From NCBI GenBank assembly GCA_025964675.1, contig JAOPYI010000294.1:1-35153 (forward strand): DNA of 35,153 bases. The letters are read 5' to 3'. Made by a program: the position numbers and the translations under genes. Below are positions 1-35,153 of the stretch, one piece after another. The number at the start of each line of letters is the position of its first letter. Within the stretch, counting starts at the first letter, position 1. Origin of the DNA: Sphaerisporangium sp. (GTDB taxonomy: Bacteria; Actinomycetota; Actinomycetes; Streptosporangiales; Streptosporangiaceae). Under the pieces are notes generated by a model. It saw only the letters and a program-made list of their open reading frames with translations. It did not search any database and had not been told where the DNA came from.

Positions 1-1270
1 CGAAGACGTGCTCCCCCAGGGTCTCGGCGACCAGCTCGCTGCGCTCCATGACCGAGATCGCCTCGTCGAGGCTCTGCGGCAGCGGCTCGATGCCGAGGGC
101 GCGCCGCTCGGCGCTGGTCAGCGCCCACACGTCGTCCTCGGCGCCGGGAGGCATCTCGTACCCGCCTTCGATGCCCTTGAGGCCGGCGGCCAGGATCACC
201 GCGTACGCGAGGTAGGGGTTGCACGAGGAGTCGAGCGAGCGGAACTCCACGCGGGTGGAGTTGCCCTTGTGCGGCTTGTACATGGGAACGCGCACGAGCG
301 CGGACCGGTTGTTGTGGCCCCAGCTGATGTAGCTCGGGGCCTCGCCGCCGAGCCCTGCGATAGCCTCGGCGCCGCCCCACAGCCGCTTGTAGGAGTTCAC
401 CCATTGGTTACAGACGGCGGTGATCTCGGCGGCGTGCTTGAGGAGGCCGCCGATGAACGAGCGGCCGATCTTGGAGAGCTGGTAGTCGGCCCCAGGCTCG
501 TAGAAGGCGTTGCGGTCGCCCTCGAACAGCGACATGTGGGTGTGCATGCCGGAGCCGGGGTGCTCGGTGAAGGGCTTGGGCATGAACGACGCCCAGATGC
601 CCTGCTCGAGCGCGACCTCCTTCATGACCAGCCGGAAGGTCATGATGTTGTCGGCGGTCGTCAGCGCGTCGGCGTACCGCAGGTCGATCTCCTGCTGGCC
701 GGGGGCGCCCTCGTGGTGGCTGAACTCCACCGAGATGCCCATGGCCTCCAGCATCATGATCGCGTTGCGCCGGAAGTCGTGACCCGAGCTGTGCGGGGTG
801 TGGTCGAAGTAGCCGCCGGAGTCGTTCGGCACCGGCTTCTGGCCCTCCTCGGGCCGCCCCTTGAGCAAGAAGAACTCCACCTCGGGATGGGTGTAGAAGG
901 TGAAGCCCATGTCGGCGGCCTTGGCCAGAGTGCGCTTGAGCACCCAGCGCGGGTCGGCGTGCGACGGCGAGCCGTCCGGCATGAGGATGTCGCAGAACAT
1001 GCGGGCGGCACCCGGCGTCTCGCTGCGCCACGGAAGGATCTGGAAGGTCGACGGATCGGGCTTCGCCAACATGTCGGACTCGTAGACGCGGGCGAAGCCC
1101 TCGATCGCGGAACCGTCGAAACCGATGCCCTCGGCGAACGCCCCCTCGAGCTCGGCCGGGGCTATCGCCACCGATTTGAGGAACCCGAGCACGTCGGTGA
1201 ACCACAGCCGGATGAACCGGATGTCGCGCTCTTCGAGCGTGCGGAGCACGAACTCCTGCTGGCGGTCCAA
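1..1270 (-). CDS. glnA2: Glutamine synthetase, class I, GlnA2 type (3' end outside window)
   Basis: Family role: ATP-dependent ligation of ammonia to glutamate in the cytoplasm. Some actinobacterial GlnA paralogues have other or uncertain substrates. 423 codons are visible and the last few tens of residues, about 25-30 by comparison with the family, lie off the left edge. Motifs seen in order: FTDVLGF and FDGSAIEGFARV near the N-terminus, HPEVEFFLL, EFSHHEGAPGQQEIDLR (metal/ammonia site), GMHTHMSLF, NNRSALVRVP, and RSLDSSCNPYLAYAV. The usual adenylylation-loop Tyr of GlnA1 (NLYDLP) is replaced by DDVWALT, so control by GlnE is not expected; this loop and the GGEAPSYISWG insert-containing stretch mark the GlnA2 branch. 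The start is a TTG giving LDRQQEF, preceded by AAGGGG seven bases upstream; family members begin MDRQ(Q/K)EF, which supports it. It is divergent from the expansin-like gene. Confidence 0.95.
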   Translation of the reverse strand, partial: MDRQQEFVLRTLEERDIRFIRLWFTDVLGFLKSVAIAPAELEGAFAEGIGFDGSAIEGFARVYESDMLAKPDPSTFQILPWRSETPGAARMFCDILMPDGSPSHADPRWVLKRTLAKAADMGFTFYTHPEVEFFLLKGRPEEGQKPVPNDSGGYFDHTPHSSGHDFRRNAIMMLEAMGISVEFSHHEGAPGQQEIDLRYADALTTADNIMTFRLVMKEVALEQGIWASFMPKPFTEHPGSGMHTHMSLFEGDRNAFYEPGADYQLSKIGRSFIGGLLKHAAEITAVCNQWVNSYKRLWGGAEAIAGLGGEAPSYISWGHNNRSALVRVPMYKPHKGNSTRVEFRSLDSSCNPYLAYAVILAAGLKGIEGGYEMPPGAEDDVWALTSAERRALGIEPLPQSLDEAISVMERSELVAETLGEHVF

Positions 1271-1290
1271 GGCATCCCCTTCTGCCGGAC

Positions 1291-1303
1291 GGTGTCGGAC
1301 ACC
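1291..1303. promoter_or_regulatory. 13-bp perfect palindrome upstream of glnA2 RBS
   Basis: GGTGTC-G-GACACC, 6-bp arms around one base, lying about 20 bp before the TTG start of glnA2. The position suits an operator or 5'-leader element. No regulator is identified and chance is not excluded. Confidence 0.35.
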
Positions 1304-1377
1304 ATCGTCGTCGCGCTGGGCCAGTCTCTGAATAGGCGGAAGACATGTCTGGTCATCTACCAGTCTGCCCGCTTGGT

Positions 1378-1393
1378 GTTTCGCACACGTTAC
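1378..1393 (-). promoter_or_regulatory. GlnR-type binding site upstream of glnA2
   Basis: On the minus strand the sequence is GTAAC-n6-GAAAC, an exact match to the actinobacterial GlnR half-site pair (gTnAC-n6-GaAAC). It lies about 108-123 bp upstream of the glnA2 start and points toward it. The second a-b pair often found downstream is not clear. Nitrogen control of this gene is therefore an inference from the motif. Confidence 0.6.
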
Positions 1394-1491
1394 GCGGGTC
1401 GCCTGTGAGACAGCGAACTCACGGCCCGCAATCCGGGCTCCAGCCTTCCGACGTGCGAATCGAGCGTTCGGCGCGGGGTGTATTACGGACA

Positions 1492-1521
1492 CATGCTGTC
1501 GTCACGTAATGTGACAGCATG
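1492..1521. promoter_or_regulatory. Inverted repeat before the expansin-like gene
   Basis: CATGCTGTC and GACAGCATG form perfect 9-bp arms separated by 12 bp. A second dyad, GTCAC-n5-GTGAC (1501-1515), is nested inside. The element ends 47 bp before the start of the expansin-like gene and lies in the divergent interval with glnA2, so an operator is plausible. No matching regulator is known to me. Confidence 0.45.
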
Positions 1522-1568
1522 GTCTCGTTCTGCATTCGTCAAGGATGACCTCCGGCGAGGGAGAGCAC

Positions 1569-2867
1569 ATGAACGCGGATCGGCGGCATGCCAGGCGTCC
1601 CACCCTGGGACGGCTGCGCCGATGGTTACGGCTGCCGCTGGAGGCGGGGCGTCCGGTGATGCGGTGGGCGCGGTCGCGGCGCGGGGCTCCACGACGCCCC
1701 GTTCTCGCGCATTCGGCCCCACGGCAGGCGACCGTGTGGCGCCGGCTGGCATGGGCGGTCTCGGCGGCCACGGCGCTCACCCTCGTGGCGCTCGGTGCCC
1801 AGACCGGGAAGAACGCCGCCTGCGCGGCCTCGGCAGTCCAGGCCGCTCGAGCGGACTCCGGCGAGGCCAGCGCGCGCGGCGGCGACTGCTCGCTCTCCGG
1901 CGCGCTGCTGGGCGACCTCGTCGCGGCCGTCTCCGCCGATGAGTACGCCGGCTCGGCCGCCTGCGGCGCGTATCTCGACGTCACGGGTCCCGGGGGCACC
2001 GTGCGCGTCCAGGTGGTCGACGAGTGCCTGTCGTGCGAGCCCGGCGAGCTCGACCTGAGCCGCGCGGCGTTCGCCCGCATAGCCGGCCCGGAGCGGGGCG
2101 TGGTCCACGTCAGCTATCACACGGTGCACAACCCGGAGGTCCCGAGGCCGGTGGCCTTCCGCCTCAAGAAGGGCTCCTCGTCCCGGTGGCTGGCGATCCA
2201 GGCCGTCGACCACGGCAATCCCCTCCGGCGGCTGGAGATCCTCAAGGACGGGAGGTGGCGTGCCCTGTCCCGCGACTCCGACAACTACTGGGTTGCCCAC
2301 GGCATCGGCGACGGGCCCTACACCGTGCGGATCACGGACGTGTACGGGCAGCGGCTGATCGCGACCGGCATCGACCTCACCCCTGAACAGTTCCAGCGCA
2401 CCACGCGCCGCCTGTACGCCCCGGCGACGGCGTCCCCCGTGCCGCCGTCCCTCCCTTCCGCGGGGAGGAACACGGCCCCGGGCACGGCGGGAGGCACCGC
2501 GCCCAGAGCCGCCACGGGAAACCGCGACACCCAGCCGCGAGCCACGGGCACCGGAGGCCCGACCACCGGCACCATGACCGGAGCATCCGGAGGCACGGAG
2601 TCCGGGGCAAGGGCGTCAAAGAGCACGGAAACCGGGACCACCGGGTCCGGAGGCAATGGGTCCGGGAGCACGACGTCCCCGGGGGCGGAGGCCGGATCCG
2701 CCAGTGCGGGGGTCTCCGGTCCCTGGGGCACCGGTCCCGGGGTCACCGGTCCTGAGGGGCACGCCGCCAGGGGCACCCTCGACATCGATCCCACCGGTGG
2801 CCCGCGCCCCGACCCCGACCGGGCCCCGTTCACCGCCCTCCCCTCCGCCCGCCCCTTCTTCTGCTGA
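1569..2867 (+). CDS. Membrane-anchored or secreted expansin-like protein (DPBB + CBM63-like)
   Basis: Bacterial expansins loosen cellulose/peptidoglycan networks without hydrolysis. ATG chosen because GAGGGAGAG lies just upstream; an in-frame ATG at 1545 has no such site. 432 aa. The N-terminus is Arg-rich and unusually long (about 60 residues) before one hydrophobic stretch (about 60-80) that could be a signal or an anchor. The double-psi beta-barrel follows, with YLDVTGP, VVDECLSC and GELDLS, whose Asp residues correspond to the conserved acidic site of expansin domain 1. The CBM63-like domain follows, with SSRWLAIQ, HGNPLRRLEI and DNYWVA supplying the aromatic binding surface. The last ~150 residues are a Gly/Thr/Ser/Pro-rich tail of low complexity ending RPFFC. 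The tail is not part of standard expansins and may be a wall-spanning linker. Divergent from glnA2. The function on plant or own wall is not deducible. Confidence 0.85.
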   Translation: MNADRRHARRPTLGRLRRWLRLPLEAGRPVMRWARSRRGAPRRPVLAHSAPRQATVWRRLAWAVSAATALTLVALGAQTGKNAACAASAVQAARADSGEASARGGDCSLSGALLGDLVAAVSADEYAGSAACGAYLDVTGPGGTVRVQVVDECLSCEPGELDLSRAAFARIAGPERGVVHVSYHTVHNPEVPRPVAFRLKKGSSSRWLAIQAVDHGNPLRRLEILKDGRWRALSRDSDNYWVAHGIGDGPYTVRITDVYGQRLIATGIDLTPEQFQRTTRRLYAPATASPVPPSLPSAGRNTAPGTAGGTAPRAATGNRDTQPRATGTGGPTTGTMTGASGGTESGARASKSTETGTTGSGGNGSGSTTSPGAEAGSASAGVSGPWGTGPGVTGPEGHAARGTLDIDPTGGPRPDPDRAPFTALPSARPFFC

Positions 2868-2886
2868 GACCTCGAGCGGCCACCAG

Positions 2887-2904
2887 CCGGGAAGGAGCGC
2901 CCGG
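2887..2904. terminator. Weak hairpin between convergent genes
   Basis: CCGGG-n8-CCCGG between the stop codons of the expansin-like gene and the convergent arsR-like gene. The stem is only 5 bp and has no T tract, so this is a weak call based mainly on position. Confidence 0.3.
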
Positions 2905-2908
2905 GAGT

Positions 2909-3868
2909 TCACGATCCGCTGACGAGGGCGTCGCCTGTCGCGGTGCGGCGGTAGAGGACCTCGCGACCGAGGCGCCGGCGGGCGACCAGGCCGTTCCCGC
3001 TCAGCACCGACAGGTGCTGCGAGACCGCTCCGGGAGTGAGCGACATCCGCCGGGCCAGGGCCGTGGTCGACGCCGGGTGGCACAGCGAGAGCAGGAGCTG
3101 GGCCCGGGTCCTGCCGATGAGCGCGGCGAGCGCCGCAGGGGCCGGTGGTGCGCCGACTTCCCACAGGGTCCCGACGCCGCGCGCCGGGTAGACCAGCATC
3201 GGCTGGTAGGGCTCGATCATGGTGGCGATGTCGGGCCAGCGGAACGCGCTGGGCACCAGGAGCAGCCCGTCACCGCCCAGCTCGCCGGAGTGGCGGTTCC
3301 CCGAGGTGATCAACCGGTCGCCTTCCCACCGCACGGCGGGATGCAGGTCGGCGAAGAGGTTTCTGGCGCCTCCGGTGGCCAGCTGCCGGGAACGCCACAT
3401 CAGGTCCGCCTCCAGCAGGCCGTACACGCGCGGCCAGAACTCCGCGAGCGCCAGCTCCCAGTAGGCGCCGAGGGTGTCCGCCACCCTCTGGACCCCCGCG
3501 ACGGGGTCGGCCTGGAACCGGGCGATGGAGCGGGTGTCGGAGGTCTGCACCCATCCGGCCTCTTCGGCGGCCTTCTCCGGGGGCGTGAGCCGTACCCGTG
3601 AGAGCTCGGCGGCGAAGTCAGGCAACGGCGTGTCCGGAGGAGGCGTAAGAAAGTCCGACATATACCCGTACGTCGGGGCTAGAGCGAACAGCTCAGACAG
3701 GTCGATAGAGCCGAGCCGGGGCCGTACGGCACGCAGCCAGGACAGGTGGACGGCATGCCGCGAGGGCGCGCGAAGCACCCGGAGGCTGGCCACCAGCTCC
3801 CACATCGGAGAGAACGCGAAGCGGAGCCGCGCCAGGTCATCGGCTCCGAACCGCCACTCGACACCCAC
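2909..3868 (-). CDS. ArsR-like winged-helix regulator with N-terminal DUF5937
   Basis: 319 aa from a GTG start, with a G-rich purine run (AAGGGG) about 11 nt upstream; a TTG two bases further out is in another frame. The N-terminal two thirds (FSPMWELVASLRVLR onward) match the actinobacterial DUF5937 pattern. The C-terminus (about 245-315) is an ArsR-type winged helix: RAQLLLSLCHPASTTALARR, LTPGAVSQHLSVLSGNGLV, then the wing REVLYRRT. No metal-binding Cys pair of classical ArsR/SmtB is seen in the HTH, so metal sensing is not indicated. It is divergent from an MFS exporter with a dyad between them, the usual arrangement for a local repressor of a drug efflux gene. Ligand unknown. Confidence 0.85.
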   Translation of the reverse strand: MGVEWRFGADDLARLRFAFSPMWELVASLRVLRAPSRHAVHLSWLRAVRPRLGSIDLSELFALAPTYGYMSDFLTPPPDTPLPDFAAELSRVRLTPPEKAAEEAGWVQTSDTRSIARFQADPVAGVQRVADTLGAYWELALAEFWPRVYGLLEADLMWRSRQLATGGARNLFADLHPAVRWEGDRLITSGNRHSGELGGDGLLLVPSAFRWPDIATMIEPYQPMLVYPARGVGTLWEVGAPPAPAALAALIGRTRAQLLLSLCHPASTTALARRMSLTPGAVSQHLSVLSGNGLVARRRLGREVLYRRTATGDALVSGS

Positions 3869-3892
3869 AAGGCCCCCGCCCCTTCCCGGACA

Positions 3893-3908
3893 TTTAGCCC
3901 TGCCTAAA
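3893..3908. promoter_or_regulatory. Candidate operator between arsR-like gene and MFS gene
   Basis: TTTAG-n6-CTAAA, an AT-rich dyad in an otherwise GC-rich 80-bp divergent interval. It sits 25 bp before the arsR-like start and 41 bp before the MFS start. It is a natural site for autoregulation by the divergent regulator (inference). Confidence 0.45.
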
Positions 3909-3948
3909 AGATTGGCATGGATGCGAACACATGTCCAAGGGTTGGCCT

Positions 3949-5184
3949 GTGACCAGCGTTACGGCCGACAAGCCCTCCCTCCTCCAGTCCAGGATCGGAG
4001 GTCTGCCCCGGGCCTTCTGGGTGCTCTTCTGCGGCACCTTCGTCAACCGGCTCGGCACCATGGTGGAGCCGTTCATCGGCGTGTACCTCACCCAGGCCCG
4101 TGGCATGTCGCTGGCGAGCGCCGGCGTGGTCATGGCCGTCTTCGGGGTCGGCTCGCTGACGTCGCAGCTCGTGGCGGGCTGGCTGGCCGACAACCTGGGC
4201 CGCCGTGCGACCCTGGCCGGCGCGATGGTGGCCACGGCCGCCACCATGATCTTCCTCGGGTACAGCACCTCGCTGCCCGCGATCATCGCCGCGATGGCTG
4301 TGCTCGGCATGGTGGTGGACGCCTACCGCCCCGCCTCGCAGGCTCTGGTGGCCGACCTCATCGCGCCGCACGACCGCCCGCGCGCGTTCGGGCTGCTGTT
4401 CTGGGCGATCAACCTCGGCTTCGCGGTGGCCATGGTCGCCGGGGGCTGGCTCGCCCAGTCGGGGTTCGTCTGGCTGTTCTGGATCGACGCCGTCACCTCG
4501 CTGGTCTTCGGCGTCCTGGTGTGGCGGGCGGTGCCGGAGACCCGGCCGGAGAGGACCCACCAGACGGGCGGCTTCCGCGAGGTGCTGAAGGACCGGCTGA
4601 TGGTGGCCTACGTGCTGATCACCTTGATGTACACCTTCGTCTACCTCCAGGCGTTCTCCACGCTGCCGCTGGCGATCACCGGCCAGGGCCTGCCGACCAC
4701 CGCGTACGGGCTCGCGATGTCCGTCAACGGGGTGCTGATCGTCATCGTGCAGCCGCTGGTGGGCCACTGGCTTGCCAAGCGCGACGCGAGCGCCATGCTC
4801 GCGGTGGGCATGGCGGTCGTCGGGGCCGGGTTCGCGCTGATGGCGTTCGTCTCCACGACGGCGGGGTACGCCGCGACCGTCGCGGTCTGGACCCTCGGCG
4901 AGATCGTCACCGCCGGCATGGCCGGCACCGTCGTCGCCACGCTCGCCCCGGCGCACCTGCGTGGGCGCTACAGCGGCCTGTTCGGTTTCGCCTGGTCGGC
5001 GGGCGGTCTGCTGGCCCCGCTGATCGGCACCCGCCTGCTCTCGGTCGGCCAGGGCACGCTGTGGATGACGGTAGGAGCGCTCGGGGTGCTGGCCGCGCTG
5101 GGCCAGCTCGCCATCGCCCCGGCGATCCGCCGCCGCTTGAGATCTTCTCGTACGGATTCTGACGAGTCCCGGTCGCCGGAATGA
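3949..5184 (+). CDS. MFS transporter, 12-TM drug-efflux type
   Basis: Proton-coupled efflux in the cytoplasmic membrane is expected; the substrate is unknown. About 411 aa with twelve predicted hydrophobic segments in two halves. The MFS loop 2-3 motif reads GWLADNLGRRATL, and a motif C-like GGWLAQSGFVWLFWIDA occurs in TM5. The GTG at 3949 is preferred because AAGGG (3937-3941) lies seven bases upstream. The ATG at 3931, six codons earlier, lacks a Shine-Dalgarno sequence but would encode only extra polar residues. The C-terminal tail is short, Arg/Ser/Asp-rich and cytoplasmic. Divergent from the ArsR-like gene, which probably represses it. Confidence 0.88.
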   Translation: MTSVTADKPSLLQSRIGGLPRAFWVLFCGTFVNRLGTMVEPFIGVYLTQARGMSLASAGVVMAVFGVGSLTSQLVAGWLADNLGRRATLAGAMVATAATMIFLGYSTSLPAIIAAMAVLGMVVDAYRPASQALVADLIAPHDRPRAFGLLFWAINLGFAVAMVAGGWLAQSGFVWLFWIDAVTSLVFGVLVWRAVPETRPERTHQTGGFREVLKDRLMVAYVLITLMYTFVYLQAFSTLPLAITGQGLPTTAYGLAMSVNGVLIVIVQPLVGHWLAKRDASAMLAVGMAVVGAGFALMAFVSTTAGYAATVAVWTLGEIVTAGMAGTVVATLAPAHLRGRYSGLFGFAWSAGGLLAPLIGTRLLSVGQGTLWMTVGALGVLAALGQLAIAPAIRRRLRSSRTDSDESRSPE

Positions 5185-5421
5185 ATACGACAATTCGACT
5201 CGCGCCGTTGATATCGGTTGACGGGCGATATGAAGCGTTCGGTTGATCCGCTGCGGACCGCAATGTGGTCGAAGTCGACATCAAGGGTTTATGAAGAGAC
5301 GATGAAGTGGCCGGCGCGCACGTCGCGGCCCGGAGCTGCTCACGATCATGATGGACGACCTTCGTCCACAGGGCTGATCCATCGCCCTGGCCTCAGGACC
5401 ACCACACGTAAGGTGGAGACC

Positions 5422-7212
5422 GTGCCCCAACTGCGTATAGCCCTCGCCCAGACCAACCCCACGGTGGGCGACCTGTCGGCGAACGCCGACAAGCTCGTCG
5501 AGTGGACCCGCCGCGCCGCCGGCCGAGGGGCGCACCTGGTCGTGTTCACCGAGATGTTCCTGACCGGATATCCCGTCGAAGACCTGGTCCTTCGCACATC
5601 GTTCGTCGACGCCTCCATCGCGACGCTCGCGGCCACGGCCGCGCGGCTGGCCGACGAGGGCCTGGGCGAGATCCCCGTGGTCGTGGGGTACGTCGACCGC
5701 TCCGGGGTCGCGCCCCGCGCCGGGCAGCCGAAGGGCGCGCCGCTGGATGCCGCCGCGCTGATCCACCATGGCCGCGTGGTCACCCGCACCGCCAAGCACC
5801 ACCTGCCCAACTACGGCGTCTTCGACGAATACCGCTACTTCATCCGGGGAGACCGGCTGCCGATCTTTCGCCTCCACGGCGTCGACGTGGCCATCGCCGT
5901 CTGCGAGGACCTCTGGCAGGACGGCGGCCCGGTCTCGGCCGTCGCCGAGGCGGGCGCGGGCCTGCTGGTGGTGCCCAACGCCTCGCCGTACGAGCGCGAG
6001 AAGGACGACGTGCGGCTGGAGCTGTGCGCGAAGCGCGCGCGTGAGGCCGGGTGCGTCCTCGCCTACGCCAACCAGGTCGGCGGCCAGGACGAGCTGATCT
6101 TCGACGGCGACTCCATCGTGGTGGGCGCCGGGGGCGAGCTGATCGCGCGGGCGGGCCAGTTCCGCGAGGAGCTCTTGGTCACCGACCTGGAGCTGCCGCT
6201 CGCAGACGCGGAGGCCCGAGCCGGGTCCTTCCCCGTGGACGCCCGAGACGGCACCACGATCACCGTGGAGCGGCTGGAGCTGTCCGCCGATCCGCTCCCG
6301 GCCTACGCTCCCGAGCAGCCGACCGTCGCCCCGCGCCTCGACGACCTCGAGGAGGTCTATTCGGCGCTGGTCCTCGGCGTGCGCGACTACTTCACGAAGA
6401 ACGGTTTCCAGTCGGTCATCCTCGGCCTGTCGGGAGGCATCGACTCGGCGCTGACCGCCACCATCGCCGCCGACGCCGTCGGTCCCGACCGGGTCCACGT
6501 CGTCCTGATGCCCTCGCGCCACTCCTCCGACCACTCGGTGGGCGACGCGCGCGATCTCGTCGAGCGGCAGGGCGCCCACTCGCGGGTGGTCCCCATCGAG
6601 GGCATCGTCGACGCCTTCGAGAAGGAGGTCGACCTGCACGGCCTCGCCGCGGAGAACCTCCAGGCACGCGTGCGCGGCATGCTGCTCATGGGGCTGTCGA
6701 ACGAACATGGCCACCTGGTGCTGACCACGGGTAACAAGAGCGAGCTGGCCACGGGCTACTCCACGCTCTACGGCGACTCAGCGGGCGGCTTCGCACCCAT
6801 CAAGGACGTCCTGAAGACCACGGTGTGGCAGCTCTCCACCTGGCGCAACGCTCAGGCCGGCCGCGAGGGCGACCTGCTGCACCACTTCGCCGTGCCGCCC
6901 ATCCCGGAGAACTCCATCATCAAGGAGCCGAGCGCCGAGCTGCGTCCCGGCCAGCGGGACACCGACTCGCTCCCGCCTTACGACGTGCTCGACCGGCTGC
7001 TCGCCGATTACGTCGAGCACGACATGGGCAAGGGAGAGCTCGTCGCGGCCGGGCACGACGCGGAGCTGGTCGCGCGGGTGATCCGCCTCGTCGACCTGGC
7101 GGAGTACAAGCGCCGGCAGTATCCCCCGGGCCCGAAGATCACCCCGAAGAACTTCGGCCGCGACCGGCGTCTGCCGATCACCAACCGCTGGCGCGAGACT
7201 CCGGCCAGCTGA
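5422..7212 (+). CDS. nadE: Glutamine-dependent NAD(+) synthetase
   Basis: Last step of NAD synthesis: deamido-NAD + ATP + glutamine give NAD; cytoplasmic. 596 aa in two domains. The N-terminal nitrilase-type glutaminase (1 to ~270) shows the triad Glu44 (VVFTEMFLTGYP), Lys125 (AKHHLPNYGVFDEYRYF) and Cys161 (VAVCEDLW region). The C-terminal synthetase (from ~310) shows the pyrophosphatase P-loop SGGIDS at 337-342, then TTGNKSELATGY and the C-terminal KRRQYPPGPKITPKNFGRDRR. The length fits the shorter two-domain form rather than the ~680-residue mycobacterial form. Start: GTG at 5422 giving (M)PQLRIALAQTNPTVGD, with GGTGGAG directly upstream. Larger upstream starts would add non-conserved sequence. 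Convergent with a tetR gene across a strong terminator. Confidence 0.96.
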   Translation: MPQLRIALAQTNPTVGDLSANADKLVEWTRRAAGRGAHLVVFTEMFLTGYPVEDLVLRTSFVDASIATLAATAARLADEGLGEIPVVVGYVDRSGVAPRAGQPKGAPLDAAALIHHGRVVTRTAKHHLPNYGVFDEYRYFIRGDRLPIFRLHGVDVAIAVCEDLWQDGGPVSAVAEAGAGLLVVPNASPYEREKDDVRLELCAKRAREAGCVLAYANQVGGQDELIFDGDSIVVGAGGELIARAGQFREELLVTDLELPLADAEARAGSFPVDARDGTTITVERLELSADPLPAYAPEQPTVAPRLDDLEEVYSALVLGVRDYFTKNGFQSVILGLSGGIDSALTATIAADAVGPDRVHVVLMPSRHSSDHSVGDARDLVERQGAHSRVVPIEGIVDAFEKEVDLHGLAAENLQARVRGMLLMGLSNEHGHLVLTTGNKSELATGYSTLYGDSAGGFAPIKDVLKTTVWQLSTWRNAQAGREGDLLHHFAVPPIPENSIIKEPSAELRPGQRDTDSLPPYDVLDRLLADYVEHDMGKGELVAAGHDAELVARVIRLVDLAEYKRRQYPPGPKITPKNFGRDRRLPITNRWRETPAS

Positions 7213-7218
7213 CGCCCG

Positions 7219-7245
7219 CTCACCCGCCCGAGGGGGGCGGGTGAG
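7219..7245. terminator. Bidirectional hairpin between nadE and tetR
   Basis: CTCACCCGCCC and GGGCGGGTGAG, perfect 11-bp arms around a 5-nt loop, 6 bp after the nadE stop and 14 bp from the convergent tetR stop. No T tract, as is common in actinomycetes. Confidence 0.85.
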
Positions 7246-7259
7246 TCTCACCGGCGGCG

Positions 7260-7865
7260 TCAGGGCAGCAGACCCGCCAGGATCTGGTCGGCGATGCGCT
7301 CGGGCAGGTCGGCGGGGAGCTCGTCGTCGTTTTCGCGCCACTTGGTGAAGAAGATCATCGCACCGGTCAGCGCGGCCATCGCCACCTCGACGTCGACGTC
7401 GGCGCGGAGCTCCCCCGAGTCGACGCCCCGCTGCACGACCGCCCGCAGAGCGTCCCGCCGGGGCTTGACCGCGATCTCGCGGAAGCGCTCGGCCAGGTGC
7501 GGGAAGCGCTCCGACTCGCTCAGCGCGATGTTCATGATGCAGCGCGTGCGCCGGTGGTGGGTCTCCTGTTGCATCCCCGCGAGGTAGCGGATGACGTCCT
7601 CGCGCACGGACTTCCCCTCGAGCTCCGGCATCGGGGCCTTGAGGGTGGCGAGCGCGTCGACGACGAGGTCCTCCTTGTTGGACCAGCGCCGGTAGATCGT
7701 GGTCTTGCCGACGCCTGCCCGCGCGGCGATGGCCTCGATGGACAGCTCGGCGACACCGGTGCCCTCGGCGATCATGTCGATCGCCGCGTCGATGATCGCC
7801 TTCTCCGCCTTCTCGCTGCGGGGACGGCCTGGCGTGCGGGCCGCCCCGAGATGCTCAGTCACCAT
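7260..7865 (-). CDS. TetR family transcriptional repressor
   Basis: 201 aa. The N-terminal HTH (about 20-66) has the classic pattern IIDAAIDMIAEGTG, LSIEAIAARAGVGKTTIYRRW, SNKEDLVVDAL. The remaining all-helical domain ends in KWRENDDELPADLPERIADQILAGLL, typical of a C-terminal ligand/dimer domain. ATG start, 7 bp after the stop of the upstream DHA2 transporter gene, so the two form an operon with the regulator second. No strong ribosome binding site precedes it, which suggests coupling to translation of the pump. Probable target: the GATAC repeat array in front of the pump (inference). Inducer unknown. Confidence 0.92.
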   Translation of the reverse strand: MVTEHLGAARTPGRPRSEKAEKAIIDAAIDMIAEGTGVAELSIEAIAARAGVGKTTIYRRWSNKEDLVVDALATLKAPMPELEGKSVREDVIRYLAGMQQETHHRRTRCIMNIALSESERFPHLAERFREIAVKPRRDALRAVVQRGVDSGELRADVDVEVAMAALTGAMIFFTKWRENDDELPADLPERIADQILAGLLP

Positions 7866-7872
7866 GGTCAGC

Positions 7873-9432
7873 TCACACTACTGCCGGTTCCTTGTTCTCC
7901 GGTCGAGCGGCGAGGGTCGCCACCGTAGGCTTACCCGGAAGCCACTTCGCCACCACTGCCGCGCCGATCAGCGCGACCACCGCGCCGCACAGGGCGGTCA
8001 GGTGCATGCCGTCCATGAACGCCTGCTTGGCGGGCGCGACCAGCGAGACGCCGTTCGGCCCGAGTGCCTGCGCGGCACCCATGGTGGCTGTGATCGACTC
8101 GCCCGCCGCGTGACGGAGGTTCTCCGGCAGCACGGTCAGCGACCCGGCCACGTTGGTGCGGTAGGTCGCCGACAGGAGCGAGCCGAGGATCGCGACGCCG
8201 AGCGCCCCGCCCACCTGCCGGACGGTGTTGGTCATGGCCGAGCCGACGCCCGCCTTCTCGCGGGGCAGCGAGGACATGACGGCCTCGGTCGCGGGCGGGT
8301 TGATGTTGGCCATGGCCGCGCCCTGCACGAAGCCGATGATCTCGAAGACCCAGATCGAGGTGTCGACCTGGAGCAGCGTGTAGCTCGCCAGCGAGCCGGC
8401 CACGACGACCAGGCTGACGGTGGCGACGACCTTGCCTCCGAACCGCCGGACCATCTGGGCGCTGAGCGGGGAGAAGATGATCTGCGCGGCGGCGAACGGC
8501 AGCACCAGCGCGCCGGCCTGCAACGGGCTGTAGCCCTTGACGATCTGCAGGTAGAACGCCAGGAAGAACATCACTCCCATCATGGAGAAGAACACGAGCC
8601 CGACGCTGGCGACGGCCGTGGAGAACTTCGGGATCGCGAAGTACCGCACGTCGAACGCCGGGTGGGCCGTCCTGCGCTCATGCCAGACGAAGGCCACGAG
8701 CACCGCGACGCCGGCCAGGGTCGGCACCCAGACCTCGGGGTTGGTCACCGTGCCGAGCTCGCCGCCCTTGATGATGCCGTAGACGACGCCGACCAGGCCG
8801 ATGATGGAGAGCAGCACCCCAAGGGGGTCGAGCTGGGCCTTGTCGGGGTTCCTCGACTCCGGCACCAGGAACGCGATCAGCAGGAAGCTGATGATCACGA
8901 CAGGCACGTTCACCAGGAACACCGAGCCCCACCAGAAGTGCTCGAGCAGCACGCCGCCGGTGATCGGGCCGACGGCGATGGCCAGGCCGACGCCTCCGGC
9001 CCAGATGCCGATCGCCTTGCCGCGCTCCTCCGGCGCGAAGACGTTGGAGATGATCGCGAGTGTGGCCGGCATGACGGCGGCGCCGCCCAGACCCATGGCG
9101 GCCCGCGCGAAGATCAACTGAGTGGGGTCCTGCGAGTAGGCGCTGGCAAGCGATGCCAGGCCGAACAGCACCATGCCGACCTGCAGCATGCGCCTGCGCC
9201 CGAACCGGTCACCGAGCACCCCGAAGGTGAACAGCAGCCCCGCGAAGACCAGCGTGTAGGAGTTGATGGCCCATTCGAGCTGGCTCTGCGTCGCCCCGAG
9301 CCCCGCCTCGGGATCGGAAATGACCTTCAGCGCGACGTTGAGAATCGTGTTGTCGAGAACGATCGCCAGCAGGCTGAATACCATCACGCCGAGGATCTGC
9401 CATCGGCGTGGGTGACCTGTCGGTTGTTCCAT
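7873..9432 (-). CDS. DHA2-family MFS multidrug transporter (EmrB/QacA type)
   Basis: 519 aa with about 14 hydrophobic segments, the DHA2 topology. Motifs: LDNTILNVAL (TM1 motif D1), GVLGDRFGRRRML (loop 2-3), and AVGPITGGVL (motif C in TM5, diagnostic of drug:H+ antiporters). It exports unknown, probably lipophilic or cationic, compounds in exchange for protons. Start: ATG (MEQPTGHPRRWQ) with an AGGGGGC ribosome binding site six bases before; the reading frame is open for another 50 codons upstream but these are non-conserved and overlap the repeat array. It is transcribed ahead of tetR with a 7-bp gap. Confidence 0.94.
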   Translation of the reverse strand: MEQPTGHPRRWQILGVMVFSLLAIVLDNTILNVALKVISDPEAGLGATQSQLEWAINSYTLVFAGLLFTFGVLGDRFGRRRMLQVGMVLFGLASLASAYSQDPTQLIFARAAMGLGGAAVMPATLAIISNVFAPEERGKAIGIWAGGVGLAIAVGPITGGVLLEHFWWGSVFLVNVPVVIISFLLIAFLVPESRNPDKAQLDPLGVLLSIIGLVGVVYGIIKGGELGTVTNPEVWVPTLAGVAVLVAFVWHERRTAHPAFDVRYFAIPKFSTAVASVGLVFFSMMGVMFFLAFYLQIVKGYSPLQAGALVLPFAAAQIIFSPLSAQMVRRFGGKVVATVSLVVVAGSLASYTLLQVDTSIWVFEIIGFVQGAAMANINPPATEAVMSSLPREKAGVGSAMTNTVRQVGGALGVAILGSLLSATYRTNVAGSLTVLPENLRHAAGESITATMGAAQALGPNGVSLVAPAKQAFMDGMHLTALCGAVVALIGAAVVAKWLPGKPTVATLAARPENKEPAVV

Positions 9433-9465
9433 GGTTGCCCCCTGTATACGGCTTTTGCAAGATAT

Positions 9466-9534
9466 TTCGATACGGTGGAGTTTCGCAACGATACCGTAGC
9501 GCTTCTGAATTCGATACGCAACCGTCCCGTTTCG
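9466..9534. promoter_or_regulatory. GATAC repeat array, probable TetR operator region
   Basis: TTCGATACG occurs at 9466-9474 and 9510-9518, with ACGATACCG at 9488-9496. The GATAC cores start at 9469, 9490 and 9513, about two helical turns apart. GTTTCG(C/T)AAC follows twice (from 9480 and 9529), making imperfect inverted pairs CGATACG...GTTTCG. The array lies 34-102 bp upstream of the pump start, where its promoter must be. Binding by the co-transcribed TetR is inferred. Confidence 0.55.
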
Positions 9535-9774
9535 TAACCCTGGCGTGGGTTGGGGGCCATATGACGTACGTGTCCGCGCCATGAAAGCCGCGACTCCTGC
9601 TCACCGCCGGCTGTACGGGCGATTTGCGAAGCGGATGCCCCAGGGTGACGCGGATCTCGGGGTGTGAGGGGATGAGGAGGGGGCATCCCAGGTGTTGCCA
9701 TAAGGGTCAGGCGTGGGATGATCTGACCGTCCGGGGACGCCACAGGGGCGCCTCGAGGCCTGGAGGGATCCACG
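9535..9774. other. Intergenic stretch before panB
   Basis: Together with the repeat array this makes a 342-bp non-coding interval between the pump and panB. It holds a distant inverted repeat GGATGCCCC/GGGGCATCC (9632-9640 and 9680-9688) and the panB ribosome binding site GGAGGGA (9762-9768). No convincing small ORF or clear promoter was found. Confidence 0.5.
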
Positions 9775-10626
9775 ATGTCCTCTACGTCAAGCGTTTCCAG
9801 CTCGTCGACCGCGCTCTACGGCGGCAAAGCTGGGCGAAGAGTGACCGTCCGCGACATCTCTGCCGCAAAGGAACGCGGCGAGAGATGGCCCATGGTCACC
9901 GCCTACGACGCGATGACGGCCAGGGTCTTCGACGAGGCCGGGATTCCGGTCCTGCTCGTCGGCGACTCGGCCGCGATGGTCGTGTACGGCTACGACTCCA
10001 CCCTTCCCGTCTCCGTCGACGACCTCCTCCCTCTGACGGCGGCGGTCGTCCGCGGCTCGTCCCGCGCGATGGTGGTGGCCGACCTCCCGTTCGGCTCCTA
10101 CCAGTCGTCCCCGCAGCAGGCGCTGGAGTCGGCGGCGCGCTTCATGAAGGAGGCGGGTGCGCACGCGGTCAAGCTGGAAGGCGGCCGCCGCGTCCTTCCC
10201 CAGGTCGAGACGCTCGTCTCGGCGGGGATCCCCGTCATGGGCCACCTCGGCCTGACCCCGCAATCCGTCAACGTCTTCGGCGGCTACCGCGTGCAGGGCC
10301 GCGGCCAGTCGGGCGACGAGCTGATGGCCGACGCCAAGGCCCTGGAGCACGCGGGCGTGTTCTCCGTCGTGCTGGAATGCGTCCCCGCCGACCTGGCCGC
10401 CCGGGTGACGTCCGCGCTGTCGGTCCCCACGATCGGCATCGGCGCGGGCCCCTCGTGTGACGCCCAGGTGCTCGTCTGGCAGGACCTCATGGGCCTCACG
10501 CCCCACCCGGCGAAGTTCGTGAAGAAGTACTTCGACCTGGCCGGGGAGATGGACCACGCGGTCCGCGCCTTCGCCGACGAGGTCATCTCCGGCGCCTTCC
10601 CGGCTCCGGAGCACAGCTACCGCTGA
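9775..10626 (+). CDS. panB: 3-methyl-2-oxobutanoate hydroxymethyltransferase
   Basis: First committed step of pantothenate/CoA synthesis: transfers the hydroxymethyl group of methylene-THF to alpha-ketoisovalerate, giving ketopantoate; cytoplasmic, decameric Mg2+ enzyme. 283 aa. Family blocks seen: [30 protein letters not shown] (metal site Asp), [35 protein letters not shown] (catalytic Glu) and TIGIGAG. The first ~20 residues are Ser-rich and not conserved. ATG start six bases after GGAGGGA. panC and panD are not adjacent. Convergent with the PLP enzyme gene 50 bp downstream; no strong hairpin was seen between them. Confidence 0.96.
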
Positions 10627-10675
10627 TCACCCCGCTCCGGCCGTACCCGCCGAGGGGATCGCCTCTGGTCCCGGC

Positions 10676-11851
10676 TCAACCCGCGAGGGCCTGTTCGAAG
10701 TCCGCCCACAGGTCCTCGGGGTGCTCGATTCCCACGGCGACCCGTACGGTGCCCTCGCCGATCCCGGAGCGCTCCAGCTCCTCGGCGGTCAGCGTGCGGT
10801 GGGAGGTGGTGGCCGGGTGCAGGATCAGCGTCTCGACGCCGCCCAGCGAGGGTGCGAGGAGCGCCAGCCGTACCGAGCTCATGAACCTCTCGCCTGCCGC
10901 GCGCCCGCCGACCAGGTCGAACGAGAACACGCCCCCGAAGTCGGGCATGAGCTTGGCGGCCAGCTCGTATGAACGGTGGCCGGGCAGGCCCGGCCAGTGG
11001 ACGGCGACGACGGCGGGGTGCTCGGCCAGGCGGGTGGCGAGCAGGCGGGTGTTGTCACAGTGCCGTGCCATGCGCAGGGGAAGCGTCTGCATGCCCCGCA
11101 GCGTCAGCCATGCGGCGAAGGGGTCGAGAGTGGCGCCGAGCTTCGTGGAGAACGCCCAGACCTTGCGGTACAGCGCGTCGTCGCCGAAGACGGCGATCCC
11201 GCCGACCACGTCGCTGTGACCGCTCAGGTACTTCGTCGTGGAGTGGACGACGATGTCGGCGTCGTGCTCGAGCGGGCGGCACAGCACCGGCGAGGCGAAG
11301 GTGTTGTCCACCACGGTGACCACGCCCGCCTCGCGCGCGGCGGCGCACATGCCGGGCAGGTCGGCCACCTGGGTCATCGGGTTGGCGATGGTCTCCAGGT
11401 AGAGCACCTTCGTCTCCGGGCGAACGGCCTCACGCACCGCCGAGGGGTCGTCCTCCGGGACGTAGGTGACCGAGATCCCGAACCGGCCGGCCAAGTCGGC
11501 GATCGTCGCGGCGGTCCCGCCGTACAGCGCGTTCTGAGCGATCACGTGGTCGCCTGGCTTGAGCAGGGCGAGCAGCACGGAGTTGATCGCGCCCATGCCG
11601 GAGCCGGCCGCGACGGCGGCCACGCCGCCTTCCAGTCCGGCGACCGCCTGCTCGAGGGCGCGCACGGTGGGGTTGCTGAGGCGCCCGTAGACGAAGGCGC
11701 CGTCGGGGCGGCCCATGCCGTCGGCGAAGACGGCCGGGTCCTCGAAGACGAATCCCGAGGTCTGGTAGAGAGGGGTCGAGATCGGCGTGCTGCCGTTCAG
11801 GGGCGGCTTCGGCAGGTGGACGGCCCGAGTTTCCGGATGCAGAGAGCTCAT
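10676..11851 (-). CDS. Cys/Met metabolism PLP-dependent enzyme (cystathionine gamma-synthase/lyase family)
   Basis: Acts in trans-sulfuration or methionine/cysteine catabolism; exact reaction not resolved. 391 aa, the usual family length. Seen: TPLYQTSGFVFEDP, FVYGRLSNPTVRALE, SGMGAINSVLLALLKPGDHVI, VVDNTFASP (PLP Asp), and STTKYLSGHSD with the Schiff-base Lys. The position of the methionine gamma-lyase Cys (LYGC) is Gly here (LYGGTAAT), which argues against a typical MGL and leaves cystathionine gamma-synthase, gamma-lyase or O-acylhomoserine sulfhydrylase. ATG start has no Shine-Dalgarno sequence but lies 7 nt after a -10 box, so the mRNA is probably leaderless. It lies 80 bp downstream of npdG on the same strand. 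Confidence 0.88.
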   Translation of the reverse strand: MSSLHPETRAVHLPKPPLNGSTPISTPLYQTSGFVFEDPAVFADGMGRPDGAFVYGRLSNPTVRALEQAVAGLEGGVAAVAAGSGMGAINSVLLALLKPGDHVIAQNALYGGTAATIADLAGRFGISVTYVPEDDPSAVREAVRPETKVLYLETIANPMTQVADLPGMCAAAREAGVVTVVDNTFASPVLCRPLEHDADIVVHSTTKYLSGHSDVVGGIAVFGDDALYRKVWAFSTKLGATLDPFAAWLTLRGMQTLPLRMARHCDNTRLLATRLAEHPAVVAVHWPGLPGHRSYELAAKLMPDFGGVFSFDLVGGRAAGERFMSSVRLALLAPSLGGVETLILHPATTSHRTLTAEELERSGIGEGTVRVAVGIEHPEDLWADFEQALAG

Positions 11852-11858
11852 GCCGTCA

Positions 11859-11888
11859 AGAATGGCCGTAAGAAGGACTGTTTGTCAG
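11859..11888 (-). promoter_or_regulatory. Promoter of the PLP enzyme gene (leaderless)
   Basis: Minus strand: CTGACA (-35), 18-bp spacer, CATTCT (-10), then 7 nt to the ATG. The -35 matches TTGACA at five of six bases. The spacing puts the transcription start at or next to the A of the ATG, consistent with the lack of a ribosome binding site. Confidence 0.5.
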
Positions 11889-11931
11889 ATCCACCTGCGC
11901 GCCGGGCAGCCCGGAGGAGACGGGAACGGTC

Positions 11932-12627
11932 TCAGACATCCGTGATCCGCAGGCCTGCGTGGGCCTTGTAGCGGCGGTTGATGGAGATCAGGTTGGCGGT
12001 GAACGCCTCGATCTGGTGGGCGTTGCGAAGGCGCCCGCCGTAGATGCCACGCACGCCGGGGATCCGCGACGCTAGGGCCTGCACTGTGTCGGTCGCCTCG
12101 CGGTCGTCGCCGAGCACGAGCACGTCGAGGTCGACCTCCGTGACCTCCGGGTCGAGCAGCAGCACGGCCGAGACGTGGTGGAACGCCGCGACGACACGGC
12201 TGCCGGTGAGGAGCGCCGCCGCCTGCTGGGCGGCGCTGCCCTCCTCTACTTCCAGCGCGAAAGCCCCCTGCTTGTCGAAGCCCAGCGGGTTCACGCAGTC
12301 GATGACCATCTTGCCGTCCAGCTCGGAGCGCAGCGGCTCCAGCAGGGACCGGTGCCCGTCCCACCGCACCGCCACGATGACGGCGTCGGCCTCCGAGGCC
12401 ACGACGGCGTTCTCCGCGCCGCGCAAGGGCAGGCCGGCGCCGAGGCTCCCGGCCGCCTCCTGCGCGCGGGAGGCGCTGCGCGAACCGATCAGGACGGAGT
12501 GCCCGGCCAGCGCGAACCGGCGGGCCAGTCCCTTGCCTTGGTTGCCGGTGCCGCCGAGGATTCCGATCGACAGGGCGCCGACATCCCGAAGCTCATCGCT
12601 CATGATCTCGCTCGTTTCCTCGCTCAC
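11932..12627 (-). CDS. npdG: F420H2:NADP+ oxidoreductase (NADPH-dependent F420 reductase)
   Basis: Hydride transfer between coenzyme F420 and NADP in the cytoplasm; supplies F420H2 for F420-dependent enzymes. 231 aa. The N-terminal Rossmann fold has GGTGNQGKG at 25-33, followed by IGSRSASRAQEAA, whose Arg-Ser suits the NADP 2'-phosphate. Further family blocks: VIVAVRWDGH, VIDCVNPLGFDKQG, RVVAAFHHVSAVLL, and the C-terminal NAHQIEAFTANLISINRRYKAHAGLRITDV region. GTG at 12627 is chosen because GGAGAG lies seven bases before it; the ATG eight codons later (MSDELRDV) is the alternative. Its presence implies the host makes F420. Divergent from the gene at 12693 across 65 bp. Confidence 0.92.
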   Translation of the reverse strand: MSEETSEIMSDELRDVGALSIGILGGTGNQGKGLARRFALAGHSVLIGSRSASRAQEAAGSLGAGLPLRGAENAVVASEADAVIVAVRWDGHRSLLEPLRSELDGKMVIDCVNPLGFDKQGAFALEVEEGSAAQQAAALLTGSRVVAAFHHVSAVLLLDPEVTEVDLDVLVLGDDREATDTVQALASRIPGVRGIYGGRLRNAHQIEAFTANLISINRRYKAHAGLRITDV

Positions 12628-12692
12628 CTCGCGACTCTCCTGATCATGCCAGGTGTTTCTTATCAGGACGGCGGCGGGGGCCGTGATGCACC

Positions 12693-13286
12693 ATGGGTTC
12701 CATGGACTCTGCGTCGGTGGCCTTCCTTCGCGAGGTGCTCTCCACGACCGGATGGATCGAGCGCACACGGGAGTTCGGGCTCTCCCTGCGCTCGACCCGC
12801 ACCCCCGGCGGGCTGCTGGTGGTGGGCACGCCGGAGGAGGAGCCGTGGCACCTCACCGCGCACCTCGACGACGAGGCGCGCATGTCCGGGCTCGCGCAGC
12901 TCGCCCCGACCCTGGTGCGGTGGTCCCCGCCGCCCGGGGCCCCGCCTCACCTGGCGGTGGGCGTCGACCGCATCGAGGCGGCGCGTCGGGGTGAGACCCT
13001 GTTCGTCGTGGCCGAGCGGAAGGCCCCGGTGCCGCTGCTCGAACGCCTCGACGACGCGAGGCGCACGGGGGCGACGATCCTCGCCCTCGACGGCGGCGAT
13101 CCGGAGCTGGAGGGCCTGGCCCACGACGCTCTGGCGGTGCCGCCCCTGGACGGCCTGTTCACCTTCGACGCCGCCCAGCATCTGGTCAGCATGGCCGCCG
13201 GCGAGACCTCGCGGTCACGCACCGGCCTTCTCGACCGGCTGGCCCGGCTCGCCGAGCGCATCACCGGCCCCCGGATCACCGACTGA
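12693..13286 (+). CDS. Conserved actinobacterial protein of unknown function
   Basis: 197 aa, soluble, no signal peptide or membrane segment. Pattern recalled from actinomycete hypotheticals: TPGGLLVVGTPEEEPWHL, AHLDDEARMSGL, APTLVRWSPPPGAPPHLAVGVDRIEAA. The middle (about 110-170: ETLFVVAERKAPVPLLERL, DDARRTGATILALDGGD, LEGLAHDALAVPP) reads like an alternating beta/alpha sheet with the rhythm of a SIS (sugar isomerase) domain, but the SIS signature serines are absent. That resemblance is my inference. Two ATGs (12693 and 12702) are possible and neither has a ribosome binding site. Divergent from npdG. Confidence 0.75.
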   Translation: MGSMDSASVAFLREVLSTTGWIERTREFGLSLRSTRTPGGLLVVGTPEEEPWHLTAHLDDEARMSGLAQLAPTLVRWSPPPGAPPHLAVGVDRIEAARRGETLFVVAERKAPVPLLERLDDARRTGATILALDGGDPELEGLAHDALAVPPLDGLFTFDAAQHLVSMAAGETSRSRTGLLDRLARLAERITGPRITD

Positions 13287-13287
13287 G

Positions 13288-13308
13288 CCGATCTTCGTCG
13301 GAGATCGG
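13288..13308 (+). terminator. Terminator hairpin after the 12693 gene
   Basis: CCGATCT-n7-AGATCGG immediately follows the stop codon, with perfect 7-bp arms and AAAA shortly after. Position and symmetry support a terminator. Confidence 0.55.
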
Positions 13309-13598
13309 GAGCAAAACGTTCACCTTGATGTGGCGCGGTTCCCTTCGCTTCTGATGCCTGCCCATCCGCGTCGCATGCCTGCTCCGGGGGACGGCCGTAC
13401 GGGCCGGACGGCGCGCGTAGCGTGAGCCGTCGCGGGCCAGGTGAGGCCCGCGCACCCACGGTCCGTACGGATCGGCTTCCACATCGACCAAGGGGGTTCA
13501 CTTGCGCCTGACACTCATGTGCCGAGACGATCGGGCCGCGTACACAGCTCATCGCCCAGAGTTACGGCAACACATCGCTTCCAGTGAGGCATGAGGCT
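13309..13598. other. Intergenic stretch without a recognised gene
   Basis: About 290 bp between the hairpin and the small membrane protein gene. Short reading frames exist on both strands but none has a ribosome binding site plus recognisable product. GTGAGG at 13584-13589 probably serves as the ribosome binding site of the next gene. Confidence 0.5.
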
Positions 13599-13874
13599 GT
13601 GGCGCTCTTCATCGATGTCTCCGGGCTGGTCGGCGCGGGGGCGTTGCTCTTCGCGTACGCCATGCTGTCGATGCGTAAGTGGGCCGGTCACGAGGTGGGC
13701 TACCAGCTCATCAACTTCGGCGGCGGGGTCGCGCTCATGGTCAACTCCGCCTTCCACCTCGCGTGGCCGTCGGCCGCGCTCAACCTCATCTGGAGCGGCA
13801 TCGGCATACTGACCCTCTGGCGGCTCGTCACCACGCGACCGTGGAAGCGGCGGCACATCCCGGACGGCGGCTAG
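13599..13874 (+). CDS. Small membrane protein, CBU_0592 family
   Basis: About 91 aa and nearly all hydrophobic: three membrane segments, FIDVSGLVGAGALLFAYAML, the conserved block GYQLINFGGGVALMVNSAFH, and WPSAALNLIWSGIGILTLW, then a basic tail (RPWKRRH). This is the CBU_0592 domain pattern; the biochemical role is unknown. GTG at 13599 is preferred because GTGAGG lies nine bases upstream; GTG at 13584 would add five residues. Its TAG stop shares the tetranucleotide CTAG with the stop of the convergent small gene. Confidence 0.8.
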   Translation: MALFIDVSGLVGAGALLFAYAMLSMRKWAGHEVGYQLINFGGGVALMVNSAFHLAWPSAALNLIWSGIGILTLWRLVTTRPWKRRHIPDGG

Positions 13875-14053
13875 TCGCCGTCCCACTCCTTGTCGCCTTC
13901 CTGCCAGGTCTTGTTGCGCGCGGCGGCCGTCTCCAGGGCCGCCGCCGCCTCCTCCCGGGTGGCGTAGGGACCCAGGCGGTCCTTGTTCGGGCAGCCCTTC
14001 TCGGGCTCGACCACCATGTGCTTCAGGCAGAACCACCACTGGTCACCGCTCAT
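13871..14053 (-). CDS. Small conserved actinobacterial protein, 60 aa
   Basis: Soluble acidic 60-residue protein beginning MSGDQWWFCLKHMVVE. It has two Cys residues (FCLKH and KGCPNKDR), then RLGPYATREEAAAALETAA. The Gly-Pro-Tyr followed by an EEA helix resembles the end of a SPOR-type repeat, but it is too short to be a full SPOR domain. ATG start five bases after GGAGG (GAGGAGGGC), a strong ribosome binding site. The stop codon overlaps that of the convergent CBU_0592 gene. Function unknown; the form recalls a family seen widely in actinomycetes. Confidence 0.8.
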   Translation of the reverse strand: MSGDQWWFCLKHMVVEPEKGCPNKDRLGPYATREEAAAALETAAARNKTWQEGDKEWDGD

Positions 14054-14143
14054 ATGCCCTCCTCGCCCGGGGGCCTTCGGGAATGTCTCCGAAACGCCCG
14101 CCGCGCTTGCTCTCAGGCACATCCTGCCCCCTTGGAGCGGAAC

Positions 14144-14149
14144 TAGACT
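14144..14149 (+). promoter_or_regulatory. -10 box of map (leaderless)
   Basis: TAGACT followed by exactly six bases and the ATG of map. This TANNNT-n6-ATG pattern is the known signature of leaderless actinobacterial transcripts. No Shine-Dalgarno sequence precedes the ATG, and no good -35 was seen. Confidence 0.55.
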
Positions 14150-14155
14150 TGGCGC

Positions 14156-15004
14156 ATGACGACACTGCTCCGGCCAGGACGGCTCTCGCCCGCACGCAAG
14201 GTCCCCGCCCACATCGAGCGCCCGGAGTATGTCGGCCGCAAGGAGCCCCGCAGGGGTGAGTCCGACGTCCAGACGCCCGAGATGATCGAGCGCATGCGCG
14301 TCGCCGGGCGCATCGCCGCCCAGGCACTCGAGGAGGTCGGCCGTCACATCGCCCCAGGCGTGACCACCGACGAGCTCGACCGCATCGGCCACGAGTTCCT
14401 GTGCGACCACGAGGCCTACCCCTCGACGCTCGGCTACCGGGGTTATCCCAAGTCGCTGTGCACCTCGCTCAACGAGGTGATCTGCCACGGCATCCCCGAT
14501 GACACCGTCCTGAACGACGGCGACATAATCAACATCGACATCACGGCCTACATCGGCGGGGTGCACGGCGACACCGACGCCACCTTCCTCGTCGGGGAGG
14601 TCGACGACGAGTCCCGGCTGCTGGTGGAGCGCACCCGCGAGGCGATGATGCGCGCGATCAAGGCGGTGGCTCCGGGGCGGCAGCTCAACATCGTGGGGCG
14701 GGTCATCGCGGCCTACGCCAAGCGATTCGGCTACGGCGTGGTCCGTGACTTCACCGGCCACGGCATCTCCACCTCGTTCCACTCCGGCCTCATCGTGCCG
14801 CACTACGACGACCCGTCCCTGTCGGTCACGCTGGTGCCCGGCATGACCTTCACGATCGAGCCGATGCTCACCCTCGGCACCATCGAGTACGACGTGTGGC
14901 CCGACGGCTGGACCGCCGTGACCAAGGACCGCAAGCGCACCGCCCAGTTCGAGCACACGATCGTCGTCACCGACTCGGGCAGCGAGATCCTCACCCTCCC
15001 CTGA
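14156..15004 (+). CDS. map: Methionine aminopeptidase, type I
   Basis: Removes the initiator Met from nascent proteins; dinuclear metal enzyme in the cytoplasm. 282 aa. The first ~38 residues are an extension with [13 protein letters not shown], common in actinobacterial MAPs, possibly ribosome-associated. The pita-bread fold starts at [21 protein letters not shown]. Metal ligands are visible: Asp in [11 protein letters not shown], Asp in HGDTDATF, His in FTGHGIST, Glu in FTIEPML, and Glu in [15 protein letters not shown] supplies the substrate-side His. ATG start lies 6 nt after a TAGACT box, so translation is probably leaderless. A hairpin follows 18 bp after the stop. Confidence 0.96.
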
Positions 15005-15022
15005 CCCCCGGAGCCTGGCTGG

Positions 15023-15045
15023 GGGACGCCGGCGAACGGCGTTCC
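15023..15045 (+). terminator. Terminator hairpin after map
   Basis: GGGACGCCG-n5-CGGCGTTCC, a 9-bp stem with one G-U pair, loop GCGAA, followed by TGTTC. It lies 18 bp past the map stop. Confidence 0.65.
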
Positions 15046-15105
15046 TGTTCGAGTCCCGCGAGTCTTCCGAGTGGCCGATCTTCTACGCTTGGCATTCGAT
15101 CCATC

Positions 15106-15129
15106 TATAGCGCGATAAATGCCGTTATA
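15106..15129. promoter_or_regulatory. AT-rich inverted repeat before the ThDP enzyme gene
   Basis: TATAGCG-n10-CGTTATA, 7-bp arms with one mismatch, ending 14 bp before the GTG start. It contains the only AT-rich, promoter-like sequence in this interval, so it may be both promoter and operator. No regulator lies next to it. Confidence 0.35.
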
Positions 15130-15143
15130 TGAGGAGACACCGC

Positions 15144-16832
15144 GTGGATGACTTCCAGCCGGCGACGACCGCCGAGCACCTGCTGTGGCTGCTCTCCGAG
15201 CACGGCGTCGAGCATCTTTTCCTCAACCCCGGCACGGACTCGGCCCCCCTGCAGGAGGCGGTCGCCACGCTCGCCAAGGCGGGCGTGACCATCCCCAAGA
15301 TCATCGTCTGTTCCTTCGAGTCGGTCGCCCTGGCCGCCGCACACGGCTACTGGCAGGTGACCCGCCGCCCGCAGTGCGTGTTCGTCCACGTGGACGTGGG
15401 CACCCAGAACCTCGGCGCCATGATGCACAACGCGCTGCGCGACCGCGCCGGGGTGGTCGTCATCGCCGGGAAGACGCCGTACACCGAGGAGCCGGACTCC
15501 CCCGGCGGTCGCTCGCACACCATCCACTGGCAGCAGGACGTGCCCGACCAGGCGGGCACGGTCCGCGGGTACGCCAAGTGGGTCGTGGAGATCACCCGTC
15601 CCGGCATGCTGGCCCGCGCGATCGGCCGGGCGGTGCAGGTGGCGTCGGGCGGCCTGCCTGGCCCGGCCTACCTCATGGTCTCGCGTGACGTCCTCATGGA
15701 CCCGCCCGCGCGCGAGCTCGGCCGCACCACCGGGTACGCCGTCCCGCGCCCACCCGCGGCGGACGCCGACACCGTGCGATGGATCGCCGAGCGGCTCGCG
15801 GAGGCGGAGCGGCCGCTGCTCATCACGGCCAAGGCCGGCCGTCGCCCCGAGGGCTTCCTTTCCGTCACACGCCTCGCCGACCTCGCGGGGGTCCGGGTCA
15901 TCGACCTCGCGGAGACGGGCTGCGTCAACATCTCGACATCCCACCCGATGAACCTCCTGTCGGCGGCCGACGGGCAGCGGGCCGTCGAGGAGGCGGACCT
16001 GATCATCGTCGTGGACGCCGACGTGCCGTGGATCCCGAGGTTCACCCGGCCCCCGGACCACGCCACGGTCATCCACATCGACATCGATCCGCTCAAGACC
16101 GACATGCCGATGTGGACCTTCCCGGTCGACGTGGCGGTCACCGCCGACGGCGCCACCGCGCTCGGCCAGATCGTCGAGCGCCTGGAGGAGATGGGCCACA
16201 CCATGCCCCCGGCGGGGAGGCCCGAGGCGTCCCCGCCCGCCGCCTTCACGGCCCCGGCCGACGGGCCTATCACGGCGCATGAGGTGGTCTCCGCGCTGAA
16301 CGACGTGCTCCGGGCGGACGACATCGTCGTGGAGGAGGCCGTGACCAGCGCCCGGGTGCTCCACGAGGTCCTGCACCGCACCCGGCCCGCCACGATGTAC
16401 GGCACGGGCTCGCCCGGGCTCGGCTGGGGGCTCGCCGGCGCGGTCGGCGTCCGCCTCGCCTCGCCGGAGAGCAGGGTGGTGACGGTGGTCGGGGACGGCG
16501 CCTTCATGTTCGGCGTGCCGACGGCGGCGCTGTGCCTGGCCGCCGAGGCGGGCGCCCCGATCATGGCCGTCGTGCTGAACAATGACGGCTACCGTGCCAG
16601 CCGGCTGCCCGTCTTCGAGCTGTTCCCGCAGGGGCTCTCCGCCACCCGTGGAGACGCTGAGGGTACGCGGTTCGCCTCACCCCCAGACTTCGCCGCGGTG
16701 GCCCGGGCCTGCCACGCCCACGGCGAGACCGTGACCGATCGCGCGGACCTGGTCACCGCCCTGCGCAGAGGGCTGCGGGCCGTCGAGTCGGGCCGGTCGG
16801 CGGTCGTGGACGTCCACATCGTCCGCGACTGA
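15144..16832 (+). CDS. Thiamine diphosphate-dependent enzyme (acetolactate synthase/benzoylformate decarboxylase-like)
   Basis: 562 aa with the three-domain layout of the acetohydroxyacid synthase superfamily. The N-terminal PYR domain (to ~180) has SFESVALAAAHGYWQ with the catalytic Glu and HVDVGTQNLGAMMHNA. The middle domain (~200-340) has LIIVVDADVPWIP and IHIDIDPLKTD. The C-terminal PP domain has SPGLGWGLAGAVGVRLA and the ThDP/Mg motif GDGAFMFG...VVLNNDGY. It decarboxylates or condenses a 2-oxoacid; the substrate cannot be read. It is not a standard IlvB because no small subunit follows and it departs from IlvB in the active-site strands. GTG chosen because GAGGAG lies seven bases before; the ATG five codons upstream lacks one. 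Confidence 0.88.
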   Translation: MDDFQPATTAEHLLWLLSEHGVEHLFLNPGTDSAPLQEAVATLAKAGVTIPKIIVCSFESVALAAAHGYWQVTRRPQCVFVHVDVGTQNLGAMMHNALRDRAGVVVIAGKTPYTEEPDSPGGRSHTIHWQQDVPDQAGTVRGYAKWVVEITRPGMLARAIGRAVQVASGGLPGPAYLMVSRDVLMDPPARELGRTTGYAVPRPPAADADTVRWIAERLAEAERPLLITAKAGRRPEGFLSVTRLADLAGVRVIDLAETGCVNISTSHPMNLLSAADGQRAVEEADLIIVVDADVPWIPRFTRPPDHATVIHIDIDPLKTDMPMWTFPVDVAVTADGATALGQIVERLEEMGHTMPPAGRPEASPPAAFTAPADGPITAHEVVSALNDVLRADDIVVEEAVTSARVLHEVLHRTRPATMYGTGSPGLGWGLAGAVGVRLASPESRVVTVVGDGAFMFGVPTAALCLAAEAGAPIMAVVLNNDGYRASRLPVFELFPQGLSATRGDAEGTRFASPPDFAAVARACHAHGETVTDRADLVTALRRGLRAVESGRSAVVDVHIVRD

Positions 16833-16846
16833 CTTCCCCCGCGCGG

Positions 16847-16875
16847 GCCTCGCCGCCGAGACCTGGCGGCGAGGC
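16847..16875. terminator. Strong bidirectional terminator
   Basis: GCCTCGCCGCC-n7-GGCGGCGAGGC, perfect 11-bp arms, placed between the stop of the ThDP enzyme gene and the stop of the convergent membrane protein gene. Confidence 0.85.
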
Positions 16876-16883
16876 GGTCGTGC

Positions 16884-17417
16884 TCAGCGGCCCACCTCAT
16901 CCGCGTCGACGCGCCCGCCCGCGTGAGCGTCACCACCGACGCTCCGGTGGTCACCGCACGCCGCATGCCAAAGCGCCCGGAGCACCCTCTCCCGCCGCCG
17001 GAGCAGCTTCGCGGGATTCCGCGGCATGCCCATCTTCAGGTAAAGCACGTTCGTCGAGGACGCGCCTAGACCTCCGAGCTCGGGAAGCCGGATGATGGCG
17101 ACCCGCTCGGCTCGAGAAACGATCCGGCTGCCCGAGGATCCCGGCAATCCGTGAACCTCGAAAGCCATCACCCCTGCCCGGCACTCGATCTCGAACCTCA
17201 GCCCCTGCGCGGTTCGGGTCACGGGCACGGATTTCCGCTGCGTTCTCTCCCACGACGTCAGACCAGCCTCCGCCGCGATCTCCGCCGCCCTTTCCGGAGT
17301 GAGCGCGAAATCGCCGGCGACGGACTCCAGCGCGGCGCTCCCCTGGCGGTTCATCCGGGAGAAGAGAACTCCCAAAACGAGCATGATCACGAGGATGGCG
17401 ATGGTCAACCCCTCCAT
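16884..17417 (-). CDS. Single-pass membrane protein of unknown function
   Basis: 177 aa. The N-terminus is one membrane helix (GLTIAILVIMLVLGVLFS), then a soluble domain with a helix FALTPERAAEIAAEAGLTSWE and a beta-rich part (VPVTRTAQGLRFEIECRAGVMAFEV). It closes with a basic stretch PAKLLRRRERVLRALWHAACG and a His/Asp-containing tail. I do not recognise the family. ATG preceded by AAGGAG six bases upstream, a strong ribosome binding site. It lies downstream of the LuxR gene on the same strand but separated by a likely hairpin, so it probably has its own promoter. Confidence 0.7.
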   Translation of the reverse strand: MEGLTIAILVIMLVLGVLFSRMNRQGSAALESVAGDFALTPERAAEIAAEAGLTSWERTQRKSVPVTRTAQGLRFEIECRAGVMAFEVHGLPGSSGSRIVSRAERVAIIRLPELGGLGASSTNVLYLKMGMPRNPAKLLRRRERVLRALWHAACGDHRSVGGDAHAGGRVDADEVGR

Positions 17418-17548
17418 AGCCGGCTCCTTGCCCGCGTCCGCACCGTATACGGCTTCACGCGACAGCCGCTCGCGCCGACGGCGAGGAAAGCCGTCTGGTA
17501 CGGACGAACCCCTCCCTCTTGATATAAGACAATATCCGCATGGATCAC

Positions 17549-17579
17549 CCAAAGCCCCCACCTCTCCGATGGGTTTTGG
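17549..17579 (-). terminator. Hairpin downstream of the LuxR gene
   Basis: CCAAAGCCC-n13-GGGTTTTGG, a 9-bp stem with one G-U pair, 34 bp past the luxR-type stop in the direction of transcription. Moderate because of the 13-nt loop. Confidence 0.4.
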
Positions 17580-17612
17580 CAGTCCGACACCAGTACTAAG
17601 TACTACTCGCCG

Positions 17613-18608
17613 CTAGTCGAAGAAATGCTCGAGCTTCCCAGCGATACCTGACCGCTGCTCGACACCTAGTTTCCGCAATATCCGGGAGACGTGGCCTTTG
17701 ATGGTCGACTCGGTGACGAAAACCCGGGCGGCGATCTCCTTGTTCGTCATGCCTCCACGGGCGATCAGGAACGCGATCTCCCTTTCCTTGGACGACAGCG
17801 AGTTGAGGAGGCTCTCGGCGTGGACCGACGGCCGCGCGATGATGTCCATCGTCTCGGTCTGTCCCCGCTCGCACTGCTCCCTGAGCCCGGTGACCAGTCG
17901 GACCAACTCATGGTCGTCGATCGGGATGGCCTCTTCGAGCGCGCAGATCCTGGCATGGAGGTCGGCGAGGATGGTCGAGACGTCCTGGACCACCTCGGCG
18001 ACGGAGGGCTGCTCGGTATGCGAGCCCGCCGCGGGCGCCGCCAGCTCCTCACGGTTGAGTGCGTCCTCCCGCTCGCGCGCGAGCACGGTGGCCACCGACC
18101 TCGCCGTCCACTCGAAGGCCCGTACGTGCTCGTCGGTGTAGGCGTGGCTCTTGTACGTCTGGATGGACGCCAGGCCGATCACCGCGGAGTGGCCGTCGCC
18201 GGTCTCGAACAGCGGGATGGTGATGGCGTCCTCCGAGATCCGCTGCTGGTCGCCGAAGGCCACACCATGGTGCAGGAGCATGCCAGTGTCGCTCGCGTAG
18301 GTGTACGGCCGCCTGTGCCTGAGTATCCACGCGGCCTGGCCCATCGGGCCGTACCCGAAGACCTCCGGAGGGACGTACCTCTTGACGGCGATCGTGTCGT
18401 CGAAGGTGTACGGGTAGACGATCTTGCGTCCCTCCCGGTAGAACCCCACGTAGAAGGCGTCCACGCCGCAGATCGTGCTCATGGCGAAGCGCCAGTAGTC
18501 GAAGAGGGCGTGATGGTTCCCCATGCGCGCGCGGATCCCCCGATCCGCCTGGCTCAAAGCGGCGGCCACATCGGGGGAGAACCTGTAGCTGGAACGAGCC
18601 ACGGACAC
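17613..18608 (-). CDS. LuxR-type regulator with N-terminal GAF-like sensor
   Basis: 331 aa. The N-terminal part (about 25-180) has the alternation and length of a GAF domain, with GVDAFYVGFYREG, ITIPLFETGDGHSAVIGLASIQ, and YTDEHVRAFEWTARSVATVLARE. A helical linker (about 200-265, with EVVQDVSTILADLHARICALEE) could be a coiled coil. The C-terminal HTH_LUXR (about 268-325) reads LSSKEREIAFLIARGGMTNKEIAARVFVTESTIKGHVSRILRKLGV. There is no receiver domain, so control is by ligand at the GAF or by oligomerisation rather than phosphotransfer (inference). GTG start four bases after GGAGG; a second GTG two codons later is also possible. Target unknown. Confidence 0.88.
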   Translation of the reverse strand: MSVARSSYRFSPDVAAALSQADRGIRARMGNHHALFDYWRFAMSTICGVDAFYVGFYREGRKIVYPYTFDDTIAVKRYVPPEVFGYGPMGQAAWILRHRRPYTYASDTGMLLHHGVAFGDQQRISEDAITIPLFETGDGHSAVIGLASIQTYKSHAYTDEHVRAFEWTARSVATVLAREREDALNREELAAPAAGSHTEQPSVAEVVQDVSTILADLHARICALEEAIPIDDHELVRLVTGLREQCERGQTETMDIIARPSVHAESLLNSLSSKEREIAFLIARGGMTNKEIAARVFVTESTIKGHVSRILRKLGVEQRSGIAGKLEHFFD

Positions 18609-18919
18609 TCGTCCTCCAATGACTTACCTCGGCGTTTCGCGAAGACCCAGTGCCCAGAAAAACAGAGCGTAGCGATGAGCCTTGCCGACTCACGCCTGTC
18701 TCGTCATGATTTCACCTGATTTGGTGTCATTAAGAGATCATCTGGCACCCCTGGAGTGGTCACGGGACGTGAGACGTGGATGGCCGGTGGGGCTCCGCGA
18801 CCTCGGCCGATACCCTCTCGTTATGTTCACTCGGCCGGGAAGCCCGGCCGGATTGGAAACGCTACGCTCCGCATACCACTGACTCAGGGACATGCGGTGG
18901 AGTCAACACGGGAAGCCCT
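18609..18919. other. Intergenic stretch between psiE-like and luxR genes
   Basis: 311 bp. It holds the psiE terminator (18832-18850), a small dyad CACC-n6-GGTG at about 18717-18730, and presumably the luxR promoter. No plausible small gene was found: the best ATG frame near 18675 stops after 14 codons. Confidence 0.5.
18832..18850 (-). terminator. Terminator hairpin downstream of psiE-like gene
   Basis: CGGCCGGG-AAG-CCCGGCCG, perfect 8-bp arms and a 3-nt loop, about 70 bp past the psiE-like stop. Confidence 0.6.
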
Positions 18920-19438
18920 TTACGAGGGCGGAAGCGAGGTCTCGCTGGGCCACTTCCGCGACCACCGCGCGAGCGTGAGCGCGGCCACCAGCAAAAAGGT
19001 CGCGCCGGCGTATGCGCCGAGCTCCATCAGCTCTTCGCGGCTCTCATCCGGCGTCTGAGCGACCGTGAGCCGGACCACCACCGACAAGATATGCCGGACC
19101 ACCGCGATTATGCCCACGATGATGAACGGCTCCAGCAGGAGATGGCCGCCCTCGAGATGGGTGATCACCGTCACGAATATCTCCAGCACCATGAGAACGA
19201 GCAGGAGCTCCTCGATGGAGACGATGATGACCTCCGGCCAGGACCCGTGGCTCCGCACGATGGTGAGGGCGAGCTGCACCATGATGCCCGCGGCGACGAC
19301 CAGCAGGACGATCGAGACCAGGTAGAGAATCCCGTGCTCGGCGTCCGTGAGAAGCCTCATGAGCCTGGTGTCGGGTCGCACCGCGATGTTGGGAGGCGGC
19401 GGGGCGGGCACGCCGCGAGGGCCCGGTTCGTCCGGCAT
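18920..19438 (-). CDS. PsiE-like phosphate-starvation-inducible family membrane protein
   Basis: 172 aa with a polar Pro-rich N-terminus (PAPPPPN) and four membrane helices: GILYLVSIVLLVVAAGIMV, IEELLLVLMVLEIFVTVITH, LLEPFIIVGIIAVVRHILSV, and AYAGATFLLVAALTLARW. The LEIFVTV and EPFIIVGIIAVVRHIL blocks are characteristic of PsiE (DUF family). The role of PsiE is not established; in E. coli it is induced by phosphate starvation. Start ATG seven bases after AAGGGGGG. No PHO-box-like direct repeat was found upstream, so phosphate control here is not shown. Confidence 0.85.
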   Translation of the reverse strand: MPDEPGPRGVPAPPPPNIAVRPDTRLMRLLTDAEHGILYLVSIVLLVVAAGIMVQLALTIVRSHGSWPEVIIVSIEELLLVLMVLEIFVTVITHLEGGHLLLEPFIIVGIIAVVRHILSVVVRLTVAQTPDESREELMELGAYAGATFLLVAALTLARWSRKWPSETSLPPS

Positions 19439-19976
19439 GACGTCCCCCCTTGACGAGATCTCAGGGGGAGAGCACAGAACCGCAGGTCACCGCTCCTGTA
19501 TATCAGGTGCTCAGCCGCTTGGCCCTGGTCGGGGCGCGCACGATGTCCCCGCCGGTAGGCCCGGGTCCACGCCGGTGACGGCCCGGCGGCGCATGGCGGC
19601 CTCGGCGTTCCAGCGCGATGAGTATCCGCATTCACAAAAGCCCGCCCGGACGCACTCGCCGATATCACAGGTCCCGGCCCTCCCCTCGGAGTCACATTTC
19701 CCCGGCGGGCCGACTCACCTATTCGAAAACGAATCCACAGGCCTGGAAACGCGTCCACTCCGGCGGCATCCGATTGATGTCCGGTGCGATTCCCGGCGCG
19801 ATCGCGGGACGGGCGGGACATGTGGCTCCCCGCCCGGGAAATGACAATTTCACCTTCCCATGGTGCCCACGATCCATTACCTTTAGTAATCGGCCGACTA
19901 CACCGCGAAGTCACCGCCTTCGTGGAACGGTCGTCGCCTGCCGTGATTTCCCCGGAGGACGGAGCGAGGAGCTCAA
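19439..19976. other. Long non-coding interval between psiE-like and XRE genes
   Basis: 538 bp, clearly less GC-biased than its surroundings. It holds GAGATCTC (about 19454), the near-palindrome CCTGTATATCAGG (about 19494-19506) likely in the psiE promoter, and the dyad at 19876-19890. A 123-codon plus-strand frame from 19618 lacks a ribosome binding site and a recognisable product and was not called. A remnant of a transferred segment is possible. Confidence 0.5.
19876..19890. promoter_or_regulatory. Dyad upstream of XRE gene
   Basis: ATTAC-CTTTA-GTAAT, perfect 5-bp AT-rich arms about 87 bp before the XRE regulator start. It is a candidate autoregulatory operator. Binding is not shown. Confidence 0.35.
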
Positions 19977-20804
19977 ATGCCGCATATGACGAAAATCAAC
20001 CCCCAGGACTCCGCGCGCGCTCGTTTCGCGTACGAGCTTCAGCGGTACCGCATCCTGGCGAAGCTCACCCAGGGTCAGCTGGGCCGCAGGATCGGCTTCT
20101 CCGGCAGCCTCGTCGGCGCCATCGAGAACCTCAAGCGCACCCCCAGCGAGGATTTCGCGAAGCGCTGCGACCACGCCTTCGGCCTCGAGGGCGTCCTGAC
20201 CGCCCTCCACCTCGAAGGCTGGCCACCCCCTCCACCGGTGCCCGACCACTTCCGCGACTGGACGATGGAGGAGCGCCGGGCGACCGCGCTTCAGATGTGG
20301 GACCCGCTGCTGGTCCCCGGCATCTTCCAGATCGAGCCGTACGCCAGACGGGTCTTCTCGCGCGCGCCCGGCACCACGCCAGAGCAGGTCGAGGAGCGGG
20401 TGCTCGGCCGCATGCAGCGCAGGAACATCCTCACCCTGGAGAACCCTCCCACGATCCTCAGCCTGATCGACGAGGGGGTTCTCCGCCGGCCCATCGGCGG
20501 CGCCGAGGTGATGCGGAAGCAGCTGGAGCACCTTGTCGAAATAGCTCAGCATCCGAGGGTGAACATCCAGATTGTCCCATACGACGCGGAGGCCATTTGC
20601 GGATTGCTTGCCGGTTTTGTTATAGCCGAACAGCGAGGCACGCCATATACGGTATATGTGGATTCCGTGCCCGACGGACGGACGATGAACGAACGAGGCG
20701 CTGTGGCATCGCTCACCGCTCGTTACGACGCCATCAGGGTTGAGGCATACCCGAAGTCCCTCTCGCTCAAGGTATTGAAGGAAGCGGTGGACAAATGGAC
20801 TTAA
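19977..20804 (+). CDS. XRE-HTH regulator with DUF5753 (Scr1-like family)
   Basis: 275 aa. The N-terminal HTH (about 16-70) reads FAYELQRYRILAKLTQGQLG, FSGSLVGAIENLKRTPSEDFAKRCD. DUF5753 follows (about 85-270) with MWDPLLVPGIFQIEPYARRVF, RMQRRNILTLENPPTILSLIDE, VLRRPIGG, and HPRVNIQIVPY. Proteins of this type are paired with small DUF397 proteins throughout actinomycetes; known examples control development or antibiotic production, and the pairs have been proposed to behave like toxin-antitoxin modules. ATG preceded by GAGGAG at five bases. The 3' third uses many A/T-ending codons (ATA, GTT, TTT), unlike its neighbours, a hint of transfer. It overlaps the DUF397 gene by 10 bp. Confidence 0.92.
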   Translation: MPHMTKINPQDSARARFAYELQRYRILAKLTQGQLGRRIGFSGSLVGAIENLKRTPSEDFAKRCDHAFGLEGVLTALHLEGWPPPPPVPDHFRDWTMEERRATALQMWDPLLVPGIFQIEPYARRVFSRAPGTTPEQVEERVLGRMQRRNILTLENPPTILSLIDEGVLRRPIGGAEVMRKQLEHLVEIAQHPRVNIQIVPYDAEAICGLLAGFVIAEQRGTPYTVYVDSVPDGRTMNERGAVASLTARYDAIRVEAYPKSLSLKVLKEAVDKWT

Positions 20805-20995
20805 GTGCGGCGCAATGGCGCAAATCCAGCTTCAGTGGTGATAACGGCGGCCATTGCGTCGAGGTGGCGGGCAACCTTCCCTGCGGCATCGCCGTCCGTG
20901 ACTCCAAGAGCCCCGAACATCCGGCCCTGATCTTCACCCCGAAGGAATGGCTCATATTCGTCAATAGCATGAAATATGGGCGCATCATAATCTAA
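20795..20995 (+). CDS. DUF397 protein
   Basis: 66 aa. The canonical DUF397 pattern is present: AQWRKSSFSGDNGGHCVEVA, then GIAVRDSKSPEHPALIFTPKEW. The C-terminus (LIFVNSMKYGRIII) departs from the usual WxAFVxGVKxGEF ending and is unusually hydrophobic. The gene starts inside the last codons of the XRE gene, so translation is probably coupled. Expected to bind the upstream XRE/DUF5753 partner (family knowledge). Same relaxed codon use as the end of its partner. Confidence 0.93.
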   Translation: MDLSAAQWRKSSFSGDNGGHCVEVAGNLPCGIAVRDSKSPEHPALIFTPKEWLIFVNSMKYGRIII

Positions 20996-21046
20996 TCCAG
21001 ACACGCGCCTGACTCCGCTCGACGCAGATCACCGGGCGTCCCCGGA

Positions 21047-21077
21047 ATGCGGCCAATGAGACGAGACCAGGCCGCAT
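21047..21077 (+). terminator. Terminator hairpin after the XRE/DUF397 pair
   Basis: ATGCGGCC-n15-GGCCGCAT, perfect 8-bp arms, about 50 bp past the DUF397 stop. A smaller hairpin CCGGG-n4-CCCGG (21032-21045) precedes it directly. Confidence 0.5.
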
Positions 21078-21189
21078 CCCCTCCCAGCCAGCAGCAGTGT
21101 TCCGATCTCCATTCCCCGGTGTGCGGCCTCATCCCGGCCCAAGGCAGGATCGACTACCCACCGGACCCGGCGCCAGCGACAATGACCCG

Positions 21190-21696
21190 ATGAGCATCCG
21201 TATGGTCGGCGTCGACGAGCTTCCCCTCCTCCAGGACATCGAGCGTGCCGCGGGGAAGTCCTTCAACGGCATCGGCATGTCGGCGATCGCCGACGACGAG
21301 CCCCTCCCCCTCGACGTCCTGTCCGGCTACCAGCGCGCCGGGCGGGCCTGGGTCACGGTCGACGACGACGACCGTCCGATCGCCTACCTCATCGCGGATG
21401 TCGTCGACGGCAACCTCCATCTGGAGCAGGTCTCCGTGCACCCGGCCTCGGCGCGCCGAGGCATGGGACGCATGCTCATCGATCACGCCGCGGCCCACGC
21501 CAAGGCCGAGGGCCTCCCGGCGCTCACCCTGATCACCTTCACGAGAGTGCCGTGGAACGCCCCGTACTACGAGCGTTGCGGGTTCTGGTCCCTCGACGAC
21601 GCGGAGCTGACCCCTGGGCTGCGGGCTCTGCGCCGCCGGGACGCCGCCCATGGCCTGGACCGATGGCCCCGGGTCTGCATGCGCCGGGATCTCTGA
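21190..21696 (+). CDS. GNAT family N-acetyltransferase
   Basis: 168 aa with the GCN5 fold: beta-strand LHLEQVSVHPASARRGMGRMLIDHAAAHA containing the acetyl-CoA loop RRGMGR (Q/RxxGxG/A), then ALTLITFTRVPWNAPYYERCGF (motif B, Tyr as general acid). The substrate is not predictable. ATG at 21190 (MSIRMVGVDEL) has no Shine-Dalgarno but GACAAT ends six bases before it, matching the leaderless pattern seen elsewhere in this window. The frame is open for 31 codons upstream without conserved sequence, so the shorter start is preferred. Confidence 0.88.
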   Translation: MSIRMVGVDELPLLQDIERAAGKSFNGIGMSAIADDEPLPLDVLSGYQRAGRAWVTVDDDDRPIAYLIADVVDGNLHLEQVSVHPASARRGMGRMLIDHAAAHAKAEGLPALTLITFTRVPWNAPYYERCGFWSLDDAELTPGLRALRRRDAAHGLDRWPRVCMRRDL

Positions 21697-21983
21697 TCCC
21701 CCGGTTCTCCCTTTAGTGTGCCGATGTCCTGACTTTTCGGCATTACTGGGCCGGCCATAATGGTCGTGCGAGATTCAAGGTGATCATCTCGCCGTGAACG
21801 ACGGCGACCAATCCCACGCCGCCCGGTCATTCCGCCTATGCTGGAGCGAGTAAGGGATGATATCCCGCCATATTGATAAAGCCCCTTCGCGGAGGGCGAG
21901 CACTCAGCGTCGAATACGGATGCGTCCACGAAGAACCCGGAACGCGAGCCCGACGAACCCCTGTCGATCCGGAGTGACCCACA

Positions 21984-24900
21984 GTGACCCCAGCACCGCC
22001 TTCTTCCTCGTACCCAGAGGAACCGGTGGCCTCGGCGCCGACCTCTCCGTCCCATTCCGAGATCGACGCGATCGCGCGACACGACCCCGACGAGAGCTAC
22101 CGGCGGCGGCACGAGGGCATCCGTGAGTTCCTGCGCGTGTTCGACCAGATGCGGATCCGTCCCACCTGGCGCAACGGTGACGTGCCGGTGCCGATCCTGT
22201 GGGTCACCGGGCCGTACACCGCGACGGCGGCCGTCGCCCAGGCCCTCGAAGCCCGGTTCGACGGCACCCCCTTCGCCCGTCTCGACCCCTCCCCGGAGCC
22301 CGCGGAGGGCGCGCCGGCGGCCGGGGGCCGCTTCACGCCGCCGTACGCCGCGCTGGTGACGCAGCTCCGGCAGGCCACGCGGGACCTCGCCGCCGTCGCC
22401 CCGCCCGGTGAGGCCCACCTGCGCTTCCCCCTGTTCGCGCAGGTGCTGTGGATGCTCGACCTCCAGATAGCCGAGGACGAGCCCGACCGCCTCCACGACG
22501 GGGCGAAGAAGGCGGTCCGCCAGCGCCGCAGGCAGATACGGGCGGGCACGGGCCAGGACCGGCGGAACTTCTGGGCGAACGTCCGCGCCTACGCGGAGGG
22601 CCCGCTGCCCGCCTGGGCCGCCGCCACCGCGCTCCTCAGTGCCGGGTGGGCCGACCAGCTCACCACCCTGCTAGGGGTGTGCGCGATCCTCGCCGGGCCG
22701 GTCATCGGCTCGCTCCACGTGCTCCTGCTCTCCCGGAGCTGGGCCGGGCGGCGCCGCTACATGTGGTTCTGCCGCCAGCCGTACCTCATGCCCGGCCAGC
22801 GCAGGAACCAGCCGCGCGACATCACCGGCTTCGCCGTGCGCCTGCTTCAGGCCCGCCGCCGCGCCACGGCGGTTCCCCTGCCCGTACCCGGGGCCGCCCC
22901 CCTCCAGCCGCGACCCCTGCCGTACGCGACGCCGTTTCCGCAGGTCGCCGCCGTCCCCCTCCGGGCTCCCGTGCCCGGGGAGAGGTCACCGAGCCCGGAC
23001 GACACGGCAGGAGCGCAGGAGCAGCAGGCGGAGCCCGCCGAGGACCGCAAGCGGCTGGAGGCCGTGCAGTCCAACGAGGGCATCGAGCACCTTCTGGTCA
23101 ACGCCTTCCTGGAAGACCTCAGGCAGGGCTACGAGCGGCGCCTGTGGAAGGTCTGGCGGCGGGTCGCCTGGGCGCGCACCTCCTACCCTGTCCTGCTCGT
23201 CGACGGTGGATTCACCCGCCTCGTCGCGAGGATCGAGGAGGTCCGTACCGCCACCTGCCTGTCCGACCCGCTGCTCGTGGTGGTGACGGGCCCGGGCGGC
23301 CAGGGCGTTCCCCCCTCCGCGGCACCGGCCGTCGCCCATGCCTGGGTGATGGCGGGACGCCCCGAGCTCACCGAGGAGCTGTGGCAGCAGTGGGGCGCGG
23401 AGCTGGCCAGGGACCGCGCCCTCGGCTCCCACCGCGTGGTGCGGATCGAGATGGAGCCTAAGGACGCCCCCATCCTGGAGAAGATCAACGTACCGGTCCG
23501 AGGGCGGCGGCGCCCCGTGCTGGCGCACCCGGTCCTCCCGTGGCTGGTGGTGACGGCGGTGGTCTCCCTGTCCCTCGTCCGTGTCCTCGCGTCCGCCACG
23601 AGCAACTGCGACCCCGGCATCTGGCGCGCCTCCAGCGGCGAGTGCGTCGGCATCAGCCACGGCGGCTTCGTCTTCGACGACCATCTCAGGCGCATACTCG
23701 GGGTGATCGACAAGCAGAACCAGGACATCCTCGACTCCGGGCACCCGTACGCCACGGTGATCTACTTCGGCAAGCTCACCACCCAGGGACGCTCGAACGG
23801 CGGCGTCGGCGACCCGATCACCGACATCCACGGCGAGCTGGCGGGCATCGCCCTGGAGCAGCGCAGGCTGATCGCCAACAGCAGCGACGGGAGCAAGCTG
23901 CAGATGCGCCTCCTCATCGCGAACGCGGGAGACGACTTCAAGTACGCCAAGGATGTCGCACGGGCGGCGCTCCAGATGATCGAGGACGATCCGACCGTCA
24001 TCGGCGTGGTCGGGCTCGGAGAGAGCAGGCAGCCGGTCCAGGACGCCATCCAGCTTCTCGCCCGCAAGGCCGTGCCCGTGATCAGTACCACGGCGACGTA
24101 CGACAATCTCGGGCTCCGGGGCTACGGCGGCGACGAGTACATCCCCTCGTTCTTCCCGCTGGCTCCCCCCAACACCCAGCTCGCCGACGCCGCCGCGCGC
24201 TGGGCCCACGCGGGCACCCCCCAGCAGGGCATCCCGGCAGCCAAGACGGTGGCCGTCTTCACCGACACCATGCTCAGCGATCTGTTCAGCAAGGATCTCG
24301 GCACCAGGTTCTTCAACGACTTCAACAAGACGACGTCGCACAAGGGAGCCACCTTGGTCGGGTACTCCAACGCGGGCGTCCTCGAGGAGAAGGTCACCAA
24401 GGTGTGCACGCAGCCGAAGAAGCCGGATCTGGTCTACTACGCGGGGCGCACCGCGCAGTTCGGGGCCTTCATCAACGCGATCGCCAAGTCGCAGTGCCAC
24501 CAGCTCACGGTCATGGCCAACGACGACATCACGCAGTACGTCAACGACCACCAGGCCGAGCTCGGCACCAACGACCGCGTACGGGTGGTGTACGTGGCGC
24601 TGGCGTCGCCGAACGCCTGGGCGTCCGTCCAGCGGCAGTTCAGGTCGGGTTTCTACCAGGAGTTCGACGCGCTGATCCATTCGCTTCACATGGAAGGGCT
24701 GCCGGGCACCGAGCTGCCGTCGAAGGAGTACGCCGTGCAGGCCGAGGACGCGGCGGAGGCCCTCATGCGCGCGGCCCAGGTGGCGTTCTCAGGCCAAGGC
24801 GGCCCGGCGACCGTCAACGGCGATCAGGGCGTGGTGGACCGGGGAGGCATCCTGCTGGCGCTGGAGAAGCTCGAGGTGATCGATGGTGACAGCGGGCTGG

Positions 24901-25043
24901 TCAAGCTGCACGGTGCCCGCGACGGCCGGCACGCCCTGGATCGGCCGATCCTGCTCGTAACCGTCAACTCGAGCGGCGAGCAGGTCGTGATCCGCCAGTG
25001 CGGCCGGCTCTACGCGCAGCAGCCGCCCAGCCTCACCTGCTGA
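21984..25043 (+). CDS. Large membrane receptor-like protein: degenerate NTPase-like cytoplasmic part + extracellular type I substrate-binding domain
   Basis: 1019 aa from a GTG with GGAG nine bases upstream. N-terminal cytoplasmic part: VPILWVTGPYTATAAVAQAL (73-82 is WVTGPYTATA) sits where a Walker A loop would be but lacks GKS/T. Two membrane helices follow (about 210-226 and 231-252), then a second cytoplasmic region with LLVVVTGPGGQGVPPS (from 430) and a Pro-rich linker. A third helix (517-536, VLPWLVVTAVVSLSLVRVLA) leads to ~480 extracellular residues. These resemble ABC-transporter type I periplasmic binding proteins (Leu/Ile/Val type): GELAGIALEQRRLIAN, LLIANAGDDFKYAKDVARAA, VIGVVGLGESRQPVQDAIQLLARKAVPVISTTATYDNL, and DLVYYAGRTAQFGAFINAI. 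No transporter genes adjoin. Ligand-sensing role is inferred. The convergent neighbour is a kinase-like ATPase. Confidence 0.75.
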   Translation: MTPAPPSSSYPEEPVASAPTSPSHSEIDAIARHDPDESYRRRHEGIREFLRVFDQMRIRPTWRNGDVPVPILWVTGPYTATAAVAQALEARFDGTPFARLDPSPEPAEGAPAAGGRFTPPYAALVTQLRQATRDLAAVAPPGEAHLRFPLFAQVLWMLDLQIAEDEPDRLHDGAKKAVRQRRRQIRAGTGQDRRNFWANVRAYAEGPLPAWAAATALLSAGWADQLTTLLGVCAILAGPVIGSLHVLLLSRSWAGRRRYMWFCRQPYLMPGQRRNQPRDITGFAVRLLQARRRATAVPLPVPGAAPLQPRPLPYATPFPQVAAVPLRAPVPGERSPSPDDTAGAQEQQAEPAEDRKRLEAVQSNEGIEHLLVNAFLEDLRQGYERRLWKVWRRVAWARTSYPVLLVDGGFTRLVARIEEVRTATCLSDPLLVVVTGPGGQGVPPSAAPAVAHAWVMAGRPELTEELWQQWGAELARDRALGSHRVVRIEMEPKDAPILEKINVPVRGRRRPVLAHPVLPWLVVTAVVSLSLVRVLASATSNCDPGIWRASSGECVGISHGGFVFDDHLRRILGVIDKQNQDILDSGHPYATVIYFGKLTTQGRSNGGVGDPITDIHGELAGIALEQRRLIANSSDGSKLQMRLLIANAGDDFKYAKDVARAALQMIEDDPTVIGVVGLGESRQPVQDAIQLLARKAVPVISTTATYDNLGLRGYGGDEYIPSFFPLAPPNTQLADAAARWAHAGTPQQGIPAAKTVAVFTDTMLSDLFSKDLGTRFFNDFNKTTSHKGATLVGYSNAGVLEEKVTKVCTQPKKPDLVYYAGRTAQFGAFINAIAKSQCHQLTVMANDDITQYVNDHQAELGTNDRVRVVYVALASPNAWASVQRQFRSGFYQEFDALIHSLHMEGLPGTELPSKEYAVQAEDAAEALMRAAQVAFSGQGGPATVNGDQGVVDRGGILLALEKLEVIDGDSGLVKLHGARDGRHALDRPILLVTVNSSGEQVVIRQCGRLYAQQPPSLTC

Positions 25044-25115
25044 CCGGCGGCCGCGGACCCGGCCCGCTGCCTAGCGCTCCACGCGCGGCGGCCGATCATG
25101 ACACCCTGAGGCGCC

Positions 25116-25511
25116 TCAGATCTGCCCGCTGACGGTGGTGCCCTCGCCCACGACGCTGTTGATCGTCAGCGCGCCTCCGACCTCGCTGAAGCGCCGCTTC
25201 ATCGTGTCCATGCCCCGGCCGGTGCGCCCCAGTGGGAAACCTATGCCGTTGTCGCTGATGGTCAGCCTCAGCCCGCCGCGCCCCGTGGTGAGGGCGACGG
25301 AGAGGGTGTGCGCGCCGCTGTGCCGCTCGACGTTGTTCAGCGCCTCCAGCACGACGGCGTACACGGCGTCGGCGACCGGCCCGGTCACCCGTTCCTTGGG
25401 CATCGCCCATACCTCGACGGTGATCCCGGTGCGCTCGGACCATTCCGTCAGGTAGTCCTCGATCGCCCGCGCCAGGCTTCGCTTTCCGCGCATGCGCAAC
25501 TCTTCGTACAA
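25116..25511 (-). CDS. Stand-alone histidine-kinase-type ATPase domain protein
   Basis: About 131 aa, a GHKL ATPase domain of NarL-class sensor kinases without sensor or phosphoacceptor. N box: AVVLEALNNVERHSGA; G1: DNGIGF; G2: GRGMDTMKRRF, then GGALTINSVVGEGTTVSG. The short lead-in (LYEELRMRGKRSLARAIEDYLTEWSERTGI) corresponds to the end of the dimerisation helix bundle, but the His-box is absent and a stop codon lies just upstream in frame. TTG at 25511 is chosen because AAGGAGG lies nine bases before; the TTG at 25520 directly abuts that site. It is either a decayed kinase remnant or a functional small ATPase of the anti-sigma-like kind; the intact motifs and ribosome binding site favour function. 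Convergent to the receptor-like gene. Confidence 0.75.
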   Translation of the reverse strand: MYEELRMRGKRSLARAIEDYLTEWSERTGITVEVWAMPKERVTGPVADAVYAVVLEALNNVERHSGAHTLSVALTTGRGGLRLTISDNGIGFPLGRTGRGMDTMKRRFSEVGGALTINSVVGEGTTVSGQI

Positions 25512-25760
25512 CTCCCCCAACCTCCTTGCGCACCGCTCGGGCTACTCCCGGCCCCACCGCGTCGCCATGGTGATCCCGGGACGACGCTACCGACGCGTGC
25601 TTGAAGAGCGGTTGGAAAATGGCTTGGGGTAGAGGCAAGGCCACCGAGCCGGCCGGACGCCCACCCTATGTGTTTATGCCCGAACTCCTTGATGCCACGC
25701 TACCCGCAGGTAGGTATCGGCGCGCTCAGGAGAGACGGCTAACCTCGCCCTGTCGTCGGG

Positions 25761-27749
25761 CTATTCCCGGGTGCTCCTGTCGAGCCTGGAAAGGTAGTCG
25801 TTGTAGGCGTCCAGCTCGGCGTCACCGGTGCCGCCTTGCCTCGCGGCACGGGCGTCGGCGCGCCGGTCGGCCCGCTCGGCGGTACGGTTCTCGGCGCGAT
25901 ACCACTGGAAGGCCAGCGCGAGCAGCACGATGAGCGTCGGGATCTCCCCGAACGCCCAGGCGATGGCCCCGCCGGTGCTCTGGTCGGAGAGCGCGGAGGC
26001 TCCCCAGGTGCGGCCGAGCTGGTCGTACCAGTCGGCGGCGAGGACCGTGCCCATGTTCATCAGCGCGATCCCGAAGAACGCGTGGAACGGCATCGTGACG
26101 AAGAGCAGCAGCAACCGCCCGAAGTACGGCAACTTGGTCGGCGCAGGGTCGATCCCGATGATCACCCAGAAGAAGAGGCAGCCGCTGAGCAGGAAGTGGA
26201 GGGTCATCGCGATGTGCCCGAGGTGCTCCTGCATGGCCGAGGCGAAGAGCGGCGTGAAGTAGAGGGCGTACGTCGAGACGATGAAGATGGCCGTGGCGAT
26301 GGCCGGGTGGGTGACGACCTTGGTGACCCTGCTGTGCAGGATCGTCGTGATCCACTCGCGCGGGCCGCGGTCCCCGCGCCGTGCGGCGGGCTTCAGCGCC
26401 CGCAGGGCGAGGGTCACAGGGGCGCCCAGCACGAGGAAGATCGGCACGAGCATCGACAGCACCATGTGCTCGGCCATGTGCACGCTGAACAGCACGGGGG
26501 CGTAGCGCGCCACGCCGCTCTGCGTGACGAGGACGAGCAGCAGCACGCCGATGCCCCAGCTGATCGTGCGTCCCATCGGCCAGCGGTCTCCGCGGCGCGC
26601 CAGCCGTACGGCTCCCGCACCGTAGAGACCGGCCAGCAGGGCCGCCAGCACCGCGAAGAACAGGTCGAACCACCACAGCGAGACAAGAGTCGCGAGGGAG
26701 ATCGGCGGCGGGATCAGGTAGCCCAGCAGCTCGAAGGCGCGGTCCACCGGCAGGTCGAGCGGCGGCGGGGCCGTACGCGAGAGCGCGACGGCGAGGCCGA
26801 CCGTCACCAGCATGATCAGGCCCTCGACCCCGGCGAGCCTCGTGAAGGCGCCCGGCCGCCCGGCGGACAGGGCGGGCAGGGTGCGGCCGCGGTGCCACCA
26901 GCCGATCACTCCGAGGCCGGCGAACGCGGTGACCTTGGCGAGGATGATCAGCCCGTAGGAGCTGGTGATGAGGTCCTGGACCGCCGTGAGCCGGGAGAGC
27001 GCGCTGAACAGGCCGGACACGCCGGCCCCGGCGAAGCACCAGAGCGCCATGCGGGAGAACCGGTGCGCCGCGAGGTCGAGGTTGGGCTCCCCGCGCAGGG
27101 CGTGAACGCACAGCAGCAGGAGCCCGCCGACCCACAGCGACAGCACGAGCAGGTGCAGCGCGACGCTGGTCGTCGCGAGGCCGTGGTTGGGCGCCGAGGA
27201 GGAGTGGCCGGTGAGCGCCGGGGGCATCAGCGTGGCAAGCGCGAGGACGAGCAGGCCTCCGGAGGCGCCGACGGTGATCGCGCCGCGTGAGAACAGGGCG
27301 ATGGCCGTGCCGAACAGCACGACGAGGGTGAGGGCGATGCCTTGCGGCACCTGGCTGGCGTAGCTGGTCAGCTCGTTGCCGCCGATGACCTCGGCGACCG
27401 GCATGCCCAGGGTCTCCGACAGGCTGAAGACCAGGGTGGAGGCAGCGGCCGCCGCCCACGCCAGGCCCGTCCACGAGGCGGCCTTGACGTAGGCGAGAGC
27501 GGGCTTGCCGAGCAGGCCCTTGTCGCTCGGAAGCAGCGCGGTGGCGAGGAGCAGCAGCCCCACGGTGAGCACGCCCGCGACGTCCATGGACAGCTTGGAC
27601 ACCGGCAGCGCCCAGCGGGTCAGCGTGCCCTCGTCGGGGAGGCCGGGGATGATGCGCGGGGTCGCGGCGCCGCCCAGGACCATGGCGACGATCAGGCCGC
27701 CGATCGCCACGCAGGCGCCGGCCACGGCGAGACGGGAAGTTCTGTTCAC
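25761..27749 (-). CDS. Fused CopD/CtaG-type membrane protein (copper handling, cytochrome oxidase assembly)
   Basis: 662 aa, extremely hydrophobic, some 14-16 membrane segments. The N-terminal half carries a CopD-type domain (about 215-330: HRFSRMALWCFAGAGVSGLFSAL, YGLIILAKVTAFAGLGVIGWWHR). The C-terminal half is a caa3-type CtaG domain (about 420-640) with the conserved His motifs SVHMAEHMVL, HIAMTLHFLLSGCLFFW and MPFHAFFGIALM, then DQSTGGAIAWAFGEIPTLI. It ends in a charged cytoplasmic tail (ENRTAERADRRADA). It probably moves copper across the membrane for oxidase maturation (family knowledge). The GTG start overlaps the copC stop in GTGA, so the two are translationally coupled. Confidence 0.9.
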   Translation of the reverse strand: MNRTSRLAVAGACVAIGGLIVAMVLGGAATPRIIPGLPDEGTLTRWALPVSKLSMDVAGVLTVGLLLLATALLPSDKGLLGKPALAYVKAASWTGLAWAAAAASTLVFSLSETLGMPVAEVIGGNELTSYASQVPQGIALTLVVLFGTAIALFSRGAITVGASGGLLVLALATLMPPALTGHSSSAPNHGLATTSVALHLLVLSLWVGGLLLLCVHALRGEPNLDLAAHRFSRMALWCFAGAGVSGLFSALSRLTAVQDLITSSYGLIILAKVTAFAGLGVIGWWHRGRTLPALSAGRPGAFTRLAGVEGLIMLVTVGLAVALSRTAPPPLDLPVDRAFELLGYLIPPPISLATLVSLWWFDLFFAVLAALLAGLYGAGAVRLARRGDRWPMGRTISWGIGVLLLVLVTQSGVARYAPVLFSVHMAEHMVLSMLVPIFLVLGAPVTLALRALKPAARRGDRGPREWITTILHSRVTKVVTHPAIATAIFIVSTYALYFTPLFASAMQEHLGHIAMTLHFLLSGCLFFWVIIGIDPAPTKLPYFGRLLLLFVTMPFHAFFGIALMNMGTVLAADWYDQLGRTWGASALSDQSTGGAIAWAFGEIPTLIVLLALAFQWYRAENRTAERADRRADARAARQGGTGDAELDAYNDYLSRLDRSTRE

Positions 27750-28321
27750 GACTTCTTCCGCATGCTGATGGCCAGGCCTATGCCGATGCCGGCGATGCCG
27801 AAGACGACGATCCACGCCCAGGCGGGGATGCCGCCCTGCTTCCGCTCCTGTGAGGCGGGGGTGGCGTCCACCGGGGTCGGCGTGAAGGCGGGCGGCGAGC
27901 TTGCGGCGGCCGTGCTCGCCTGCGGCGAGGGCGAGGCGGACGGGCTGCTCTGCTGCGGGGCCTTCACCGTGAAGGGGATCTCGCCCTCGACGGGGTGCCC
28001 GTCGTCGGAGACCACCCGCCAGGCGATCGTGTACTTCCCTGAGGGGAGGGCGCCGGAGACCTTCTGCGTCACCGTCGGCCCGTCCAGCTTTGGCTTGCCG
28101 TCGTGGTAGTCATGACCACCGGCGTCACGCACCAGCACCACCGGGAACCGCACGCCCTCGTTGAACGTCAGCGTCACCGAGTCGAGGCGCTCGACGGTGG
28201 CCCCCTTCTTGGGGTCGCTGGTCTTCAGCGTCGTGTGGGCCAGGGCGGGAGACGCGAGAGCCGTGCCGAGCACGACGGCGACGACGAACGCGAGCGCGGC
28301 GGCAAGCGGGGAAGTCCTCAT
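27746..28321 (-). CDS. copC: CopC-domain copper-binding protein, membrane-anchored
   Basis: 191 aa. The Sec signal peptide is cleaved after ALA, leaving an N-terminal His (HTTLKTSDPKKGATV), which in CopC is a Cu(II) ligand; the second conserved His is in VVSDDGHPVEG. The CopC beta-sandwich spans about 29-125 (VTLTFNEGVRFPVVLV, GKYTIAWRVVSDDGHPVEGEIPFTV). A Ser/Pro/Ala-rich linker (about 126-160) follows and a C-terminal membrane helix (AWAWIVVFGIAGIGIGLAIS) ending RKKS keeps it on the outer face of the membrane. ATG preceded by AGGGGG. It is first in a two-gene operon with the CopD/CtaG fusion, to which it probably hands copper. Confidence 0.93.
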   Translation of the reverse strand: MRTSPLAAALAFVVAVVLGTALASPALAHTTLKTSDPKKGATVERLDSVTLTFNEGVRFPVVLVRDAGGHDYHDGKPKLDGPTVTQKVSGALPSGKYTIAWRVVSDDGHPVEGEIPFTVKAPQQSSPSASPSPQASTAAASSPPAFTPTPVDATPASQERKQGGIPAWAWIVVFGIAGIGIGLAISMRKKS

Positions 28322-28336
28322 AGCCCCCTAAGGCTA
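28321..28336. promoter_or_regulatory. Dyad over the copC start region
   Basis: TAGCC-n6-GGCTA starts at the copC initiation codon and covers its ribosome binding site. It could be an operator or a translation-control hairpin; no copper regulator (CsoR or CueR type) lies nearby. Confidence 0.3.
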
Positions 28337-28394
28337 CTCACCTGGAGGCTAGGTCCCTACCGCACGGCGCCCGCGTGTGGAACGCGTCGCACCT

Positions 28395-28424
28395 GCCCGG
28401 CCTCGCGGATGAACGTGGCCGGGC
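28395..28424 (-). terminator. Terminator hairpin of the TPR regulator gene
   Basis: GCCCGGCC-n14-GGCCGGGC, perfect 8-bp arms, beginning 7 bp past the stop of the regulator gene. Confidence 0.6.
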
Positions 28425-28431
28425 CGATCTT

Positions 28432-29724
28432 TCAGAGGCCGGCGCAGGCGAGAGCCCGGTGGTAGGCGGTCACGCTGGCCTCACCGTCGTCGAGCTGCTC
28501 CAGCGCCGTGGCCGCGGTGAGCCACCCCTCGGCCGCCTTGCGTGAGACCGGCGAGTGCCCGAGCGTCACCTCGACCGCCGCCAGCGCCGCCGCGGCCTCG
28601 TCGCTCTCGTCGAGCAGGAGCAGGGCGTTCCCGAGGACGAGCTGAGCCTCGACAAGGAGCCCGGGAGTGCGCTCGTCGAGCATGTCCCTGCCCCTGCGGG
28701 CGTACTCGGCGGCCTTCGCGGCGTTGCCGAGGGAGACCTCGACCATGGCGAGCTGGACGGCGCCGCGCGCCATGTCGACCGTGCCGGCCGAGGACTCGGC
28801 CAGCTCGCGCTCGCCTCTCAGCATCAGGTCACGGCAGGCGGCGGCCTCCGAAGGCCGTACGCGGAGAAGCAGCAGGGCGTACGCCATGCGGAGCCTGGCG
28901 AGGTTGCGGGGCTCGCCGTTCTCGGACTGGACGGCCAGCGCGCGCTCGGCGAGGGCGAGCGCCTCCTCGCCTCGGCCGGTGAGTTCGGCCACGACGGCGG
29001 CGTTCCAGCAGGCCGCCACGGTGGAGCGTGGCGTGCCCAGCATCTCGGCCGCCGCCAGCAGCTCCACGGCGAACTGGCGGGCGCGCAGCAGGTCGCCACG
29101 CACGATGTAAGCGGCGAGGAGGGTCGCGCCCAGCTCGACGAGGTCGTCGTTCCAGGCGGGGCGGCCGGCTCCGAGGATGGCGTCCTCGCCGACGCTCACG
29201 GCGGCGGCCAGGTCGCCGCGCTCGCGGTGACACCGGGACAGGGCGACCGTGACCGCCACGACGCGCTCGGAGGTCACCGTGTCGCTTCCGGACTCACGCA
29301 ACCGGGTCAGGACGGTGATCGCCTCGTCGAGGTCGCCGCACGCCTCGCTGGCCAGGGCGTAGCCGTACTCGGCCTGCTGCCTGAGCGAGGCCAGCCCGGC
29401 CAGGCTGCCGTCGTCGAGGAGCTCGGCGTAGCGGCGGCGAGCCTCGGCGACCTCCCCGTTGTCAAGGGCGAGCCTCGCATAACCGAGGCCCAATTCAAGG
29501 TCCTGCATCTGCTCGGCGGTGACCCCGTTGATCAGGTACGTTAGGGAGCACTCAAGCTTCGCGGCCAGCAGTTCCAGCACAGCTGCCGTCGGCGTTCGCT
29601 TGCCGCTCTCGATAAGTGATACATAACTATCCGAGAGTTCAGGATGGGCCAGTTGCGCTTGGGAAAGGCCGCGCTGGCGGCGGATCGTCTTGATTCGCTG
29701 GCCTATAAGATCTTGACCGCTCAC
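28432..29724 (-). CDS. XRE-HTH regulator with C-terminal TPR array (RRNPP-like architecture)
   Basis: 430 aa. The N-terminal XRE HTH (about 6-62) reads IGQRIKTIRRQRGLSQAQLA, LSDSYVSLIESGKRTPTAAV, and LLAAKLECSLTYLINGV. The rest (about 68-425) is all helical with TPR periodicity: LGYARLALDNGEVAEARRRY, ALASEACGDLDEAITVLTRL, AVVAELTGRGEEALALAERAL, MVEVSLGNAAKAAEYARRGR. By length there are about nine repeats. In Firmicutes this layout (PlcR, PrgX, Rgg-like, NprR) binds small exported-and-reimported peptides. GTG chosen because AAGGGG lies five bases upstream (MCRGLHLQG before it is non-conserved). It is divergent from a 45-codon gene for an exported peptide across 54 bp. Direct peptide control is my inference; a plain TPR regulator of the NsdA kind is the alternative. 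Confidence 0.88.
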   Translation of the reverse strand: MSGQDLIGQRIKTIRRQRGLSQAQLAHPELSDSYVSLIESGKRTPTAAVLELLAAKLECSLTYLINGVTAEQMQDLELGLGYARLALDNGEVAEARRRYAELLDDGSLAGLASLRQQAEYGYALASEACGDLDEAITVLTRLRESGSDTVTSERVVAVTVALSRCHRERGDLAAAVSVGEDAILGAGRPAWNDDLVELGATLLAAYIVRGDLLRARQFAVELLAAAEMLGTPRSTVAACWNAAVVAELTGRGEEALALAERALAVQSENGEPRNLARLRMAYALLLLRVRPSEAAACRDLMLRGERELAESSAGTVDMARGAVQLAMVEVSLGNAAKAAEYARRGRDMLDERTPGLLVEAQLVLGNALLLLDESDEAAAALAAVEVTLGHSPVSRKAAEGWLTAATALEQLDDGEASVTAYHRALACAGL

Positions 29725-29749
29725 CGGCACCCCTTGAAGATGTAATCCC

Positions 29750-29764
29750 CGACACACTGCGACA
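29750..29764. promoter_or_regulatory. CGACA direct repeat in the regulator-peptide interval
   Basis: CGACA-n5-CGACA, with the repeats exactly 10 bp (one helical turn) apart, in the middle of the 54-bp interval between the TPR regulator and the peptide gene. It is a natural position for a regulator contact that could control both genes. Function is inferred. Confidence 0.35.
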
Positions 29765-29778
29765 GATGGGAGTCAATC

Positions 29779-29916
29779 ATGCGTCGCCGCCGCCTCGCAC
29801 TTTGTGCCCTAGTTATTTCACTCTCGGCCACCTTGGGCCTCATGGGCAATGCTACGACCGCCGCCGCTGCGGACACGCCTGCACCAAGCGTCCGCGCCGA
29901 CTTCCTGTGCTGCTGA
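29779..29916 (+). CDS. Small exported peptide precursor (45 aa), candidate signalling peptide
   Basis: Too short for usual gene calls but well supported: ATG six bases after GGGAG (29768-29772), 45 codons, and it fills the gap between two real genes. N-region MRRRR, hydrophobic core LALCALVISLSATLGLMG, then NATTAAAA giving AxA-type signal peptidase sites. The predicted mature part is about 14 residues, DTPAPSVRADFLCC, ending in a vicinal Cys pair. There is no lipobox. Codons are less GC-biased at the third position (CTT, TGT, CTA, GTT, ATT, TCA) than in neighbouring genes. It is divergent from the TPR regulator and ends 8 bp from the convergent pucR stop. Suggested role: pheromone-like ligand of that regulator, or a secreted disulfide/modified peptide. 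I do not recognise it from a known family. Confidence 0.7.
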   Translation: MRRRRLALCALVISLSATLGLMGNATTAAAADTPAPSVRADFLCC

Positions 29917-29924
29917 TCCATCAC

Positions 29925-31538
29925 TCAGCTCGCACGTAACGCCAGGAAAAGATCCACCCTGTCCGCCATCGTGGACAGGTCTCGTCCGGTCAGCTCTTCG
30001 ATCCGCCGGATGCGGTATCGAACGGTGTTCACATGCACGTGCAGTCGCTCCGCGCAGATGTTCCACGACCCCCCGCAGTCGAGGAACGTTCCCACTGTGC
30101 GGACCAACTCCGACTGGTGACGCCGGTCGTAGTCGAAGAGCGGAGCCAAGATCCGGTCCGCGAAGGACCGTCGCACGTCGTCGGGGACGGTGGCCAGCAA
30201 CAAACCGTGAGTGTATATCTCATCGCTGGTCACCACTCCTCCGCCGCGTGCCTCCGCAAGGCGCCGTGCGTGGCCCGCCTCCTCGGCGCCGCCACGGATG
30301 GCTCCGGGACCGGTGAGACCGCCACTGACGCCGACTGACACCGTCGTCCTCAGAAGGGTGGCCTGGAGCGTCGCCACCCGTTCCCCCAGCAGTGCCTGAA
30401 GCGTTTGCACACTACGCTGCACTTGCGTTTGACCTTGCACATGCACGTTACGCCGCATTGGCGCTCCGGTCCAGGTTTCGCCGGACTCTTCCAAGGGCGT
30501 TCGTAGCGTTCGCAGTGGCACCAGCGCGACCGCTCCATCCGCCCCGGCGGCGGCCACCACCCGGCGGTCCAGCAGTTCCTCGATCACCTGGCCGCCCAGC
30601 ACGGCGGGGTCGGGCCCGTCGGTGGCGCCGCGACGTGCGACCGTCGCCATGACCACCGCGTAGGGCTCCGCGGCGTCGATCCCGCAGGTGCGCAGCCGCG
30701 CCGCGAGCTCGGCCGGGTCGGCTCCGCCGGAACAGGCGAGCGCGATCAGCTGCTCGGCGAGACGCCGTTCGACCCTGCGGCCCTCCTCGGTACGGCTGCG
30801 CGAGAGCGCGACGCAGGCCGCGAGCTCGAACCCGGTGTCCGCGTCGTCGATCAGGTCGGCGCCGCAGACCAGTGCCCAGCCGGCCGCCCGGTGCGCCCGG
30901 TCGACCCCGAAGAGCGTGAACGGCCCGCCGGAGGTGCGGGCCAGGTGGGGCAGCCGCGTGGCCGAAAGATACTCGCGCGCCAGCCGTACGGGAAGGTCTC
31001 CCTCGAGCCGTCCCGCGATGACCGTACCGGTCGAGGAGATCACCGCGGCGGCGATGCCCAGCTCCTCCGCCGTCAGGGCGAACAGCTCTTCCAGGCCCGC
31101 GCCCTCGGCGACGGCGGCGACGATACGGCGGTGCCTGCCGAGCGCGCCGCGCAGGTCGACGGCCCTGGCGCCCGCGAGGCGGCCCTCCACCAGCTCGCTC
31201 AGCGTGCGGAAGGAGATCTCGGTCGGCACGTCAAGCAGGGGGAGGTCGTGCTCGCGGCACGCCTCGACCACGTCGTCCGGCACGTGGCCGAGCCTTGCCC
31301 TGCCCGCGCCGAGCGCGGCCACCTTCGCCTTGGCCAGGGTCTCGACGAAGCGCCGGGAGTCTTCCGGGTCGCGGCGCCACATGAGCCCGGTAAGCACCAG
31401 CTCCCCGCCGGACAGGTAACGGCCCGGATCGGGCAGGTCGGTGATGTGCACGCCGGTGAAGGGCCGGTCCATGTGCTCGCCGCCCGACAGCAGGGTGAGG
31501 CGGAGCTGGTCCATCGCGATGAGGTCACGTATCCGCAC
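29925..31538 (-). CDS. pucR: PucR family transcriptional regulator
   Basis: 537 aa. The N-terminal PucR sensor domain (about 1-125) has RIRDLIAMDQLRLTLLSGGE, ITDLPDPGRYLSGGELVLTG, and LPLLDVPTEISFRTLSELVE. A central GGDEF-like CdaR region (about 260-430) lacks cyclase motifs. The C-terminal PucR HTH (about 470-530) reads ELVRTVGTFLDCGGSWNICAERLHVHVNTVRYRIRRIEELTGRDL. Such regulators control purine (urate, allantoin) or amino-acid catabolism. The GTG start has no ribosome binding site but TAGCCT lies six bases before it, so the mRNA is likely leaderless. Divergent from a xanthine-dehydrogenase-type gene, its probable target; the effector is likely a purine pathway intermediate (inference). Confidence 0.92.
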   Translation of the reverse strand: MRIRDLIAMDQLRLTLLSGGEHMDRPFTGVHITDLPDPGRYLSGGELVLTGLMWRRDPEDSRRFVETLAKAKVAALGAGRARLGHVPDDVVEACREHDLPLLDVPTEISFRTLSELVEGRLAGARAVDLRGALGRHRRIVAAVAEGAGLEELFALTAEELGIAAAVISSTGTVIAGRLEGDLPVRLAREYLSATRLPHLARTSGGPFTLFGVDRAHRAAGWALVCGADLIDDADTGFELAACVALSRSRTEEGRRVERRLAEQLIALACSGGADPAELAARLRTCGIDAAEPYAVVMATVARRGATDGPDPAVLGGQVIEELLDRRVVAAAGADGAVALVPLRTLRTPLEESGETWTGAPMRRNVHVQGQTQVQRSVQTLQALLGERVATLQATLLRTTVSVGVSGGLTGPGAIRGGAEEAGHARRLAEARGGGVVTSDEIYTHGLLLATVPDDVRRSFADRILAPLFDYDRRHQSELVRTVGTFLDCGGSWNICAERLHVHVNTVRYRIRRIEELTGRDLSTMADRVDLFLALRAS

Positions 31539-31544
31539 AGGCCA

Positions 31545-31550
31545 AGGCTA
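31545..31550 (-). promoter_or_regulatory. -10 box of pucR (leaderless)
   Basis: On the minus strand TAGCCT is followed by six bases and the GTG start, the TANNNT-n6 leaderless signature. No good -35 was found. Confidence 0.45.
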
Positions 31551-31619
31551 TCCGCGCGCTTTTGGACGAACCTACAATCCACCGCCGCGCCCGGTGACGG
31601 CGTTTCGCGGCTGCGCCTA

Positions 31620-31648
31620 TTGGCGCCCTTGAGCTGGGCTGATGTACT
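31620..31648 (+). promoter_or_regulatory. Promoter of the xanthine dehydrogenase-type gene
   Basis: TTGGCG (-35), 17-bp spacer, TGTACT (-10), then six bases to the GTG start at 31655. The gene has no Shine-Dalgarno sequence, so a leaderless transcript is likely. The -10 departs from TANNNT at its second base. Confidence 0.4.
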
Positions 31649-31654
31649 GCCCGT

Positions 31655-33895
31655 GTGACCCATACCGCGAGCAGCCAGAGCAAGGCCCTCGGGCGGGGCG
31701 TCGGCGCGAGCGTGACCCGCCCGGACGGCGACCTGAAGGTCACCGGCGAGTTCGCCTACTCCTCCGACCTGTACCTCGCGGACATGCTTTGGGGCACCAC
31801 TCTGCGCAGTCCCCACCCCTCCGCGTGGATCCGCTCGATCGACGTCGGCGCCGCTCTGGCCATGCCGGGCGTCCACGCCGTGCTGACCCACGAGGACGTT
31901 CCGGGCGAGCGGTTCTACGGCCTCGAGCACAAGGACCAGCCGGTCCTGGCCATCGACCAGGTCCGCTACCAGGGGGAGCCGGTCGCGATCGTGGCGGCCG
32001 ACCACCCCGAGACGGCCAGGCGCGCGGCGGCGGCCATCGTGGTCGCGTACGAGCCGCGCGAGGCGGTCACCGACCCGCGCCGGGCCCTGTTCGACCCCGA
32101 CTGCCCGAAGGTGCAGCCGGGTGGCAACCTCGTGCGCCACCAGCCGGTACGGGCCGGCCGCGCGCCCTCCTCCGAGGCGGCCGAGGTCGTGGTCACCGGC
32201 GACTACGAGGTGGGCATGCAGGACCAGGCCTTCCTCGGCCCCGAGTCGGGCCTCGCCGTGCCCGCCGAGGACGGCGGCGTCGACCTGTTCGTCGCGACCC
32301 AGTGGCTGCACGTCGACCAGGACCAGATCGCCCCGTGCCTCGGCCTGCCGAAGGACAAGGTGCGGCTGACGCTGGCCGGGGTCGGAGGCGCGTTCGGCGC
32401 CCGCGAGGACATGTCGATGCAGATCCACGCCAGCCTGCTCGCCCTGCGCACCGGCAGGCCGGTCAAGATGGTCTACGGCCGGGAGGAGTCGTTCTTCGGC
32501 CACGTCCACCGGCACCCCGCCCGGATGCGGTATGAGCACGGCGCCACCCGCGACGGCAGGCTCGTCTACGTCAAGGCCGAGATCGTGCTCGACGGGGGCG
32601 CGTACTGCTCCTCCTCCCCGGCCGTGGTGGGCAACGCCGCGTCCCTCGGCGTCGGGCCGTACGAGGTGGACGACATCGAGATCGACGCCTACGGCGCGTA
32701 CACCAACAACCCGCCCTGCGGGGCGATGCGCGGCTTCGGCGCGGTGCAGGCCTGCTACGCGTACGAGTCCCAGATGGACAAGCTGGCGGAGGCCTGCGGG
32801 CTCGACCCCGTGGAGATCCGGGTGCGCAACGCCGTCTCCCAGGGGTCACGGCTTGCGACGGGCCAGGTGATCGAGTCGCCGGCACCGCTCGCCGGCATGC
32901 TGCGCGAGCTGGCCGCCATGCCCCTGCCGGGCTCCTCGTGCTCCCCCGACCTGCGGTCCCTGCCGGGCGGTGTGGCGCAGACGACCCACGGCGAGGGGGT
33001 GCGGCGGGGCGTCGGGTACGGCGTGGGCATCAAGAACATCTGCTTCTCCGAGGGCTTCGACGACTACTCCACGGCCAAGGTGAGGATCGAGCTGCTCGGC
33101 GGCGAGCCGCACGTGCTGGTGCACACCGCGGCGGCCGAGGTCGGCCAGGGGCTGCTCATGGTCCAGGAGCAGATCGCCCGCACCGAGCTGGGCGTCGAGC
33201 GGGTGACCGTCGCCCCGGCCGACACCTCCGTCGGCTCCGCGGGCTCCAGCTCGGCCTCCCGGCAGTCGTACGTCACCGGGGGCGCCGTCAAGACCGCGTG
33301 CGAAGCGGTGCGCGAGCGGCTGGACAAGCTGCGGGCCGGTCACCCGGGGCTCACGCTCGAGGAGCTGCTGGAGGCGTTCGGACCGGTCGAGGAGACCCGC
33401 GAGTACCGCCACCGGCCGACCTACCCCATGGACCCGGTCACCGGGCAGGGCGACTCCCACACCCAGCTCGCGCTCTGCGTCCACCGCGCCGTGGTCGACG
33501 TGGATGTCGAGCTCGGGCTGGTCAAGGTGGTCGAGCTGGCCGCCGTGCAGGACGTGGGCAGGATCCTCAACCCGTTGGCGCTCGAAGGGCAGATCCACGG
33601 AGGATCGGCGCAGGGGCTCGGGCTCGCGCTCATGGAGGAGATCCAGGTGCGCGACGGCAGAGTGCTCAACCCGTCGTTCACCGACTACCTGATCCCGACG
33701 ATCCTCGACATGCCGCCGATGAGGCTTTCGATCCTGGAGAACCCCGACCCCGACGCGCCGTACGGGCTGCGGGGCGCGGGCGAGCCTCCCACGCTCTCCT
33801 CCACCCCGGCCATCGCCGCCGCCGTCCGCGCCGCCACCGGCCTCCCCCTCTCCCGCGTCCCCATCCGCCCCCACGACATCGCCCTGGCGGACTAG
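31655..33895 (+). CDS. Xanthine dehydrogenase family, molybdopterin-binding large subunit
   Basis: Oxidative hydroxylation of purines (hypoxanthine/xanthine) or a related heterocycle at a molybdenum cofactor. 746 aa. The small a/b hammerhead domain is at the N-terminus (RPDGDLKVTGEFAYSSDL, LRSPHPSAWIRSIDV). The Moco domain has VGGAFGARE (243-251), CGAMRGFGAVQACYAYESQMD, HTAAAEVGQGLLMVQEQIA, VGSAGSSSASRQ, and GAGEPP with the candidate catalytic Glu710. It needs FAD and 2Fe-2S partners; neither is encoded beside it, as the next gene is convergent and unrelated. GTG start without a ribosome binding site, 6 nt after TGTACT. Divergent from pucR, which supports a purine role, but a related dehydrogenase cannot be excluded. 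Confidence 0.92.
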   Translation: MTHTASSQSKALGRGVGASVTRPDGDLKVTGEFAYSSDLYLADMLWGTTLRSPHPSAWIRSIDVGAALAMPGVHAVLTHEDVPGERFYGLEHKDQPVLAIDQVRYQGEPVAIVAADHPETARRAAAAIVVAYEPREAVTDPRRALFDPDCPKVQPGGNLVRHQPVRAGRAPSSEAAEVVVTGDYEVGMQDQAFLGPESGLAVPAEDGGVDLFVATQWLHVDQDQIAPCLGLPKDKVRLTLAGVGGAFGAREDMSMQIHASLLALRTGRPVKMVYGREESFFGHVHRHPARMRYEHGATRDGRLVYVKAEIVLDGGAYCSSSPAVVGNAASLGVGPYEVDDIEIDAYGAYTNNPPCGAMRGFGAVQACYAYESQMDKLAEACGLDPVEIRVRNAVSQGSRLATGQVIESPAPLAGMLRELAAMPLPGSSCSPDLRSLPGGVAQTTHGEGVRRGVGYGVGIKNICFSEGFDDYSTAKVRIELLGGEPHVLVHTAAAEVGQGLLMVQEQIARTELGVERVTVAPADTSVGSAGSSSASRQSYVTGGAVKTACEAVRERLDKLRAGHPGLTLEELLEAFGPVEETREYRHRPTYPMDPVTGQGDSHTQLALCVHRAVVDVDVELGLVKVVELAAVQDVGRILNPLALEGQIHGGSAQGLGLALMEEIQVRDGRVLNPSFTDYLIPTILDMPPMRLSILENPDPDAPYGLRGAGEPPTLSSTPAIAAAVRAATGLPLSRVPIRPHDIALAD

Positions 33896-33922
33896 ACACT
33901 GGATTCACGCCGTGGAGGCGCC

Positions 33923-35153
33923 CTATGTGATGTCGCCGCGCTCGCAGGCCACGCCGTCGTGATCGCCGTCGACGTACCAGTAGTACTCCTCGTGGACGCC
34001 CTTGGTGTACGGACCGTAGTTGGCCGCGTTGGCCTGCTTGCAGCTCGCGAAGCGAGGGTCCGGCGTGCGTCTGGCGGCGGCACCCGTGGGCCTGGCCCGG
34101 GGCGACTGGGCGCCACGGCGAGGCCCTGAGGTGCGCGCCGGGGCGCCGGACGCCTGGGACGTCCCCTGGGGAACCAGCGGCATTGAGCCCGGCTGGGAGG
34201 CGGTGGATCCCGGCTGGGACGTGGACGCGCTGGGCGACCCACCTGATGCCGTGGGGGTGCTCGTACCCGGCGGGCAGGTGGCGGAACCGCCAGGAACCCC
34301 AGAGGTCGGCGGCGTCCCCGAGGTGACCATCGGCCCACCGGGCGACCCGGTCCCCGTTGCGGGCGCGCCGGACGGGCCGTTGTCGGTGGTCCCGGTCGAA
34401 CCGTTCGGGGCCGTCGTTCCGGTGGTGCCCGGGGCGCAGGTCGAGGGAACGTCGGTCGGCGTGGTCGGCGATGGGGCCGAGGTGCCTGTGCCGGTCACCG
34501 TGCCGGCGGCGCCCAGCAGGCGGCCTACGAGGGCGTCGGCGACCTCCTTGGTGAGCCCAGCGATGCTGAGGCTGTCCTCGGTGATCGGCTGCGTGACCCG
34601 GGGAGCCGTGACCACCTTGTCGTCCACCACGACGGCGAGCAGCTGGTTGAGCGCGTCCTTGGTCAGGCCGGCAAGTTTCTGGCGGCTTTCCGGAGCCAGT
34701 ACGAGGCGAACGGCGTACGTGCCGTCCTTTTCCGCGACCGTGCCGACCTTCACCACCGACGTGACGGTGACCCCAGGGGCCACCTGGTAGCAGGTGGTGC
34801 CCGCGTCGTCGAGCACCGCCTCCGCTCCTGGGCACGGCGCGGCCCGCACGCCGGTGACGGGGGCGAAGTGGATGGGGGTGGCGAGGCGGCGAGGCGGGGC
34901 CGCGCCGAGCGGGAGGTCGGGCTGGCGGGTCATCAGCACGGCGATCGTGCCGAGGACGCCCGTGACGATGACCACCACGAAGAGCCCCACGATCAGGGCC
35001 ACGGTGGTGGAACGCGCGGCACGCGGCGGCCCGCTTGGAGCGGCCGGCGGTCCACCGGGCGCGCCCGGGCCGGGGGGCGGGCCGTCCGGACCGATCGGCG
35101 GCTCCCCCGGACCGCCAGGACCCATCGGCGGCTCACCGGGAGCCGTTGGAGGC
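33923..35153 (-). CDS. Membrane protein with SecDF P1-head-like domain and C-terminal Excalibur domain (5' end outside window)
   Basis: About 409 codons visible; the frame is open to the right edge and begins in a Gly/Pro-rich cytoplasmic tail with repeated GEPPxGP units (GEPPMGPGGPGEPPIGP), so the true start lies beyond. One membrane helix (TTVALIVGLFVVVIVTGVLGTIAVL) follows. The extracellular region begins with ~100 residues like the SecDF P1 head (VRLVLAPESRQKLAGLTKD, LLAVVVDDKVVTAPRVTQPI, LSIAGLTKEVADALVGRLLG). A Thr/Ser/Gly/Pro linker of ~130 residues leads to the Excalibur calcium-binding domain: FASCKQANAANYGPYTKG, then DGDHDGVACE. The two Cys and the DxDxDG loop are intact. A cell-envelope role is likely; the exact function is unknown. 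It ends 27 bp from the convergent dehydrogenase stop. Confidence 0.8.
   Translation of the reverse strand, partial: PPTAPGEPPMGPGGPGEPPIGPDGPPPGPGAPGGPPAAPSGPPRAARSTTVALIVGLFVVVIVTGVLGTIAVLMTRQPDLPLGAAPPRRLATPIHFAPVTGVRAAPCPGAEAVLDDAGTTCYQVAPGVTVTSVVKVGTVAEKDGTYAVRLVLAPESRQKLAGLTKDALNQLLAVVVDDKVVTAPRVTQPITEDSLSIAGLTKEVADALVGRLLGAAGTVTGTGTSAPSPTTPTDVPSTCAPGTTGTTAPNGSTGTTDNGPSGAPATGTGSPGGPMVTSGTPPTSGVPGGSATCPPGTSTPTASGGSPSASTSQPGSTASQPGSMPLVPQGTSQASGAPARTSGPRRGAQSPRARPTGAAARRTPDPRFASCKQANAANYGPYTKGVHEEYYWYVDGDHDGVACERGDIT

Follow-up and report, generated by a model that had tools for sequence, protein, structure and literature searches.

Among the described systems, the closest is PlcR-PapR of the Bacillus cereus group, in which the gene for an HTH-TPR transcription factor lies beside that for a short exported precursor, and the signal consists of the precursor's C-terminal residues. 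NprR-NprX and Rap-Phr likewise rest on TPR receptors, for peptides that are exported and then taken up again (Rap has no HTH), and ComR-XIP and Rgg-SHP again join an HTH-TPR receptor to a tiny adjacent peptide gene. I know of no peptide of the RRNPP family that ends in Cys-Cys.

According to its own description, the RRNPP_detector study analyzed only complete Firmicutes genomes, and it calls the signals of Actinomycetota typically small molecules (PMC10075063). In the study of RRNPPA evolution, ComR-XIP and Rgg-SHP precursors are described as having escaped the signal-peptide predictors used, and its main text contains no word beginning with "actino" (PMC9765709). A 2026 review, in its accessible text, places RRNPP in Gram-positives and takes Firmicutes as examples (PMC13220807), and in the accessible text of a review on actinobacterial quorum sensing, TPR appears only within a table (PMC4748050). 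The A-factor/ArpA system and the other gamma-butyrolactone systems of Streptomyces do provide cell-cell signaling through an intracellular receptor in Actinomycetota, as that review recounts (PMC4748050), but the signal is a small molecule and no peptide is encoded.

The gene pair described here looks like undescribed actinobacterial peptide signaling. A search of the open-licence literature (subscription papers and preprints lying outside its scope) found no description of a regulator paired with a peptide ending in Cys-Cys (henceforth CC). I consider it probable that the two genes form a self-contained, RRNPP-like peptide-signaling cassette with a cytoplasmic receptor.

The Cassette in Sphaerisporangium

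The window, 35,153 nucleotides of contig JAOPYI010000294.1 from Sphaerisporangium sp., is the whole stretch of DNA that was analyzed. The initial annotation had pointed within it to an XRE-HTH/TPR regulator divergent from a 45-codon ORF over 54 bp, and this arrangement is confirmed. The details attributed to the small ORF (the spacing of GGGAG, the MRRRR start, the hydrophobic core, the AxA site, and a tail of about 14 residues) also proved accurate. The features are as follows.

25761–27815, minus strand: CopD/CtaG fusion gene, on the regulator's strand (Pfam)
27746–28321, minus strand: CopC-domain gene, 3' of the regulator and on its strand (Pfam); a neighbor that lies outside the cassette in other families
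28432–29724, minus strand: regulator gene, 430 aa, GTG start, XRE-HTH plus TPR (Pfam, AlphaFold2); putative transcription factor and peptide receptor
28444–29517, minus strand: nine TPR-like helix pairs, regulator residues 70–427, putative peptide groove (model, Pfam TPR)
29533–29694, minus strand: HTH_3 DNA-binding domain, regulator residues 11–64 (Pfam)
29725–29778, no strand: divergent intergenic region of 54 bp, both ribosome-binding sites inside (sequence); candidate shared promoter/operator
29768–29772, plus strand: GGGAG, the small ORF's ribosome-binding site, 6 nt ahead of the ATG
29779–29916, plus strand: small ORF, ATG start, 45 aa, putative pro-pheromone
29779–29871, plus strand: signal-peptide-like part, small-ORF residues 1–31 (MRRRR, hydrophobic core, AxA)
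29872–29913, plus strand: predicted mature peptide DTPAPSVRADFLCC, with CC at 29908–29913
29925–31538, minus strand: PucR-type regulator gene, convergent to the small ORF and separated from its end by 8 bp (Pfam)

The product of the small ORF is MRRRRLALCALVISLSATLGLMGNATTAAAADTPAPSVRADFLCC, with a 14-residue tail after AAAA; the cleavage site was placed by eye, and the precursors of relatives were judged by this study's own composition rules. Scans of the window locus for sigma-70-type promoters and for terminators came back empty, and no operator, palindrome included, was found in the window. In a distant family, 12 of the 20 loci aligned (L144, L146, L147, L172–L174, L176–L181) have a perfect palindrome of 12 bp, CTGTCATGACAG, across the start codon of the regulator; it is a possible operator.

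Structure of the Regulator

The AlphaFold2 model of the regulator, built from a 53-sequence alignment (mean pLDDT 90.9, pTM 0.81), consists of the HTH domain and nine helix pairs spanning residues 70–427. By Pfam and by the model, the protein has a TPR domain behind an N-terminal HTH, the architecture of most RRNPP receptor subfamilies. A profile search of the PDB returned PlcR as the first natural protein (E 4e-12, residues 5–190 against 4–189), below two designed TPR proteins, and also NprR (E 2e-8, residues 120–358, in the TPR part of NprR). By Foldseek, the PlcR-PapR-DNA complex was a weak match at rank 4 (TMq 0.30); PlcR scored a TMq of 0.30–0.38, a phage Rap with its pheromone about 0.53, and apo ComR 0.33, and eukaryotic and other TPR proteins, such as LGN, score alike. 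No RRNPP-specific Pfam or NCBIfam model matched at E 0.01. The cassette resembles RRNPP systems by anatomy, and descent of the regulator from the RRNPP family is likely.

The cassette shares with PlcR-PapR the HTH-TPR architecture and an adjoining short, probably exported precursor with a putative C-terminal signal, but it comes from another phylum, its regulator has nine helix pairs, and its peptide ends in CC. Export and re-import, as in NprR-NprX and Rap-Phr, are predicted here as well. The layout of ComR-XIP and Rgg-SHP is similar too, but the actinobacterial precursor has a classical-looking signal peptide.

The Small ORF in Close Relatives

Scanning bacterial genomes brought up 119 relatives, of which the best 80 (56–82% identity) were examined. 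The initial annotation had predicted a small signal-peptide ORF next to orthologous TPR regulators, and one is present at all 80 loci. In every case the best-scoring divergent small ORF has 40–58 codons, lies 47–63 bp from the regulator, and begins with a basic N-terminus and a hydrophobic core, so that the adjacent short precursor gene with a predicted secretion signal, as RRNPP systems have it, recurs throughout; at four of the loci the rule used recognized no ribosome-binding site. In 34 pairs of loci, pN/pS was 0.56 over the first 29 residues and 0.74 over the remainder, the latter resting on few synonymous sites (plain uncorrected counts with a fixed boundary; no locus in two pairs; one pair identical). 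The outcomes that had been named as counting against the prediction, absence of the ORF beside orthologous regulators, missing coding constraint, or a missing translation signal, were not seen: the ORF is conserved (80 of 80), pN/pS lies below one, and of translation signals the ribosome-binding site is in place.

The same features bear on whether the product leaves the cell. A hydrophobic core behind a basic N-terminus would also suit a membrane peptide, and export was predicted by eye; the small ORF could on these grounds encode a membrane microprotein or an unexported intracellular ligand, self-sensing or toxin-antitoxin-like. I think this quite improbable, since among relatives the alanine-rich AxA-like region and the small-residue linker are kept, while the part that follows varies more.

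The Invariant Cys-Cys and the Variable Core

Seventy of the 80 peptides end in Cys-Cys, and the other 10, all of one clade, end otherwise. Within the 70, the terminal CC has zero entropy and positions -3 to -10 have 3.1–3.9 bits. The initial annotation had proposed to check whether the last eight or so residues are conserved; as a sequence they are not. Only the final two are constant, and they follow a hypervariable core of six residues, with 63 distinct cores in the 70 peptides. Such a core fits strain- or species-specific pheromones. A further cysteine occurs within the last 16 residues in just one of the 70. The two cysteines are kept while their codons vary (TGCTGC 64, TGCTGT 4, TGTTGT 1, TGTTGC 1), which, along with recurrence at 80 of 80 loci, marks the ORF as more than a product of chance.

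The 10 exceptions end in PD (5), PG (2), AE (2), or PI (1), come from Streptosporangium, Planomonospora, and Planobispora, and have W at position -5 in eight cases; a record labeled Streptosporangium, L076, does have a CC end. Together with those of further loci, the regulators of these exceptions, the PD type, form one group on the regulator tree, with support of 1.0 and a single other regulator (L207_0) inside, and on this tree the loss of CC to a PD-type end is a single event. Because one clade swapped its CC and kept the cassette, I read the CC as a recognition anchor more than as a catalytic or metal-binding need. The conservation pattern supports a scheme in which the CC would anchor all the peptides alike, and strain or species specificity would come from the variable residues that precede it. 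The two cysteines may also form a redox-gated disulfide.

Specificity of the Pairing

In 2.2 million strand-bases of fetched DNA, I looked for small ORFs with a basic N-terminus, a hydrophobic core, and a ribosome-binding site. The 300-bp divergent windows held 170 of them, 144 with CC; elsewhere there were 26, 15 with CC. Thirteen of these 15 flank a regulator in another orientation, and the other two are the peptide of a next cassette cut by a contig end and the window's own peptide. The concentration of CC ORFs at regulators speaks against a chance ORF, within DNA that is mostly regulator flanks, includes some genomes twice, and offers no genome-wide background. A looser pattern picked up a single CC ORF lying within a regulator gene (L078).

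Twelve further regions of 4.6–14 kb around CC pairs each held a single CC ORF, located at the regulator (12 of 12). Another 12 regions comprised four with two CC ORFs, four with one, and four with none; in L249 the CC ORF lies 1.8 kb from the regulator.

The fetched flanks of 19 other regulators contained no CC ORF (0 of 19). Nine of these regulators are lower-scoring (L024, L027–L031, L203, L206, L241), four being best matches in genomes of the window's family and five being second matches, and ten come from other classes of the phylum (L231–L240). Larger stretches around L247, L250, L251, and L252 also had no CC ORF. Within the window's family, close homologues of the regulator in genera g56 and g60 (L134, L135, L136, and also L250 and L251) have no CC peptide in the flanks that were fetched and are possible orphan receptors. 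Second-match regulators such as G000:C84 share an ORF of 52–55 codons, membrane-type and with the motif KK.L...AFYL (L002 680, L031 688, L206 661, all plus strand), that lies about 0.7 kb upstream of them and on their strand.

Distribution in the Class and Phylum

At E 1e-20, the regulator finds matches in 27 of 60 genomes of relatives. The best matches in those 27 comprise 21 with a CC peptide, two of the PD type, and four, from the same family, without a peptide (G029, G030, G034, G036; 35–40% identity).

A profile of 26 regulators was then compared with 394 genomes of the class and matched 67 at E 1e-45; because the search scored few candidates per genome, its second matches are a lower bound. 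The best match was examined in 66 of the 67 (G413 being left out), and in 47 of them a signal-peptide-like ORF with exactly CC as its end adjoins the regulator, those of G100 and G130 failing the strict ribosome-site rule. The ORF is divergent in 38 cases, convergent in eight, and co-directional in one. The pairing with a short ORF, which the initial annotation proposed to check for constant divergence, extends well past the window's family, and its orientation can also be convergent. The remaining 19 best matches divide into two with CC plus one or two residues, seven of the PD type, eight with no adjacent peptide, and two cut by contig ends. Of these eight genomes, three (G085, G145, G400) carry a CC ORF next to a second regulator, and in G407 such an ORF is found some 1.8 kb off. 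The families of the class with CC pairs number 10 (f1, f11, f16, f21, f22, f27, f28, f29, f40, f41), with regulators down to about 37% identity. Within the order, matches were found in 86 of 150 genomes, and in a sample of the phylum in 11 of 346, the latter count including the window's genome.

Altogether, the fetched loci (leaving aside the window's own and most of L001–L021) provide 158 distinct regulators: 112 with a divergent CC peptide, 10 with a convergent one, 14 of the PD type, and 22 with none, some of these last being cut by contig ends or failing the strict rule. The peptides of 118 regulators end exactly in CC; four CC rows carry one or two residues more, two of them sharing one peptide.

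Sixteen plasmid records matched, of which six were examined (L213–L218). A CC peptide is present in the record of a Nonomuraea gerenzanensis plasmid; the other five, four from Streptomyces and one, at 45% identity, from Streptosporangium, lack an adjacent CC ORF. One of the Streptomyces plasmids (L218) encodes, at 5729–5884 on the plus strand and about 1.9 kb from a distant homologue of the regulator, a signal-peptide-like ORF ending in LPLCC, annotated as a hypothetical protein. One pattern scan of viral contigs gave no confirmed relative. An unverified phage record from human faeces (L212, MT836207.1) matches the regulator in part, at 36% over residues 7–245, and has no CC ORF.

Neighboring Genes and Variant Loci

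In the window's family, CopD/CtaG comes after the regulator in 76 of 80 loci, the other four ending early, and a crude gene caller placed CopC between the two in 32. Beyond the peptide lies PucR in 36 of the 80 loci (it is kept also in the G026 region of this family), a SARP-type activator in 24, and other genes elsewhere. In those 24 (L038, 2–2545, and 23 other loci), a gene of the SARP-type cluster (BTAD, NB-ARC), so labeled from one scanned member, is the nearest one called past the peptide and is on the peptide's strand.

Gene order bears on a reading of the small ORF as an attenuator. Cys-responsive attenuator leader ORFs are known in actinobacteria, and the Cys codons at the end of this ORF could similarly sense charged tRNA-Cys. 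But a leader would precede a regulated gene on its own strand, and in the window there is none, since the PucR-type gene beyond is convergent; by the crude caller, the nearest gene beyond the peptide is on the opposite strand in 45 of the 80 loci. Neither a signal peptide nor a link to one regulator family would be expected of a leader. I reject this reading, which is hardly credible with such a gene order.

The neighbors bear also on the idea that the peptide is an exported effector (an antimicrobial or a redox-active or metal-binding dithiol) whose gene the regulator controls while sensing something else. Vicinal cysteines are good ligands for metals and suit disulfide chemistry, the regulator precedes CopC and CopD in the window's family, and metal-transport genes lie near two distant cassettes, ZnuA at L219 (4688–5752) and Mntp at L225 (7947–8498). 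However, the 20 neighboring proteins scanned from 10 distant regions (15 matching Pfam families, five none) include no copper gene, which speaks against a copper-specific role as a general one. Besides ZnuA and Mntp, the families found include aminotransferase (three loci of one family), EamA, DEAD helicase, alanine dehydrogenase, and what I label an Era-like GTPase; no modification or transport gene common to different families was seen. Moreover, one clade dropped the CC and kept the cassette, and hypervariability of the tail would be surprising in a metal chelator. An exported effector seems to me unlikely, and signaling the preferable reading.

Since gene order and neighbors differ between families, the conserved unit is the two genes. 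That unit is sometimes doubled or extended. Two Spongiactinospora loci (in the group of L040, L107, and L109) have two full tandem cassettes with different CC peptides; L109 shows a full cassette plus the next one's peptide, the contig ending before the second regulator, and at L111 a second regulator has no peptide of its own. One distant family offers a further variant: at four of 20 loci there, a single regulator stands between a divergent and a convergent CC peptide (L242 at 7641 and 9389; L243 at 7468 and 9182; L244 at 4085 and 2368; L245 at 4214 and 2493). The two peptides have similar ends, for example GDFCC and SDFCC (PGDFCC, GGSDFCC), and no second regulator was found within the 12–13 kb fetched.

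Tests for Covariation of Regulator and Peptide

Whether receptor and peptide change together was assessed by partial Mantel correlations with permutation tests, taking the distance between CopD proteins as a proxy for that between species. Given CopD, distances between peptide cores correlate with those between TPR domains (r 0.40 in 76 loci, 0.41 in the 66 CC loci, p 0.001), and adding HTH and signal-part distances leaves 0.37 and 0.35. The core against the HTH, which hardly varies, gives r 0.04 (p 0.07), and the core against CopD given TPR gives -0.01 and -0.04. The signal part of the precursor also correlates with TPR, with partial r of 0.29 (76 loci) and 0.42 (66 CC loci), and because it tracks TPR as strongly in the CC loci as the core does, linkage may explain much of the covariation. 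Per-position covariation is weak: the 25 top positions fall 14 in A helices, three in B helices, and eight in loops, against a background over all variable positions of 118, 106, and 57.

The clade that lost CC provides another comparison. Its regulators have changed at eight positions where 82 close CC regulators are fixed to 85% or more, and six of the eight (T201, A237, N241, N274, A319, L364) are in the first helices of TPR pairs, which in TPR proteins line the groove; here the concave face is inferred from helix order. As the switch from CC happened once, these changes remain suggestive. Of 31 distant CC regulators, 28 keep N241 and 26 keep T201; among the 22 regulators without a peptide, the figures are 13 and 12. 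L022 and L023 have CC peptides and yet E241. At L207, the regulator beside a peptide ending in CCYE has T201, A237, W240, and N241, and the neighboring regulator keeps only A237.

Proposed Mechanism and Significance

From the gene pair, signaling is the best-supported inference. Sec would export the 45-residue precursor, and cleavage behind AxA would set free either some 14 residues or a shorter stretch of the C-terminus. This product would re-enter the cell, probably via an oligopeptide permease; the genome encodes 17 oligopeptide-binding (SBP_bac_5) proteins, which makes re-import possible. Inside, it would bind the concave TPR face of the adjacent regulator, and the bound regulator would act differently at the 54-bp region and at further targets. 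Signaling of this kind would presumably depend on cell density.

Extended to the class, the evidence inclines me, with some reserve, toward a family of peptide pheromones with an invariant CC (as dithiol, disulfide, or modified), read by TPR receptors. Its pherotype code would be hypervariable, its loci would include tandem and two-peptide forms, and in one clade the CC would have been swapped for another end. The invariant CC poses a chemical question: whether the cysteines are free thiols, a vicinal disulfide, or modified.

Actinobacteria make many antibiotics, the genes for which are often silent. A short encoded pheromone with a recognizable tail could be synthesized for each strain from its genome and used as a trial elicitor. 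If the reading is true, the cassette would represent a genetically encoded signaling language among bacteria whose signals are held to be chiefly small molecules.
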